Source: Nitrospirales bacterium
GTDB lineage: Bacteria; Nitrospirota; Nitrospiria; Nitrospirales; UBA8639
Length of the DNA: 56,848 nucleotides
NCBI GenBank assembly: GCA_022825885.1
Contig: JAJDVY010000014.1
Span: forward strand, 1-56,848
Reading direction: 5' to 3'
The notes below the pieces were generated by a model. It had not been told where the DNA came from, did not search any database, and saw only the letters and a list, made by a program, of their open reading frames with translations. Positions 1 to 56,848 of this stretch are shown here, in pieces (the first letter of the stretch is position 1; every line of letters starts with the position of its first letter). Made by a program: the position numbers and the translations under genes.

Positions 1-135
1 GTGATGCCGGGGGACAACACGACGTTCGAGGGGGAATTGATCGCGCCGATTGCGATGGAGCAGGGGTTACGGTTTGCGGTGCGGGAAGGGGGCCGCACGG
101 TGGGCGCCGGCGTCGTGACCGACATCCTCGCGTAA
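1..135 (+). CDS. tuf: Elongation factor Tu, C-terminal end (partial)
   Basis: Only the last 44 codons are inside the window; the rest lies to the left. The peptide reads [20 protein letters not shown] and continues to GVVTDILA, the end of domain III of EF-Tu, which delivers aminoacyl-tRNA to the ribosome as a GTP complex. It is open from base 1 with no start of its own and ends in TAA at 133-135. rpsJ follows 27 bases later, the common arrangement in which tuf heads the S10 operon. Confidence 0.95.
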
Positions 136-162
136 GGGAACTGAGTTAAGGGAAGGAAGCCA

Positions 163-480
163 GTGGTGGTAAGCGTAGATCAACGTATTCGTATCCGGTT
201 GAAGGGGTTTGATTATCGGATCCTCGATCAATCGGCTCGGGAAATTGTGGACACCGTCAAGCAAACGGGCGCGCGCGTTGCCGGTCCCATTCCGCTTCCC
301 ACCCGGATTGAAAAGTTTACGATTCAGCGATCCACTCATACGGACAAGAAGTCCCGCGAGCAATTTGAAATCCGTACGCATAAACGTTTATTGGATATTC
401 TTGAGCCCACCCCGGAAACCATGGATGCGCTCATGAAGTTGAGCCTGGCTGCGGGCGTGGACGTGGAGATCAAGCTCTAG
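163..480 (+). CDS. rpsJ: 30S ribosomal protein S10
   Basis: S10 is a small-subunit head protein that in many bacteria also pairs with NusB in antitermination complexes. The 105-residue product has the family signature [16 protein letters not shown] near residues 8-23 and the conserved [21 protein letters not shown]-type loop in the middle. It starts with GTG after the purine-rich run GGGAAGGAAG; a second in-frame GTG follows at once, so the start may be one codon later. It is the first gene of the S10 cluster, between tuf and rplC. Confidence 0.97.
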
Positions 481-514
481 GTGGCATGATCCTTGATGAT
501 GGGCAAGGTGTCGC

Positions 515-1138
515 ATGATTAGCGGGTTGATAGGAAAAAAATTGGGCATGACGCAGTTCTACGATGAAAAGCGTCGTCTGCATCCCGTGACGGTGATTGA
601 GGTTGGGTCTTGTCGCGTTACGGCCGTGAAGAAGAAAGACCGTCATGGGTACGATGCGGTGCAACTCGGCTATGCGGAAGTTCAGGAGCGGAAGCTCACC
701 AAGGCGCAAGTGGGCCATCTTCGTTCGTCCGGACAGGAGAAGCTGTTCAGGTATTTGCGGGAGTTTCGTTGCGTGCCGGATTGTCAGGTGGGAGACGCCG
801 TGACGGCAGATCTTTTTGAAAAGGGTGAAATGGTGCACGTCCAGGGAACTTCGAAGGGAAAAGGATTTCAGGGCGTCATGAAGCGTCACAATTTCGGGGG
901 CGGTCCGGCCAGTCATGGTTCAATGTTTCATCGTGCGCCGGGGTCGATCGGGTGTAGTTCGTATCCCTCGCGTGTCTTGAAAAACAAGAAACTTCCCGGG
1001 CAGATGGGAAATAAGCGGGTCACGGTGAAAGGGTTGACCGTGGTTGATACCAGGCCGGAGGAAAATCTTGTCCTCATCGGAGGGGCCGTTCCCGGTCCCG
1101 TGGGTGGGCTGGTTCTTATCCGGAAGGCGGGAGGGTAA
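515..1138 (+). CDS. rplC: 50S ribosomal protein L3
   Basis: L3 is a primary assembly protein of the large subunit; its long loop reaches toward the peptidyl-transferase centre. The 207-residue product begins MISGLIGKKLGMTQFYDE and carries the loop segment RAPGSIGCSSYPSRV at about residues 143-157. In E. coli the residue after GSIG is a glutamine methylated by PrmB; here it is cysteine, so that modification is not expected. The gene is the second of the S10 cluster and ends nine bases before rplD. Confidence 0.97.
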   Translation: MISGLIGKKLGMTQFYDEKRRLHPVTVIEVGSCRVTAVKKKDRHGYDAVQLGYAEVQERKLTKAQVGHLRSSGQEKLFRYLREFRCVPDCQVGDAVTADLFEKGEMVHVQGTSKGKGFQGVMKRHNFGGGPASHGSMFHRAPGSIGCSSYPSRVLKNKKLPGQMGNKRVTVKGLTVVDTRPEENLVLIGGAVPGPVGGLVLIRKAGG

Positions 1139-1147
1139 GTCGTCGGC

Positions 1148-1771
1148 ATGGCCTCGATAGACGTCGTAGACCAAAACAAGGCGTCCGTTGGTACCGTTGA
1201 GGTGAGTGAAGGTGTCTTCGGTTCTCAGCCTCATGGGTCGCTGGTTCATTCCGCGGTGATTATGCAGCTCGCGTCGCTTCGTCAAGGTACCGCCAGCGCG
1301 AAAGGGCGTAGCGAGGTCAGCGGGACGGGCAAAAAACCATGGAGGCAAAAACATACGGGACGCGCTCGAGCGGGTTCGAATCGTTCGCCGGTGTGGCGTC
1401 ATGGCGGGGTGGTGTTCGGACCGCAGCCACGGAAGTATCGTTCTGTTATGTCGAAAAAAATGTATCGAAAGGCCATGCAAAGTGCGCTGTCTTCCAAGAT
1501 GGCGGCAGGGGAGCTTCTGGTTCTCTCCGAGCTCTCTCTTCCGGAACCCAAGACCAAGTTGATGGCCAAAACGGTGAAGCAATTGGGTGTGACGGGTTCC
1601 GTGCTCTTTGTCGTGGGGAAAGACGGTGATGCCGTGTTTCGTGCAACGAGGAATTTGGCTCAAGTGAAAGCCGTGTTGCCTGAAGAGCTCACGGTCTACG
1701 ACGTGCTTCGATACCAGACGCTCGTGGTCTTGAAGGATCAATTGCCGAACGTGCAGGAGTTGTGGGCGTGA
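1148..1771 (+). CDS. rplD: 50S ribosomal protein L4
   Basis: L4 lines the exit tunnel and in enterobacteria also represses its own operon. The product is 207 residues long. The loop GTGKKPWRQKHTGRARAGS (about residues 59-77), which reaches into the tunnel, is well preserved. The start ATG is nine bases after rplC. Its end overlaps the start of rplW by ten bases, or by four if rplW starts at its second GTG, so the two are probably translationally coupled. Confidence 0.97.
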   Translation: MASIDVVDQNKASVGTVEVSEGVFGSQPHGSLVHSAVIMQLASLRQGTASAKGRSEVSGTGKKPWRQKHTGRARAGSNRSPVWRHGGVVFGPQPRKYRSVMSKKMYRKAMQSALSSKMAAGELLVLSELSLPEPKTKLMAKTVKQLGVTGSVLFVVGKDGDAVFRATRNLAQVKAVLPEELTVYDVLRYQTLVVLKDQLPNVQELWA

Positions 1772-2061
1772 AACGCGATCCCTATGACGTGTTGGTGAAG
1801 CCGTTGTTGACCGAAAAAATTACGGGACTTCAGGATTCCGCCAACCGCATTGCCTTTGTCGTGCAAAATGACGCGAATCGAATCGAAGTCCGCCAGGCGG
1901 TGGAATCGGTTCTCAAGGTCAAAGTGAAGTCCGTCAACATTATGAACGTCTTGGGCAAGAAGAAGCGTCAGGGGCGGTATCTTGGAAAACGCCCTGACTG
2001 GAAGAAGGCCGTTATCACGCTTCACGAAGGGGAAAAAGTAGAGTTGTACGAGAGCGCTTAG
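1762..2061 (+). CDS. rplW: 50S ribosomal protein L23
   Basis: L23 sits at the mouth of the exit tunnel and is the docking site for trigger factor and the signal recognition particle. The 99-residue product has the typical opening RDPYDVLVKPLLTEK and the basic loop GKKKRQGRYLGKRPDWKKA near residues 66-84. There is no ATG at the 5' end. GTG at 1762 gives a ten-base overlap with rplD, while GTG at 1768 would give a GTGA overlap; both are reasonable. Confidence 0.95.
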   Translation: MGVKRDPYDVLVKPLLTEKITGLQDSANRIAFVVQNDANRIEVRQAVESVLKVKVKSVNIMNVLGKKKRQGRYLGKRPDWKKAVITLHEGEKVELYESA

Positions 2062-2125
2062 CGGTAGGTTGATTTAAAAACGTTGTTTTTGTGGATTAAT
2101 CTGGAGAAGACAGGGGTCGTACATT

Positions 2126-2953
2126 ATGCCAAGTAAACCGTATCGTCCAACGTCGCCCGGCCGTCGCGGCATGACGGTGCTCAAGGACAAGGCCCTGTCG
2201 AAGGAGCAGCCTGAAAAAAGCCTGACCTCGTCACTGTCGCGCTCCGGGGGGCGAAACAATTTCGGCCGTATCACGACGAGATTTCGCGGAGGCGGGCACA
2301 AACGCCTGTACCGTATAATCGATTTCAAGCGGAATAAGATCGGGGTGCCCGGTAAAGTCGTCAGGGTGGAGTACGACCCCAATCGTTCGGCTCGTATCGC
2401 GTTGATCGCGTACGCGGACGGGGAAAAGCGATATATCCTGGCTCCGGTCGGCTTGTCGGTTGGAGACCCGATTCAAGCCGGTCCCGGCTCGGACATTCGT
2501 CCCGGCAATGCGCTTCCCTTGTCGCTTATGCCGTTGGGGACGACCATTCATAACATTGAGCTCAAACCGGGGAAGGGTGCGCAGGTGGCCAGGAGTGCCG
2601 GTGCTTCGTGTCAGGTGATGGGCCGGGAAGGCCAATACGTTCAGGTTCGCCTGGTCTCGGGTGAGATGCGCCGTATTCTGGGAACGTGTATGGCTACCGT
2701 GGGACAAATCGGGAACCTCGATCACGAGAATGTTTCGGTAGGGAAGGCCGGTCGTTCAAGGTGGATGGGGAAACGTCCCCACGTCCGAGGGGTCGTGATG
2801 AATCCGGTGGACCATCCGCATGGTGGCGGTGAAGGGAAGTCCGGACAGGGAAACCCGCACCCGGTTTCCCCTTGGGGGGTTCCGACCAAAGGCTTCAAGA
2901 CCCGGAAGAAGAAGCAGTCATCGAAATTCATTATCTCCAGGCGGACGAAATAA
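2126..2953 (+). CDS. rplB: 50S ribosomal protein L2
   Basis: L2 is an essential large-subunit protein at the subunit interface, needed for subunit joining and peptidyl transfer. The 275-residue product has the family length, the RNA-binding segment [18 protein letters not shown] near residue 40, and the near-invariant [14 protein letters not shown] close to residues 225-238, which includes the functionally important histidine. The 64-base gap after rplW is one of the longer ones in the cluster; AGAAGACAGGGG lies upstream of the ATG. Confidence 0.98.
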
Positions 2954-2968
2954 GGAGAACCAGCGTCG

Positions 2969-3256
2969 ATGCCGCGTTCGATTCATAAAGGACCGTTTGT
3001 CGATACCCACCTCTTGGAAAAGGTGGAAAAAATGAACGAGTCTCGTGACATGAAAATCATCAAGACCTGGTCGCGTCGTTCCACAATCATTCCTGAAATG
3101 ATCGGTCATACGTTTGCGGTGCACAACGGGAAAAAGTTTATTCCCGTCTACGTGACGGAAAATATGGTTGGGCATAAACTCGGAGAATTTTCTCCGACCC
3201 GGTTTTTTAAGGGGCATGGAGCCGCCAAATCGGAAAAAGCCGTTCCATTGAAGTAG
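2969..3256 (+). CDS. rpsS: 30S ribosomal protein S19
   Basis: S19 is in the head of the small subunit and contacts S13 and tRNA. The 95-residue product begins [20 protein letters not shown] and carries the conserved [20 protein letters not shown] segment near residues 31-50. A clear AAGGAG sits ahead of the ATG. It lies between rplB (15 bases upstream) and rplV. Confidence 0.97.
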
Positions 3257-3289
3257 CATGACACGGGGGAGTGGTAGGGAAGGGATCTT

Positions 3290-3637
3290 ATGGCCGAAGC
3301 AAAGGCAGTCTTGCGCTACGTAAGAATGACGCCACGAAAAGTGCGGATGGTTGTCGACCTGATTCGCGGGCGTGACGTGTCCGAGGCGTTGACGGTACTG
3401 AAGTATTTGCCCAGAGCCGCGGCCCCGGTCGTGGAAAAGGTGTTGCATTCCGCTGTCGCGAATGCCGGACAACGGGACTTGGGGGATGCCGAATCGTTGA
3501 AAGTCTCAAGGGCCTGCGTCGATGGCGGCCCTGTCTTAAAACGGTTTCGAGCCAGGTCCATGGGCAGGGCGAACCCCATCCATAAGCGAACCAGTCACGT
3601 GACGATTGTGGTTTCTCCGACGAAAGAGGATTCCTAG
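3290..3637 (+). CDS. rplV: 50S ribosomal protein L22
   Basis: L22 contacts all six domains of 23S rRNA and its beta hairpin lines the exit tunnel near the macrolide site. The 115-residue product has the usual start [20 protein letters not shown] and the hairpin region [20 protein letters not shown] near residues 84-103. It starts at ATG 3290 after AGGGAAGGGAT. It is followed by rpsC after 52 bases. Confidence 0.97.
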
Positions 3638-3689
3638 AGGGGAGACAGGGGCGACCGTTTCCGTTGACGGAGTGAGGTAAAACCGGAGC

Positions 3690-4355
3690 ATGGGACAAAA
3701 AACACATCCATATGGTTTTCGGCTGGGGTACACCAGGACTTGGAATTCCCGGTGGTATGCCAAAAAAGATTTTGTGAAACTGCTGCATGAGGACGTCGAG
3801 ATTCGCAAAACGGTCAAATCCCGGTTGTTTCACGCTGGCATTTCACGGGTAGAGATTGAGCGTTCCGGGAATCAGGTAAAGGTGATCATTTATACGGCCC
3901 GCCCGGGTATTATCATCGGGAGAAAGGGTGCAGAAGTTGATAAGTTGAAGGCGATGCTGGAGCAACGGTATAGCCGGGAAGTCTACGTGACGGTGAAGGA
4001 AATCAAGAAGCCGGAGTTGGATGCGCAGCTTGTTTCTGAAAACATTGCCTTGCAATTGGAGAAACGCGTTTCATTTCGTCGCGCCATGAAAAGAAGCGTG
4101 GCCTCGGCGCTTCGCCTGGGTGCTCAAGGCGTTCGGGTATCGTGTGCCGGACGGTTGGGTGGTAATGAAATCGCCAGGACGGAATGGTATCGGGAGGGCC
4201 GAGTTCCGCTTCATACGCTCAGGGCTGACGTGGATTACGGATTTGCAGAGGCCCATACGACCATGGGGATTATCGGGGTGAAAGCGTGGATTTATAAAGG
4301 GGATGCCGAGTTGCCGAACGTGGCGAAAGACGAAGCGTCGTTGAATTTGCTTTAG
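3690..4355 (+). CDS. rpsC: 30S ribosomal protein S3
   Basis: S3 forms part of the mRNA entry channel and helps unwind mRNA at the entry site. The 221-residue product opens [20 protein letters not shown], has the KH-domain core [19 protein letters not shown] near residues 70-88, and ends with the C-terminal domain [13 protein letters not shown]. Length and domain order match the family. It is preceded by rplV and followed by rplP after 68 bases. Confidence 0.97.
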
Positions 4356-4423
4356 GGAAGCGCCGCGTGCCGTATGAATGAGAACGTCTGATGCGGAACG
4401 CAACGTCTTGATGGGCTCAAAAT

Positions 4424-4843
4424 ATGCTAGCGCCGAAAAAAGTTAAATTTCGAAAAGTACAGAAAGGCAACATGCGGGGGAAAGCCTACCGTGGCGGTGA
4501 CGTGTCTTTCGGTCAGTTTGGGCTCAAGGTGCTGGAACCGGGCCGGATTACCGCCAGGCAAATCGAGGCTGCGAGAATCGCGATGACGCGTCACGTCAAG
4601 CGTGGTGGTAGAATCTGGACCAGGATCTTCCCGGATAAACCCATTACCAAGAAGCCTGCGGAAGTGCGAATGGGGAAAGGAAAGGGGAGCCCGGAGTTTT
4701 GGGTGGCCGTGGTGAAGCCCGGTCGCATTCTTTACGAAATGGATGACGTGTCGAGAAGCGTCGCGGAAGAGGCGTTTCGTTTGGCTGGTCACAAGCTGCC
4801 GTTGGCGACAAAATTTGTCGTGCGAGGCGAATATCCCGTTTGA
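4424..4843 (+). CDS. rplP: 50S ribosomal protein L16
   Basis: L16 lies near the A site and aligns tRNA on the large subunit. The 139-residue product starts [19 protein letters not shown] and keeps the family segments [20 protein letters not shown] and [20 protein letters not shown] (about residues 27-46 and 65-84). rpmC follows after nine bases, the normal order. Confidence 0.97.
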
Positions 4844-4852
4844 GGCGCATCA

Positions 4853-5065
4853 ATGGACGTCAAGGAATTGCAAGGCATGGAAGCGGAAGAATTGGTCGGA
4901 AAGGTGCATGAGTTGAAACAGGAATTGTTTCACCTCCGCTGCCAACATGCCCTGGGACGAATTGAAAATCCGATGAAAATCCGTCAGGTGAGGAAAGACG
5001 TGGCCAGGGCCAAAACCGTCCTTCGTGAAAAGCGGTCGTCGGGGCAACCGGAAGGCGAGGGTTAA
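4853..5065 (+). CDS. rpmC: 50S ribosomal protein L29
   Basis: L29 is a small helical protein next to L23 at the tunnel exit. The 70-residue product has the two-helix pattern of the family, with LKQELFHLRCQHALGRIENP near residues 22-41 and VRKDVARAKTVLREK in the second helix. The last residues (RSSGQPEGEG) are an unconserved tail. rpsQ begins six bases after its stop. Confidence 0.93.
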   Translation: MDVKELQGMEAEELVGKVHELKQELFHLRCQHALGRIENPMKIRQVRKDVARAKTVLREKRSSGQPEGEG

Positions 5066-5071
5066 CGAAAT

Positions 5072-5341
5072 ATGACTGTAAGACGACAGCGGGCATCGTA
5101 TGGACGTGTGGTCAGCGACAAAATGGATAAAACGGTTGTCGTGGCGGTTCCGAGATTGGTGGCGCATGCGTTGTACGGAAAGGTGGTCCGGCGTCTTACC
5201 AAGCTGAAAGCCCATGATGAAAAGAATGAATCCCGGGTCGGCGATCGTGTGAAAATCGTGGAGACGCGCCCGCTCAGCAAGGATAAACATTGGCGGGTGG
5301 CGGCCATTATAGAGCGGGGTGAGCAGAATCCGTCGTCGTAA
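5072..5341 (+). CDS. rpsQ: 30S ribosomal protein S17
   Basis: S17 is an OB-fold primary binding protein of the small subunit body. The 89-residue product carries the family signature [20 protein letters not shown] near residues 10-29 and [20 protein letters not shown] near residues 57-76. The C-terminus is slightly longer than the usual 80-85 residues. It is between rpmC and rplN. Confidence 0.96.
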
Positions 5342-5371
5342 GCGGCGACTCGGAAATGGCGTGGTGTTCCG

Positions 5372-5740
5372 ATGATTCAAAATTATAGTTACCTTGACGT
5401 CGCCGATAATTCCGGCGCCAAGAGCGTGCGGTGCTTTCACGTGTTGGGTGGGACTCGCCGGCGGTATGGCGGCATCGGCGACATCGTGGTCGTATCGGTT
5501 CGGGAGGCCATACCCAAAGCGTCCGTCAAAAAAGGCGACGTGGTCAAGGCGGTGATCGTGCGAACCAAAAAAAGTCGGCGCCGTGAGGATGGCTCCTATA
5601 TTCGCTTTGATCGCAATGCCTGTGTTCTGGTGAATAATCAGGGGGACCCCGTGGGCACAAGAATCTTCGGTCCCGTTGCCCGGGAATTAAGGAAAAAGAA
5701 GTTTATGAAAATCATTTCTCTTGCGCCGGAGGTGTTGTAG
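5372..5740 (+). CDS. rplN: 50S ribosomal protein L14
   Basis: L14 is at the subunit interface and is the binding site of the silencing factor RsfS. The 122-residue length is exactly the usual one. The protein opens [20 protein letters not shown] and closes with [20 protein letters not shown] near residues 96-115. rplX starts five bases after the stop. Confidence 0.97.
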
Positions 5741-5745
5741 TACAC

Positions 5746-6108
5746 ATGGGGATCCGAACTGCGTCTGGAAGCTCTTCGTTGGCGAAGTCGCGTATTCGCA
5801 AGGGCGATACGGTGATCGTGATTGCCGGACGGGAGAAGGGGAAAATGGGGAAGGTTTTGCACGTGAATGCACGGACAAGCCGGGTGACGGTGGAAAAAAT
5901 CAACGTGATTAAACGGCACACGAAGCCTTCACAAAAAATGAAGCAAGGCGGTATTTTGGAGCGCGAGGCGCCTTTGGCGATTTCAAACGTCATGGTGTAT
6001 TCCCAGGCCTTGGGGAAACCTTCGCGGGTTGCCATCAAACGAATGGATGACGGTCGTCGGGTTCGAGTCTTACAGAAAAGTCCGGATGACGTTTTGGATA
6101 AGGTGTGA
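5746..6108 (+). CDS. rplX: 50S ribosomal protein L24
   Basis: L24 is an assembly initiator of the large subunit with a KOW domain. The KOW core [20 protein letters not shown] is at about residues 16-35. A 15-residue N-terminal stretch ([14 protein letters not shown]) precedes it. The 120 residues exceed the usual 100-110, partly because of this stretch. The stop codon overlaps the start of rplE by one base. Confidence 0.95.
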
Positions 6109-6701
6109 TGGCCAAACAAGAAGTGAAATCAGCAGCCGTGCCGAAGGCGGCGCAAAACGGACCTCCTCCGCGGCTAAGGGATCTGTACCGGAATGAGGTG
6201 GTCCCCCGGATGATGAAAGAATTCTCGTATGCGAATCCGATGCAAGTGCCTCGCGTGGAACGGGTGGTGCTGAACGTCGGTATGGGAGAAGCCATTCAGG
6301 ACGTCAAGTTGTTGGATAGTGCCGTGGCCGAGTTGGCGTTGATTACCGGGCAGAAGCCCGTCGTGACGAGGGCGAAAAAAGCCATCGCCGGCTTTAAGGT
6401 GCGACAGGGAATGCCGATCGGAGCCAAGGTCACGCTTCGTGGAAGCCGAATGTATGAATTTCTGGATCGTTTGCTGAATGTCGGCCTGCCACGGATTCGG
6501 GATTTTCGTGGGGTATCCCCCAAAGCGTTTGATGGTCGTGGCAACTATACGTTCGGGTTGAAGGAGCAGTTGACCTTTCCTGAAATCAAATACGATGACG
6601 TGGCAGCCATTCACGGGATGGATATTACGATTGTGACGAGTGCCCAACGAAATGACGAGGCCAAATCCCTGCTGACTCATATGGGGATGCCGTTTCGTTG
6701 A
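6108..6701 (+). CDS. rplE: 50S ribosomal protein L5 with N-terminal extension
   Basis: L5 binds 5S rRNA and contacts P-site tRNA in the central protuberance. The start chosen is ATG 6108, which shares its A with the rplX stop; an in-frame GTG directly upstream is less likely. The 197-residue protein has about 18 residues ([18 protein letters not shown]) before the normal start of the family at [18 protein letters not shown]. Conserved segments include [20 protein letters not shown] near residue 85 and the C-terminal [18 protein letters not shown]. The extra N-terminus is odd but the rest is standard. Confidence 0.96.
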
Positions 6702-6728
6702 GTTCAAGAAATCAAGACGGAGGGTTGC

Positions 6729-6914
6729 GTGGCAAGAAAAGCGTTACGGAATAAGGCGGCGGCTGAGCCAAAATTTCCCGTCCGGCGGTATAATCGTTGC
6801 CCTCTCTGCGGCCGCGTAAGGGCCTTTTTGCGGCGTTTCCACATGTGCCGGATTTGTTTCCGGCTGCATAGCCTGCGCGGAAACATTCCCGGGGTCACCA
6901 AGTCGAGTTGGTAG
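6729..6914 (+). CDS. rpsN: 30S ribosomal protein S14, type Z (zinc-binding)
   Basis: The 61-residue product is the short zinc-binding form of S14. Cysteines at 24, 27, 40 and 43 (CPLC and CRIC) make the four-cysteine site that the longer zinc-free form lacks. It begins with GTG at 6729 behind CGGAGGG. S14 binds 16S rRNA in the subunit head. Its place between rplE and rpsH is the usual one. Confidence 0.96.
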
Positions 6915-6951
6915 TCCGGCTCCAGGCTGCGGAGGATGAGGATATGACGTT

Positions 6952-7356
6952 ATGAGCATGACGGATCCAATTGCCGATCTTTTTATTCGCATCATGAATG
7001 CGATTCAACGGGGGCATGCGACGGTCAACGTTCCCGCCTCCAAGTTGAAGGCCAACGTGCTTGCCGTGTTTAAAGCCGAAGGGTTTATTCGGAACTTCTC
7101 GCCCACAACACTCGATGGGCATCCGGCCCTTCAGGTGGAATTGAGGTATGTCCCCGGACGGGAAAAGAAGCCCGTGATCGAGCGAATCAGGCGGGTCAGC
7201 AAGCCGGGCAAGCGCGTGTACGTGGGCGTTTCTTCCATACCGCGAGTGCGGGGTGGGTTGGGGGTGGCGGTGCTGTCGACCTCGAAAGGGGTCATGACCG
7301 ATCGGCAGGCCAGGCAGCAGAGTATCGGGGGAGAGGTGTTGTGTCACGTGTGGTAG
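6952..7356 (+). CDS. rpsH: 30S ribosomal protein S8
   Basis: S8 is a primary 16S rRNA binder and, in E. coli, the translational repressor of the spc operon. The 134-residue product has the typical start TDPIADLFIRIMNAIQRGH and the C-terminal TSKGVMTDRQARQQSIGGEV. Length fits the family. rplF begins 45 bases downstream. Confidence 0.97.
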   Translation: MSMTDPIADLFIRIMNAIQRGHATVNVPASKLKANVLAVFKAEGFIRNFSPTTLDGHPALQVELRYVPGREKKPVIERIRRVSKPGKRVYVGVSSIPRVRGGLGVAVLSTSKGVMTDRQARQQSIGGEVLCHVW

Positions 7357-7401
7357 AGCCGGGACGAAGCGGTTTGTCCCAACCAAGCCGTCAGGTGAAC
7401 G

Positions 7402-7941
7402 ATGTCTAGAATCGGGATCAAACCAATCGCGCTGGCCTCAACCGTTGAGGTCAGGGTGGAAGGAGGCTCCGTCTCCGTGAAGGGACCTCTGGGCCAATTG
7501 GGGTGGGCACTCGCTGACGGGATTGACGTGACAATCAACGAGGGAGCGATCGAGGTGGGGCGACGGGGGAATACGCCTCGAGTCAAAGCCCTCCATGGGC
7601 TGACCCGCGTTGAATTGGCGAATTTGGTCGAAGGCGTGACCAAGGGGTTCGAACGTACCCTGGAATTGACGGGGGTGGGGTACCGGGCGCAAGTGCAGGG
7701 TCAATCACTGACGTTAAACGTCGGATTTTCGCATCCCGTAACTATGTCGATCCCCGAAGGCGTGCAAGCGTCTGTTGAGAAACAAACCATGATTTCCATC
7801 AAAGGTATTGATAAACGGCTCGTGACCCAGACGGCCGCCAATATTCGACGAGTGAGACCGCCTGACGTCTATAAGCAAAAAGGCATCAGGTATGCCGGTG
7901 AAGTCCTCATTAAGAAAGCCGGAAAAGCCGGCAAGAAATAA
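7402..7941 (+). CDS. rplF: 50S ribosomal protein L6
   Basis: L6 sits near the sarcin-ricin loop where translation factors bind. The 179-residue protein has two repeated domains, opens MSRIGIKPIALASTVEV, and carries the C-terminal signature RPPDVYKQKGIRYAGEVLI near residues 153-171. rplR starts three bases after the stop. Confidence 0.97.
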   Translation: MSRIGIKPIALASTVEVRVEGGSVSVKGPLGQLGWALADGIDVTINEGAIEVGRRGNTPRVKALHGLTRVELANLVEGVTKGFERTLELTGVGYRAQVQGQSLTLNVGFSHPVTMSIPEGVQASVEKQTMISIKGIDKRLVTQTAANIRRVRPPDVYKQKGIRYAGEVLIKKAGKAGKK

Positions 7942-7944
7942 CCG

Positions 7945-8310
7945 ATGAATCAAAAGACGCAACGTCGCCGGTTGGAACGGCGAAAAGCACGAGTCAGGAA
8001 AAAAGTTCAGGGCACGGCTGGACGGCCCAGGCTCACGGTGTTTCGCAGTAATGCGCATATTTACGCCCAAGTTGTGGATGACGTCGCGGGTCTTACCTTG
8101 GCTGCCGCGTCATCCATGGATGCCGGTCTTCGTGAGACCGTGAAGTCCGGTTCGCCGAAGGAAGCCGCGCAAGCCGTCGGGAAATTGTTGGCCGAACGGG
8201 CCAAGGCTGCGAATGTGACTGACGTCGTGTTCGACCGTAATGGGCGATTGTACCATGGGCGGGTCAAAGCGCTGGCCGACGCGTCCCGTGAAGGTGGACT
8301 GGCCTTTTAA
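7945..8310 (+). CDS. rplR: 50S ribosomal protein L18
   Basis: L18 binds 5S rRNA with L5. The 121-residue product has the basic N-terminal tail [17 protein letters not shown] and the conserved end [20 protein letters not shown] near residues 95-114. It starts almost directly after rplF and precedes rpsE by 18 bases. Confidence 0.97.
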
Positions 8311-8328
8311 CGAAGAGGATGGCATTCG

Positions 8329-8826
8329 GTGCAACAAGTCAACCCTGAAGAACTGAACCTCAAAGACAAGTTAATCTCGATAAACCGGGTCGCGAAAGTC
8401 GTCAAAGGGGGAAAGCGGTTTTCCTTCAGCGCGCTGGTTGTGGTCGGGGATGGACAGGGATGGGTTGGCATCGGCAAGGGCAAGGCCACCGAGGTGCCGC
8501 CGGCGATTGCCAAGGCCGTTGGCCGGGCTAAAAAGCAACTGCTCCGGGTCCCTTTGAGGAACGGCAGTATCCCCTATGACGTACACGGGCGTTTCTGCGG
8601 GGAACACGTGTATATGAAACCGGCGAAAGCGGGGACGGGAATCATCGCGGGCGGGGCAGTTCGAGCCATTCTGGAAGTACTCGGAGCCCACAATATCATT
8701 GCGAAAACCATGGGCCGCGGCAACCCCTATAACGTGGTGCAGGCCACGTTGGCCGGCTTGTCCCAGCTCAAGGGCCCGGAAGAGGTCAAGCAACTCCGTG
8801 AGGTCTCGAATGAGTCGTCACTCTAA
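8329..8826 (+). CDS. rpsE: 30S ribosomal protein S5
   Basis: S5 helps form the mRNA entry tunnel and affects decoding accuracy. The 165-residue protein starts at GTG 8329, behind GAAGAGGA; a nearby ATG at 8319 is out of frame. It has the S5 double-stranded RNA-binding domain (LKDKLISINRVAKVVKGGKR near residues 11-30) and the C-terminal domain starting at IAGGAVRAILEVLGAHNI. Confidence 0.96.
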   Translation: MQQVNPEELNLKDKLISINRVAKVVKGGKRFSFSALVVVGDGQGWVGIGKGKATEVPPAIAKAVGRAKKQLLRVPLRNGSIPYDVHGRFCGEHVYMKPAKAGTGIIAGGAVRAILEVLGAHNIIAKTMGRGNPYNVVQATLAGLSQLKGPEEVKQLREVSNESSL

Positions 8827-8832
8827 CGTGGT

Positions 8833-9039
8833 ATGAGGAGCCGCGCCGTGTCTCAATCTCCAGAGCAGCTTTCCATTACATTGAAGCATAGTCCCATCGG
8901 ACGGCCTTATAAACAGCGCCTGTATTTGCAAGGGCTCGGGTTACGAAAGCTCCATCAAACGGTGCAGCGCCCCAAGACGTCCCAGGTGTTGGGATTGATC
9001 CGAAAGGTCAATCATCTCGTTGAGGTCAACGATCAATGA
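8833..9039 (+). CDS. rpmD: 50S ribosomal protein L30
   Basis: L30 is a small protein at the base of the central protuberance. The core LSITLKHSPIGRPYKQR and LGLRKLHQTVQRPKTSQVLG (near residues 13-29 and 35-54) matches the family. A GTG at 8848 would drop five unconserved residues and could be the true start. Its stop overlaps the start of rplO as ATGA. Confidence 0.94.
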   Translation: MRSRAVSQSPEQLSITLKHSPIGRPYKQRLYLQGLGLRKLHQTVQRPKTSQVLGLIRKVNHLVEVNDQ

Positions 9040-9479
9040 AACTTCATCAATTGCAGCCGGCATCGGGTTCCAGGAAAGCGAAAAAACGTTTGGGGCGAGG
9101 TCCGGGCTCGGGGTTGGGCAAAACAGCCGGCAAGGGGCATAAAGGTATGCTCGCCCGTTCCGGGAGGGCGAACGTTGCGGGATTTGAAGGTGGTCAAATG
9201 CCGCTCGCGAGGAGGTTGCCCAAACGAGGATTTCACAATCCGTTTCGTACCGAATTCGTTGTGGTCAATCTCAAAACCCTTGCGGCCCTTGACCGGAACG
9301 TGACCCCTCAAGTCCTCTATGAGAAGCGGATTGTCAAGAAGCAGTCAAAACCCATCAAGATTCTTGGTGTGGGAGAGCTGGACAAGCCCATGACTATTGA
9401 AGCGCATAAATTCAGTCAGTCGGCTCTTCGGAAAATTGAGCAGGCGGGCGGACAAGCCAAGGTCATCGGCCGTGCTTGA
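9036..9479 (+). CDS. rplO: 50S ribosomal protein L15
   Basis: L15 is a late assembly protein of the large subunit. The 147-residue product has the glycine-rich N-terminus [20 protein letters not shown] near residues 20-39 and the C-terminal domain ending [20 protein letters not shown]. Its first codon overlaps the rpmD stop. secY starts inside its last codons. Confidence 0.97.
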
Positions 9480-10785
9480 ACGGCTCATTACGAGCTTCCA
9501 GAACATCCTTAAAATACCGGAGTTACGTAGCCGTGTCCTGTTTACGTTGGCAATGTTGGCTGTGTACCGGATTGGAGCTCATATTCCGACTCCGGGGATC
9601 AACAATGATGAACTGGCGCAATTCTTATTGGATCAAGGCGGAGCCCTTCTCGGGTTCCTGGACATTTTTTCCGGAGGGTCGTTATCGCGGTTAACGATTT
9701 TTGCTCTGGGCATCATGCCCTACATCAGTGCGTCGATTATCCTGCAACTCTTGACGGTGGTAGTCCCGCATTTATCGAAACTCGCCAAGGAGGGTGAACG
9801 AGGAAGAAAAACGATCATTCAATATACCCGTTACGGGACCATCGGGATTGCCCTGATCCAAGGGTTCGGGATTGCCTTGGGCCTCGAAGGCATGAACGGC
9901 GGTCAATACGTGTTGGAGCCGGGATGGCCGTTTCGGTTCATGACTGTGATTACCCTGACCGCGGGGACCGCGTTTCTTATGTGGTTGGGGGAACAAATCA
10001 CCGAGCGCGGAGTGGGGAACGGCATCTCGCTGATTATTTTTGCAGGGATCGTCGCCCGTCTTCCAAGCGCGGTTGCCCAAACTTTTGAAATGTACAGGGT
10101 CGGGGAACTCAGCCTGCTCTTCCTGATCTTGTTGGTCGTGAGCATGTTGGCCGTGATTACGGCCATCGTGTTCTTGGAAAGTGGAAGACGACGGGTTCCG
10201 GTTCAATATGCCAAACGGGTTGTCGGCCGCAGGGTGTACGGGGGGCAAAGCACGCATATCCCCTTGAAAATCAATACGGCAGGCGTGATCCCGCCGATTT
10301 TTGCGTCTTCGATTATTGCCTTTCCGGCCACGATTACCTCATTTATTCAGGTGCCGTGGGTGCAGGCCCTGGGGGCGCATTTGGCGCCGGGCTCGGTTGT
10401 CTATACGTTGATGTACGTCAGCATGATTATTTTCTTCTGTTTTTTCTATACGGCGGTCGTGTTGAATCCGGTCGATATGGCAGACAACATGAAAAAGTAT
10501 GGAGGCTTTATCCCTGGCATTCGTCCTGGGCAGCGAACGGCCGATTATATTTACCGGGTTCTTACCAGGATTACGTTTGCGGGATCCATTTACCTGGCGA
10601 TTGTCTGTGTGATTCCGGAATTGTTGATTTATAGGCTGAACGTGCCCTTTTATTTTGGAGGCACATCGTTGTTGATTGTCGTGGGGGTCGGGTTGGATAC
10701 CGCCCAGCAAATCGAGTCTCACATGCTGATGCGGAATTATGAAGGGTTCCTGGCCAAGGGACGGTTGAAAGGCCGGAGCAGCTAG
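9472..10785 (+). CDS. secY: Protein translocase channel subunit SecY
   Basis: SecY is the pore of the Sec translocon in the inner membrane. The chosen start is GTG 9472, eight bases before the end of rplO; the reading frame is open further upstream inside rplO, but conservation begins at [20 protein letters not shown]. The 437-residue protein has about ten hydrophobic helices, the plug-region segment [20 protein letters not shown], and the cytosolic loop [15 protein letters not shown] before the C-terminal half. It is linked with rplO and adk, the usual order. Confidence 0.96.
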
Positions 10786-10791
10786 TACGCC

Positions 10792-11439
10792 ATGCGACTG
10801 GTTTTTTTAGGTGCGCCCGGAGTCGGCAAGGGCACGCAGGCCGAAATGGTTGCGGCCAAATTGTCGATACCAAAAATTTCCACGGGGGACTTGTTGCGAA
10901 CGGGTGTGGCCCAAAAGACGCGGTTGGGGCTTGAAGCGCAGCAGTACATGACGCGAGGTGAACTCGTGCCTGACAACGTGGTGATCGGCCTCGTCGAGGA
11001 AAAAATCGCGTCCTCCGAATGTGAAAAGGGATTTATTCTTGACGGATTTCCGCGAACCATTCTTCAGGCGGACGCCCTGTCAAGTATTCTTCGGAATCAG
11101 GAGGTGTCGCTGGACCGGGTTATCTATTTCGTGATCCCCCGCGAGGAAGTGGTGAGGCGGTTGAGCGGACGAAGAAGTTGTTCGGCTTGCTCGGCGGTGT
11201 ATCATGTCGATTATGTGCCGCCCAAGCAGGAAGGGCGTTGCGATGAGTGTGGGGCAGCCCTTGTTCAACGTAGTGACGATAAACGGGAGACGGTGGAATC
11301 GAGACTCGTGGTCTATGAAGAGCAAACGTCCCCCTTAATTGACTATTATCGAGAGAAAAACGTGTTGGCCGAATTGGACGGCACGGGATCCCCTGAAGAG
11401 GTTCAAGAGCGGTTGCTTGTGTTGGTGTCCGGGGTGTAG
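10792..11439 (+). CDS. adk: Adenylate kinase, zinc-binding LID
   Basis: The enzyme interconverts ATP plus AMP and two ADP. The P-loop GAPGVGKGTQA is at residues 8-17 and the AMP-binding DGFPRT at 84-89. Cysteines 130, 133, 150 and 153 in the LID form the four-cysteine zinc site of the long form. It is 215 residues long and starts six bases after secY. map follows directly. Confidence 0.97.
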   Translation: MRLVFLGAPGVGKGTQAEMVAAKLSIPKISTGDLLRTGVAQKTRLGLEAQQYMTRGELVPDNVVIGLVEEKIASSECEKGFILDGFPRTILQADALSSILRNQEVSLDRVIYFVIPREEVVRRLSGRRSCSACSAVYHVDYVPPKQEGRCDECGAALVQRSDDKRETVESRLVVYEEQTSPLIDYYREKNVLAELDGTGSPEEVQERLLVLVSGV

Positions 11440-11445
11440 CGCTGC

Positions 11446-12219
11446 ATGATCATGCTCAAGACCGAGGAAGAAATTGCGTTGATGGCCCGGGCTTCAAAGA
11501 TCGTGGCTGAAGCGCATCAGGTGCTTCAACAGGAGGTTAGGCCAGGGGTGACCACGTTGTATTTGGACGAACTGGCCGAGACGTTCATTCGTGACCACGG
11601 GGGCGTTCCGGCCTTCAAGGGGTACCGCAGTTTCCCCAATGCTTTATGTGCCTCGGTGAATCATGAAGTGGTCCACGGGATTCCTTCCAACCGGGAGTTG
11701 AAGGACGGGGACATCGTCGGGCTTGACTTGGGGGCGATTGTTCAGGGATTTTATGGCGATGGAGCCGTGACGGTGCCCGTGGGCTGCGTTTCGGACGACG
11801 TCGAACATCTGCTCAAAGTCACGGAAGCAGCGATGCATCAGGGGATCGATCAAGCCCGGGTAGGCAATCGGCTGTCCGACATCGGGCATGCGATTCAGCG
11901 TTACGTGGAAGCGCACGGGTTTTCCGTCGTGCGGGATTTTGTGGGGCATGGGATCGGTCGGCAACTGCATGAGGAACCTCAAGTCCCCAATTATGGACGT
12001 CCGGGGCAAGGCTCGCGCCTTCAGTTTGGGATGGTGTTGGCTATCGAGCCCATGGTGAACGTCGGGGGGCCGCAGGTGAAAGTGTTGGCCGATCAATGGA
12101 CCGCCGTCACAAAAGATGGGAGCCTCTCGGCGCATTTTGAACATACCGTGGCGATCCAACCCGAAGGGCCGCCCGTGATTCTGACGACGGTCAAGGAGCA
12201 CGTAAGCGTCAATTCATAG
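11446..12219 (+). CDS. map: Methionine aminopeptidase, type I
   Basis: The enzyme removes the initiator methionine from new proteins. The two-metal site is visible: the two aspartates in GLDLGA and GDGAVTV, the histidine in GHGIGRQLHE, and glutamates in IEPM and FEHTVA. Substrate-pocket histidine VNHEVVHGIP is also present. The 257 residues fit the short type I form without an N-terminal zinc finger. It lies between adk and infA. Confidence 0.97.
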   Translation: MIMLKTEEEIALMARASKIVAEAHQVLQQEVRPGVTTLYLDELAETFIRDHGGVPAFKGYRSFPNALCASVNHEVVHGIPSNRELKDGDIVGLDLGAIVQGFYGDGAVTVPVGCVSDDVEHLLKVTEAAMHQGIDQARVGNRLSDIGHAIQRYVEAHGFSVVRDFVGHGIGRQLHEEPQVPNYGRPGQGSRLQFGMVLAIEPMVNVGGPQVKVLADQWTAVTKDGSLSAHFEHTVAIQPEGPPVILTTVKEHVSVNS

Positions 12220-12237
12220 TGACGCGGTTTCAGGCTG

Positions 12238-12456
12238 ATGGCAAAGGAAGACGTCATTGAGGTCCAAGGGGTGATCATGGAAACGTTGCCCAATGCCATG
12301 TTTCGGGTTCAATTGGAGAGTGGACATAAGATTTTGGCGCATATTTCAGGGAAGATGCGCATGCATTTTATTCGCATTCTCCCGGGTGATAAAGTGACCG
12401 TGGAGTTGTCTCCGTATGACCTCACGAGAGGACGGATCACCTATCGCTTCAAATAG
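12238..12456 (+). CDS. infA: Translation initiation factor IF-1
   Basis: IF-1 is a single OB-fold that blocks the A site during initiation. The 72-residue product has the family segments [20 protein letters not shown] and [20 protein letters not shown] (residues 2-21 and 48-67), the standard length, and the standard place before rpmJ. Confidence 0.97.
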
Positions 12457-12475
12457 CAAGGAGAGGTATGCTCTC

Positions 12476-12589
12476 ATGAAAGTCAAATCGTCCGTTAAAC
12501 CGATGTGTTCAAAATGCATTGTCTTCCGGCGACGCGGTATTGTTCGGGTCCGATGCAGCAACCCGCGCCATAAACAGAGACAAGGGTAA
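12476..12589 (+). CDS. rpmJ: 50S ribosomal protein L36
   Basis: This is a 37-codon gene. The product begins [20 protein letters not shown] and ends NPRHKQRQG. Cys11, Cys14, Cys27 and His32 form the zinc site, so it is the zinc-binding type of L36. AGGAGAGG lies about ten bases before the ATG. It sits between infA and rpsM as in most bacteria. Confidence 0.96.
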
Positions 12590-12624
12590 GGCGGAAGGCC
12601 GCGTCAGGTGAAGAAGGAGGGGAC

Positions 12625-12993
12625 ATGGCTCGGATAGCAGGCGTCGATCTGCCCGTGGGTAAACGCATTGAGATAGGCTTGACCTACATTTACGGGATTG
12701 GGCCGTGGAGTGCGAGGAAGATTTTACAAAAGGCCGGCATTGATTCCGCCGTGCGCGTCAAGGATCTTCGTGAGGAAGACATTGTCAAACTTCGGGAAAC
12801 GATTGATAAAGATTACACCGTGGAGGGGGATCTTCGAAAGGAAATCACTCTCAGCATCAAACGACTGATCGATACGGGGACTTATAGAGGGCTTCGTCAT
12901 CGCAGGGGGCTTCCCGTTCGTGGTCAACGAACCAAAACGAATTCACGAACCCGGAAAGGGAAGCGGGCGTCGATCGGCCGGTCCAAAAAATAA
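12625..12993 (+). CDS. rpsM: 30S ribosomal protein S13
   Basis: S13 bridges the small-subunit head to L5 and contacts P-site tRNA. The 122-residue product starts [20 protein letters not shown] and has the helix-turn-helix-like [19 protein letters not shown] near residues 22-40. The basic tail [19 protein letters not shown] is intact. AGGAGGGG precedes the ATG. It is the first gene of the alpha segment. Confidence 0.97.
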
Positions 12994-13013
12994 ACAGCGA
13001 TCCAGGTGAGGGC

Positions 13014-13397
13014 ATGAGCGTAAAAAAAGGTCGGAAAAAAGAGAAAAAAATCGTGCAAATGGGGATTGCCCATATTCAGGCGTCTTTTAACAATACACTG
13101 GTTACCATTACCGACATGAGCGGCAATACGGTTTCGTGGTCGAACGCGGGCGGCCTGGGTTTCAAGGGGGCCAGGAAGAGTACTCCCTTTGCGGCGACGC
13201 GCGTGGGGGAAGCGGCCGGTCGAAAAGCGATGGAGCAGGGTATGCGCCAGATCGACGTGTACGTCAACGGCCCGGGGTCGGGACGTGAATCGGCGGTGCG
13301 CGCGCTGCAATCCGTGGGTCTGCGCGTGAATTTGATTCGTGACGTGACGCCGGTTCCCCATAATGGATGTCGGCCGCCAAAACGGCGGCGGGTGTGA
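13014..13397 (+). CDS. rpsK: 30S ribosomal protein S11
   Basis: S11 lines the platform near the E site and anti-Shine-Dalgarno region. The 127-residue product has the conserved [20 protein letters not shown] near residues 17-36 and the C-terminal [16 protein letters not shown] run of lysines (KKGRKKEKK) opens the protein. It follows rpsM after 20 bases. Confidence 0.97.
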
Positions 13398-13467
13398 GCG
13401 GTGATGGACTCAACCTTCAGACGCGTCAGGGTGGAATCTGAAGTTTTGAAAGTGAGAGGGTAGAGAC

Positions 13468-14094
13468 GTGGCAAATTATCGTGGTCCAGTATGCAGGATT
13501 TGTCGAAGAGAAGGCGTCAAGCTGTTCCTGAAGGGAACACGTTGCATGACCGACAAGTGTGCGATCGAACGTCGAAGTTATCCTCCGGGGCAACATGGGC
13601 AATCTCGACCGCGTGTCACGGATTACAGCATGCAGCTTCGTGAGAAACAGAAATTGCGTCGGATGTACGCCGTACAGGAGCGCCAGTTTCGCGGGACCTT
13701 TGAGCGTGCTGAACGTCAGGAGGGCGTCACGGGTGAGAATCTTCTGGCGCTGCTTGAGCGACGGTTGGATAACGTCGTCTACCGGATCGGATTGGCATTT
13801 TCGCGCAAGCAGGCTCGCCAATTGGTCAATCATGGTCATATTTTGGTCAATGGCCGGAAAACCGACATTCCTTCGTATACGACGGCCGTGGGAGACGTCA
13901 TTCAAGTCAGGCCGCGGAGTGCGGAATTGGTGGCGATTAAAGCGGCGGCGGATGCCGCCGATAACCTCCCGGTCGTCAACTGGATCGACTGTGACCGTGA
14001 CGCGTTGAAAGGGACGATTCGGGCCGTGCCGACGAAAGATGACATCGGGGCTCCGGTCAATGAACAAATCATTGTCGAGTTATATTCTCGCTAG
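13468..14094 (+). CDS. rpsD: 30S ribosomal protein S4, zinc-binding form
   Basis: S4 starts assembly of the small subunit and in some bacteria represses the alpha operon. The 208-residue protein has an N-terminal zinc knuckle with cysteines 9, 12, 26 and 31 (VCRICRR and RCMTDKC), the form found in many Gram-positives and other phyla but not in E. coli. The S4 RNA-binding motif [20 protein letters not shown] is near residues 93-112. Confidence 0.97.
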
Positions 14095-14166
14095 CACGTA
14101 ACGGGTTGGCGAGCCGGACGTGAGCCGAGAACTTGGCTGTGCCGGATTGAGGTGAAAGGGGACGTA

Positions 14167-15162
14167 ATGAACAAAGGGATCAAGGATTTTCAGTTGCCGA
14201 TGCGACTGGAATTGGAAAAAGAAACAGCCTCGCCCACCTATGGAAAGTTTACGGCAGAGCCCTTTGAACGCGGGTTTGGGACTACGGTCGGGAATTCCTT
14301 GCGGCGCGTGCTGTTGTCCTCCTTAACCGGGGCGGCCGTGACATCCGTCAAGATCGAAGGGGCGTTTCATGAATTTTCCACCCTTCCCGGCGTCATCGAA
14401 GACGTGACCATTATTATCTTGAACGTCAAGAATCTTCGGCTGAAGCTGCATACCGACAAATCGAAAGCGATGCGGTTAAAGAAGAAAGGGCCGGGTCAAG
14501 TCAGTGCCGCCGATATTCAGCATGATGCGGATATCGCCATTTTGAACCCGGATCTGCATATTGCCACGTTGGACAAAGATGGGATGCTTGACGTGGAGTT
14601 GATCGTGAAGCCGGGCCGCGGGTACGTGCCGGCGGAACGCAATAAAGAGGAAGGATTGCCCATCGGCGTCATTCCGGTCGACTCGATTTTTTCCCCGATT
14701 AAACGCGTCAACTTTCACGTGGAAAATGCCCGTGTCGGCCGTGTGACCGATTATGACAAATTGAATCTTGAGATTTGGACCGACGGAAGCGTCACCCCGC
14801 AAGAAGCCGTTTCTTCTTCGGCCTCCATTCTTCGGGAGCATTTGGCTATTTGTATTCCCAGTGAAGAGATGAAAGAAGTGGAGCATGATTCCGCGCATGA
14901 GGAAACACAAGCCGAATTGAACAAACATCTGACTCGAAGCGTCAATGAACTGGAGCTTTCCGTCCGTGCGGCGAATTGTCTGAAAAATGCGAATATCAAG
15001 ACCATTGAAGATCTCGTGCAGAAGACGGAAATCGAGATGCTGAAAACCAAAAATTTCGGGAAAAAGTCTCTTAACGAAATCAAGGAAGTCTTGGCCGAAA
15101 TGGGGTTGAGCTTGGGCCTCAGACGAGAAAATCTGGTGCAGACCAACAACGAACCACATTAA
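14167..15162 (+). CDS. rpoA: RNA polymerase alpha subunit
   Basis: Alpha dimerises to start assembly of RNA polymerase and its C-terminal domain touches promoters and activators. ATG 14167 is preferred over the in-frame GTG at 14152 because AAAGGGG is spaced five bases before it. The 331-residue product has the dimerisation segment [20 protein letters not shown] near residues 37-56 and the C-terminal domain [19 protein letters not shown]. The two domains are joined by a charged linker rich in Glu and His. Confidence 0.97.
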
Positions 15163-15185
15163 CATCTTATCAAGAGAGCGACGGC

Positions 15186-15593
15186 GTGCGACATCGAAAA
15201 AAAGGCAGACAATTAGGGCGAAATACCAAGCATCGACACGCGATGTTCCGCAACTTGGTCACTGCGTTACTGGAGCACGAACGTATCGAGACCACGGAGG
15301 CGAAAGCCAAAGAACTGCGTGGCCTTACGGAAAGAATGATCACCTTGGGGAAAGAGGGGTCTCTGCATGCGCGCAGGCAAGCCTTGAATGTTATCCGAAA
15401 AAAAGACGTCGTCTCCAAATTGTTCAGTGACGTTGCCGGACGGTTCAATCGTCGGTCCGGAGGGTACGTTCGGATCATCCCAACGAGACGGCGCCCCGGG
15501 GACGCGGCGGAACTGGTGGCGGTAGAGTTGATTGAACGCGGGCCGGTGAGTGCGGACGTTGACGAATCGGCGACCGAAGACAACGCGTCATAA
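15186..15593 (+). CDS. rplQ: 50S ribosomal protein L17
   Basis: L17 is a large-subunit protein near the tunnel exit. The 135-residue product begins at GTG 15186 behind AGAGAGCGACGGC. It has the family start RHRKKGRQLGRNTKHRHAMF and the core GGYVRIIPTRRRPGDAAELV near residues 90-109. It is the last ribosomal gene; 189 bases without a gene separate it from lptC. Confidence 0.97.
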   Translation: MRHRKKGRQLGRNTKHRHAMFRNLVTALLEHERIETTEAKAKELRGLTERMITLGKEGSLHARRQALNVIRKKDVVSKLFSDVAGRFNRRSGGYVRIIPTRRRPGDAAELVAVELIERGPVSADVDESATEDNAS

Positions 15594-15782
15594 GCTTTTT
15601 GGTAGTCCCTTCTTCCTGACACGTCCGGCCTTATGGGAGTCTGTGGCGCGTCAGCCTGCCTTCGTGGATTTCCCATCCATCGTTAAACGACAGCGCATCT
15701 CAACGACCTTTAGTTTACTTGGTTGGGGGCGTATGGTATTGTGTTTCAAGTTCATTTCAAGCCCGCATTGACGTGTTAATGT

Positions 15783-16352
15783 ATGAAGTTTCGTTCCGGG
15801 ATTCGATGGATTCTAAGAGGGGCGACCCTGTGTTTGGCGGGCTTTCTCGGGTATATCCTCATGCAGCAAATGCAGTCCAATCATCCCCTTCCGGTCGTGA
15901 CGGAACCGGTCTTTGAAAAGACAGATGCAGACATAGAAGGTTTTGTGTACCGCCAAACCGAAAACGGACGGATCCAGTGGGAGGTGGAAGCGCAAAAAGC
16001 GGAAAGCCACGAGTCCGAACAACACGTCCTGTTGACGCGGGTTCAGATTCGCTTGTTCGGCAAGGCGGGGCAACACATGGAATTAGAGGCTGAAGAAGGA
16101 ACGATCAATACGGCCAGCGGCGATTTTGATCTACGCAATGAGGATGAATTGATAGCGATTGATTTGGTCAATGGATATACGATCCTGACGTCCCACGTAC
16201 ACTGGGTGGATGCGGAGCAGACAATCAGCACGGATAGGCCGGTGATGATTCATGGTCCGGGATTCACCATAACGGGTAGCGGGTTGGTGGCAGAGTTGAA
16301 AACAGAAAAATTAGGAGTGCTTGATGATGTCCACGTTCAAATTACGTCTTGA
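15783..16352 (+). CDS. lptC: LPS export protein LptC
   Basis: LptC is an inner-membrane-anchored periplasmic protein that passes lipopolysaccharide from LptB2FG to LptA. The 189-residue product has one N-terminal membrane anchor (about residues 8-27) followed by a beta-rich domain with YRQTENGRIQWEVEAQKAE near residues 57-75, a pattern typical of the LptC/YrbK family. The family diverges in sequence, so the call leans on architecture and on the lptA and lptB genes next door. It overlaps lptA by 29 bases. Confidence 0.88.
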   Translation: MKFRSGIRWILRGATLCLAGFLGYILMQQMQSNHPLPVVTEPVFEKTDADIEGFVYRQTENGRIQWEVEAQKAESHESEQHVLLTRVQIRLFGKAGQHMELEAEEGTINTASGDFDLRNEDELIAIDLVNGYTILTSHVHWVDAEQTISTDRPVMIHGPGFTITGSGLVAELKTEKLGVLDDVHVQITS

Positions 16353-16848
16353 ATCCGGCCATCCGATCCTCATCGGATTACTGGTTTTTGTCTTCGTGTC
16401 GGGGCAGGCCATTCCTGGCACCCTTGCGCAGAAAAAAGAGGAAACAACGATTACGTCAGAAACAATGACGGTCCAGGGAAAATCCAAACAAACGATCTTC
16501 GAAGGTACGGTGGTCTTCAAGAAAGGGAATTTCATCATGCGGTCCGACCACATGGTCGTGACGTTTAAAAAGGACGCGCAAGACGGAAGCCAAGAAAAGG
16601 AAGGAGGGCCTTCGGGGCAAGTTGACCACATTGAGGCCAACGGCAAAGTGGTCATTGAGAAATCGGATGGGAAGGCAACGTGCGGGCACGCCCTGTACGA
16701 CAAAGATGAAGAAAAACTTGTCCTGACGAAGTCGCCGGTGGCCTGGCAAGGTGGGACAAAGGTTGAAGGCTCCCAAATGACCATGTTTTTAAAGGAAAAT
16801 CGAAGCATCGTCGAAGGGGGATCCCGTGTGGTGATCCTCGAAGAGTAA
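16324..16848 (+). CDS. lptA: LPS transport periplasmic protein LptA
   Basis: LptA forms the periplasmic bridge that carries lipopolysaccharide to the outer membrane. A signal peptide (LRLESGHPILIGLLVFVFVS, cleavage near AIPGTLA-QKK) is followed by the OstA-type beta-jellyroll pattern: ITSETMTVQGKSKQTIFEG, then FIMRSDHMVVTFK, then DHIEANGKVVIEKSDGKATC. It is 174 residues from ATG 16324, and ATG 16327 is also possible. Its start lies inside lptC. Confidence 0.9.
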   Translation: MMSTFKLRLESGHPILIGLLVFVFVSGQAIPGTLAQKKEETTITSETMTVQGKSKQTIFEGTVVFKKGNFIMRSDHMVVTFKKDAQDGSQEKEGGPSGQVDHIEANGKVVIEKSDGKATCGHALYDKDEEKLVLTKSPVAWQGGTKVEGSQMTMFLKENRSIVEGGSRVVILEE

Positions 16849-16862
16849 GGGCCGTAAGGCCG

Positions 16863-17702
16863 TTGACAACCGTTGAGTCATTGCAGCCCGTCATGGCGCA
16901 TTCCAGGATTTCCGTCAATGAACCAGAGCGTTTTGACCAGATGTCGCTGTTCGAGGCTTCCCGCAGTCACAGCAGGAAGTCTTCCCGCCTTTTCCTTAAG
17001 GACTTACGCAAAAGTTTCAAGGGGCGAGATGCCGTACGAGGCGTTTCACTGGAAGTCCAATCAGGAGAAATTGTCGGGTTACTGGGACCGAATGGAGCGG
17101 GAAAAACCACGATTTTCGACATGGTGGTTGGTCTTTGTCAGCCAGACCATGGCCAGATTTTCTTAAATCACGACCCAATCACTGACTTGCCGATGTACCA
17201 GAGGGCTCGCCGCGGCATTGGATATCTTCCGCAAGAGGCCTCTGTGTTTCGCCGATTATCCGTTCAAGATAACATTCGTGCCGTCTTGGAAACCCTGGAT
17301 CTCTCTCGTCACGAGCGTCGGGAACGATTGGAGAGTTTATTGAACGAACTCGGGTTAACCCATATTCGAAAAAGCAAAGCCTTTACGCTATCCGGCGGCG
17401 AGCGTCGTCGGTTGGAAATCACGAGGGCCTTGGCTACGACTCCTCGGTTTTTGTTGTTGGATGAACCGTTTGCCGGAATTGATCCCATTGCGGTTGCCGA
17501 CATCCAAGAAATCATTCACTCCTTGAAAAGAAAGCAAATCGGGATCCTGACGACGGATCATAACGTGCAAGAAACCCTTTCCATGACCGATCGGGCGTAT
17601 ATCATTAACGAAGGAAGGATTCTGGAGGCAGGGACTTCGGAAGCGATCGTCAGGAGCCCCAAGGTCAGAGAAATCTATTTGGGTGAGAGCTTCAGGCTCT
17701 GA
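16863..17702 (+). CDS. lptB: LPS export ABC transporter ATPase LptB
   Basis: LptB powers lipopolysaccharide extraction from the inner membrane. The Walker A GPNGAGKTT is at residues 75-83, the signature LSGGERRRLEI near 178, and Walker B RFLLLDEPFAGIDP near 197. About 40 residues before the family start (RLFLKDLRKSFKGRDAVRGV) are unconserved. The listed start is TTG with AAGG four bases upstream; ATG 16893 or ATG 16941 would shorten the tail. It ends inside the region just upstream of rpoN. Confidence 0.93.
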   Translation: MTTVESLQPVMAHSRISVNEPERFDQMSLFEASRSHSRKSSRLFLKDLRKSFKGRDAVRGVSLEVQSGEIVGLLGPNGAGKTTIFDMVVGLCQPDHGQIFLNHDPITDLPMYQRARRGIGYLPQEASVFRRLSVQDNIRAVLETLDLSRHERRERLESLLNELGLTHIRKSKAFTLSGGERRRLEITRALATTPRFLLLDEPFAGIDPIAVADIQEIIHSLKRKQIGILTTDHNVQETLSMTDRAYIINEGRILEAGTSEAIVRSPKVREIYLGESFRL

Positions 17703-17721
17703 ACGTTTCGGGCCTCTCCGG

Positions 17722-19206
17722 ATGACGGCAATGGAACTCAAACTCGATCTTCGGCTCAGTCAGAAGTTGGTGATGACGCCCCAACTTCAACAAGCCATCA
17801 AATTGCTGCAGTTATCCAGGCTGGAACTCCAGCAGGTGCTGACCCAAAACTTGCTGGAAAATCCGCTACTTGAAGAAGAGGAGGAGGAAGAGGAGAAAGA
17901 AGAAGAAAAAGAAGGGGAAGAGGAGGAAAAAAATGAAGATAGTTGGGAAGAGACCGAAACGTTCTCCGATCCACTCTCCCCCGAGGGCTGGGAAGACTAT
18001 TATGGAAGTGATTGGCGGTCCGGAGACAGTAATAGCCCCGCTGCCACGGATCACGATTTCCCTTCCTATGACCAGACGCTGACGAAACCGCCCACACTGG
18101 AAGATCACTTGTTTTGGCAATTGCAACTTTCTTCCCAGGATGAAGAAGAAAAAGCCATTGGCCATATGATCATTGGCAATCTCGATGAAGATGGGTATCT
18201 TCGCACGTCGATCGAGGAAATTGCCGAAAAATCTCGAGCATCCGTCAAAAAGGTTGATTCTGTCCTATCGTTGATTCAGACGTTCGACCCCATCGGCGTG
18301 GCTGCCAGAGATCTTCAGGAATGCTTGTTGATTCAACTCCGCCACCTTCATCAAATGCCTCTTGGCAACGGATGCCATCATGGCGGCGCGCGCCAGAAAT
18401 CCCTGCTTGAATTGCTGATCAAAAGCCACTTGCCTGATCTCCAGAAAAAGCGATACTCCACCGTTGCAAAAGCCGTCGGGAGGTTCGTCGAAGAAATTGT
18501 GGAGGCCGTGCATATTATTGAAGGGCTGGAGCCGAAACCGGGTCGTCCCTATGGTTTCGATAACAACCAGGTGATCGTTCCCGATGTCTTCGTCTTCAAA
18601 GACGAAGACGAATGGCGGGTCGTCCTCAATGACGATGGGATGCCCCGTGTTCGCCTCAATCCGTTTTATACGGACATGTTAGGAACGACCCATGGAGATG
18701 GAGACGACACGAAGGCGTACCTGGAGGATAACCGGCGAAGGGCACAGTGGATTATTCGCAGCCTTGAGCAGAGGAACAAAACAATTCTGAAAGTGGTGGA
18801 AAGTTTAACCAAATTCCAGGAACCCTTTTTGGAAAAAGGCATCCAGTGCTTGAAACCGCTCATCCTGAAGCAAGTGGCTGAAGACGTCGGCATGCATGAG
18901 TCGACCGTCAGTCGAGTGACAACGAATAAATACATGTATTGCCCTCAGGGCATGTTGGAACTCAAATTTTTCTTTAACGCCGGCATTCAACGGGCAGAAC
19001 CGGGCGCTGAAGATTTCTCTTCGATCACCGTTCGTGAGTTGATTCGTGAAATGGTCGGGCAAGAAAATTCCGGGAAACCGTTGAAAGATCAGGAAATTGT
19101 CTCGAGGTTGCGTGCCAGGGGCATTGTCATTGCCAGGCGGACGGTCGCCAAATATCGGGCCGAACTCAATATTGCCCCGGCTAGTCAGCGAAAACGGATG
19201 TATTGA
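17722..19206 (+). CDS. rpoN: RNA polymerase sigma-54 factor RpoN
   Basis: Sigma-54 directs polymerase to -24/-12 promoters that need enhancer-binding ATPases. Region I (LRLSQKLVMTPQLQQAIKLL) opens the 494-residue protein. It is followed by a very acidic linker with runs of glutamate at about residues 51-77. The core-binding domain comes next, and the RpoN box ARRTVAKYR lies near the C-terminus. The start is ATG 17722 or ATG 17731; neither has a strong ribosome binding site. lptB lies immediately upstream and rapZ downstream; the hpf and ptsN genes often found here are missing. Confidence 0.96.
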   Translation: MTAMELKLDLRLSQKLVMTPQLQQAIKLLQLSRLELQQVLTQNLLENPLLEEEEEEEEKEEEKEGEEEEKNEDSWEETETFSDPLSPEGWEDYYGSDWRSGDSNSPAATDHDFPSYDQTLTKPPTLEDHLFWQLQLSSQDEEEKAIGHMIIGNLDEDGYLRTSIEEIAEKSRASVKKVDSVLSLIQTFDPIGVAARDLQECLLIQLRHLHQMPLGNGCHHGGARQKSLLELLIKSHLPDLQKKRYSTVAKAVGRFVEEIVEAVHIIEGLEPKPGRPYGFDNNQVIVPDVFVFKDEDEWRVVLNDDGMPRVRLNPFYTDMLGTTHGDGDDTKAYLEDNRRRAQWIIRSLEQRNKTILKVVESLTKFQEPFLEKGIQCLKPLILKQVAEDVGMHESTVSRVTTNKYMYCPQGMLELKFFFNAGIQRAEPGAEDFSSITVRELIREMVGQENSGKPLKDQEIVSRLRARGIVIARRTVAKYRAELNIAPASQRKRMY

Positions 19207-19285
19207 ATCCGGCCCCGCCGTGCTGGTGTCGTCACGACGAGATTCTTGCTGGTTTTGCCATGCCTGGGGCACCGTGTAGGTCGCT

Positions 19286-20176
19286 GTGGCTGATACCGAA
19301 CCGGAACGTTCGCTTCATCTCGTGATCGTCAGTGGTTTGTCCGGTTCCGGAAAAACCCAAGCCCTGAAATGTCTCGAGGATATAGGGTTCTTCTGCGTCG
19401 ACAACCTCCCTCCGGCGCTGTTCCTGTCATTTGCGGAATTTTGCAGCCAGCGCAGCCATACCGTTCGAAAGATCGCCTTGTGTGTTGATATTCGCGAACG
19501 CGAATTCTTTTCGGATTTTTCCGAAAACCTGGAGCGGCTCCAAGCGAACGTCTCCGCCGTGGAATTGTTGTATCTGGAAGCGAATGACGTGGTCTTGACC
19601 CGTCGATTTTCGGAATCGCGGCGACCCCATCCACTCCTCCCCAGGCAGCCCGTGCTTGAAGGAATCCGGCTTGAACGGCAGCGCCTTGGTGAATTACGTG
19701 TTCGTGCGGACCGGATCCTGGATACGTCGGAGTTGACCGTACATGAGCTTCGCGATTGGATGGTGCAGCAGTACGGCGACCATGAGCATCGGCATTCGAT
19801 GAAGGTGTCCGTGATCACGTTCGGTTACAAGTTTGGCGTGCCCTACGAAGCCGACCTCGTCTTTGACGTCCGATTCTTGCAAAATCCACACTTCGTTCCG
19901 GAGTTAAAGCCGTTAACGGGAAATGAGAAAAACGTCCAGCAGTACGTGCTCGAAAACAAAGAGGCGCAAGATTTTCTCGAACACATGAAGAATTTTTTTG
20001 CCTTTCTCCTTCCGCTGTTTGAGCGAGAACGACGGAGCTATTTGACCATCGCCATCGGTTGTACGGGCGGAAGGCATCGTTCGGTCGCGATTGCCAATAA
20101 GGTCAAGGGCCTGTTTGCGCCGTTAGGCTATAGTGTCACCCTCAATCACCGGGACCTGGATCGTTCGGAATATTGA
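19286..20176 (+). CDS. rapZ: RNase adapter / nucleotide-binding protein RapZ
   Basis: RapZ is a P-loop protein that in E. coli guides RNase E to the small RNA GlmZ and senses glucosamine-6-phosphate. The P-loop SGLSGSGKT is near residues 16-24 and the C-terminal domain has the conserved IAIGCTGGRHRSVAIANKV near residues 257-275. It is 296 residues long and starts at GTG 19286. The gene commonly follows rpoN, as here. Whether the RNA role applies in this organism cannot be seen. Confidence 0.94.
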   Translation: MADTEPERSLHLVIVSGLSGSGKTQALKCLEDIGFFCVDNLPPALFLSFAEFCSQRSHTVRKIALCVDIREREFFSDFSENLERLQANVSAVELLYLEANDVVLTRRFSESRRPHPLLPRQPVLEGIRLERQRLGELRVRADRILDTSELTVHELRDWMVQQYGDHEHRHSMKVSVITFGYKFGVPYEADLVFDVRFLQNPHFVPELKPLTGNEKNVQQYVLENKEAQDFLEHMKNFFAFLLPLFERERRSYLTIAIGCTGGRHRSVAIANKVKGLFAPLGYSVTLNHRDLDRSEY

Positions 20177-20413
20177 CGTACGGTATCTTCCGGCCAGGCG
20201 CGTTTCCACCCTGCGGGCTTTTCCTTCCCCGGGTGCTGCATGGACGTATCGCGTAAACCGCCGCGAGCCCCTTGATAAGAAATCTCATCGGCGGGTGAGG
20301 CCGAATCGCCGGTGTTTGACGGTCAATGGAGAACAGTGTAGGGTAAAATCCTTTGAGCCGAACGTCAGGGATGGTGCCTGCGATGGCAGGCGAGCTCTTG
20401 CCATTGACAGCCA

Positions 20414-21475
20414 ATGAGGAAGCGACTCCGGAAATGGACCGAGAGGTTCTCACGACCGCAGACCCGTGTCGGATTGGACATCGGGTCTTCCACGATCAAG
20501 CTGATCGAGCTTGAGCAGCGTGCCGGCAGGTATCGTCTCAAACGATTTGGCGTGCGTCGTCTTGAATCAAGGGTGGTGGGAGAGGAATCCATCCACTCTT
20601 CTCCCTGGCTCAAAGCCTCACTCAGCGACCTGCTTCAAGAATGTGAGCTCCTCGGCAGTCCCGTTGCCATCTCCGTGTCCGGACCATCAGTGATGGTCAA
20701 GCGGATACGCGTGTCCGGCGTCAAGGCGGATGCCCTTGATGAATATTTGACGTGGGAAGGCCATCAATACATTCCGTATGCCATGAATGACATTTATTTT
20801 GATTATTGGGTTCTGCCTCAACCTCGACTTGCCTCGAAAGAGTTGGAACTGTTGTTGGTTGCCGCCAAGCAGCAGGTGATTGAAAGCCGCAAGACGCTGT
20901 TGGAAGAAATTGGGGTTCATCCGGTCGTGTGCGACGTCGATGGTCTCGCGTTAATGAAGACGGTTATGCGAACACGCCGGGCCTCACGGGGAAGGTCGTT
21001 TGCCCTCGCCAACGTGGGAGCCGGTGGAATGAACCTCATCTTTGTTGCCGATGAACAGCCTCTCGTCGTCCGCGACGTCATGTTTGAGGAAACGTCATCA
21101 AGCCTGACGGCCGTTGACGAGGGAGCCGTCGAGGGCGTGGAGGCATCCGGTTCGTTGCAGGCCGGAACCGATTCCCCTGAGAATCCATCGGCGATGGCGG
21201 AGGTCATCAGGGAAATCAAATGCTGTTTCGAGTCTGTCCTGGACCGCCACCCTGAACTCGACGTGGAAAAGCTCTTTCTGTGCGGCGGGAAATCGAACGA
21301 TCCACGATTGCGAAGTGCGTTGCACGAGGCGTTGGGAATTCCGGCTCTCCAATTCAATCCTTTTGAGGAAATCGAATGTGCGGGTGATCGCCGGGATCGA
21401 CTCTCGGCTTCGGCCCACCTCGGAGGGGTGGCCGTCGGGTTGGCCCTGCATCAGGACAATCATGGTTCACATTAA
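20414..21475 (+). CDS. pilM: Type IV pilus assembly ATPase-fold protein PilM
   Basis: PilM is a cytoplasmic actin-like protein that binds the N-terminus of PilN and links the motor to the alignment complex. The 353-residue protein has the phosphate-1 motif RVGLDIGSSTIKLIEL near residues 17-32 and a second nucleotide-binding element NVGAGGMNLIFV near residue 198. It overlaps pilN by 14 bases. A 237-base stretch without a gene precedes it and may hold the pil promoter. Confidence 0.92.
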   Translation: MRKRLRKWTERFSRPQTRVGLDIGSSTIKLIELEQRAGRYRLKRFGVRRLESRVVGEESIHSSPWLKASLSDLLQECELLGSPVAISVSGPSVMVKRIRVSGVKADALDEYLTWEGHQYIPYAMNDIYFDYWVLPQPRLASKELELLLVAAKQQVIESRKTLLEEIGVHPVVCDVDGLALMKTVMRTRRASRGRSFALANVGAGGMNLIFVADEQPLVVRDVMFEETSSSLTAVDEGAVEGVEASGSLQAGTDSPENPSAMAEVIREIKCCFESVLDRHPELDVEKLFLCGGKSNDPRLRSALHEALGIPALQFNPFEEIECAGDRRDRLSASAHLGGVAVGLALHQDNHGSH

Positions 21476-22034
21476 TTTACTGAGAGGCCAACGATCCAAT
21501 GACCATCCGGTGCGCAGGCGCGCCACGGTGGAATTGATCGCGGGGATCTGTGTCGTGGCAGGCGTCTGTGCGTTTTGGGGATGGGTCGCCATTGACGTCA
21601 CTCAAGCCACGCAACGGCTTGAACGGCAAATGCAAGCCAAACAGGCTCGTGTCGCGTTGCTGCAAAAAACCCAACGGGAAGTTTTGGCGCTGGAAGAACG
21701 ACGGCAAGCCATGGTCATGGAGCAGGAACGAGTCAAGGCCTTGACGAGTGAGTTGGATCGCCCCATTCGCCTGCTGTCGATCATCGGCCGGGTGGTCGAT
21801 CCTCTGGACGTGTGGTTGCGGCATCTTCAGGCAAAAGGTGCCAAGGTCGTGTTGTCAGGGAGTGCCCGTTCCCTCCATGACGTGTTGGAACTCGCAAAGG
21901 CTATCGACAAGAATGAAGGCCTTGGGCCGGTTGAAATCGTCGACGCCGGCCCTCACGTGCAGTTGCCGGATCTCTTCCAATTTTCAATGAACGTCTTGAT
22001 GGACTCGCCGAATCATGGTGGAACGAATTCTTGA
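21462..22034 (+). CDS. pilN: Type IV pilus assembly protein PilN
   Basis: PilN is a single-pass inner-membrane protein that joins PilM to PilO. The chosen ATG gives the PilM-binding start MVHINLLRGQR, which corresponds to the INLLP-type motif of the family. A membrane helix (AGICVVAGVCAFWGWVAI, about residues 27-44) and a coiled-coil stretch follow. Length is 190 residues. It starts inside pilM and overlaps pilO by 20 bases, so the four pil genes form one unit. Confidence 0.9.
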   Translation: MVHINLLRGQRSNDHPVRRRATVELIAGICVVAGVCAFWGWVAIDVTQATQRLERQMQAKQARVALLQKTQREVLALEERRQAMVMEQERVKALTSELDRPIRLLSIIGRVVDPLDVWLRHLQAKGAKVVLSGSARSLHDVLELAKAIDKNEGLGPVEIVDAGPHVQLPDLFQFSMNVLMDSPNHGGTNS

Positions 22035-22647
22035 TTGGGTCGAAGACACACCGAAGAGCCAAAAGGTCATTCTTCTGCTCCTCTGCGCGGGGTTGACGTC
22101 GGTCATCCTGTTTCAATTCGTCGTGGAGCCGCAACGGGAACGCACCCGGGCGTTTCAACAAACCCTTCGATCACTCGACCGTCAACTTGCAACGCGAAAA
22201 CCGGATCAAGAATTGGCAGCGCTCAAAGAGGAAATCGATAGCCTGACAAGCCGACTCGCAAGACAGAAAAGCCGGCTCGCAGCGCCCATGGATCACGTGC
22301 TCGCGGGTATCCTGAGCAAAGCGGAATCCGTTGACGTGGCACTAACGTCCTGGGAATCCGAAGAGCCGGTTCCGCTTCCGGAAACAAACGTGCATCGCGT
22401 CACGCTTCGTCTCCACGCTGAGGGAGGGTATCATGCGCTCGCCCATTTTCTCGAAGAGCTTCAAGTGCTGCCAAACAGGTTGACGTTGAGGGCATTGGAC
22501 TTTCGCGTCCGGGAACGGAGTGAGGCAAATCCGGATTATGCCATTCAAGCCTCCATTGAATTGATGGGCGTTCAGGCGGCTGAGGTCGAACACGAGGAGG
22601 AGTCCATTGCCGGACAAGCGCAGGAGGGTAGAGGGGTAACCTCATGA
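22015..22647 (+). CDS. pilO: Type IV pilus assembly protein PilO
   Basis: PilO pairs with PilN in the inner-membrane alignment complex. The 210-residue product has a membrane helix near residues 18-38 (VILLLLCAGLTSVILFQFV), a coiled coil (about 42-90), and a ferredoxin-like periplasmic domain with HALAHFLEELQVLPNRLTLR near residue 140, the hallmark of PilO. It overlaps pilN upstream and pilP downstream. Confidence 0.9.
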   Translation: MVERILDWVEDTPKSQKVILLLLCAGLTSVILFQFVVEPQRERTRAFQQTLRSLDRQLATRKPDQELAALKEEIDSLTSRLARQKSRLAAPMDHVLAGILSKAESVDVALTSWESEEPVPLPETNVHRVTLRLHAEGGYHALAHFLEELQVLPNRLTLRALDFRVRERSEANPDYAIQASIELMGVQAAEVEHEEESIAGQAQEGRGVTS

Positions 22648-23108
22648 TGCGCGTCATTTCAGTGCTCATGTGCTTCGCGTGCGGGAGCGTTGCCGGAGTG
22701 TATGGGGAACCGGGCAGCCAGGTGGCGGCGAATGCGCAGGAGCCTTCGCCCTCGTCCGGATATCGTTCGGATCGTTATCGCGATCCTTTTATTCCGATTG
22801 CGGTGCCCCGAGCGTCCGCTGAGCCATCCGTACAGGAGGAGGACGTGGGCCCTCAAACCGTGAGGGTTGTTGGAACCATGTCATCCGCGCAAGGCCGTTG
22901 GGCCGTGTTGGAATTTGACGGAGGGGAGCGACTCATCGTCACGCCGGGACAAGTTATTGCCGCACATTCCCGAGTCGTGAAAGACGTCACGGAGCAAGGG
23001 GTGACTCTTTCGGCGATAGGAGAGACGGCAAAGTCTCAAGCGGAGAACACGTATTGGTTGGACGAAGAACGGGACTTGGAAGAACTGCGTTCCGGCGGGA
23101 ATTCCTGA
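22644..23108 (+). CDS. pilP: PilP-like type IV pilus lipoprotein/periplasmic protein
   Basis: The 154-residue product has a signal peptide (VISVLMCFACGSVAGVYG), a YRDPFIPI motif near residue 46 that matches the PilP N-terminal RDPF element, and a beta-rich C-terminal domain (VRVVGTMSSAQGRWAVLEFD). In type IV pilus machines PilP connects PilNO to the secretin PilQ. The call rests on the motif and gene order; sequence is otherwise divergent. No pilQ follows; aroC is next, 25 bases on. Confidence 0.78.
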   Translation: MMRVISVLMCFACGSVAGVYGEPGSQVAANAQEPSPSSGYRSDRYRDPFIPIAVPRASAEPSVQEEDVGPQTVRVVGTMSSAQGRWAVLEFDGGERLIVTPGQVIAAHSRVVKDVTEQGVTLSAIGETAKSQAENTYWLDEERDLEELRSGGNS

Positions 23109-23133
23109 ACACTCAGACGGATGAAGGTGTGGC

Positions 23134-24294
23134 ATGTTGCGTTATTTGAATGCCGGTGAATCTCATGGAAAGGGATTGATGGCCGTATTGGAAGGAGTTC
23201 CGGCCGGGCTTCCGCTCGTTGCGGAAACGATCAATCAGGATTTGGCGAGAAGGCAGGGCGGGTATGGCCGCGGAGGCCGGATGCGGATTGAAAAAGATCA
23301 GGTGGAATTTTATTGCGGCGTTCGAAAAGGGAAAACGTTGGGCAACCCGTTGGGCCTTCTGGTTCGCAATCGGGATTGGGAAAATTGGCAGGAGATCATG
23401 GCGGCCGAACCGGGTCCCCCGTCAGATGAACGCGTCGTCACCCGTCCGCGACCCGGGCACGCCGACTTGGTGGGGGCCATCAAATACGGGCATCGGGATA
23501 TTCGCAACGTGCTGGAAAAGGCAAGTGCGAGAGAAACCGCCATCCGGGTGGCCCTCGGCGGCGTGGCCAAGGCTCTTTTGTCGCAATTTGACATGCGGGT
23601 GGTGAGTTATACGACCCGCATCGGCCCGGTGACAATTTCGCCGGGGGATGATCACTTGGCGGCGTATGAACTGGCTGAGCAGTCTCAGGTCCGGTGTCCC
23701 GATCCGGAAGCGAATGAAAAAATGATCGAGCAGATCAAGTCGGCGAAACGGAACGGCGACTCCCTGGGCGGAGTCTTCGAGGTGGTCGTGACCAATCCTC
23801 CCATTGGGTTGGGCAGTTACGCGCAGTGGGACCGGCGCCTGAGCGCGCGGTTGGCCATGGCGGCCATGAGCATTCAGGCCATGAAAGGCGTGGAAATCGG
23901 CATGGGGTTCGAGACCGCTTGTCGCTTGGGATCTGAAGTGCATGACGACATCTATCCCAGTGAAATCAAACCGGGCTTTGCTCGAAAGACCAATCACGCC
24001 GGTGGATTGGAGGGCGGCATCACGAACGGACAACCCATTGTCGTGCGGGTCGCCATGAAACCGATTGCCACCCTGTATCAACCGAAAAACAGCGTGGATA
24101 TCCAAACCAAAAAACCGTTTGAAGCCACGGTGGAACGTTCCGACATCTGTACGGTCCCCGCGGCCGGCGTGGTAGGGGAAGCCGTCATTGCGTATGAAAT
24201 GGCCAATGCCATGTTGGAAAAGTTCGGCGGCGACAGTGTTGATGAAATGCAACGCAATTTCGACGCGTACCAGGAATACGTGAAGAATTTCTGA
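23134..24294 (+). CDS. aroC: Chorismate synthase
   Basis: The enzyme makes chorismate from 5-enolpyruvylshikimate-3-phosphate using reduced FMN, the last step of the shikimate pathway. Signatures are GESHGKGLMAVLEGVPAGLP (residues 8-27), RPRPGHADLVGAIKYGHRDI and NVLEKASARETAIRVALGG. The full 386-residue length is present. It lies between pilP and aroB and probably shares their transcript. Confidence 0.97.
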   Translation: MLRYLNAGESHGKGLMAVLEGVPAGLPLVAETINQDLARRQGGYGRGGRMRIEKDQVEFYCGVRKGKTLGNPLGLLVRNRDWENWQEIMAAEPGPPSDERVVTRPRPGHADLVGAIKYGHRDIRNVLEKASARETAIRVALGGVAKALLSQFDMRVVSYTTRIGPVTISPGDDHLAAYELAEQSQVRCPDPEANEKMIEQIKSAKRNGDSLGGVFEVVVTNPPIGLGSYAQWDRRLSARLAMAAMSIQAMKGVEIGMGFETACRLGSEVHDDIYPSEIKPGFARKTNHAGGLEGGITNGQPIVVRVAMKPIATLYQPKNSVDIQTKKPFEATVERSDICTVPAAGVVGEAVIAYEMANAMLEKFGGDSVDEMQRNFDAYQEYVKNF

Positions 24295-24358
24295 GCCTCT
24301 TCAAACAACGTCACCCGATGACAACGTTCAACCGGAGTCGCCGTATGCAGGGCTGCGC

Positions 24359-25453
24359 ATGACTCATGCCAACCAAATAATCGTCCAAGTCGGTCTCGGC
24401 AAGCGAAGCTACAACATCGTGATCGGTCCCGGCAGTCTTCACCGGATGGGGGAGCATTTGCAGGCGCTGGGACTGTCCGGAAAAGTCGGCGTCGTGACCA
24501 ATCCGACGCTGGCGCGTTTGTACGGGGCATCGCTCAAGCGGGCGATTGTCAAAGCCGGCTTCACCTGTCACGTGCTCAGCATCCCGGAAGGCGAGCGCAC
24601 CAAAACGCTTCGTTGGGCCTCATCCATCATTGACGAATTGGTCAAACATCGCTTTGAGCGCCGGTCCGCGCTCGTGGCGTTGGGTGGGGGCGTGATTGGT
24701 GACGTGACGGGATTTGCCGCGTCAATGTACCTTCGAGGTATCCCCTTTGTGCAAGTCGCCACGACGCTGGTGGCGCAAGTGGATTCCAGCGTAGGCGGGA
24801 AGACCGGGGTCAACCATCCCTCCGGAAAAAACCTGATCGGCGCGTTTTACCAGCCGTCGCTCGTGGTGTCCGATACGGATACGTTGCAGACCCTCCCCAG
24901 ACGGGAGTGGTTGGCCGGGCTGGCCGAAGTGATGAAATACGGGGTTATTGCCGATAGAAAATTCTTCTCGTTTTTGGAGGACCGGATGGAACATATTCTC
25001 GATATGCGGGAGACGGACGTCCAAGCGGTCGTGAAGCGGTGTTGTGAGATCAAAGCCAAGGTGGTCGCCAAAGATGAACGGGAATCGGGCCTGCGCCGGA
25101 TTTTGAATTATGGACATACCATCGGCCACGCGTTGGAATCCTTAAGCCGGTACCGGAAATATATCCATGGCGAAGCCGTGGCAATCGGTATGGTGTATGA
25201 GGCGCTTCTGGCCCATCATTTGGATCTGTGCCCTGCAGCCGTGGTGGACAGACAGCGTGTCCTGATACAGAGAACGGGTCTTCCCGTGAAGATGCCGTCT
25301 TATAGTTTTTCGAGGTTTTGGGGGGCCATGGGCCATGATAAAAAAGTGGCAGGCGGCACCATCCATTGCGTGCTTCCCCGGTCGATAGGAAACGTCCGGG
25401 TCTTGCCGCTGGACCTGCGTGCGGTGAGACGGTGGCATGCGCAAGTCAGTTAA
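24359..25453 (+). CDS. aroB: 3-dehydroquinate synthase
   Basis: The enzyme converts DAHP to 3-dehydroquinate, using NAD and a metal. Visible are the NAD-binding ALGGGVIGDVTGFAASMYLR near residue 100, the QVDSSVGGKTGVNH segment, and the metal-binding histidines in LNYGHTIGHALE and HGEAVAIGM. Length is 364 residues. In proteobacteria aroB often follows pilQ and aroK; here the pil-aro linkage is kept but with aroC in place of both. Confidence 0.97.
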   Translation: MTHANQIIVQVGLGKRSYNIVIGPGSLHRMGEHLQALGLSGKVGVVTNPTLARLYGASLKRAIVKAGFTCHVLSIPEGERTKTLRWASSIIDELVKHRFERRSALVALGGGVIGDVTGFAASMYLRGIPFVQVATTLVAQVDSSVGGKTGVNHPSGKNLIGAFYQPSLVVSDTDTLQTLPRREWLAGLAEVMKYGVIADRKFFSFLEDRMEHILDMRETDVQAVVKRCCEIKAKVVAKDERESGLRRILNYGHTIGHALESLSRYRKYIHGEAVAIGMVYEALLAHHLDLCPAAVVDRQRVLIQRTGLPVKMPSYSFSRFWGAMGHDKKVAGGTIHCVLPRSIGNVRVLPLDLRAVRRWHAQVS

Positions 25454-25458
25454 TCAGT

Positions 25459-25494
25459 CCCCTCGCCTCAACCCTCTCCCTCAAGAGACGAGGG
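25459..25494 (+). repeat. Short dispersed palindrome (CCCTCG...CGAGGG)
   Basis: The arms CCCTCG and CGAGGG enclose a pyrimidine-rich centre containing ACCCTCTCCCTCAAGAG. Related CCCTC/GAGGG elements occur at about 34.70, 37.87 and 38.30 kb, so this looks like a member of a dispersed extragenic family. It could act as a weak terminator for aroB, though no T run follows. Confidence 0.55.
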
Positions 25495-25514
25495 AGTAAC
25501 TGGGAATTATTAAA

Positions 25515-26783
25515 ATGCCGCCAACACAGAAAATGCCCAAGAGATCCAAGCCGGACGTCAAGGCCGTCTTGCGTGAAAGAACGCGGGAAATGGAAGTGCT
25601 GTACCGGATCAGCGAATCGATCAGCAGCACACTCGATTTGGAAGCGGTGCTCAAACAGATCGTCGAGGTGGTGGTCGAAGTGACGAAAGCCGATTCCTGT
25701 TTATTGTACCTCGTCTCGGAGAATCGGGACGAACTCGTCTTGCGATCATCCAAGAACCCCCATCCCAAACTCGTCGGGCGAATTTCCGTGGGATTGGGGG
25801 AAGGCATTACGGGTTGGGTGGCGCAAGAAAGGGTGCCGGTGGTCATTCCTCGCCACGCGAGTGATGATCCGAGATTCAAGCTCTTCCACAATCTCCCGGA
25901 AGACCGGTACCAGGCGTTTGCGTCGCTTCCCGTGGTGACCAAAGGCAACGTTATCGGGGTCATTAACGTGCAACACAAACGAGCGAGGCGGTATCGGGAC
26001 GCCGAACTGGCGCTCCTGTCGACGATTGCGAACCAGGTCGGAGGTGCCATCGAAAACGCGCGCTTGTATGATGCAATGAAACGGCAAACGGTACAACTGG
26101 ATACCTTGTCCCAAGTGTCGGAAACCGTCGCGTCCAATCGCGTGATCGAGGAAATGCTGCAATTGATCGTGATGACGACGGCGCAGATGACGGATTCGAC
26201 GATCTGTTCCCTCATGTTGGTTGACGAGGAGAGCCAGCGGTTGCGTATTGCGGCAACCCAGAGTCTCAGCGAAGCCTATCGCCGAAAACCTCCGCTCAAG
26301 ATCGGTCAGAGTATCAGTGGGCGGGTGGTCAAGGAACAACGGCCGATTTACGTGTCCGACGTGAAGAAGGAGAAAGAGTTTTTTTACCAGGACCTGGCCA
26401 AACGGGAGTCGTTGTGTTCGTTATTGTCGGTGCCCATGATGAGCAAGGAAAAGGTCATCGGCGTCCTCAATACCTATACCTCTTCATTGCATGCGTTTGA
26501 CGACAAGGAAATCAAAATCATGCAGGCCATTGCCAACCAGGCGGCGGTGGCTATTGAGCACACGCGTCTCGTGGAAAAATCATTTGAAATGCAGGAAGCC
26601 CTGACCGTCAGAAAACTCGTTGAACGGGCCAAGGGCTATCTCATGCACTCCCGCAAACTATCGGAAGCCGACGCATTCAGGTTGCTCCAGCGCCAAAGCA
26701 TGAACATGCGAAAATCCATGCGAGAAATTGCCGAAGCCGTTATCCTGGCCGGAGAATTGGAAGGTGGGTCCATGGACCGGTAG
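25515..26783 (+). CDS. GAF-GAF-ANTAR regulator
   Basis: The 422-residue protein has two GAF sensor domains (about residues 30-180 and 200-350), each preceded by helical linker, and a C-terminal ANTAR domain (about 362-415) with the pattern ERAKGYLMHSRKLSEADAF, then LLQRQSMNMRKSMREIAEAV. ANTAR domains bind paired RNA hairpins and prevent premature transcription termination, as in NasR, AmiR and EutV. No kinase or receiver domain is present, so the GAF domains probably bind the signal directly. The signal is unknown. nadE and glnD follow; a terminator sits just before nadE, which makes it a possible target. Confidence 0.85.
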   Translation: MPPTQKMPKRSKPDVKAVLRERTREMEVLYRISESISSTLDLEAVLKQIVEVVVEVTKADSCLLYLVSENRDELVLRSSKNPHPKLVGRISVGLGEGITGWVAQERVPVVIPRHASDDPRFKLFHNLPEDRYQAFASLPVVTKGNVIGVINVQHKRARRYRDAELALLSTIANQVGGAIENARLYDAMKRQTVQLDTLSQVSETVASNRVIEEMLQLIVMTTAQMTDSTICSLMLVDEESQRLRIAATQSLSEAYRRKPPLKIGQSISGRVVKEQRPIYVSDVKKEKEFFYQDLAKRESLCSLLSVPMMSKEKVIGVLNTYTSSLHAFDDKEIKIMQAIANQAAVAIEHTRLVEKSFEMQEALTVRKLVERAKGYLMHSRKLSEADAFRLLQRQSMNMRKSMREIAEAVILAGELEGGSMDR

Positions 26784-26785
26784 AA

Positions 26786-26817
26786 CAGGTCGGATTCACG
26801 AAACGTAATCCGACCTG
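26786..26817 (+). other. Perfect 11-bp inverted repeat after the ANTAR gene
   Basis: CAGGTCGGATT and AATCCGACCTG form a perfect 11-bp stem; inside it ACG-AAA-CGT can add three more pairs. It starts two bases after the TAG stop of the GAF-ANTAR gene. No T run follows, so it is a weak terminator or RNA-stabilising hairpin, or the first hairpin of an RNA-binding target. Confidence 0.6.
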
Positions 26818-26833
26818 CCTTGCTCGATTCCTC

Positions 26834-26863
26834 TTGACAGGTCGTCGGGATCGTTGGTACAAG
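26834..26863 (+). promoter_or_regulatory. Possible sigma-70-type promoter for nadE
   Basis: A perfect -35 hexamer TTGACA is at 26834-26839. With an 18-base spacer the -10 candidate is TACAAG at 26858-26863, which is weak. A start near 26870 would give a leader of about 80 bases that contains the terminator hairpin before nadE. Confidence 0.4.
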
Positions 26864-26908
26864 TTCCACAATAACGCATGGAACGTTTGATTGGTATTGG
26901 GACAAAGG

Positions 26909-26947
26909 CGTCCTCCTTCCCCTGAAGGGAAGAGGGCGTTTTTTTTT
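26909..26947 (+). terminator. Intrinsic terminator abutting the nadE start codon
   Basis: CGTCCTCCTTCCC at 26909-26921 pairs with GGGAAGAGGGCG at 26927-26938 (one bulged C, one G-T pair), loop CTGAA, followed by nine Ts (26939-26947). It has every feature of an intrinsic terminator. The nadE ATG is at 26951, so the U tract takes up the place of the ribosome binding site. Either it ends the upstream transcript and nadE initiates unusually, or it attenuates nadE. Confidence 0.8.
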
Positions 26948-26950
26948 GCG

Positions 26951-28729
26951 ATGCGCACCTGCCGAATTGCCATGGTTCAAATGAATCCCATCGTGGGCGA
27001 CGTGGATGGGAACGTGCGTGCGATAGGCCAATGGGTGAAACAAGCTCGGCGGGCCGGAGCGGATATCGTCGTCTTCCCGGAATTGGCCATTACCGGCTAT
27101 CCACCGGAAGATCTGGTTTTGCGATCGAGTTTTCTCCGGGACACCAATCACGCCCTCCAATGGTTGACGAAACAGTGCCGGGACTTGACCGTGGTCGTTG
27201 GGTATCTGCAAGAGGGAAAAAGGATTCGTCCGCGGGACGCGGGCGCCTTCGTCGTTTCCTCGGGTCTCCGGCACGTTTTCAATGCCGCCGCGGTGATTCA
27301 TGACCGGCAGGTTGCGGCCACCTGCCAAAAAACGTGCTTGCCGAATTACGGGGTGTTCGACGAAAGCCGGTATTTTTCCCCTGGCCGAAAAGCCTTGGTT
27401 TGCCAAGTCCGGGGAGTGCGGTTCGGCGTGAACATCTGTGAGGACATCTGGTACGCCGGAGGGCCTACGCGTGATCAGGTTGCCGCCGGCGGCGCGCAAT
27501 TGATCCTGAACATCAACGCCTCCCCCTATCACGTGGGAAAAGTCAGGACGCGGGAGCGCATGTTGGCGGAACGTGCCAGGCAGAACAACGTGGTGGTGAG
27601 TTACACGAACATGGTTGGAGGACAGGACGAAGTCGTGTTCGATGGCAACAGTCTGATCGTCGATCGAACGGGAACGGTCGTCACGCGGGCCCGGGCCTTT
27701 GAAGAAGACCTGCTGCTGACCGACCTGTCGTTTGATGGGAAGACGCGTTCATCGGGGAAGGAAACGCGGTCTCTGCCACGGTATCCCGTCAAGCGAGTCA
27801 GGCTGTCTCCGGTGGCTCAACGGAAACCGAACAGGCCGATACTATTGAAAAAGCCGGACTTGCTTCACGATTTGGAGGAAATCTACCAGGCCCTGGTGAC
27901 GGGTGTGCGCGACTACGTCAGGAAAAACGGTTTTCAGAACGTGCTGGTCGCGGTCAGCGGAGGAATCGATTCGGCTCTGACCGCGGTGATTGCCGCCGAT
28001 GCCCTGGGCCACGACAGGGTGACGGGGGTGTTTATGCCCTCACCGTTTACCTCGCGGGAAAGCCATGTCGACGCCAGGGCCTTGATGAAAGCGTTGAACG
28101 TCCGGTTATTGAACATTCCGATTACCCGCTTGTGGAAACAATACGTCCGGGTTTTGTCTCCAACGTTCGGAGAACGCGCGACCGATGCCACGGAAGAAAA
28201 TCTCCAGGCCCGCATCCGCGGCACCCTTGTGATGGCCCTGTCCAACAAGTTCGGCCACTTGGTTCTGACGACCGGGAACAAGAGTGAAATGAGCGTTGGG
28301 TACGCCACCCTGTATGGAGACATGGCCGGCGGTTTTGCGGTGATTAAGGACGTCCCCAAAGTCCTGGTTTATGACCTGGCCCGGTATCGGAACGTGAAGG
28401 CCGTTAATGCCCATGGTGCGGCCATGATTCCTCAACGGGTTATCGATCGTGCACCGTCGGCCGAACTCAAATCCGGGCAAACCGACCAGGACGCGTTGCC
28501 GCCCTATGAAGTCCTTGACCCCATTCTGGAGGCTTACGTCGAACAGGAACGTTCTCTCGGGGAGATCGCCGAAAGGGGGTTTCCCTTGCAAACCGTCAAG
28601 CGCGTGATGGGCATGGTGGACCGTAGTGAATATAAACGTCGCCAGGCCCCGGTCGGGATCAAAATTACGCAGAAGGCACTGGGGAAGGACCGGCGGATGC
28701 CCATTACCAATCGATACGTCAAGCGTTGA
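26951..28729 (+). CDS. nadE: Glutamine-dependent NAD(+) synthetase
   Basis: The enzyme amidates nicotinate adenine dinucleotide to NAD with glutamine as nitrogen donor. The N-terminal nitrilase-type glutaminase has the glutamate in VFPELAITGYPPEDL and the cysteine in GVNICEDIW. The C-terminal synthetase has the PP-loop VAVSGGIDSALTAV and TTGNKSEMSVGYATLYGD. Length from ATG 26951 is 592 residues. An in-frame start 60 bases upstream would translate through the terminator hairpin and is rejected. glnD follows after 83 bases, so nitrogen metabolism is a common theme. Confidence 0.95.
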   Translation: MRTCRIAMVQMNPIVGDVDGNVRAIGQWVKQARRAGADIVVFPELAITGYPPEDLVLRSSFLRDTNHALQWLTKQCRDLTVVVGYLQEGKRIRPRDAGAFVVSSGLRHVFNAAAVIHDRQVAATCQKTCLPNYGVFDESRYFSPGRKALVCQVRGVRFGVNICEDIWYAGGPTRDQVAAGGAQLILNINASPYHVGKVRTRERMLAERARQNNVVVSYTNMVGGQDEVVFDGNSLIVDRTGTVVTRARAFEEDLLLTDLSFDGKTRSSGKETRSLPRYPVKRVRLSPVAQRKPNRPILLKKPDLLHDLEEIYQALVTGVRDYVRKNGFQNVLVAVSGGIDSALTAVIAADALGHDRVTGVFMPSPFTSRESHVDARALMKALNVRLLNIPITRLWKQYVRVLSPTFGERATDATEENLQARIRGTLVMALSNKFGHLVLTTGNKSEMSVGYATLYGDMAGGFAVIKDVPKVLVYDLARYRNVKAVNAHGAAMIPQRVIDRAPSAELKSGQTDQDALPPYEVLDPILEAYVEQERSLGEIAERGFPLQTVKRVMGMVDRSEYKRRQAPVGIKITQKALGKDRRMPITNRYVKR

Positions 28730-28812
28730 CGCACAATGTTCGAGCCGGTATACGAACCACGTAGGGAGCAACGATCGTTGTTCCCCGACGGCAACGGCGC
28801 AGGTGTGCGCTG

Positions 28813-31536
28813 GTGACTCAGGAATCTATGGAACAAGCAGTGGATTCGTCTCAATCGGGTGCCCCCTCAACTCAAGACGTCCTCGACGTGCGCCGTGAAG
28901 GCATGCTCGGACGATTGCGCGACGGGGCGTCTGGGACGGACGTCGTGTCAGATTTTACCGCTCTTGTGGATACGGTCCTGATCGGCAGATATCGAAACGT
29001 GGTCAGGCAGTGGAGCGGCGATGCGTCTTCGGGCATACAGCACTGTTGCCTGGTGGCGGTGGGGGGATACGGGCGACGCGAACTGGCTCCCTATTCCGAT
29101 ATCGACGTCATGATGCTCTCTCGATCCGGTGGTGGCAGGGTCGTTCAGGATCTCTCCAAGCAGGTCTTTCATCATTTATGGGATTTGGGGTTTCAGGTGG
29201 GGCATAGTGTGCGGTCGATTCACGATTGTGTGGTCGTTGCGGAGGGGGATTTGTCGGCCAAAACTGCGCTGATGGAATCAAGATTTTTGGCCGGCAATCC
29301 GATCGTTTTTCAGGAATTTCAGCGACGGTTCGTCAAGCGCGTATTGGGAAGACGAGTAGGGACGTTTATCCGCGAAAAACTCGAAGAGCGGGAACGGGAC
29401 TATGAGAAATTCGGCGAGACCGTGTTTCTCCTGGAACCGAACGTCAAGAAAAGCAAGGGCGGATTGCGAGACGTCCACTTGCTCCAATGGATCGGCATGG
29501 CCCGGTACCAGGCCGCCACCCTGCAGGAGTTGGTCGATCGTGGCGTCTTGGCACATCAGGATTATACGGCATTGCTCGAAGCGAGAGAGTTTCTGTTCAA
29601 AGTGCGCGCTTTTCTCCATCTGGGTGCGGGTCGCGCCCAGGAAATATTATCGTTCGACGAACAAGTGCGCATGGCTGAAGAGTTCGGCTATCAGGATGAA
29701 CCGCATTTGCTGGGAGTCGAACAGTTCATGCAGCAGTATTATCGTCTGACGACGGGCATTCATGATCGTGCGATGCGGTTTGTGGAGCGTGCAGGTTCCG
29801 CAAGTGTCTGGACTCGCCTCAAAAGACTCTGGCCTGCTCCATTGATCGATGGTTTCCTTCAGACGGTTGACGGGAGGCTGTCCATCCATGATGACAAACT
29901 CATGCAGGTCCTTGATGATCCGGAGCATCTCTTGAGGCTCTTTCAGGTTGCGCAAAAACAGGGGGTGCCGATTGACGGGTTGGTGCTGGAAGAGATTCAC
30001 CGCCACATGGAAAGCCTGCCCGACCACCTGTTTGCGACCCCGGACGTCAGCCGGCGGTTTCGAGAAATTTTGTCCGGCCCCGAGGCCGTCGCCGCCACCT
30101 TAACGTTGATGCATCAGGCTCGGGTGTTGGAAAAATTGATCCCCGCCTTTGGTCGCGTCCGTGGCCTTATGCAATTCAATCAATACCATAAATACACGGT
30201 TGACGAACACAGCCTCCTGGCGGTGAAAAAAGTTGAGACGTTGGGGCAACAGCCGGGAACATTGGGCAAGGCGTACCAGGAAATTCGAGAGAAAGATCTC
30301 CTCCACTTGGCCGTGCTTCTTCACGACGTGGGGAAAGGCCTCCCTGAAGACCACAGCGAAGTCGGCAAAAAGATCGCCCAGGACGTCTCCGTCAGATTGG
30401 GACTTGACGCACAAGAATCCCGAACCTTGGAGTTCCTGGTTCATGAACATCTGCTGATGGCCAATACGGCCTTTCGACGGGACCCCCATGATGAAAAAGT
30501 GCGGCATACGTTCAGCCGGTCCGTGGGGGCTCCCGAACGATTGAAACAACTTTTGCTCCTGACGGCCGCGGACATTGCGGCGGTGGGGCCTGGCGTGCTG
30601 ACGAAATGGAAAGAAGCGTTGTTGGTCGAACTCTATCTTCTGTCGCTCCCTGAGGTGTCCGGGCAAGGCGCACGAGAGGAGTCCGTTTCGGACCTCGAGT
30701 CTGTCGCACACGAAGTCCTGGCGGCTTGGCAATCATCGGCTTTCCACGTTGTCGCAGGCGGACAAGCGAACAAGAGCCAAGCTCTTCCGGACCGTGAGTG
30801 GGTCAAGCGCCAATTGGAAACGTTTCCGGTGCGTTATCTTTCCGGCACGGCCAGGGATCGAATCATTGCCCACCTTTCCGTCATCCGGTCCTTGACCTTG
30901 GAACGTCCCAAGGTCGTATCCGCCTACAACCGTGAACTCAAGGTCTGTGAATATTCGCTCATCGCCTTTGATTCCATGGCGTCCGGGATGTTCATGAAAA
31001 TGACGGGCGTGTTGGCTGCCAAGGGCCTGCGTGTGCTTGACGCTCAGATTGTGACAAAACCTGACGGTATCGTGGTGGATACGTTCTGGGTCAAAGATCC
31101 TGATTTCAGCGGCGAGCCCACGCCGGCCCGGATGGAAAAAGTGGGAACGGCGATTGTCAGCGCGTTGAAGGGAGAACTCTCGATCGAAGTCTTTATGGAA
31201 CAGAATCGACGCGTGTCATTTCGGAGCCAAAAGCCGATCCGCCGGAACCGCACCGAGGTCAAAATCGACAATGAGACGTCAGATCACTTTACCGTAATCG
31301 ACGTGTTTGCCGATGACAAGCAGGGCCTGCTGCATGAGATCGCCAAAACGCTGTACGACATCGAGCTTTCGGTCCACTCGGCCAGGATCGGAACGCGGCT
31401 TGACCAAGTCGTGGACGTGTTTCACGTCACGCAACGAAACGGCAACAAAGTCGAAGACGCCGCGACGTGCGAATCCATTCAAACGAGGCTGCAAGAACGG
31501 GTCGATCGATTCTTGCAATATGACGCCGCCACGTGA
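28813..31536 (+). CDS. glnD: PII uridylyltransferase / uridylyl-removing enzyme GlnD
   Basis: GlnD adds or removes UMP on PII proteins in response to glutamine, so it is the main nitrogen sensor. The 907-residue protein has the nucleotidyltransferase motif GGYGRRELAPYSDIDVM at residues 84-100, the HD hydrolase motif HLAVLLHDVGKGLPEDH near 497, and two C-terminal ACT domains (about 705-785 and 815-900; glutamine binding). The start is GTG 28813; ATG 28828 is an alternative. All catalytic parts look intact. Confidence 0.95.
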   Translation: MTQESMEQAVDSSQSGAPSTQDVLDVRREGMLGRLRDGASGTDVVSDFTALVDTVLIGRYRNVVRQWSGDASSGIQHCCLVAVGGYGRRELAPYSDIDVMMLSRSGGGRVVQDLSKQVFHHLWDLGFQVGHSVRSIHDCVVVAEGDLSAKTALMESRFLAGNPIVFQEFQRRFVKRVLGRRVGTFIREKLEERERDYEKFGETVFLLEPNVKKSKGGLRDVHLLQWIGMARYQAATLQELVDRGVLAHQDYTALLEAREFLFKVRAFLHLGAGRAQEILSFDEQVRMAEEFGYQDEPHLLGVEQFMQQYYRLTTGIHDRAMRFVERAGSASVWTRLKRLWPAPLIDGFLQTVDGRLSIHDDKLMQVLDDPEHLLRLFQVAQKQGVPIDGLVLEEIHRHMESLPDHLFATPDVSRRFREILSGPEAVAATLTLMHQARVLEKLIPAFGRVRGLMQFNQYHKYTVDEHSLLAVKKVETLGQQPGTLGKAYQEIREKDLLHLAVLLHDVGKGLPEDHSEVGKKIAQDVSVRLGLDAQESRTLEFLVHEHLLMANTAFRRDPHDEKVRHTFSRSVGAPERLKQLLLLTAADIAAVGPGVLTKWKEALLVELYLLSLPEVSGQGAREESVSDLESVAHEVLAAWQSSAFHVVAGGQANKSQALPDREWVKRQLETFPVRYLSGTARDRIIAHLSVIRSLTLERPKVVSAYNRELKVCEYSLIAFDSMASGMFMKMTGVLAAKGLRVLDAQIVTKPDGIVVDTFWVKDPDFSGEPTPARMEKVGTAIVSALKGELSIEVFMEQNRRVSFRSQKPIRRNRTEVKIDNETSDHFTVIDVFADDKQGLLHEIAKTLYDIELSVHSARIGTRLDQVVDVFHVTQRNGNKVEDAATCESIQTRLQERVDRFLQYDAAT

Positions 31537-31746
31537 GGAACCCGCGAGGGTTCACTGTATCACCAAGCTCGGGCTTGGCCCGCCAGGCAGAACTCCTGCA
31601 TCCAGTCCATGTCCCGATGCCCGCTTCATTGTGTCGAGTCGATTAACATCTTATTCCGGATTCAGACACACAAGACTGTTCATGCCGTGATCCTCAACTC
31701 GTGCCGCGGATGGGCGTTGACGCTTGTTTGCGATCCGGGCGGAGCA

Positions 31747-33792
31747 ATGAAGAAGAAATTCTTACTGGTCATCTTGGGCTTGGTTCTCCCGATTCAGGGT
31801 AAAGCGCATACCCCCGAGGCCGCGCAAATCCTGCCGGTGGTCGTGGTCAAAGCTGAGCGTCAGATAGCGGCATCGTCCAACCGGATTATCCCGGATGAGG
31901 ACATCATGCTCCAACCTCAAGGCCGCCCGGCAGACCTGCTGCGCTTGGCGCCGGGGCTTATCACCCTCGAACATTCAGGAGGAGCGGGCAAGGCCGACCA
32001 ATTTTTGCTTCGCGGGTTCGACGGCGATCATGGGACGGACCTTGCGCTCCACGTGGACAACATGCCGGTCAATCTTCGCAGCCATGCGCATGGACAGGGT
32101 TACGCTGACCTGAACTTCATCATTCCGGAAACCATTCGGGAAATCGTTGTAAAAAAAGGTCCCTATCACGTCGAATATGGCGATTTTGCGACTGCGGAGG
32201 CCGTGAATTACGTGACACGTGAGGTCGTCCCCGAGACCGTGGTGCAGACGAGTGGGGGCCAGTTCAACACGCAGCGACACCTGTTCATGACGTCGCCCGT
32301 GCAGGACGACGTTCGTACCCTTTTTGCCGGGGAGTTTTACTACACTGACGGTCCGTTCCTCTTCGTGAATCGCAATATACGTTACAACGGCTTGGCCAAG
32401 ATCTCTTTTGATCCCACACCCGAATCCCGGTTGCGTTTCATTCTGACGCAGCATTACGGGCGTTGGAACGGATCGGGCCAGATTCCGTTGAGGGAAGTCG
32501 GCACGGGCCGTCTCGATCGCTTCGGAGCAATAGACCCATCCGAAGGGGGAGAAACGGCTCGCACTACGGCCCGTCTCGATTACCATTATGACTTGTCTCC
32601 GATGAAGAAGGTGTTCGCCAAAGTCTGGACCCAGCACTATCAACTCTCGTTGTTCACCAATTTCACTTTCTTGCTGAATGATCCGGTCAACGGTGATGGG
32701 ATCGAGCAGAAAGATCGGCGCTGGGTCTATGGCGGCGACGTTGGCTATCAACACCGGCTGCGATTGTCGGATCGCGAAGTTATGGCGACGGTCGGGTTCC
32801 AAACGCGGGTCGATGATGCCCGCGTCCGCTTGGGCACGCAACGGAAACGGAACACCTTGGCGACAACCCAGGAATCCGATATTTTGGAAGCCTCCTATTC
32901 ACCGTATCTCAAACTCGATGTCGAGGTGTTTCCCTGGTTGCGCTTCGCGGGCGGGGGGCGCGTCGACGTCTTCACCTTCGACGTCGATGACCGGTGCGGA
33001 AACGCCTGCACCATACGCCCCGAAGGTCGCGCCTCCGATGCTATCGCCAGTCTCAAGGGAAACATAATCCTCGGTCCCTGGGCCGACACGGAACTCTTCT
33101 TGAACGTCGGCACGGGCTTTCACAGCAACGATGCCCGTGACGTGGTGGCGAATCGTTCCGCCGGCACGCTTCCACAGGCCATCGGCTACGAAATAGGACT
33201 CCGAACGCGTCCCTGGGACCGGATGGAAGTTCTCACAACGCTTTGGTTGTTGGATCTTGAATCGGAACTCGTCTTCGTCGGCGACGAAGGCACGACGGAA
33301 ATACGTGAAGCCTCGCGAAGGTTGGGAGCCGAATTCAGCCTGCGTTTGACTCCATGGAAGTGGCTTTCCATACGAGGCGACGTGACGTATACCGACGCCG
33401 AATTTCGTCAAACAGGTCAGTCCGTCCCGTTAGCTCCTGAATTCACGGCATTTTCATCAATTACCACTCGTCTGCCCCGTAACTTTTCCGGCACCCTGCA
33501 AATGCTCACCGTGGGCAGTCGTGCAGCCGTCGAAGATCGCAGTATGTTACTGGAGCCCTTCACCGTGCTCGACGTCATTATGCGCTACAGATTCCCAATC
33601 AGCTTCGCCTCCGGCGGGTTGGAGGCGTTCCTCAGTGTCCGAAACGTGACGGACACCGATTGGCGGCAAGCACAATTTTTTTACACCTCTCGCGTGGCAG
33701 GAGAGCCCGCGGGCGGTGTGGAGGATCTCCATTTCGTGCCGGGTATGCCGAGAATGTTGATGGGGGGACTCACGTGGAGATGGGACCATTAG
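31747..33792 (+). CDS. TonB-dependent outer-membrane receptor
   Basis: From ATG 31747 the product is 681 residues: a signal peptide (KKKFLLVILGLVLPIQGKA), then a plug domain with RPADLLRLAPGLITLEHSGG and RGFDGDHGTDLALHVDNMPV, then a long beta-barrel with alternating aromatic strands. The frame is open a further 138 bases upstream but lacks a signal peptide there. The plug sequence SHAHGQGYADLNFIIPE is His-rich and could contact a metal, but the substrate cannot be read from the sequence. The neighbouring iron, flavin and metal genes suggest a metal complex. There is no terminal Phe; the barrel ends TWRWDH. Confidence 0.9.
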   Translation: MKKKFLLVILGLVLPIQGKAHTPEAAQILPVVVVKAERQIAASSNRIIPDEDIMLQPQGRPADLLRLAPGLITLEHSGGAGKADQFLLRGFDGDHGTDLALHVDNMPVNLRSHAHGQGYADLNFIIPETIREIVVKKGPYHVEYGDFATAEAVNYVTREVVPETVVQTSGGQFNTQRHLFMTSPVQDDVRTLFAGEFYYTDGPFLFVNRNIRYNGLAKISFDPTPESRLRFILTQHYGRWNGSGQIPLREVGTGRLDRFGAIDPSEGGETARTTARLDYHYDLSPMKKVFAKVWTQHYQLSLFTNFTFLLNDPVNGDGIEQKDRRWVYGGDVGYQHRLRLSDREVMATVGFQTRVDDARVRLGTQRKRNTLATTQESDILEASYSPYLKLDVEVFPWLRFAGGGRVDVFTFDVDDRCGNACTIRPEGRASDAIASLKGNIILGPWADTELFLNVGTGFHSNDARDVVANRSAGTLPQAIGYEIGLRTRPWDRMEVLTTLWLLDLESELVFVGDEGTTEIREASRRLGAEFSLRLTPWKWLSIRGDVTYTDAEFRQTGQSVPLAPEFTAFSSITTRLPRNFSGTLQMLTVGSRAAVEDRSMLLEPFTVLDVIMRYRFPISFASGGLEAFLSVRNVTDTDWRQAQFFYTSRVAGEPAGGVEDLHFVPGMPRMLMGGLTWRWDH

Positions 33793-33933
33793 CGGAAGAA
33801 ACAACTCGTGGCGTGTATGACTCAACGCTGATTTCCAAGTTCATCGCCGGCAGGGCCGACCTTGCTTCGCTCTCTTATCAATACTTTTTCGCATAGCCAA
33901 AAATTCGGATAATTTTTCCAGATGAGTAGGGGG

Positions 33934-33970
33934 GCCGGGAGGCATGTCAGGAGGAGTCTCCTCCCGGCCT
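33934..33970. repeat. 10-bp perfect inverted repeat GGCCGGGAGG / CCTCCCGGCC
   Basis: The arms at 33934-33943 and 33961-33970 are perfectly complementary. The 17-base interior contains AGGAG-GAGT-CTCCT, which can form a competing smaller hairpin using part of the right arm. No T run follows on either strand. It may protect the 3' end of the receptor transcript. Confidence 0.6.
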
Positions 33971-34007
33971 TGAGGAGTGAGTCGCGTCTCACTCTTTCAA
34001 CAAAGAA

Positions 34008-34037
34008 GCCCAAGAACGCATCATGCATCCTTGGGCT
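34008..34037 (-). terminator. Probable terminator of the minus-strand porin-FMN protein operon
   Basis: AGCCCAAG (34008-34015) and CTTGGGCT (34030-34037) form an eight-pair stem. Reading the minus strand, the stem is followed by TCTTTGTTG, a moderately T-rich tail. It lies 57 bases beyond the stop of the last minus-strand gene of the group. Confidence 0.6.
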
Positions 34038-34094
34038 CTGGACTCATAGTCTCGGGCGTGACGAAGAAAGCCGCCGGTCAAAAATGTTCAGCCG

Positions 34095-34607
34095 TTACTC
34101 AGAATCTCCTCGCATCATGAATGGGTGATTCAAGACCCACATTTCGTACATGGGAATGACAAACATGATCAAAAACGTAACCGTCATGAGAACGTCGCCG
34201 GTTAATAGCGTCAACACAAAGAGGGGAGACACGTACGTGATCAGCCATGGCGACATGAGATCCAATGTTACGCCCACAAAGGCCATCCACGTGGTCAGCA
34301 CCTTGACAAGAGGGCTGGCCATGGTCAGGTACAAGACGTGTACCATGATCAGGAACACGACGGGCATCGTGAATAAATGAAAGTGCGTGGTTTCGGCCAA
34401 TTGTCCGAACGACATGGGCTCTCCGAAATTTTCAGGGGACCCGCGATAATGCAGGGCAATGCCCTTTGGCGTCAGGTCGGTCATGCTGTGCGCCCAGATA
34501 AAGGTGAAGACGAATCCCACGAACATGAGGAGCAAAAACCACGTATACACCAGCCTGATCTGTCGGTCGGTGTCGCGCAGCCGAAACCGGGTATTGAAAT
34601 TCCGCAT
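34095..34607 (-). CDS. Four-helix membrane protein with conserved-looking histidines, function unknown
   Basis: The 170-residue protein has four hydrophobic helices (about residues 20-41, 73-95, 102-122 and 128-153). A short extracytoplasmic-looking loop separates helices 1 and 2. Histidines cluster at the start of helix 2 (ETTHFHLF) and within it (IMVHVLY), a spacing that could hold heme, but this is inference. I do not recognise the family. It is the last gene of the minus-strand group porin, lipoprotein, FMN-binding protein, so a natural guess is the membrane partner of the flavinylated protein. 221 bases with repeats separate it from the FMN-binding gene. Confidence 0.75.
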   Translation of the reverse strand: MRNFNTRFRLRDTDRQIRLVYTWFLLLMFVGFVFTFIWAHSMTDLTPKGIALHYRGSPENFGEPMSFGQLAETTHFHLFTMPVVFLIMVHVLYLTMASPLVKVLTTWMAFVGVTLDLMSPWLITYVSPLFVLTLLTGDVLMTVTFLIMFVIPMYEMWVLNHPFMMRGDSE

Positions 34608-34695
34608 TGCAATCGAATGTTCACGTAGAGCCCCGATCTCCTTCTGTCATCGAGCCCCTCTGTCTGTAGTTTGTAAGTAACAATCCGTTGACGAT

Positions 34696-34800
34696 TCCCT
34701 CCCCCCAGCCCTCTCGCTCCAGGGGAGAGGGAACTCCCATAAATTTCTCTCCTTTGCCTGCCCTGAGCGGAGCCGAAGGGTAAGGAGGGGTGGGGGAGGT
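34696..34800. repeat. Extragenic palindromic repeat cluster
   Basis: CCCTCTC and GGAGAGGG form a hairpin at 34710-34731. The left TCCCTCCCCCC and the right GGGGTGGGGGAGG pair over a longer range. Between them lies CCTGAGCGGAGCCGAAGGG, a variant of the sequence at 38.34 kb (CCTGAGTCTCTCGAAGGG). The region is in the gap between the FMN-binding and four-helix genes. Confidence 0.65.
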
Positions 34801-34828
34801 AGAGTCTTCGGGGATTTATCCCCTTCCT

Positions 34829-35752
34829 TCAGAGACCTAAGAGGGTTTCAAAGAATCCTTTTTCATTACTGGTGGCTGCTAGGACGTCACGGCCGAGACC
34901 GTGAGGCTTCAAGTAGAATTCATTCACCAGGACGAGCACGCGTTTCACCCCGGCGCTTGCCGAACGCACGGACATCGTGGCCCCGGTGATGTTGATGATG
35001 TCCCGGTTGATCCGGATCGGGTCGCCGATGGTTTTTCCCTGATATTGATAATTGAAGCGTTTCGTGGCGATCTCGTTGCCGCGGGCTTCCCGGTACACCA
35101 TGACTTCAAAGTTCATGCATTCGCCCGTCGGAGTCACGCCCACCATGTACGTAATCGGGCGATGCTTGCCGATGGTATTCTGGATGACCGCGTACCCGTC
35201 GACGTTCCCCTGGGTTTCCCCGATGAAGACGTCGAAGGTGTATTCCGGGAATTCCCAGCCGATGACCTTTTCGATAAACGTTTTCTGCTCCGCCGTCAAC
35301 GTCAGGGTTTCACGGCGGATCTTTTCTGAATCCGGAAACATGGCTTCGGCGGCTTCGTCCTCGGTGAAATAAATTTCCAGGTGCCCCAGTTCCTCCGGCG
35401 TAAGCCAACGATTGAGTTCGTGGTCCCAGATCCGTTCCTGAGGTTCCTCCTCGGCGAAGACCGGTGAAGAAAGGAAACCCGTGAAAGCACTGCATACGGC
35501 AAGAATAACGGCAATAAATGAAAGCCGGATTCCGGCTTTCCTCTTTCTGTCATTCCCGCGAAAGCGGGAATCCAGGCATTTTTCTATTCTGTCATCCCCG
35601 ACATCTTTAATCGGGGATTCAGAGTCTTTTGTCTTTTCCGGCGCCCCGTTTGCTCCATAAAAAACCCAAGACCCTGGATTCCCGCGTGCGCGGGAATGAC
35701 AGAAGGAGAAAAACGGGAATGACCGATTCGTGATGTCATTGGGTATTTTCAT
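34829..35752 (-). CDS. Exported FMN-binding protein with ApbE flavinylation motif
   Basis: The mature part is an FMN-binding domain of the NqrC/RnfG type. VGVTPTGECMNFEVMVYRE is followed by FNYQYQGKTIGDPIRI and the flavinylation motif DIINITGATMS, whose second T (TGAT) is the expected FMN attachment site. A hydrophobic signal segment (LSFIAVILAVCSAFTGFLSS, ending FAEEE) precedes it. The only ATG with a ribosome binding site (GAGGAAAGAGG) is at 35752, about 90 codons before the signal segment. The stretch between consists of REP palindromes read in frame. Either the start is a rare codon nearer the signal, or palindromes inserted into the gene. apbE lies 2.6 kb away. Confidence 0.82.
   Translation of the reverse strand: MKIPNDITNRSFPFFSFCHSRARGNPGSWVFYGANGAPEKTKDSESPIKDVGDDRIEKCLDSRFRGNDRKRKAGIRLSFIAVILAVCSAFTGFLSSPVFAEEEPQERIWDHELNRWLTPEELGHLEIYFTEDEAAEAMFPDSEKIRRETLTLTAEQKTFIEKVIGWEFPEYTFDVFIGETQGNVDGYAVIQNTIGKHRPITYMVGVTPTGECMNFEVMVYREARGNEIATKRFNYQYQGKTIGDPIRINRDIINITGATMSVRSASAGVKRVLVLVNEFYLKPHGLGRDVLAATSNEKGFFETLLGL
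35521..35700. repeat. Cluster of REP-type palindromes inside the 5' part of the FMN-binding protein gene
   Basis: Four palindromes are present: AAAGCCGGATTCCGGCTTT (35521-35539), CATTCCCGCG-AAA-GCGGGAATCC (about 35549-35576), GTCATCCCCGA...TCGGGGATTC (35591-35620) and GGATTCCCGCG-TG-CGCGGGAATGAC (about 35674-35700). The second to fourth belong to the GTCATTCCCG family also seen at 43.2 and 52.3 kb. Opposite orientations alternate, as in composite REP elements. Confidence 0.8.
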
Positions 35753-35787
35753 CCCAATCCAGCCTCTTTCCTCTGTCTCAATCTGTC

Positions 35788-36243
35788 TCAACTGACGATC
35801 GTACATCCTTTATCCTTTAGTTGGTTGGCAATCCGTTGAGTGAGGCGCCTCTCTTCCTCTGTGATGGGAGGAATGCGTTTCCAGCCCGTGGCTTGCGACC
35901 GCGCGCCCATGGGAGAAAAGAATTCTCTGGCTTGCTGAACGGAAATCCTGACGGCCTGTCCGTCCGGGGTGAGATTCACAAAGAACCGCGCGCGTTCCTG
36001 ATTGGCATCGCGTGAAAATAGACCGGCTTTTCGCTTGGAAGTAAAGCCCATCCATTCGGTCTCAATCACCCCTTTGTTCTTATTCACTTCAGCCAGTGTG
36101 AATTCATCCATGCTTGCCACGGTGACCGACCATGCTTGGTCGTAGGGACAGGCGGCCTTTACGGTGCCGGGTGCGCCAGAAAACGTCGTGCATTCCACCG
36201 TCAAGACGACCAGGAAAACACAAAGAAAGAACCGTATATCCAT
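35788..36243 (-). CDS. Small exported lipoprotein, function unknown
   Basis: The 151-residue product has a signal segment (DIRFFLCVFLVVLTVEC) with a cysteine at about residue 18 that could be lipidated, although VEC is not an ideal lipobox. The domain contains DQAWSVTVASMDEFTLAEVN followed by KGVIETEWMGF, a pattern that loosely recalls BamC/NlpB-type lipoprotein folds. That comparison is only a guess. It begins 23 bases after the porin gene and its end overlaps the first possible start of the FMN-binding gene, so the three are likely cotranscribed. Confidence 0.72.
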   Translation of the reverse strand: MDIRFFLCVFLVVLTVECTTFSGAPGTVKAACPYDQAWSVTVASMDEFTLAEVNKNKGVIETEWMGFTSKRKAGLFSRDANQERARFFVNLTPDGQAVRISVQQAREFFSPMGARSQATGWKRIPPITEEERRLTQRIANQLKDKGCTIVS

Positions 36244-36266
36244 AAATGGATGAAATTTCCTTTCGG

Positions 36267-37745
36267 TTAGAAGTACGTCGACATGTTGAATTGGAACCCG
36301 TTGCGGTCCGTGGCTGACCCGGTAGGTGAGGTCTTACCATGTCTATTAAACGTATAAGCCAATTTGATGACCGAATCTTCCAGCGGCCGAAAATTAATCC
36401 CCAGAGTCAACCGGTCGATGCGATTCGGGTTGCTGTCGTCATCGGTGTTGGTATCCACCTGTCCCCAACGGAGTATGCCCGTAAACGTCGAGTCCCGACC
36501 GAAAAAGCTGGGAAAGGTCTTGGTGAGTCGCTCCGGCATAAAGTGGTAATTCAATTGCACGTAATATCCGAACATATTTTCGGGGACGACGTAACTGGAG
36601 TCTCCTTGTGCAACATGCCGGCGCCTTGTTGATCCGGTCGTATCCTGAGTGAAAAATGGCTCACCCGCGCGACGCGTATACGTCCCGCTTCCTTTGGCGT
36701 TGGCCCAGGCGGCTTCACCCTGAATGTCAAAGGCCCCTCGTTGCAGGTTCCCGTCGATGGCGAACAGGGTCAAATCATGCTTGTCATTTTCGTCCCATTT
36801 GCCGTGGTGAACGGATCCGGCCACCTCGACACCCAACACAGGACTGAACGAGATACGGCTGACAATCGCCTTGTTCTCGTTGTTATCCTTTTGAAAACTT
36901 CCGCGAGCAGATCGCAGCCCGCTGCCTTCCTCGACGGAAAAATCGCCGTTATCGCCCTGAAAGCCATTCACGACGTACAATTCATAATCGATTTTGGAAA
37001 GCTGGGTCGGATAGAACGTGCCGTAAAAGCCGAGTCCGCTTTCGGCAAACGTGGAAGGCAGGATCAATCGGCTCACCATAGGACGGAGAGGCAAATCATT
37101 GAGCGGCGAGTCGTGGATGAGGTTGAATCGGCCCATGGGCATCAGGATGATCCCCCCCCGAAGGTTGAGTGCGTCATTGAACCGATAGTCCATGGTGGCG
37201 AATTCCATTTTGATGTCTCCGTCCGATTTGTTGCCTTGGGGGCCGCCGTGTTCAACCTCAAGTTCGGCAGCCACGCTGAGCCGGTCCGTGACCTGGGAAT
37301 AGAAGAACGGTACAAAACGTTCCTGGTCGAATTCCAACCTGTTTCGACAATCCCGTGATCCACCGGAACATCGGGTGAGCGAAAAGTCGATATATCCACC
37401 GATGATGGTTTTCGGCGCCTTGACGAAGGGTTTGGCATAGATTGTTCGTCCACCCTGCAGGCCGGAACCACCGGAGAAGTCCGTGCCGTATCGGATTGAC
37501 TGTTTTGAGGTGTCGCCCATGGCCGGGGCGGAACTCTCTTTCGGTGGTGGCGCCATGGGTGGAGCCGCCACTGGAGCACCAGGAGTGCCTTTCTCTATTT
37601 TCTGTCGTTGGGAATACCACTCTTCAAACATTTTTCGTATCTGTTTCATTTGTGCTGGAGTAAATTCCGCATCATCAGCCTTAACTGTTGTTTGTGGCCC
37701 AATCATGAGGACCATCATTGCCCCCGCGATCAACAATCGTCGCAT
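36267..37745 (-). CDS. Outer-membrane porin-like beta-barrel protein
   Basis: The 492-residue product has a signal peptide (RRLLIAGAMMVLMIG...VKA), a short helical segment (FTPAQMKQIRKMFEEWYSQR) with a Pro/Ala-rich linker, and a long barrel with alternating strands that ends in Phe (QFNMSTYF), the usual barrel-assembly signal. Overall it resembles phosphate-selective porin O/P-type proteins, but the substrate is unknown. A strong AAGGAGG precedes the ATG. It is the first gene of the minus-strand group that includes the FMN-binding protein. Confidence 0.82.
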   Translation of the reverse strand: MRRLLIAGAMMVLMIGPQTTVKADDAEFTPAQMKQIRKMFEEWYSQRQKIEKGTPGAPVAAPPMAPPPKESSAPAMGDTSKQSIRYGTDFSGGSGLQGGRTIYAKPFVKAPKTIIGGYIDFSLTRCSGGSRDCRNRLEFDQERFVPFFYSQVTDRLSVAAELEVEHGGPQGNKSDGDIKMEFATMDYRFNDALNLRGGIILMPMGRFNLIHDSPLNDLPLRPMVSRLILPSTFAESGLGFYGTFYPTQLSKIDYELYVVNGFQGDNGDFSVEEGSGLRSARGSFQKDNNENKAIVSRISFSPVLGVEVAGSVHHGKWDENDKHDLTLFAIDGNLQRGAFDIQGEAAWANAKGSGTYTRRAGEPFFTQDTTGSTRRRHVAQGDSSYVVPENMFGYYVQLNYHFMPERLTKTFPSFFGRDSTFTGILRWGQVDTNTDDDSNPNRIDRLTLGINFRPLEDSVIKLAYTFNRHGKTSPTGSATDRNGFQFNMSTYF

Positions 37746-37865
37746 TGGACGACCTCCTTATTGTTGGGGACTCTTGCCGGTCCTCTGGTCACTATAGGGG
37801 CTCTGTAGACCCTCACGTGTTATGCCTTGGTGTGTGTAGTGTATTTGCTGCGCCTATTCTCTTCT

Positions 37866-37908
37866 GCCTCCTCTCTTTCGATGGGAGAAGGAGAGGGTGA
37901 GGGGAGGC
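37866..37908. repeat. Extragenic palindrome, CCTCC...GGAGG type
   Basis: GCCTCCTCTCTTTCGATGGG and the following GAGAAGGAGAGGGTGAGGGGAGGC form an imperfect hairpin of about 15 pairs. It touches the stop codon of the Com-like gene and resembles the repeats at 25.46 and 34.70 kb. Confidence 0.55.
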
Positions 37909-38105
37909 TACTGTGTGCATGGCGCCAATATGATCTCGCTTTCCTTGAGTCTGTTATAGGAAATGGAGACGATCCGTTTACAGCGTTTGCATTTGACTTC
38001 GAGATTGTCCCCGCGCAGTTTTGCGATGAGCTGACCGCATTCGCATCTTGCTTCGACAGGCTTAAGTTGTCTCCCCAGCCACTTGGTGTTTCTATCAAAA
38101 TTCAT
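37908..38105 (-). CDS. Com-like zinc-ribbon protein
   Basis: The 65-residue product has two cysteine pairs, CECG (residues 21-24) and CKRC (39-42), around KLRGDNLEVK. This layout matches the Com family, whose Mu-phage founder is a zinc-dependent activator of mom mRNA translation. No other phage gene is near, so it appears as a lone gene here. No clear ribosome binding site is visible. The upstream side is the AT-rich region shared with apbE. Its target is unknown. Confidence 0.7.
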   Translation of the reverse strand: MNFDRNTKWLGRQLKPVEARCECGQLIAKLRGDNLEVKCKRCKRIVSISYNRLKESEIILAPCTQ

Positions 38106-38149
38106 TGAAGTGAAAATGAAAGCAATGGGAATTCAGAAGATGCTCCGCA

Positions 38150-38230
38150 AATTGACAAAAATCAAAATGATTTTTATTTTTAATTGAATTGATTTTAATA
38201 ACAGTTATTAAGATATAAAATTTGCAGAAC
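38150..38230. promoter_or_regulatory. AT-rich divergent control region upstream of apbE
   Basis: The stretch is made mostly of A and T, in contrast to flanking coding DNA. It contains GATTTTTATTTTTAATTGA and, further on, GATTTTAATAACAGTTATT, the latter matching 11 of 19 bases of the E. coli Fur consensus, which is too weak to call a site alone. The same GATTTTTATT string occurs in the Fur-like box at 40.97 kb beside the duplicated unit. Confidence 0.45.
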
Positions 38231-38376
38231 TCTGTCAACTTTATTTTGTCGTGAAGAAAATTGACTGCAATCCGTTTCTCACGTTGATAGAATGAGACTG
38301 TGGGGGGGCTGGGGTGAGGGAAAATTGTCAACGAATGTCTGTCCTGAGTCTCTCGAAGGGACTGAACACATACAAG

Positions 38377-39402
38377 ATGAAACGGATGTCTTTTCTTTGG
38401 CTCACGCTTTTGAGTATTTCGTTCCTCTGTTGTCCTGATCTGCCTGTGCAGGCGGCTTCGCCGCACGTGGTCAAGCGCGGTCAGATGCATATGGGTACGC
38501 TGGTTTTTCTGACTGCCGTGGCCGCGGACGAACGGCAGGCCCACGATGCCATTGACAAGGGGTTTGCGGAAATCCATCGCTTGGAGGAGATCCTGAGCAC
38601 GTGGATTCCCGGTAGCGAACTGTCACGGATCAATGCCGCGGCCGGGCAACGTGCCGTCGCGGCCGGTCCGGAAACCTTGGAAATCCTGGAACGCTCGTTG
38701 GAAATGGCCCGGTTGACGGAGGGCGGCTTCAATATTGCCATTGGGCCGGCCGTCGAGGTTTGGAACGTCAGTCGTGAAGGGCGCATTCCGTCGAGGGAAG
38801 AGTTGGATGCCGCGCGCCCGCTCATGGATCTTTCCGCCATCCACGTCGATCGGGAGGTGGGTACCGTGTATCTGGCGCGTTCCGGGATGCGGGTGGATAT
38901 CGGCGGTATCGGCAAGGGCTATGCCGCCGATTTCGCGGCCCGCGTGATGCGGGAAGCCGGGGCTTCGGCGGGTGTGGTCGCTATTTCCGGCGACATCAAA
39001 ACCTTTGGCCGCCTGCCGGACGGCCAACGGTTCACGTTCGGCATCCAGCATCCCCGCAAGGAGAACGGGATCACGATCGGACAACTCGAACTCGAGGATG
39101 AAGCCGTGTCCACGGCGGGCGATTACCAACGCTATTTCGAGAAAGACGGCATTCGCTACCATCACATTCTCGACCCTCAAACGCTTCAGCCCGCGCGTCG
39201 CTCCCAGAGCGTCACCGTCGTGGCCGAAACAGGGGTGCTGGCCGATGGCCTGGATACCGGCATCTTCGTCATGGGTCCGGAAAAAGGCATGGCATTGATT
39301 GAACGCCTGTCCGGAGTCGAAGGCGTGATCGTCGCAGCGGACGGCACCGTGTTCGTCTCATCCGGCTTGCGGGGCCGTTTGCAGTTGAGCCCGTACTCGT
39401 AA
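38377..39402 (+). CDS. apbE: FAD:protein FMN transferase ApbE
   Basis: ApbE attaches FMN from FAD to a threonine of exported FMN-binding domains. The 341-residue product has a signal segment (SFLWLTLLSISFLCC; the cysteines could be lipidated), the start GTLVFLTAVAADERQAHDAI, the conserved DIGGIGKGYAADFAAR near residue 172, and the metal and FAD-binding elements STAGDYQRYF and YHHILDPQT. An upstream in-frame start would include a repeat (CCTGAGTCTCTCGAAGGG), so ATG 38377 is preferred. The FMN-binding protein at 34.8-35.7 kb is the obvious substrate. A damaged second copy lies at 41.0 kb. Confidence 0.93.
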   Translation: MKRMSFLWLTLLSISFLCCPDLPVQAASPHVVKRGQMHMGTLVFLTAVAADERQAHDAIDKGFAEIHRLEEILSTWIPGSELSRINAAAGQRAVAAGPETLEILERSLEMARLTEGGFNIAIGPAVEVWNVSREGRIPSREELDAARPLMDLSAIHVDREVGTVYLARSGMRVDIGGIGKGYAADFAARVMREAGASAGVVAISGDIKTFGRLPDGQRFTFGIQHPRKENGITIGQLELEDEAVSTAGDYQRYFEKDGIRYHHILDPQTLQPARRSQSVTVVAETGVLADGLDTGIFVMGPEKGMALIERLSGVEGVIVAADGTVFVSSGLRGRLQLSPYS

Positions 39403-39430
39403 TCTCTGTCAATCTTGGTTCTCCGCAAAA

Positions 39431-39804
39431 TTATCCGACACGTGGATCAAGAGTATACGGGACCTTGACGAAATCGTAGCGATCCGGTGGGAAATCCTTC
39501 ACATTCCGCGTGACGAGATGAAGCCCGTGAGATTGGGCGATAGCTGCTTGTAAGCATCAGGAAGTCGCCAGCGTTCGGAGCGACGCAGAGAAGCGGCCAA
39601 ATCCGCCTCAATCGCGGTAATGGGCAGTGTTGGGAATTGGTCAAGCAGTTCGACTGCGAGGTGGAGGTAATTGTCATCAAAGCCCACGAGCACTTCAGCA
39701 CGGGTTATTGGCGACAAAGCAATATTCTCGCACTCATCGGCGATGAATTCGGTAGCGGCGTTGATTTCGTTGAAGTGATTAATGAGGATGACTGAGTCAA
39801 CCAT
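39431..39804 (-). pseudogene. VapC-type PIN toxin, frameshifted
   Basis: The protein opens MVDSVILINHFNE and has PIN-domain acidic residues (Asp in VDS, Glu in TRAEVLVG, Asp in RLPDA). After RLPDA the frame is lost; a one-base deletion near 39548-39556 explains it, because the next frame continues QAAIAQSHGLHLVTRNVKDF and runs to TAA at 39431. With one base restored the gene is 125 codons, a normal VapC length. As it stands the product lacks the last catalytic helix, so it is probably inactive. A sequencing error is the alternative. Confidence 0.75.
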
Positions 39805-39809
39805 CCATC

Positions 39810-40055
39810 TCAAAGGCGTTGCTCCCACTCTTTGCGGGTATTGGACTGATAGCGGAGTCCGTCGCCATGCTTCCAGCTACCACGAGTCCTGTCGAGCAAC
39901 TCGGTCAGGCGTTTCGATTGACCATTGCCGTGACGTTCGCGATATTCGCGGACGGCGCGCCGCACAAGCTCACTCATAGGTACTCTCTGGGTTGAAGCTT
40001 GGCGGATGAGCCAAGTTTTGTCCTCATCCGGCAGGCTGATGATGGTTCTGGACAT
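39810..40055 (-). CDS. Ribbon-helix-helix antitoxin (CopG/VapB-like)
   Basis: The 81-residue product has the ribbon-helix-helix pattern SRTIISLPDEDKTWLIRQA followed by SELVRRAVREYRERHG, then a C-terminal tail likely to bind the toxin. GGAG lies about ten bases before the ATG. The VapC-type gene follows five bases downstream, the usual antitoxin-toxin order. The antitoxin frame is intact while the toxin is broken. Confidence 0.8.
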   Translation of the reverse strand: MSRTIISLPDEDKTWLIRQASTQRVPMSELVRRAVREYRERHGNGQSKRLTELLDRTRGSWKHGDGLRYQSNTRKEWEQRL

Positions 40056-40208
40056 GAATCGCTATCTCCGTGCTCTCGAATAACGATGAACCTGCCTTGA
40101 GCGATTGTGAAGTGTGTCAATCCGTACGCTATTGAACCGTAAGGTACGCTTTTCTCTTTATGGACGCAAGAGGATGAACGGGGGACAAACTCAATGGAGA
40201 AAGGAAGC

Positions 40209-40237
40209 CGACAGGACCGTAGGAGACGGTCCTGTCG
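40209..40237 (-). terminator. Hairpin terminator after the first Spy-like gene
   Basis: CGACAGGACCGT and ACGGTCCTGTCG form a perfect 12-pair stem with loop AGGAG. On the minus strand it lies 27 bases past the stop of the Spy-like gene and is followed by GCTTCCTTTCTCC, a modest T-rich tail. Confidence 0.75.
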
Positions 40238-40263
40238 TATGGAGAGAGTTGTGACGAAACGTA

Positions 40264-40908
40264 TTACTTCTTGTGTTCGTCGGTGGTCTCGCCCTTGCCT
40301 TTCTTCTCCTTCGACGAGTCGCCGGGATGTCCCAGGCTGCCGCCATAGGCCTTCATATGTTTGTGCATGGCGTCTATCCGTGCTCGCTGTTCGTCGGTCA
40401 GCACGGCTTTGCCGTCACGTCCGGCTTTAATCGATGCCATGTGCAGTTTTGTCATTAAAGCGTGAACATTGTTCATTTGCGTTTCAATGTCCGCCAGTTT
40501 GGATTGTTCGTCCCACAGCAGGGCGTGCAGGTCGACTTTGGCTAAGTCCACCTGGGCCTTAATCCCGATCCGGTCTTTCTTGTAATTGATTTTGAGATCG
40601 CGAAGCTGTTGAACCTGCTCGTCCGTCAGACTCATTGCCTCCTTGTTCTTCAACATATGTTTGAAGAACATCATGGCCTTCTGGTGGTCCCGGTTATGCA
40701 TGTCGCCGGAACCATGATCGTCATGCCCTTTCCTGTGGCCCATTCTGTGTCCCGGTGAACCATAGCTTCCTGAACTCGAATGCATGCCCTTTGATTTCCC
40801 GTGCATGGACCCGGGAGGGTCGGCAAAGACCGGTCCCGCAGTCAGCAAAAAGACCGCAGTCAACAGGGCAATGAATGGTAACGGGGAACGTGTTGTTCTG
40901 AATCTCAT
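40264..40908 (-). CDS. Spy/CpxP-like periplasmic protein, copy 1
   Basis: The 214-residue product has a signal peptide (PLPFIALLTAVFLLTAGPVFA), a His/Gly/Ser-rich segment (SMHGKSKGMHSSSGSYGSPG and onward to about residue 70), then a four-helix domain with the LTxEQ-type motifs MSLTDEQVQQLRDL and AVLTDEQRARIDAM. Spy and CpxP bind misfolded proteins in the periplasm, and related heavy-metal-resistance proteins (CnrX, ZraP) bind metal. AAGGAGG precedes the chosen ATG. It is paralogous to the gene at 41.24-41.96 kb, and a Fur-like box lies 61 bases upstream. Confidence 0.87.
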   Translation of the reverse strand: MRFRTTRSPLPFIALLTAVFLLTAGPVFADPPGSMHGKSKGMHSSSGSYGSPGHRMGHRKGHDDHGSGDMHNRDHQKAMMFFKHMLKNKEAMSLTDEQVQQLRDLKINYKKDRIGIKAQVDLAKVDLHALLWDEQSKLADIETQMNNVHALMTKLHMASIKAGRDGKAVLTDEQRARIDAMHKHMKAYGGSLGHPGDSSKEKKGKGETTDEHKK

Positions 40909-40968
40909 GTCGAATTCCTCCTTTGAATGGTCAGGTTGATGAAACACTGCCAATCTTTTTATAGAATT

Positions 40969-40987
40969 GATTTTTATTATCATTACC
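40969..40987 (-). promoter_or_regulatory. Fur-like operator upstream of the first Spy-like gene
   Basis: On the minus strand the sequence is GGTAATGATAATAAAAATC, which matches 15 of 19 bases of the classic Fur consensus GATAATGATAATCATTATC. It lies 61 bases before the ATG of the Spy-like gene. A fur gene is 5 kb away. Iron control of this unit is inferred, not shown. Confidence 0.55.
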
Positions 40988-41013
40988 ATAAATAAATAAT
41001 CGCGCCGTGTCAA

Positions 41014-41160
41014 GGTGCCGGTTTCTTCATGGGGGTGGGAAAAGTCATGGCGTTGATTGAGCACCTGCCCGGAGTTGAAGGCGTGATCGTCGTCGCGGAC
41101 GGCCCCGTGTCCGTCTCTTCGGGCTTGCAGGACCGGTTGCAATTGAGCCTGCACCCTTGA
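41014..41160 (+). pseudogene. 3' remnant of a second apbE
   Basis: The last 37 codons (41047-41160, MALIEHLPGVEGVIVVADGP and onward) match the end of ApbE at 27 of 37 residues and end at the equivalent place. About 33 bases upstream also align (CCGG-TTCTTC-ATGGG-GG-AAA). Everything further 5' of the gene is gone. With the Spy-like neighbour on the other strand this shows that an apbE-spy unit was duplicated and one apbE then decayed. Confidence 0.85.
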
Positions 41161-41184
41161 TGTGCCAGGGGAACGTTCGTGACA

Positions 41185-41215
41185 GACAAAGGGCCGCATG
41201 AAGCGGCCCTTTGTC
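41185..41215 (-). terminator. Hairpin terminator between apbE remnant and second Spy-like gene
   Basis: GACAAAGGGCCGC and GCGGCCCTTTGTC form a perfect 13-pair stem with loop ATGAA. It lies 25 bases past the stop of the minus-strand gene; the stem ends in CCCTTTGTC then TGTC on that strand. It may also stop plus-strand transcripts. Confidence 0.75.
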
Positions 41216-41239
41216 CGGAGCGCGTTCCAAGGGAACGGG

Positions 41240-41956
41240 TTACTTCACGTGCCCGTTGGTTCCATGGCCTTTGCTTTTCTTGTACTTGGAATAATCACCG
41301 GAGTGTCTCATGTTGCCGCCATGGGATTTGATGCGTTTGTGAATTTTGTCCATCCGCGCACGTTGTTCTGCGGACAACGCGGCTTTGGCGTCCCGCTTGG
41401 CTTTGATGGAAGCCATGTAGAGTTTCGTCTTCAAGGCATGAAGCTTGTTGAATTCCTTTTCGATGTCAGCCAGATTCGCCTTCTCGTTTTTCAAGACTTC
41501 ATGCAAATCGATGCTGGCTAGTTTCACTTCGGCCTTTGTTCTAATCCGGTCTTTCTTGTAGGTGACCTTGAGTGTCTGAAGTTTTTGCTCCTGGTCGGCC
41601 GTGAGGCTCATGCCTTCCTTGAACTTCAGGATATGCTTGATGAACTTGATAGCGTCCTGATGGTGACCGCCATGCACGGCCCCGTGACCACGGCCGTCAT
41701 GTCCGGGGTGCTTCCCGTGTCCTGACGAATGAGCGGCATGATGGCCGCCGCCGTGTTTCTTGTGCATGCCGTCATGATGGCCGTCATGGTGAACTGAGCC
41801 GTGGCCGCCGTGGGTGCCGGCACTGGCATGCATACTTTTTGAATGCCCATGCATGGAGCCGTGTGGGTCGGCGAGCGCCGGACCCGCAGTCAGCAGGAAG
41901 AAAACAGCGAGTAGGGAAACGGGTAAAACCCAGCGGGATGTTTCGGGGATTCTCAT
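41240..41956 (-). CDS. Spy/CpxP-like periplasmic protein with long histidine-rich segment, copy 2
   Basis: The 238-residue product has a signal peptide ending AGPALA, then about 70 residues dominated by His, Gly and Ser (for example GHGSVHHDGHHDGMHKKHGG), then the four-helix domain with MSLTADQEQKLQTL and AALSAEQRARMDKI. The helical part aligns throughout with copy 1 (DIE, HAL.TKL.MASIKA.RD, EQRAR all shared), but the histidine segment is longer and denser. Periplasmic binding of a transition metal is a natural inference. AGGAGGAACC precedes the ATG. Confidence 0.87.
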   Translation of the reverse strand: MRIPETSRWVLPVSLLAVFFLLTAGPALADPHGSMHGHSKSMHASAGTHGGHGSVHHDGHHDGMHKKHGGGHHAAHSSGHGKHPGHDGRGHGAVHGGHHQDAIKFIKHILKFKEGMSLTADQEQKLQTLKVTYKKDRIRTKAEVKLASIDLHEVLKNEKANLADIEKEFNKLHALKTKLYMASIKAKRDAKAALSAEQRARMDKIHKRIKSHGGNMRHSGDYSKYKKSKGHGTNGHVK

Positions 41957-42102
41957 GGTTGGTTCCTCCTAAGAGATCAAGACGTTGGAAACGTTCACAC
42001 GATGGGATAAAGGGCTTATACGAATATTATAAACACTGAATCGTGAGATTGCGAATTGAGCCTTTGGCCCCTCGTTCACGTGCCGTTAGCGCACAACACC
42101 GG

Positions 42103-43173
42103 TCAGGTTGTCCATGCTTTCCTGTCGAATACGACCGTATGGGTGGCCATGACTTCCAACTCCACCTTCGCGTCGAGCGGGAAGAATCGCGTCGAGGCTT
42201 CACTGCTGTGCACGACGTCGCCGGATCCCAGGCGGATTCCGTAAATAATCTCCGACCCGCGAAACTGGCGGGACTCCACGGTTCCGTCTCCATCCCCGTT
42301 TTCACGGATATGCACGTCGTCCGGTCGAATCATGACCGAGACGTCCGGTCCGCCCCGGTAGCCTGAGGGGACCGGGAACGTCCCGAGTTGCGTCAGGACC
42401 GCGGCATCACGAATGGTGCCGGGGATGAAGTCGGCCTGCCCTACGAACTCGGCGACAAAAGGCGAAACCGGAAGATGATAGATCGTTTCGGGTGTGGCGA
42501 ATTGTTCCAGTTTCCCGCTGTTCAGGACGGCCACGTAATCGGCCATGGCAAAGGCCTCTTTATGGTCATGTGTCACGAGCACGGCGGTGGTTTGGGTCAT
42601 TTTCAGCAGGCGCAGGAGTTCCATGCGCATGCGTTCGGTCGTATCGGGATCCAGGTTGCTGAACGGTTCGTCCAACAGCATCAGCACGGGTTGCGGGGCT
42701 AGCGCGCGCGCCAATGCCGTGCGTTGCTGCTGGCCGCCGGACAGCGCGTGGGGGTATCGTGGCGCAAGAGCCGAAAGCCCGGTGAGAGACAACATCTCGT
42801 CGATCCGTTTTCGACGGTCGTCCGCCGTGGTTGTTGCCAGCCCGAAGCCCACGTTGTCCCGTACCGTCAGGTGAGGAAACAGGGCATAGTCCTGGAACAC
42901 CATGCCGACGCGCCGTCGTTCGGGCGGGACGTGCCGGTTCGTCGCGGAGACGACGGCGCCGTTCAGCCTGATTTCGCCGGAGGCCACCGGTTCAAACCCC
43001 GCGATGGACCGAAGCGTGGTGGTCTTCCCGCATCCGGACGGCCCCAACAAACAGATCACGTCGCCCTTTTGCGCCGAGAAGGACATGCCTTCCACCGCCG
43101 GGGAGCCGGCTTCATACGAGCAGGTCACGTTCTGCAATTCGAGCACGATGGGCTTATCGTCGGGAGGAGTCAT
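42103..43173 (-). CDS. fbpC: Ferric iron ABC transporter ATPase (FbpC-like)
   Basis: The product has Walker A GPSGCGKTT, signature LSGGQQQRTALARAL, Walker B VLMLLDEPFSNLD, and a C-terminal TOBE-type domain (VMIRPDDVHIRENGDG near residue 277). This matches the ATPase of Fe(III) or related substrate importers of the CysA/PotA/FbpC group. ATG 43173 is chosen; the next in-frame ATG upstream lies in a REP element. No good ribosome binding site is visible. It is the last gene of fur-fbpA-fbpB-fbpC; 175 bases with REP elements separate it from fbpB. Confidence 0.9.
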   Translation of the reverse strand: MTPPDDKPIVLELQNVTCSYEAGSPAVEGMSFSAQKGDVICLLGPSGCGKTTTLRSIAGFEPVASGEIRLNGAVVSATNRHVPPERRRVGMVFQDYALFPHLTVRDNVGFGLATTTADDRRKRIDEMLSLTGLSALAPRYPHALSGGQQQRTALARALAPQPVLMLLDEPFSNLDPDTTERMRMELLRLLKMTQTTAVLVTHDHKEAFAMADYVAVLNSGKLEQFATPETIYHLPVSPFVAEFVGQADFIPGTIRDAAVLTQLGTFPVPSGYRGGPDVSVMIRPDDVHIRENGDGDGTVESRQFRGSEIIYGIRLGSGDVVHSSEASTRFFPLDAKVELEVMATHTVVFDRKAWTT

Positions 43174-43195
43174 TAATACGAAAATAACCACTTTT

Positions 43196-43298
43196 GTCAT
43201 TCCCGACGTTAGTAATCGGGAATCCAGTGTCTTTTGTCTTCACGGACGCAGGAAAAAGCAAAGACGCTGGATCCTCGATTAAAAATGTCGAGGATGAC
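43196..43298. repeat. Composite REP element, two inverted palindromes
   Basis: GTCATTCCCGACGTTAGTAA-TCGGGAATCCAG (43196-43227) and, inverted, CTGGATCCTCGATTAAAAAT-GTCGAGGATGAC (43267-43298) flank about 39 bases. The outer left flank GAAAATAACCACTTTT is nearly identical to the flank of the copy at 52.35 kb. It lies between fbpB and fbpC and may affect the level of the fbpC part of the transcript. Confidence 0.8.
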
Positions 43299-43348
43299 AG
43301 ATGGGAGAGAGGCATCATCATTTTCATCCCTTGGTGTGCGGGGCGCGG

Positions 43349-44962
43349 TTAGGTCCGGTCTTTCCGCATCAATAGTAACACGACCGGAATGGTAATGACT
43401 ACGATCAGCAGGGCAGGGGGTGCCGCCAATTGATACAGTTCTTCGCTGGCCTCGAGCCAGATCCTCACGGCGAGGGTATCGAACCCCACGGGGCGCAACA
43501 GGAGTGACGCCGGTAATTCCTTCATGCATTGCACAAATACCAGGATCCAGGCACTCAGAAACCCGCCCCGCACCAACGGCAGAGTCACGTAAAAAAACGT
43601 TCGCAGGGACCGTGCCCCCAGGCTTCGCGACGCTTCCTCCAGATTCGGAGTGAGTTGTTGGAGTGTGGACTCCATGCCTTGCAGCGCCGCCGGGAGAAAA
43701 TGGACCAGATAGGCCATGAGCAGGACGAGAATTGTGCCGTACAATTGGGGAACGGTTTGGGAGACCAGGACCAGGATGGCGAGGGCTGCAACCGGGCCGG
43801 GCAGGACGTAGCCGGTATAGGCCCCTTGCACGCAAAAGGTGCCGGCCCAGGTCCGGCGCCGGCACGCCAGGTAGGCGAGAGGAATCCCGCACATGACGGC
43901 CGCGGTGGCCGTGAGCCCTGACAGGGAAACGCTGTTCCACACGTATCCGAAGAACTGGGGAGTAATGTCACCGGCTGACGCCGACGTGACGGTCCATTGA
44001 ATGAGCAGCAGCACCGGCAGGCCGAAGGCCGCTCCGAACACGAGAACCAGATAGCCGGTAAACAGCAGGGCCGTGAAGGGACGGCAAGGTTGAGGCGTCG
44101 GTTTCCGGTACCGGCCGGTGGTTTGGTAGAACCGGCTTCGTTGCCGGAACCACCGTTCGCCGAATAGAAAGACGAACGCGCATGCGACCAGTATCAGGCT
44201 CAGGCAAGCGGCTGCCGTATTGTCGAACCGGCCGGTCATTTGCTGGTACACGGCGTAGGTAAAGGTTTGAAAGCGCAACAGCGACACTGCGCCGAAATCG
44301 GACGCGACGTAGAGAATCGCCAGGAACAGGCCCGCGATCAGCGATGGGCGGATGAGCGGAAGCGAGACACGGAAGAACGTCGTCACGCGATTGGCTCCGG
44401 TCGTGCGGGCGGCTTCTTCAAAAGAGACGTTGAAATTCTTGAACGCCGAACGGGCCAGCAGGTACACGAACGGAAACGTGTTCAGGGCCAGCACGAGTAC
44501 GGCGCCTTCGAAACTGAACGGCGAAAAGAACGTAGCCTCCGGCCCGGCAATGGTTTGCCATGCGTGTTCCAGTGCGCCCCCGCGTTTCAAGAGGTACGTA
44601 TAGGTATAGGCCAGGACGTAGGAGGGGATCGACAGGGGTAAAATCAGCAACCAATCCCAAATCCTCGACCCGATAAAGGTATAGCGGGTCAGGATCCAGG
44701 CCAACGAAATGCCCAGGGTCAGGTTGATGACCGCCACGCCCAAGGACAGGGAAATCGTGTTGAAGAACAGTTCCGGGACCCGTGTAGTCCAGAGTCGTCC
44801 CCAGACGGCCGGGTCCGCCGTCACGGCTGAAAAGACGACGTACAACAGTGGCAGCATGAGCGTGACGGCCAGACAAAAGCCGAGCAGGATCAGGGGGGAA
44901 GGCAAACGAAAACGGATCGATGGAAATGGAGGAAACGGGTTAGCGGAGTCCAACTTCTTCAA
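43349..44962 (-). CDS. fbpB: Ferric iron ABC transporter permease (FbpB-like)
   Basis: The 537-residue protein is a fused double permease with about 12 hydrophobic helices. Each half carries an EAA-type cytoplasmic loop for the ATPase: EEAARTTGANRVTTFFRVSLP near residue 182 and EEASRSLGARSLRTFFYVTL near residue 446. It overlaps fbpA by 23 bases. Double-unit permeases of this size are typical of Fe(III) importers. Confidence 0.9.
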   Translation of the reverse strand: MKKLDSANPFPPFPSIRFRLPSPLILLGFCLAVTLMLPLLYVVFSAVTADPAVWGRLWTTRVPELFFNTISLSLGVAVINLTLGISLAWILTRYTFIGSRIWDWLLILPLSIPSYVLAYTYTYLLKRGGALEHAWQTIAGPEATFFSPFSFEGAVLVLALNTFPFVYLLARSAFKNFNVSFEEAARTTGANRVTTFFRVSLPLIRPSLIAGLFLAILYVASDFGAVSLLRFQTFTYAVYQQMTGRFDNTAAACLSLILVACAFVFLFGERWFRQRSRFYQTTGRYRKPTPQPCRPFTALLFTGYLVLVFGAAFGLPVLLLIQWTVTSASAGDITPQFFGYVWNSVSLSGLTATAAVMCGIPLAYLACRRRTWAGTFCVQGAYTGYVLPGPVAALAILVLVSQTVPQLYGTILVLLMAYLVHFLPAALQGMESTLQQLTPNLEEASRSLGARSLRTFFYVTLPLVRGGFLSAWILVFVQCMKELPASLLLRPVGFDTLAVRIWLEASEELYQLAAPPALLIVVITIPVVLLLMRKDRT

Positions 44963-45947
44963 TGACGGTCATCGTGGGGTCGCGGAGTTGAGCCAACCGG
45001 CTTAACGGGACGTCGGCCACTTGAATGTTCTGAAGCGGCAACAACTCGGGCGCAGCCGTCACGTTCGGATTCAAAGGATATTCTTTGTTCACGTCCGCGA
45101 ACATGCGTTGTCCTTTTGGAGAGATAAGAAAGCGGACCAGGGCCTGGGCCTGCGTCAGGTGTTTGGTGTGCGTGGTGACGCCGATTCCCGAGGCATTGAG
45201 CACCACGCCCATCCCCTGCTTTCCTTGATCCGTGGGAAGCGGGGCAATCGGCGCATCCGGATGTTTCGCTAAGTGGCGGTTGATATAGTAATGATTGACG
45301 GGGCCGGCGGCCACTTCCCCCCGTGCCACGGCTGCCACGATTTGCCGGTTTTTCCCATAGACGAGTGATCCGGCGTTCTCCTTCAGGCCTCGCAGGAACG
45401 CGGTGGCGACTTGATCGCCTTTCGCCGCACGAATCACCGACACCCCGGTCTGTAAATAGACGCTGCCCGCACTGGGGATCGCGATTCTGCCTTTCCACTG
45501 CGGCCCGGCGAGATCCAGGATGGAGGAGATGTCCTCCGGATTCACCATGATGGTGTTATAGACAATTACCCAAATGCGACCCGATAACCCGATCCAACTG
45601 TTGTCCGGTGCCCGGAAACGACCGGGGATGGTGGCCTCGACGTCGGGGTCGGCCGCGGGTTGGAGTAATTGCAATTCACGCGCGCGTTCGAGAGTGCCGG
45701 CGTCGTTGGTGATGAGCACGTCGGCCGGCGTCCGGTCTCCTTCCATCTGAAGCCGGTTGATCAATGCCGTACTGTCCGCCGTCAGCATTTGAACGTTGAT
45801 CCCGGACTCGGCTTGAAACGCATTGAGTACCGGTTGAATGAGTCGTTCGGCCCGGCCGGAGTAGACGACCAGCGCGTCTTCGGCATAGCCCCATGAGGGC
45901 AGGCTCAAGGTCGCCATTACGGCGAGAAAGAAAAAAAGGGTCCTCAA
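44940..45947 (-). CDS. fbpA: Ferric iron periplasmic binding protein (FbpA-like)
   Basis: The 335-residue product has a signal peptide (LFFFLAVMATLSLPSWGYA), the domain start DALVVYSGRAERLIQPVLNA, and the tandem tyrosines NHYYINRHL near residue 219 that bind Fe(III) in this family. It begins with TTG, overlapping the fur stop as TTGA, which suggests translational coupling with the regulator. Iron as substrate is inferred from the tyrosines and the fur linkage. Confidence 0.9.
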   Translation of the reverse strand: MRTLFFFLAVMATLSLPSWGYAEDALVVYSGRAERLIQPVLNAFQAESGINVQMLTADSTALINRLQMEGDRTPADVLITNDAGTLERARELQLLQPAADPDVEATIPGRFRAPDNSWIGLSGRIWVIVYNTIMVNPEDISSILDLAGPQWKGRIAIPSAGSVYLQTGVSVIRAAKGDQVATAFLRGLKENAGSLVYGKNRQIVAAVARGEVAAGPVNHYYINRHLAKHPDAPIAPLPTDQGKQGMGVVLNASGIGVTTHTKHLTQAQALVRFLISPKGQRMFADVNKEYPLNPNVTAAPELLPLQNIQVADVPLSRLAQLRDPTMTVIEEVGLR

Positions 45948-46432
45948 CGTTTGCCCGTCCTTGCATTGGCGCCCAGATCACGCCCGCAATTCTTGCAATC
46001 GCCGTTCGGCAATTGCATGGGAGTGCCGTACAATTCCAGTTTATGGGTGCGAATGGTGAACCCGTTTTTTCTGGCGACTTCTTCCTGCAGTTCTTCGATC
46101 TGGCAATTCTCGAATTCTATGATTTTATCGCACACCGTGCAGATGAGATGGTCGTGGTGGCCTTTGTGGGCTACGTTGTCGAACTGTGTCTGGCTCCCGA
46201 AATGTTGCTCTTGAGCGAGGCCGGTCTCACACAGGAGTTTGAGCGTGCGGTAGACCGTAGCCAAGCCGATATGCGGATCTTTTTTGGAGAGCAGCCGGTA
46301 CATCTGTTCGGCCGTCACGTGTTCCATTTTCAAAAAAGTCGAGAGGATATTTTCACGTTGACGGGTCAGTTTCAGGCTGTTTTTTGCAAGGTGTTGCTTG
46401 AGAATCTCAAGCTCTTTGGTGGGCTTCGCCAT
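45944..46432 (-). CDS. fur: Fur-family metalloregulator
   Basis: The product is a DNA-binding repressor or activator that senses iron or a related metal. From ATG 46432 it is 162 residues: a winged helix with LTRQRENILSTFLKMEHVTA and GLATVYRTLKLLCETGLAQE, then the metal-binding KGHHDHLICTVCDKIIEFEN and the second cysteine pair CKNC near the C-terminus. The frame is open another 61 codons upstream, but conservation starts here. The stop overlaps fbpA. Auto-control and control of fbpABC are likely; no strong Fur box is seen in its own 168-base upstream gap. Confidence 0.92.
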   Translation of the reverse strand: MAKPTKELEILKQHLAKNSLKLTRQRENILSTFLKMEHVTAEQMYRLLSKKDPHIGLATVYRTLKLLCETGLAQEQHFGSQTQFDNVAHKGHHDHLICTVCDKIIEFENCQIEELQEEVARKNGFTIRTHKLELYGTPMQLPNGDCKNCGRDLGANARTGKR

Positions 46433-46600
46433 AAAATGAATTTCCGCGCTTATGAAATTTCCATTAAACCGGAATATGGTTGGAGGGTCAAGCGGAAATC
46501 CTCGTTCGTTGACGAACTCACCAAAAGTATTCATGTTTTCTTTGTGTTGACGCGTCTTCGCGCGGCTCGTTAGGATCATCCACCCGTTAGGACACTCGAT

Positions 46601-47170
46601 ATGCGAAAACCACAAGAGATCACGATCGACCGGACGTTACTGGTCTACGGGTTGCACCTGGCCCAGAAAAAAGAATGTTCCATGGTCAGCGATGTCAAGG
46701 TACAACAACTGCTTTTTCTGGCCGAATTGCAAATGCTCGGCAAGGGGGTGCGCGGGTTGCATTACGAATTCATGCGGTTTCCCTATGGAGCCTTCAGCAA
46801 AGACCTTGATAATGACCTGCTGGCTTTGCGCAAGAAAGAACGGCTCCAGAATTTTGACGTGATCGGTTCCGCGGAAGCCTGCATCCCTTTGGTGGAAGAA
46901 GAGGTGGTTCCCGGTGTTGAGGCCAACGAACAGGTCGTGGAGATTCTCCAATCCATCGTGGAGACCTATGGGCTTCAGGATGCGGGAGAGATCACGAAAT
47001 CCGTGGAAGACGTTGAAATCAGCGTGGTCGATCGACCCGAGGAAAAATTATGTGTCCGGGATATTCCGTTTCATTCCATCGTGTTGGTCCCCTCCCGCAT
47101 CGAAATCACCGGAGAGTTTTCCGTCCCTGCCAAAACATTGGCTCTCCTGAATAAAGCCCTCGGCTCATAG
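46601..47170 (+). CDS. Panacea/SocA-like domain protein (DUF4065 type)
   Basis: The 189-residue product has the pattern SDVKVQQLLFLAELQMLGKG followed by HYEFMRFPYGAFSKDLDNDL, which fits the Panacea (SocA-like, DUF4065) domain: a helix with LQKLLY-like residues and a GPF/YGAF motif. Such proteins act as antitoxins, or as adapters for ClpXP in SocA. No toxin-like gene adjoins it: fur is divergent upstream and comEA convergent downstream. The C-terminal third is of unknown fold. Confidence 0.6.
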   Translation: MRKPQEITIDRTLLVYGLHLAQKKECSMVSDVKVQQLLFLAELQMLGKGVRGLHYEFMRFPYGAFSKDLDNDLLALRKKERLQNFDVIGSAEACIPLVEEEVVPGVEANEQVVEILQSIVETYGLQDAGEITKSVEDVEISVVDRPEEKLCVRDIPFHSIVLVPSRIEITGEFSVPAKTLALLNKALGS

Positions 47171-47195
47171 TTGCCGGTTGTTCATTTCGGAAAAA

Positions 47196-47236
47196 CGGAA
47201 GTTGGGCCGGGTCAATTTGACCCAACCCAACTTCCG
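47196..47236 (-). terminator. Large hairpin terminator between convergent genes
   Basis: CGGAAGTTGGG (47196-47206) and CCCAACTTCCG (47226-47236) form an 11-pair stem extended inside by GGGTCAA/TTGACCC. On the minus strand it is followed by TTTTT, so it is a good terminator for comEA. It probably also halts the plus-strand gene ending at 47170. Confidence 0.85.
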
Positions 47237-47276
47237 CGCCTCCGGAACAATAATCTCGAGAAAGAACGTGCGTCAC

Positions 47277-47597
47277 TTATTCTGACGAGGCGACCTCAGG
47301 TGAACTCCCGACCGTGAGGCGATCCTGCATCTTGGCGAACGTTTTCTTCCCGATGCCTTTGACCTTCATCAGTTCCTCCACGGTCTTGAACGGTCCGTGG
47401 GTGCTCCGGTATTCGACGATCCGCTTGGCGAGCCCTTTGCCGATTCCCGGTAATTGTTGAAGCTCTTTGGCGGTGCCGGCATTCAGGTCCACCTGGCCGC
47501 CATCCGCGAAACCCATACCCGCAAAACTGACGATGAACATCAGCGTCAGTATGCTGATCGTGAAGCGGGATTGATGCAGTTGGTGAATGTGTCTCAT
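47277..47597 (-). CDS. comEA: ComEA-like helix-hairpin-helix DNA-binding protein
   Basis: The 106-residue product has a signal peptide (SRFTISILTLMFIVSFAGMG) and two helix-hairpin-helix units: DLNAGTAKELQQLPGIGKGL and VEELMKVKGIGKKTFAKMQD. Proteins of this type bind DNA in the periplasm during natural transformation, in keeping with type IV pilus genes elsewhere in the window. GGAGGAACG precedes the ATG. The 281 bases upstream hold no gene; an imperfect palindrome around GTGGACCGTCCAC is the only feature seen there. Confidence 0.85.
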   Translation of the reverse strand: MRHIHQLHQSRFTISILTLMFIVSFAGMGFADGGQVDLNAGTAKELQQLPGIGKGLAKRIVEYRSTHGPFKTVEELMKVKGIGKKTFAKMQDRLTVGSSPEVASSE

Positions 47598-47878
47598 GAT
47601 CGTTCCTCCTTGTAAAAAATGGTGAATGGAAAAAGTAGCGCCAATTGTTTCTATTTCTTCATAAAGCAAGGAGCGTGCCAAAAAGACGGAGAACGAATAG
47701 ATCTTTGATTGATAAGGGTTTTGCGTGTCTTCATTCCGGAAGGCCAGGATGGTGTGCTCCTGGGAAGCGGAGTGGACCGTCCACTTCAGGGTGCGGCGTT
47801 GTATCCTCAGGTGTCGGGCGAGCCAAATTTTTGCGGACGTGGCGGGCAAGCCCGGTGCGGGAGACGGTGCTGCGGATG

Positions 47879-49425
47879 TCAGGGAGTGATGGTGAAGCCG
47901 TACACGTCGCCGATTTTGGTTCGGAGGTATGAGAGGAAGGGATCGACGCTCAACTCGCGGCCGGTGATCCGACGCAGGAGGTCGGCGGCCGAATATTGCC
48001 GTCCGTACTGATGAATGTTGCAGTTGAGCCAGTCTTTGAGTGGGAGCAGGTTGCCTCGCTGGATGTCGGTTTCCAGGGCGGGCATGTCCTGACGGGCTTG
48101 CTGAAAAAACATGGATGCATAAAGATTGCCCAGGGTATACGTGGGAAAGTAACCCAAGGCTCCCAGGGACCAATGGACGTCCTGCAGCACGCCGTCGGCG
48201 TCCCGTTCGGGAACGATTCCCAGATAGTCCCACATCTTTTCTCTCCACAAACAGGGCAGGTCCTTGACGGCAACCTGTTTTTCAATCAAAGCCTGTTCTA
48301 TTTCAAAACGCATCATGACGTGCAGGTTGTACGTGACTTCGTCCGCCTCCACCCGGATCAGGGAAGGTTTGACCCTGTTCAAGGCAGCATGGAAGCTATC
48401 CAGCGACACCGTTCCGAGTTGTGATGGAAAGTCGTGTTGCAACAGGGGAAAGAAATGCGTCCAAAAGGCTTTGGACCGTCCGACGTGGTTCTCCCATAGC
48501 CGTGACTGGCTTTCATGAATGCCGAGTGACAGCGTTTCGCCCAAGGGGGTGCCGTACTGTTCACGGGATAAGCCTTGATCATAGAGGCCATGTCCTCCCT
48601 CATGGAGGCAACTGAACAAGCAGGAGGGTAGATCCTGTTCGAAGACGCGCGTCGTGACGCGTACGTCCGTCGGATGAAAAGACGTGGTAAAGGGGTGGGC
48701 CGAGAGGTCCACGCGCCCCCGATGGAAGTCGTACCCCATGGCCTGCAGGATCAGTTTTCCGAACGCGAGTTGCTGCTGTTGATCGTAGGGTTGAAACAGG
48801 AGCCGGTCATCCGGCGGCGAAGCGCATTCCCGGACGTGGTGCAAGAGCTCGAGTAATCCGCGACGAAGCGTGGCGAACAGCGGTTGGAGTTGAGCCACGG
48901 TGGCCCCGGGTTCGTAGGTGTCCAACAACGCGTCGTAGGGAGAATCGTCGAAGCCCCCCAGGTAGTCGATTTCTTCAAATTTCAACGCGATGACCGTTTG
49001 CAGGTTGGGAAGAAATTGCAGAAAGTCATCGCGCCGGCGGGCCTCGGCCCATACTTGCTGGGCCAACGAACATTCGCGCTCCAAGCGATTGACGAAATCG
49101 GATGGAAGTTTTTTGGCCTGGCTGAAATCCCGCCAGGTTTCCCGGAGAGGGCCTTTGAGGCGTCATCGAGCCCGTTGGCGTTGGGGTTCGCCAAACCGGT
49201 TGCCGGATCGATATGGTGCAACAGGAGATCTTCGATTTCCGGGGAAACAAACTTGGCATGGGCCAGGGTCTGGAGCGTGGCCAGTTGCTCGGAACGGGTT
49301 TGCCCGCCGCCGGCCGGCATATAGGTTTCCTGGTCCCAGGCCAACAGGGCTGCGGCATCTTTGAGGTGCCGGATTTCCAGGAGTCTGGATTTTAGAGCAG
49401 CCAGGGTTTTTGAAGGATCCGGCAT
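47879..49425 (-). pseudogene. M32-family carboxypeptidase (thermostable carboxypeptidase 1 type), frameshifted
   Basis: M32 enzymes are zinc carboxypeptidases of about 500 residues. The N-terminal part (from MPDPSKTLAALKSRLLEIRH) is in one frame to GLDDASKA. The rest is in another, starting LRETWRDFSQAKKLPSDFVN and containing the zinc motif CLHEGGHGLYDQ and the C-terminal HWSLGALGYFPTYTLGNLYA. The break is at 49145-49149, where the minus strand reads CTCTCC; removing one CT restores a 514-codon frame. Either a recent two-base slip or a sequence error. Nothing else is damaged. Confidence 0.85.
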
Positions 49426-49920
49426 GTGCCGTGTCTCTTGTTGTTCAATTGGCGTGGGTTTGTCGAAAAAGGCTGGACAGGGTGTTACGCAAGCATGAAT
49501 GGCGGTCTTCAATAAGGCACAATGAACGTATGAAGTCCGTTCTGCTCTTTGGCTAAGTACCCGACCCCAAGGGTCTTTCCGTTACCAGATTTTGTGGTGC
49601 AGACCATGAATCCACTATGCCTAAAATATAGGCAACTTCGTCAACAATGCCTTAGGTACTTTGCAATTTTGTACAGTACAAAAAGAATCCACAATGTTGT
49701 CCCCATTTTTGGTGGACGAATCTGTTCGTCTCAGAATAGTGAAATAAAATCATATAGTTATAGTTGTTCATGTACGTAATCCACAATATGTGCCTGTGAA
49801 CAGATAGTGGATGATCGATAAACCCACCCCTTGTTCAGAGCAGAACACAAGCCGCGGGATATGGGACTGACATGTAACAATTTCCCGCTGATAGCCAGCG
49901 GGACGGTGCATCAGACAACT
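49426..49920. other. Gene-free stretch
   Basis: About 500 bases without a supported gene. It contains the palindrome TTTTGTACAGTACAAAA near 49672 and a CCCGCTG-ATAGC-CAGCGGG hairpin at 49884-49902. The hairpin lies 19 bases past the end of the small minus-strand gene and may be its terminator, though the tail has few Ts. Base composition is more AT-rich than the flanks. Confidence 0.5.
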
Positions 49921-50163
49921 TTAACGAAGGACAGGGAAATGACAATCATCGGACAGGCTAGGGAGTTGGTAGTCTAACAATTTCCGGAGTTCGAACTCCG
50001 CGCCCCCTCGAAACCGCTCGGCTTCGTGTTCGTCCGGAAAGGGACCATAGACTCGTGGTTCGAAGAAATTGCAGGATACGCGAACGAACCATCGGGCTTG
50101 CCCCTCGTGCTGATGTTGTTCGAAAATCGCGACTTCTCGTTCAATGGTGCCTTGACTTGCCAT
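49921..50163 (-). CDS. Small protein of unknown function
   Basis: The 80-residue product is not recognised. It has an aromatic, charged core (HEGQARWFVRVSCNFFEPRV followed by YGPFPDEHEAERF). Support for a real gene is the excellent ribosome binding site AAAGGAGG eight bases before ATG and a hairpin after the stop. It has no signal peptide or membrane segment. A palindromic element (GGAACAAACGTTCC) lies 160 bases upstream. Confidence 0.6.
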   Translation of the reverse strand: MASQGTIEREVAIFEQHQHEGQARWFVRVSCNFFEPRVYGPFPDEHEAERFRGGAEFELRKLLDYQLPSLSDDCHFPVLR

Positions 50164-50478
50164 AACGTGCCTCCTTTTGTGTGGAAACAGCTATGTCCCT
50201 CTCTCCGATCAAAACTGAATGAACCATCGAAACTGAGAGCACTGCCCCGTGTCGAAATATCTTGCCGCAGTCCTGACAGCAAGAAAGAGAATGACGATGT
50301 TCTGCCATTCCACATAATTTATGGAACAAACGTTCCAACTACACTATACCAATATGTTTTATTTTTTTCAATTTATTATTTTAAGTTTTATGAACAATAT
50401 ATCGTAGCAAATGCTTATGTAAAATACAATATGTGGCCATACTTAATTTTTGCGGATGCCGAAGGCGATGAACGCCGC
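50164..50478. other. AT-rich intergenic stretch
   Basis: Between the small gene and tag there is no supported gene. The part from 50337 to 50450 is very AT-rich (for example TTTTATTTTTTTCAATTTAT), much more so than nearby coding DNA. A palindrome at 50323-50336 is listed separately. Confidence 0.5.
50323..50336. promoter_or_regulatory. Palindrome GGAACAAACGTTCC, possible operator
   Basis: The arms GGAAC and GTTCC are perfectly symmetric around AAAC. The GAAC-N4-GTTC layout matches the LexA box of Gram-positive bacteria and relatives. It lies upstream of the small minus-strand gene, next to two DNA-related genes. Whether LexA of this organism uses that box is unknown, so the assignment is weak. 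Confidence 0.3.
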
Positions 50479-51054
50479 TCAGCGCAACTCCCGGTATCGA
50501 AAGCAATCAGTCGTATGATCATTGACCATGCCAATGGCTTGCATGAATGCGTAACAAATCGTCGAACCGACGAATGTGAAGCCCCGGTGTTTCAGATCCC
50601 GACTGATGGCATCCGAAACCGGCGTGTTACAGGGAACGTCGCGGGGAGATTTCCAGCGATTGGAGATCGGCCGGCCGTTGACGAATTCCCAAATATACTC
50701 GTCAAAGCTGCCGACTTCATTCTGGATTAGAAGAAAAGCCTGCGCATTGGCAATGGCGGCTTGAATTTTGAGCCGGTTTCGAATGATACCGGGGTTGCTC
50801 AACAGGCGTCGTATTTTTCGTGCGCCGTACATGGCGACTGACGCCGGGTCAAAGTGATCAAAGGCCGTTCGGAAGGCTTCACGCTTTTGAAGGATCGTGT
50901 TCCAACTCAACCCGGCTTGTGCTCCTTCAAGGATGAGAAATTCAAACAACCGTCGATCATCGTGGACCGGAACGCCCCATTCTTCGTCATGGTATTGGGT
51001 CAGGAGCGCGTTGGTGGCCCAGGAACATCGTGAAGGGAATGGCCGGCTCATCAT
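50479..51054 (-). CDS. tag: DNA-3-methyladenine glycosylase I
   Basis: Tag removes 3-methyladenine from alkylated DNA. From ATG 51054 the product is 191 residues with the N-terminal RCSWATNALLTQYHDEEWGV, GAQAGLSWNTILQKREAFR, and the C-terminal VNDHTTDCF; the terminal Cys and His residues at both ends form the zinc snap of the family. Its start overlaps the stop of the upstream gene by one base (TGATG). A longer in-frame start upstream lies within that gene and is not likely. Confidence 0.93.
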   Translation of the reverse strand: MMSRPFPSRCSWATNALLTQYHDEEWGVPVHDDRRLFEFLILEGAQAGLSWNTILQKREAFRTAFDHFDPASVAMYGARKIRRLLSNPGIIRNRLKIQAAIANAQAFLLIQNEVGSFDEYIWEFVNGRPISNRWKSPRDVPCNTPVSDAISRDLKHRGFTFVGSTICYAFMQAIGMVNDHTTDCFRYRELR

Positions 51055-52160
51055 CAGTCCCTGTCCCGGTCGTCGATCTCGACGACCACGGGGCAATGAT
51101 CGGACAAGCGTTGATAGGCGAGCGGGTAATCCCCCTTGATCCGCCGGCATCCGGTCACGGCGCAATAGCCGGTCACGCGCGCCGGTCGCGTCCGTATTTC
51201 GTCCATGTCTTTTGCCACCAGCACGTGATCCAACCAATTGCCTCGACCGCGGAAATAATGCGAACACCGGGGCTCCGGGAAAAGAACGTCGAAGCCGGGA
51301 GTCTCTTTTGCCACCTTTCGTCTGAGGTATTTCAACTCGGACCGCTGTGAATGACGATCGCCGGCACCCATGGTATTCAAATCGCCGAGGATGATCACGT
51401 CCTCATCCATTTCGAGAAATGGTGCGACCGCTGTGTCGATCCGGTTGAGCGCCTTTTGGCGGGCCTCGACCGCAAAGACTGTAGGTCCCGACTTGAGGTG
51501 CAGGCCGATCAGGTGAAAATCCGCGCCCGGTTGGCGTTGGGATTGCACGTGCGCGTAGTGGCCGGGCCGGAGTCCGCCTTCGCACGGGTTGTGCGCGGAC
51601 GTGGCTTTACCGTTCAAGGACCAGAGGCTCTGAAAGGCGGAGAGCGTCACCCGGCTCTCGTTCCATAACGTCCCCACGTGATGCCCGTCAGGCTTTCCGC
51701 ATTCTTGAACGGACCATTGCCATGTCTGCCCCGTGTGTCGTTCGAGCGCCGTCAAAATCCGGTCCCATGCGGTTCTGGCCTCGACGGTTGTCAGGCTCTC
51801 CTGAACGACCAGGATATCCGTTTGCATCCACACGAGGGTGCACGTCAGCCATTCCAGATCGGTCGGCGCAGCGGCCGGCTCCGGCTGGTCAGGCGGGCTG
51901 CCGTGAGGAAACCAGCGGATATTCCACGTTCCGACCCGCAGTGTGTCGGGAACGGGGACGGCCATACGACCGCCATCCTTGACAACACGTTGACAGTCCG
52001 TTGAAGATTTCCACACTAGGGCTTCTTCCTGAGAAGGGCTTTGATGGATAACGGGATCATGCGTTGCCTTAAAAGCACCGGCTAGGGAGACAAGAACGCC
52101 TCCGGTGTTCCATAATGTTGCGACGACCAAGAGACTGAGAACCAACGAGCGACCCCGCAT
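51054..52160 (-). CDS. Endonuclease/exonuclease/phosphatase-fold exported protein
   Basis: The 368-residue product carries the EEP motifs in order: GTWNIRWF, VVQESLTT, GLHLKSG, VIILGDLNT, WLDHVLV and LSDHCPVVVE. The fold includes nucleases and phosphodiesterases that use Mg. The first 40 residues contain a hydrophobic segment (SLVLSLLVVATLWNTGGVLV), so it is probably exported or anchored. The start at 52160 is decided by AAGGAG eight bases upstream. It is coupled to tag; a DNA role is suggested but the substrate is unknown. Confidence 0.85.
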   Translation of the reverse strand: MRGRSLVLSLLVVATLWNTGGVLVSLAGAFKATHDPVIHQSPSQEEALVWKSSTDCQRVVKDGGRMAVPVPDTLRVGTWNIRWFPHGSPPDQPEPAAAPTDLEWLTCTLVWMQTDILVVQESLTTVEARTAWDRILTALERHTGQTWQWSVQECGKPDGHHVGTLWNESRVTLSAFQSLWSLNGKATSAHNPCEGGLRPGHYAHVQSQRQPGADFHLIGLHLKSGPTVFAVEARQKALNRIDTAVAPFLEMDEDVIILGDLNTMGAGDRHSQRSELKYLRRKVAKETPGFDVLFPEPRCSHYFRGRGNWLDHVLVAKDMDEIRTRPARVTGYCAVTGCRRIKGDYPLAYQRLSDHCPVVVEIDDRDRD

Positions 52161-52245
52161 GACAATCTCCTTCATACGCTGCTCATACACAGCAATCCCT
52201 CATGCAGGCTTGCCGCCTGTACCCCAAGGGATGAAAATCCCATCC

Positions 52246-52374
52246 GTCATTCCCGACATTTGTAATTGGGAATCCAGGGTCTTTGCCTTCTCCTGCGTCC
52301 ATGAAGACGCGGGACGGCACGCAGGCCGTCCCCTACAGAATTCTTCGGAAATGACAAAAGTGGCTATTTTCATA
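52246..52374. repeat. REP-type palindromic element with conserved flank
   Basis: GTCATTCCCGACATTTGTAA-TTGGGAATCCAG at 52246-52277 is the same family as at 35.6 and 43.2 kb. A second hairpin GGGACGGC-ACGCAG-GCCGTCCC is at 52311-52332. The right end reads GAAATGACAAAAGTGGCTAT and on to TTTTCAT, whose complement matches the left flank of the 43.2-kb copy at nearly every base. Confidence 0.8.
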
Positions 52375-52456
52375 GCAAACTCCGGCCGGGAAGCATAGGA
52401 TATGCTTTTTAACGATCTGGAGGCAAAAGTGAGAATAAAGCTGACTGAGGTGAGGC

Positions 52457-54139
52457 ATGGCATCGACAAACGTCAATAGTGAAATCGCCGCGAAGGCGAC
52501 CCTCCGGCCCATTGAGCAGGTGGCGCAGGAAAAATTGGGACTCGACCGGGACGTCCTGGACCTCTATGGAAAATACAAAGCCAAAATTCCGTTTGCCTTG
52601 CCCGGTGGCTTGAATAAACGTCCCGATGGGAAGTTGATCTTGATGACGGCCATGACGCCCACGACGGCCGGGGAAGGCAAAACCACGACGTCCGTCGGTC
52701 TGACCGATGGTTTGGCGAAGATCGGGAAAAAAGTCATGGTGGCCTTGCGGGAGCCGAGCTTGGGCCCCTGTTTCGGCATGAAGGGCGGCGCCTGCGGAGG
52801 CGGGTATGCCCAAGTCGTGCCCATGACGGATATCAACTTGCATTTTACGGGAGATTTTCACGCCATTACCTCGGCGCACAATCTGCTCGCGGCGATGGTG
52901 GATAATCACTTGTATTGGGGCCATACCCCGTTCCTGGATGCGCGACAGATTTCCTGGCGACGGATTATGGATATGAACGATCGGTCGTTGCGGCAGATCG
53001 TCACGGGCCTGGGCTCGGCCGTGAATGGTTTTGCCAGGGAAGGGAACTTCGACATCACCGCGGCCTCCGAGGTCATGGCGGTGTTGTGCCTGGCTACGGA
53101 TTTGCATGATTTACAACGACGGTTGGGGAACATCAAAGTCGGATTGACTCCGCAAAAAGAATTTGTCCTGGCCAAGGACGTGAAAGCCGAAGGCGCCATG
53201 ACCGCGTTGTTAAAGGACGCGTTCAACCCCAACATGGTCCAGACCCTGGAATGGAACCCCGCCTTCGTGCACGGCGGCCCGTTCGGCAATATTGCCCATG
53301 GGTGCAACTCGGTCGTGGCCACGAAGGCGGCCTTGAAATTGGCGGACTACGTCGTGACGGAGGCCGGGTTCGGCGCGGACCTGGGCGCGGAAAAATTTTT
53401 CGACATCAAATGTCGCCGGGCGGGGTTGAAGCCGGCCTGTGCCGTCGTGGTGGCTACGGTCAAGGCGTTGAAACTGCACGGCGGAGCCGACCCCAAAGAA
53501 CTGACCACGGAAAACCTCGATGCGCTCAAACGCGGCCTGCCGAATCTCGTCCGTCACTTGGACAACGTGAAGAAGTTCGGGGTGCCCGTGGTGGTGGCCG
53601 TGAACGAATTTACAAGCGATACCAAAGCCGAATTGGACCTGGTCCGGGAAATCTGCGCGGGCCGTGGAGTAAAAATGGCCTTGGCGACGCACTGGGCCAA
53701 AGGAGGGGAGGGCGCCGTTGCATTGGCGGAATTGGTGGTTAAGACGATTGAAGAAGAACCCGCCGACTTTCAACCCCTCTATGCCGATGACCTGCCGTTG
53801 GCCGAGAAAGTCCGGACTATCTCGAAAGAGATCTATGGTGCGGATGATGCGGATATCCCTTCAGCCGTCCTCAAACAATTCGAGGAACTGGAAGACAAGG
53901 GATACGGCCGGTTTCCCATCTGCATGGCCAAGACACAATACAGTTTCTCAACCGACCCCGATAAAAAAGGCGCCCCCACCGGCTTTACGATCCCCATCCG
54001 AGAAGTCCGGCTGTCCCTGGGCGCGGAATTTCTCGTCGTGTTGACCGGCGGGATCATGACGATGCCCGGTCTCCCGCGCGTCCCGGCCGCTGAAGCCGTA
54101 GGCCTCGACGCCAAAGGCGACATCGTCGGGTTGTTTTAG
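52457..54139 (+). CDS. fhs: Formate-tetrahydrofolate ligase
   Basis: The enzyme makes 10-formyl-tetrahydrofolate from formate, THF and ATP, feeding one-carbon metabolism. The 560-residue protein has the P-loop-like [19 protein letters not shown] near residue 70, [16 protein letters not shown] near residue 110, and the C-terminal [19 protein letters not shown]. The length and motifs are those of the monofunctional enzyme. It stands alone between repeat-rich DNA and the foreign cassette. Confidence 0.96.
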
Positions 54140-54230
54140 AGAGTCAAGGGTGTGTTGCGAATAACTAAGTATTCGATCATACAAAATGTTTGATTGTAGT
54201 ATTTCATTCTCTCCCCGATGGGAAACACGG

Positions 54231-55133
54231 TCAATGATGATTTTTGGTCTGCTGGAAGGCTCTCGGATATGCACCGATAAGCCGGTTGGAGTCTTGTCCA
54301 TCGATGATTCCGTAATAGATTGTTTTGCCCTCTGTAGCGGATTTGGCTTTCGCAAACTCTTGCATTTGTTCGATGATACTTTCATCGATTTGAGCCCAAT
54401 ACTGCACTAAGAAAACCTCAGCGGGACTTGTGAAAAGGCGTTGAATTTGGTCGCCATTTTTGCCCATGGAGGCTGGAGTGAGCTTCCCCTTTTTACCTTT
54501 TCCTTTAAAGGCAAAAGCTGCGGAAAGCCGCTTGCCATTTAAACGAAGACGTGTGGTAAGGAGATCGTTTTTTTCGCCTCCCCAGTCCTTGAATATCCCC
54601 GTCTCCCCGATAATTCGTTTTATTCCTTCCTTAAACACAGACTCGCGCATTGGTGTAGGTTTTTCACTAAAGGTCGATATTTTTCTGACTTTCATAAACG
54701 AATCAAAGTCATCAATCGTTATGGATTTTACCTGGATTCGCTGACGTGGGATGCGGATTTCAACAAAGGGAGAGGCAAAGGGACGTGGAGTGACCTTAGT
54801 TGGGAATTTATCTAGCTTTTGTCGATTTTGAGCTAAAGAAAGAATTTTTGTTTTCTGCGCACCGAAGAAAGAATCCTTTTGATAGGCAGTCATTCCGCCT
54901 TTCTTTGTTAAATGCACTACCTGATTGTTGGCAAGTTTGCCGCCTTCTTGTAGAACACGGATCCGTGATAAACCAGTAACATCTTCAATTTCCTTTACAG
55001 TCTTAACTTTTTTCTTGCCCTGGTAAATCGCCCTGAACACCGCCGCGCGGTGTTTAGACCTTCCAATCACTTTTGCTGCATGTGCAATTTGGTCATTTGA
55101 GCTTGATCTTGCATCAGAAACGTTTTGTATCAT
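54231..55133 (-). CDS. Winged-helix protein with possible nuclease-like C-terminal domain
   Basis: I do not recognise the 300-residue family. The N-terminal third looks like a winged helix (HRAAVFRAIYQGKKKVKTVK, then EIEDVTGLSRIRVLQEGGKL). The C-terminal part has GIKRIIGETGIFKDWGGEKN, then RLRLNGKRLSAAFAFKGKGK, then YYGIIDGQDSNRLIGAYPRAF. The Asp followed by AFxFK suggests a PD-(D/E)XK-type fold, but this is a guess. Codon use differs from the rest of the window (lower GC, GATGTT rather than GACGTx), so it was probably acquired. Before IS insertion the upstream HTH gene probably overlapped its ATG. Confidence 0.7.
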   Translation of the reverse strand: MIQNVSDARSSSNDQIAHAAKVIGRSKHRAAVFRAIYQGKKKVKTVKEIEDVTGLSRIRVLQEGGKLANNQVVHLTKKGGMTAYQKDSFFGAQKTKILSLAQNRQKLDKFPTKVTPRPFASPFVEIRIPRQRIQVKSITIDDFDSFMKVRKISTFSEKPTPMRESVFKEGIKRIIGETGIFKDWGGEKNDLLTTRLRLNGKRLSAAFAFKGKGKKGKLTPASMGKNGDQIQRLFTSPAEVFLVQYWAQIDESIIEQMQEFAKAKSATEGKTIYYGIIDGQDSNRLIGAYPRAFQQTKNHH

Positions 55134-55172
55134 TTGCTCTCAGCATCCTGGGTTATTCCGTAAGCTTCCCCG

Positions 55173-56039
55173 TCAAGGAGACAATTCTAAAGTAGAGTGT
55201 CTGGCGTGTTCGACCTGCCGTCGAAACATGGCAGGCGGTATGCTTCCCAAGCTGTGATGAGGGCGGTCCTCATTGTAGGCTGTGATCCAATGGCGTGTAA
55301 TTTCTCGTACCTGCCGGAGTGATTCAAACACGTAAGCATCCAGCACCTCATGGCGGAAAGTGCGGTTAAAGCGTTCGATGTAGGCGTTCTGATTCGGCTT
55401 GCCGGGCTGGATGTAGCGAAGCGTCACCCCCTGGGCCTGGCACCAGGCGGTCAACACCTGGGACAGATACTCGGGGCCGTTATCGACGCGGATCGCGTCC
55501 GGTTTGCCTCGCCATTCCACCAGCCGTTCCAGCGTGCGCACCACGCGCGTGCCGGGAATGGAGGTGTCGATGACGATCGCGAAGGCTTCGCGGACCCCCT
55601 CATCAAGGATGTTCAACGTGCGAAACCGGCGCCCCTGATACCGCGTATCGGCCATGCAGTCCATCGACCATTCGGCGTTGGCCCGAGCCGCCACCGCCAT
55701 TGGCTGTTGCACCCGGTGGGGCAGGCGCCGTTTCGCGCGTCGGGGGAGATTGAGTTTCATGGCTTTCTAGACCCGATACACGCGTTTGTGGTTCCACGCT
55801 TGGCCCAGCAGACGGAGGCGGTGGTCACACATCCAAAATCCCCAGCGGGGGTGTTGCTCGACCACGCCGTTCAGCGCCTCTATCACGTCACGATCCTGGC
55901 GGTCCGTCCCGCGCCCCGGCCGGTACCAACTCGAGCGCGCAAGATGCACGGCAGCACAGGCCCGGACCTTGCTCAATCCCCAGTGGGCCACCAGGTCGTG
56001 CGCGGCGTCGCGCTTCGCCGGTGGCCTCAGAGCTTTTTG
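55173..56039 (-). pseudogene. IS3-type transposase OrfB, interrupted by an amber codon
   Basis: The frame encodes AHWGLSKVRACAAVHLARSS, then the DDE integrase core: Asp in WSMDCMADTRY, Asp in IRVDNGPEYLS and Glu in NAYIERFNRTFR. A TAG at 55767-55769 interrupts KRVYRV-KAMKLN, where Tyr is expected. The reading frame on both sides is the same, so it is a point change and not a shift. Expression would need frameshifting from orfA at CCAAAAAG and amber readthrough; the element is probably inactive by itself. Confidence 0.88.
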
Positions 56040-56293
56040 GCCAGTAACGCCTTCAGAGCATCGTTCTCCCGGGCCAGTTCCGCAGACCTCCGCTTGTATT
56101 GCGTGACCTCGCCCTCGATCTCCTTCAGGCGCTTGAGGTCCGAGGCACTCATCCCGCCGTCTTGCGCTTGCCAGTGGTCATACGTCGCCTCGCTGATGCC
56201 GGGCTGGCGACAGATCTCTCGTGTCTTCTTCCCAGTCTCCGCTTCTTTCAGAAGCGATACGATTTGCGTCTCGGTGAATCGGCTTCGTCTCAT
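56027..56293 (-). CDS. IS3-type transposase OrfA
   Basis: The 88-residue product has the helix-turn-helix RRSRFTETQIVSLLKEAETG followed by REICRQPGISEATYDHWQAQ and a leucine-zipper-like helix (LKRLKEIEGEVTQYKRRSAE). It binds the IS ends and, after -1 frameshifting at GCCAAAAAG near its stop, would form OrfAB. Intact. Confidence 0.92.
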   Translation of the reverse strand: MRRSRFTETQIVSLLKEAETGKKTREICRQPGISEATYDHWQAQDGGMSASDLKRLKEIEGEVTQYKRRSAELARENDALKALLAKKL

Positions 56294-56367
56294 GGGCGTC
56301 TCCTTACAGGGTGATCCTGCCAGAAAACTCCACTTATCACATGTCGCAAATCAGGGGAAGCTTACGG

Positions 56368-56550
56368 TGCCACTCTAACGGTGTTTGAGGTTGTGCCTAT
56401 GGCATCAGCTATTTCTTTTGGTTCAAAACCAGCTTTGGACAGCAACTGAATTTGATCTACTTGTTTTTTGCCTTCAGTCATACGGAGAGCCATAAGCTTG
56501 ATGATAGTATCCAGTTTTGAAAGAAGAAGCTTGACGGTTTTTTCGTCCAT
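56368..56550 (-). pseudogene. Small sigma-region-4-like HTH protein, interrupted by the IS
   Basis: The preserved 61 codons read MDEKTVKLLLSKLDTIIKLM and end AGFEPKEIADAIGTTSNTVRVA, a helix-turn-helix like sigma-70 region 4. The IS then interrupts it and adds P-stop. Joining the flanks across the IS with a one-base overlap gives VRVAITQDAESK-stop, whose stop overlaps the ATG of the 300-residue gene as ATGA. GAGAAGG lies before the ATG. It probably regulated or was co-made with the winged-helix protein. Confidence 0.7.
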
Positions 56551-56636
56551 AGCAGTGACCTTCTCCCCATAAAACGGTCCACTTCGAGGGTGAGTTTTCT
56601 GGTACAATGGTCCTGCCCCCGAAATTGGTCCAGTTT

Positions 56637-56848
56637 CTATGCGATTTTTCTGGCCTCGTGAGCTTGGCGCGCGAAGGCCCTCGGCGTCAAATTGCCGAGC
56701 GCCGAGGGCGGCCGAGCGGTGTTGTAGTCCTGTCTCCAACGTTCGAGCCGATCTTTGGCATCGTGCATCGATAAGAACCAGGAGGCATTCACGCATTCGG
56801 CCCGAAGTCGCGCATTGAACGCCTCAATATACGCGTTATCCGTGGGTT
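56637..56848 (-). pseudogene. C-terminal part of an IS3-type transposase (window edge)
   Basis: The minus strand, open from the right edge, reads PTDNAYIEAFNARLRAECVN, then WFLSMHDAKDRLERWRQDYN, then ARPPSALGNLTPRAFARQ to a stop at 56637. The Glu of the DDE core is in YIEAF. It is a different IS from the one at 55.2-56.4 kb. A candidate IS end, CCTGCCCCCGAAATTGGTCC, lies at about 56612-56631. Whether the rest of the element is whole cannot be seen. Confidence 0.85.

Follow-up and report, generated by a model that had tools for sequence, protein, structure and literature searches.

Extracytosolic electron-transfer systems flavinylated by ApbE have been described with NapH-, MsrQ-, PepSY-, DsbD- and NQR/RNF-like membrane partners, and flavinylation genes have an established tendency to colocalise with those for iron transporters (Meheust et al, 2021, PMC8238504). 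Small histidine-containing membrane proteins encoded beside apbE and associated with iron are also known among the DUF4405/FezC cytochromes, and for FezC it has been proposed that heme sites form by homodimerisation (Huang et al, 2024, PMC10979944). Among open-licence papers, we found none on the operon described below, nor on a flavin-based system in Nitrospirales.

The window analysed here is the whole 56,848-nucleotide stretch from a Nitrospirales bacterium. It carries a locus that resembles the ApbE-flavinylated systems (PMC8238504) in its putatively exported FMN_bind protein with a [ST]GA[ST] motif, cognate ApbE, membrane partner and links to iron transporters and Fur. It differs from them in that the membrane partner, here called H4, lies outside the named partner classes, and in that a porin, a lipoprotein and a zinc ribbon are near-constant members. 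ORF calling placed every gene at the position that the earlier note on this DNA had given; that note had overlooked the zinc-ribbon gene at the operon head. The features are as follows:

34095-34607, minus strand: H4, four-helix membrane protein, 170 aa (ORF, alignment invariants, structure model)
34829-35806, minus strand: putatively exported FMN_bind protein (PF04205; conserved coding part about 34832-35536)
35529-35720, no strand: inverted-repeat, MITE-like element in the upstream part of the FMN gene ORF
35788-36243, minus strand: small lipoprotein, 151 aa (PF06804 below cut-off; lipobox in relatives)
36267-37745, minus strand: outer-membrane porin, 492 aa, 16 strands and an N-terminal helix (structure model; weak Porin_O_P match)
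37908-38105, minus strand: Com-like zinc-ribbon protein, 65 aa (RCECGQLIAKLRGDNLEVKCKRCKR), first gene of the operon (homologues upstream of the porin)
38162-38210, no strand: A+T-rich putative operator, CAAAATGATTTTTATTTTT and the palindrome TAATAACAGTTATTA (position as in relatives' Fur-box-like sites)
38377-39402, plus strand: ApbE, FAD:protein FMN transferase, divergent from the operon (PF02424, E 2e-80)
42103-43200, minus strand: FbpC-like ATP-binding protein of a ferric iron ABC transporter (family match and synteny)
43349-44962, minus strand: FbpB-like permease (family match and synteny)
44940-45947, minus strand: FbpA, periplasmic ferric-iron-binding protein (ferric binding proteins in the PDB, best E 1.5e-49)
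45944-46615, minus strand: Fur family regulator (NF006999, E 8.5e-29; synteny)

The grouping is conserved across Nitrospirales. When the four-helix and FMN-binding proteins were sought together in other genomes, their genes were adjacent in 74 of 74 named Nitrospirales loci, and the lipoprotein (68/71), porin (56/58), zinc-ribbon gene (55/57), apbE (44/46) and FbpC (36/44) are likewise kept in most. These adjacency counts put the grouping beyond chance, and the gene set is common to most sampled members of the order. The run proposed in the earlier note, with porin, lipoprotein, FMN_bind protein and H4 on the minus strand, apbE on the plus strand and fur-fbpABC beyond, is thus real, and the neighbourhood whose loss would have told against it is conserved. 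The flanking genes that the same note had added fared differently. The TonB receptor occurs at 1 of 61 loci, a chance neighbour, and was dropped as a system part. The two Spy-like genes do adjoin the run in the window's own family; present at 15/44 loci, they are absent from most, including those of Nitrospiraceae, and they too were dropped.

The FMN_bind domain (PF04205) scores 25.2 bits against a cut-off of 22, and a PDB search returned RnfG homologues. The protein shares the FMN_bind fold and motif with RnfG and NqrC, whereas the operon has no Rnf or Nqr subunits and a single soluble FMN protein. The ApbE attachment motif DIINITGATMS, as first noted, is present in the window's protein, and an alignment shows the pattern D-I-N-[ST]-GATMSVRS kept across twenty relatives, with the [S/T]GA[S/T] motif appearing as TGAT or SGAT in 20 of 20 sequences. 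In the Nitrospirales proteins the motif aspartate lies five residues ahead of [ST]GAT, not three. Since the genome encodes one FMN_bind domain and one ApbE, the adjacent plus-strand gene, the pairing of the two is unambiguous. Eighteen Nitrospirales genomes do not encode H4; 14 of them lack any FMN_bind domain, and in the remaining four the domain sits in a different frame of 277 aa. In other classes, ApbE and FMN_bind are fused and lie upstream of H4.

The membrane partner was described at the outset as unrecognised, and it has stayed so: H4 matched nothing in Pfam or NCBIfam, and its PDB sequence search gave nothing or noise. Fourteen diverse members likewise matched no NapH, MsrQ, PepSY, DsbD or NQR/RNF-like class in Pfam. 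The structure model has four helices at moderate confidence (pLDDT 76, pTM 0.72). Because Foldseek returned nothing at E<=0.001 and the best VIA-align Z of 7.3 is usual for any helical bundle, we assign no fold to H4; no known cytochrome was matched in these fold searches. Alignments show invariant Y54xG56, E72xxH75xH77, F110 and W121, and H90 is invariant family-wide. The YxG, the ExxHxH and the further histidine suggest a heme-b or quinol-linked carrier, as judged from residue conservation; given that the HxH lies at the membrane edge, a ligand other than heme could be bound instead.

Two sets of small membrane proteins invite comparison. Unlike the DUF4405/FezC cytochromes (PMC10979944), which are alike in size, apbE context and iron association, H4 has four helices with the invariant histidines all in helix 2. 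Neither H4 nor the 14 diverse members match DUF4405 (PF14358), and a profile comparison with DUF4405-like partners gave a probability of 1.5%. Plasmids of Bradyrhizobium (L182), Methylocystis (L183) and Ideonella (L185) carry porin-FMN_bind-ApbE-4TM sets, and a Novosphingobium plasmid (L184) has FMN_bind, ApbE and 4TM with a different upstream gene. Like our operon, these sets encode FMN_bind and ApbE in the same run as a four-helix protein (~145 aa), and three of them include a similar porin; however, their 4TM protein is weakly cytochrome-b561/DUF4405-like and cannot be aligned to H4, and their annotated neighbours include neither Fur nor an fbp-type importer. A search for H4 relatives on plasmids found none. 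We excluded DUF4405, PepSY, MsrQ and cytochrome b561, none of which H4 matched, as identities for H4, and set aside as a paralogue an H4-related family of ~250-280 aa whose members have a CxxCH insertion and lie near cytochromes.

The porin bears on whether electrons could leave the cell. Its sequence gives only a weak Porin_O_P match; its model has 16 long strands and structural matches to OprP, OprO, OmpF and DcaP, which predicts an ordinary OprP/OmpF-like diffusion porin. Conduit barrels of the Mtr type are large, with about 26 strands, and the model did not match such a barrel. The 16-strand model therefore disfavours an outer-membrane electron conduit, which we dropped as the main reading. 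A chain that uses the porin, or a path around it, to hand electrons to acceptors outside the cell, for respiration or extracellular electron transfer, would fit the sharing of one operon by porin and FMN protein, and Gram-positives do use flavinylated proteins for extracellular electron transfer (PMC8238504). Nonetheless, the porin is far smaller than MtrB-type barrels, no CxxCH c-type heme motif and hence no multiheme cytochrome occurs in any operon protein sequence, and the consistent Fur and iron-importer neighbours suggest assimilation rather than respiration. We consider such outward transfer, which the earlier note had offered as a surface redox chain, improbable.

Those iron neighbours extend well beyond the order. 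FbpA carries a Tyr-Tyr ligand pair (NHYYI); its NCBIfam names refer to phosphonate and thiamine binders, an assignment we set aside as its homologues in the PDB bind ferric iron. Outside the order, in other Nitrospirota classes, the core lies beside Fur (L082, L083, L084, L085, L086, L087, L089, L090, L091), and beside FbpBC (L084, L085, L086, L089), FTR1 with a cupredoxin (L082, L087) or FeoB (L093); no FeoB-sized match was found in 14 Nitrospirales genomes searched. Of 73 Fur-box-like sites in 1.09 Mb of relatives' sequence, 43 fall within the apbE-porin gap, and the window's own best match is weak (13/19). Fur and these lineage-dependent importers make a strong case for a link to iron and, together with the conserved neighbourhood, the motif and the single ApbE, bear out the proposed flavinylated extracytoplasmic system tied to iron genes. 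The earlier note's narrower suggestion of ferric reduction for FbpABC is borne out in part: FTR1 or FeoB takes that place in other lineages, two genomes with H4 lack FbpB and Nitrospiraceae without H4 retain it, so the H4-FbpABC link is not obligatory and a fixed dependence is ruled out. A different envelope redox role, such as repair or the handling of copper or oxidative stress, merely co-regulated by Fur, would accord with this separability, with the Spy/CpxP-like stress proteins adjoining in the window's family and with cupredoxins near some distant copies. Yet co-regulation alone would not predict importers that swap beside the core, and most loci have no Spy genes; we judge this role unlikely.

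From the gene content, its conservation, the Fur and iron-transporter association, the relatives' Fur-box-like sites and the flavinylation motif with its single apbE, we infer, with a probability of roughly 55%, that the operon is an assimilatory, Fur-controlled, flavin-based ferric reductase in the cell envelope whose membrane partner is of a new kind. The porin would admit small ferric complexes, and ApbE would place FMN covalently on the exported FMN_bind protein. H4, in the inner membrane, would draw electrons, with the quinol pool as the most likely donor, and move them across the membrane, probably via heme b on the invariant histidines and perhaps as a homodimer. The reduced FMN protein would then act in the periplasm as reductant of ferric iron or ferric complexes, and the freed iron would pass to the lineage's transporter, FbpABC here and FTR1 or FeoB elsewhere.

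Several observations count against this ferric-reductase reading: FbpABC imports ferric rather than ferrous iron and persists without H4; the aspartate spacing is five; the window's Fur site scores 13/19; and the H4 model, of moderate confidence, matched no known cytochrome. Taking both FbpABC and FTR1 as ferric importers, the flow might be reversed, the FMN protein accepting electrons from ferrous iron and passing them through H4 to the quinone pool, which would provide these importers with ferric iron. FbpA is a ferric binder, and FTR1 with a cupredoxin is usually held to require iron oxidation. Covalent FMN, however, usually has a low potential that makes iron oxidation unfavourable unless ferric ligands are strong, and the FeoB neighbour in L093 suits reduction; reversed flow is accordingly a long shot.

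Nitrospira and its relatives account for a large share of nitrite oxidation worldwide, using iron-rich enzymes, and to our knowledge their iron acquisition has been little studied. If the ferric-reductase reading is true, it names a reductive iron-assimilation route common to most of the sampled Nitrospirales, extends the list of membrane partners in flavinylated systems by a new one, and offers roles open to testing for two small families, H4 and the zinc ribbon. Tentatively, and at somewhat less than an even chance, we extend it to the phylum: H4 may define a new membrane electron-carrier class for flavinylated, Fur-controlled iron reductases with interchangeable importers and a dedicated zinc-ribbon regulator.

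Homologues of the zinc-ribbon gene immediately precede the porin gene in named loci, and others occur in distant Nitrospirota (L082, L083, L084, L086, L087, L089, L090, L093). Like the phage Mu Com zinc ribbon (PF10122), it is short and has a CxC and CxxC pair; unlike Com, it is fixed in an iron-linked operon. The window's copy does not match PF10122, and the L082 copy reaches 14.5 bits, under the curated cut-off of 22.9. The lipoprotein is very weakly BamC/NlpB-like (PF06804, E 0.0017, under the cut-off), and its relatives begin with a clear lipobox (STVGC, LTAC and similar). The FMN_bind protein has a visible hydrophobic leader in relatives and in the window, where the ORF extends upstream through an in-frame repeat insertion just ahead of the signal-peptide core. 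This inverted-repeat element, of ~190 bp with 48-nt arms that are 88% complementary, has 77 matches genome-wide, mostly partial.

All genes listed in the earlier note were found where it had placed them, including those for the four-helix membrane protein H4 (170 aa, 34095-34607, minus strand) and the exported FMN_bind protein. The latter carries the DIINITGATMS motif, as claimed, and in an alignment of twenty relatives [ST]GAT and its flanking residues are kept. Since the whole genome (2.38 Mb, with the window as its contig 23) encodes one FMN_bind domain and one ApbE, this ApbE is the sole candidate to serve this FMN_bind protein. An inverted-repeat element with 48-nt arms (35529-35720), which has many related copies elsewhere in the genome, has been inserted, with the frame preserved, close to where the FMN_bind gene begins; the ORF consequently opens with a long arginine-rich extension ahead of the signal-peptide core, which may affect how this copy is exported. 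The H4 proteins of the closest named relatives, metagenome-assembled Nitrospira and Nitrospirales bacteria, are ~94% identical, so the window comes from a member of the order to which the Nitrospira nitrite oxidisers belong.

H4 was detected in 90 of 98 relatives. The neighbourhood is conserved: the order fur-fbpABC, (spy), divergent apbE, porin, lipoprotein, FMN_bind gene, H4 is recognisable, whole or in part, in 20 genomes of four families, and the FMN_bind gene adjoins H4 at every locus scored.

Genes by the H4 core, counted from 80 named Nitrospirales loci; denominators include only loci with sufficient flank.
34829-35806, minus strand, FMN_bind gene adjoining H4: 74/74
35788-36243, minus strand, lipoprotein: 68/71
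36267-37745, minus strand, porin: 56/58
38377-39402, plus strand, apbE: 44/46
42103-43200, minus strand, FbpC: 36/44
40264-41956, tandem pair of Spy/CpxP-like proteins, located between apbE and fbpC: 15/44
TonB receptor: 1/61

The TonB receptor, described in the earlier note as flanking one side, is thus dropped. The Spy-like proteins are indeed tandem and histidine-rich, but are conserved in the window's family only. Between them and apbE lies a toxin-antitoxin-like pair (39499-40055, minus strand), by eye a ribbon-helix-helix-like and then a PIN-like protein. Among 18 H4-less Nitrospirales genomes, an FMN_bind domain is missing from 14 and lies in a different, 277-aa frame in the other four.

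The operon probably works like the flavinylated systems of Meheust et al (PMC8238504), with FMN_bind domain, motif and ApbE all present, whereas H4 belongs neither to their named membrane-partner classes nor to DUF4405; the operon therefore represents a variant with a new membrane partner. Analogous runs on alpha- and betaproteobacterial plasmids (L182, L183, L184, L185) combine FMN_bind, ApbE and, mostly, a porin with a different, ~145-aa cytochrome-b561/DUF4405-like four-helix protein; the Methylocystis run adjoins multicopper oxidase and ferritin-like genes.

H4 has no convincing match in Pfam, NCBIfam or PDB sequences, and structural matches to its AlphaFold model, a four-helix bundle (pLDDT 76, pTM 0.72), are at noise level. 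Invariant across the phylum are YxG, ExxHxH opening helix 2, another histidine 13 residues further, F110 and W121. The arginine-rich N-terminus suggests that this end is cytoplasmic, in which case HxH would face the periplasmic side and the last histidine the cytoplasm. This placement would fit a pair of cofactors that span the membrane, perhaps within a homodimer like the one proposed for FezC (PMC10979944). In a second family, of longer paralogues (250-280 aa; L094, L095, L097, L098, L099, L100), the first loop is extended by an insertion with a CxxCH motif, and some members adjoin cytochrome c, Rieske/cytochrome b or hydrogenase-like genes, making electron transfer by H4 more likely. The suggested surface redox chain fared less well: the porin is modelled with 16 long strands, and its matches are OprP, OprO, OmpF and DcaP, most likely indicating an ordinary small-solute channel and no sheath around an electron conduit.

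FbpABC transports ferric iron, and the window's FbpA, which retains the Tyr-Tyr pair, has ferric-binding proteins of solved structure among its homologues. Phylum-wide searches also found H4 in other Nitrospirota classes, with a core of porin, FMN_bind protein (often ApbE-fused) and H4. Among twelve such loci (L082-L093), Fur occurs at nine (L082, L083, L084, L085, L086, L087, L089, L090, L091), FbpBC at four (L084, L085, L086, L089), FTR1 with a cupredoxin at two (L082, L087) and FeoB at one (L093); L088, where the contig ends, and L092 have no iron gene beside the core. Nothing argues more strongly for a role in iron than this exchange of importers next to an unchanging core. Reduction specifically for FbpABC, as first proposed, is only partly supported: FbpB is retained in most Nitrospiraceae without H4 and has no match in two genomes with H4, so H4 is not an obligate part of this uptake. 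Reduction may free iron from complexes rather than directly feed the importer.

Between the porin and a putative operator, a 65-codon ORF (37908-38105, minus strand) encodes a zinc-ribbon protein; it precedes the porin in 55/57 loci and recurs at eight distant Nitrospirota loci. Its resemblance to phage Mu Com is no more than suggestive: one distant member scores under the Pfam cut-off for that family, and the copy in the window gives no match to it. A scan of the named loci (1.09 Mb) for at least 14/19 matches to the Fur consensus yielded 73 sites (shuffled control, ~0.4 per 20 kb), 43 of them inside the short apbE-porin gap. Most are found 320-450 nt ahead of the porin and so precede the zinc-ribbon gene as well. 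The window's own site is weak (13/19), with the palindrome TAATAACAGTTATTA at 38196-38210.
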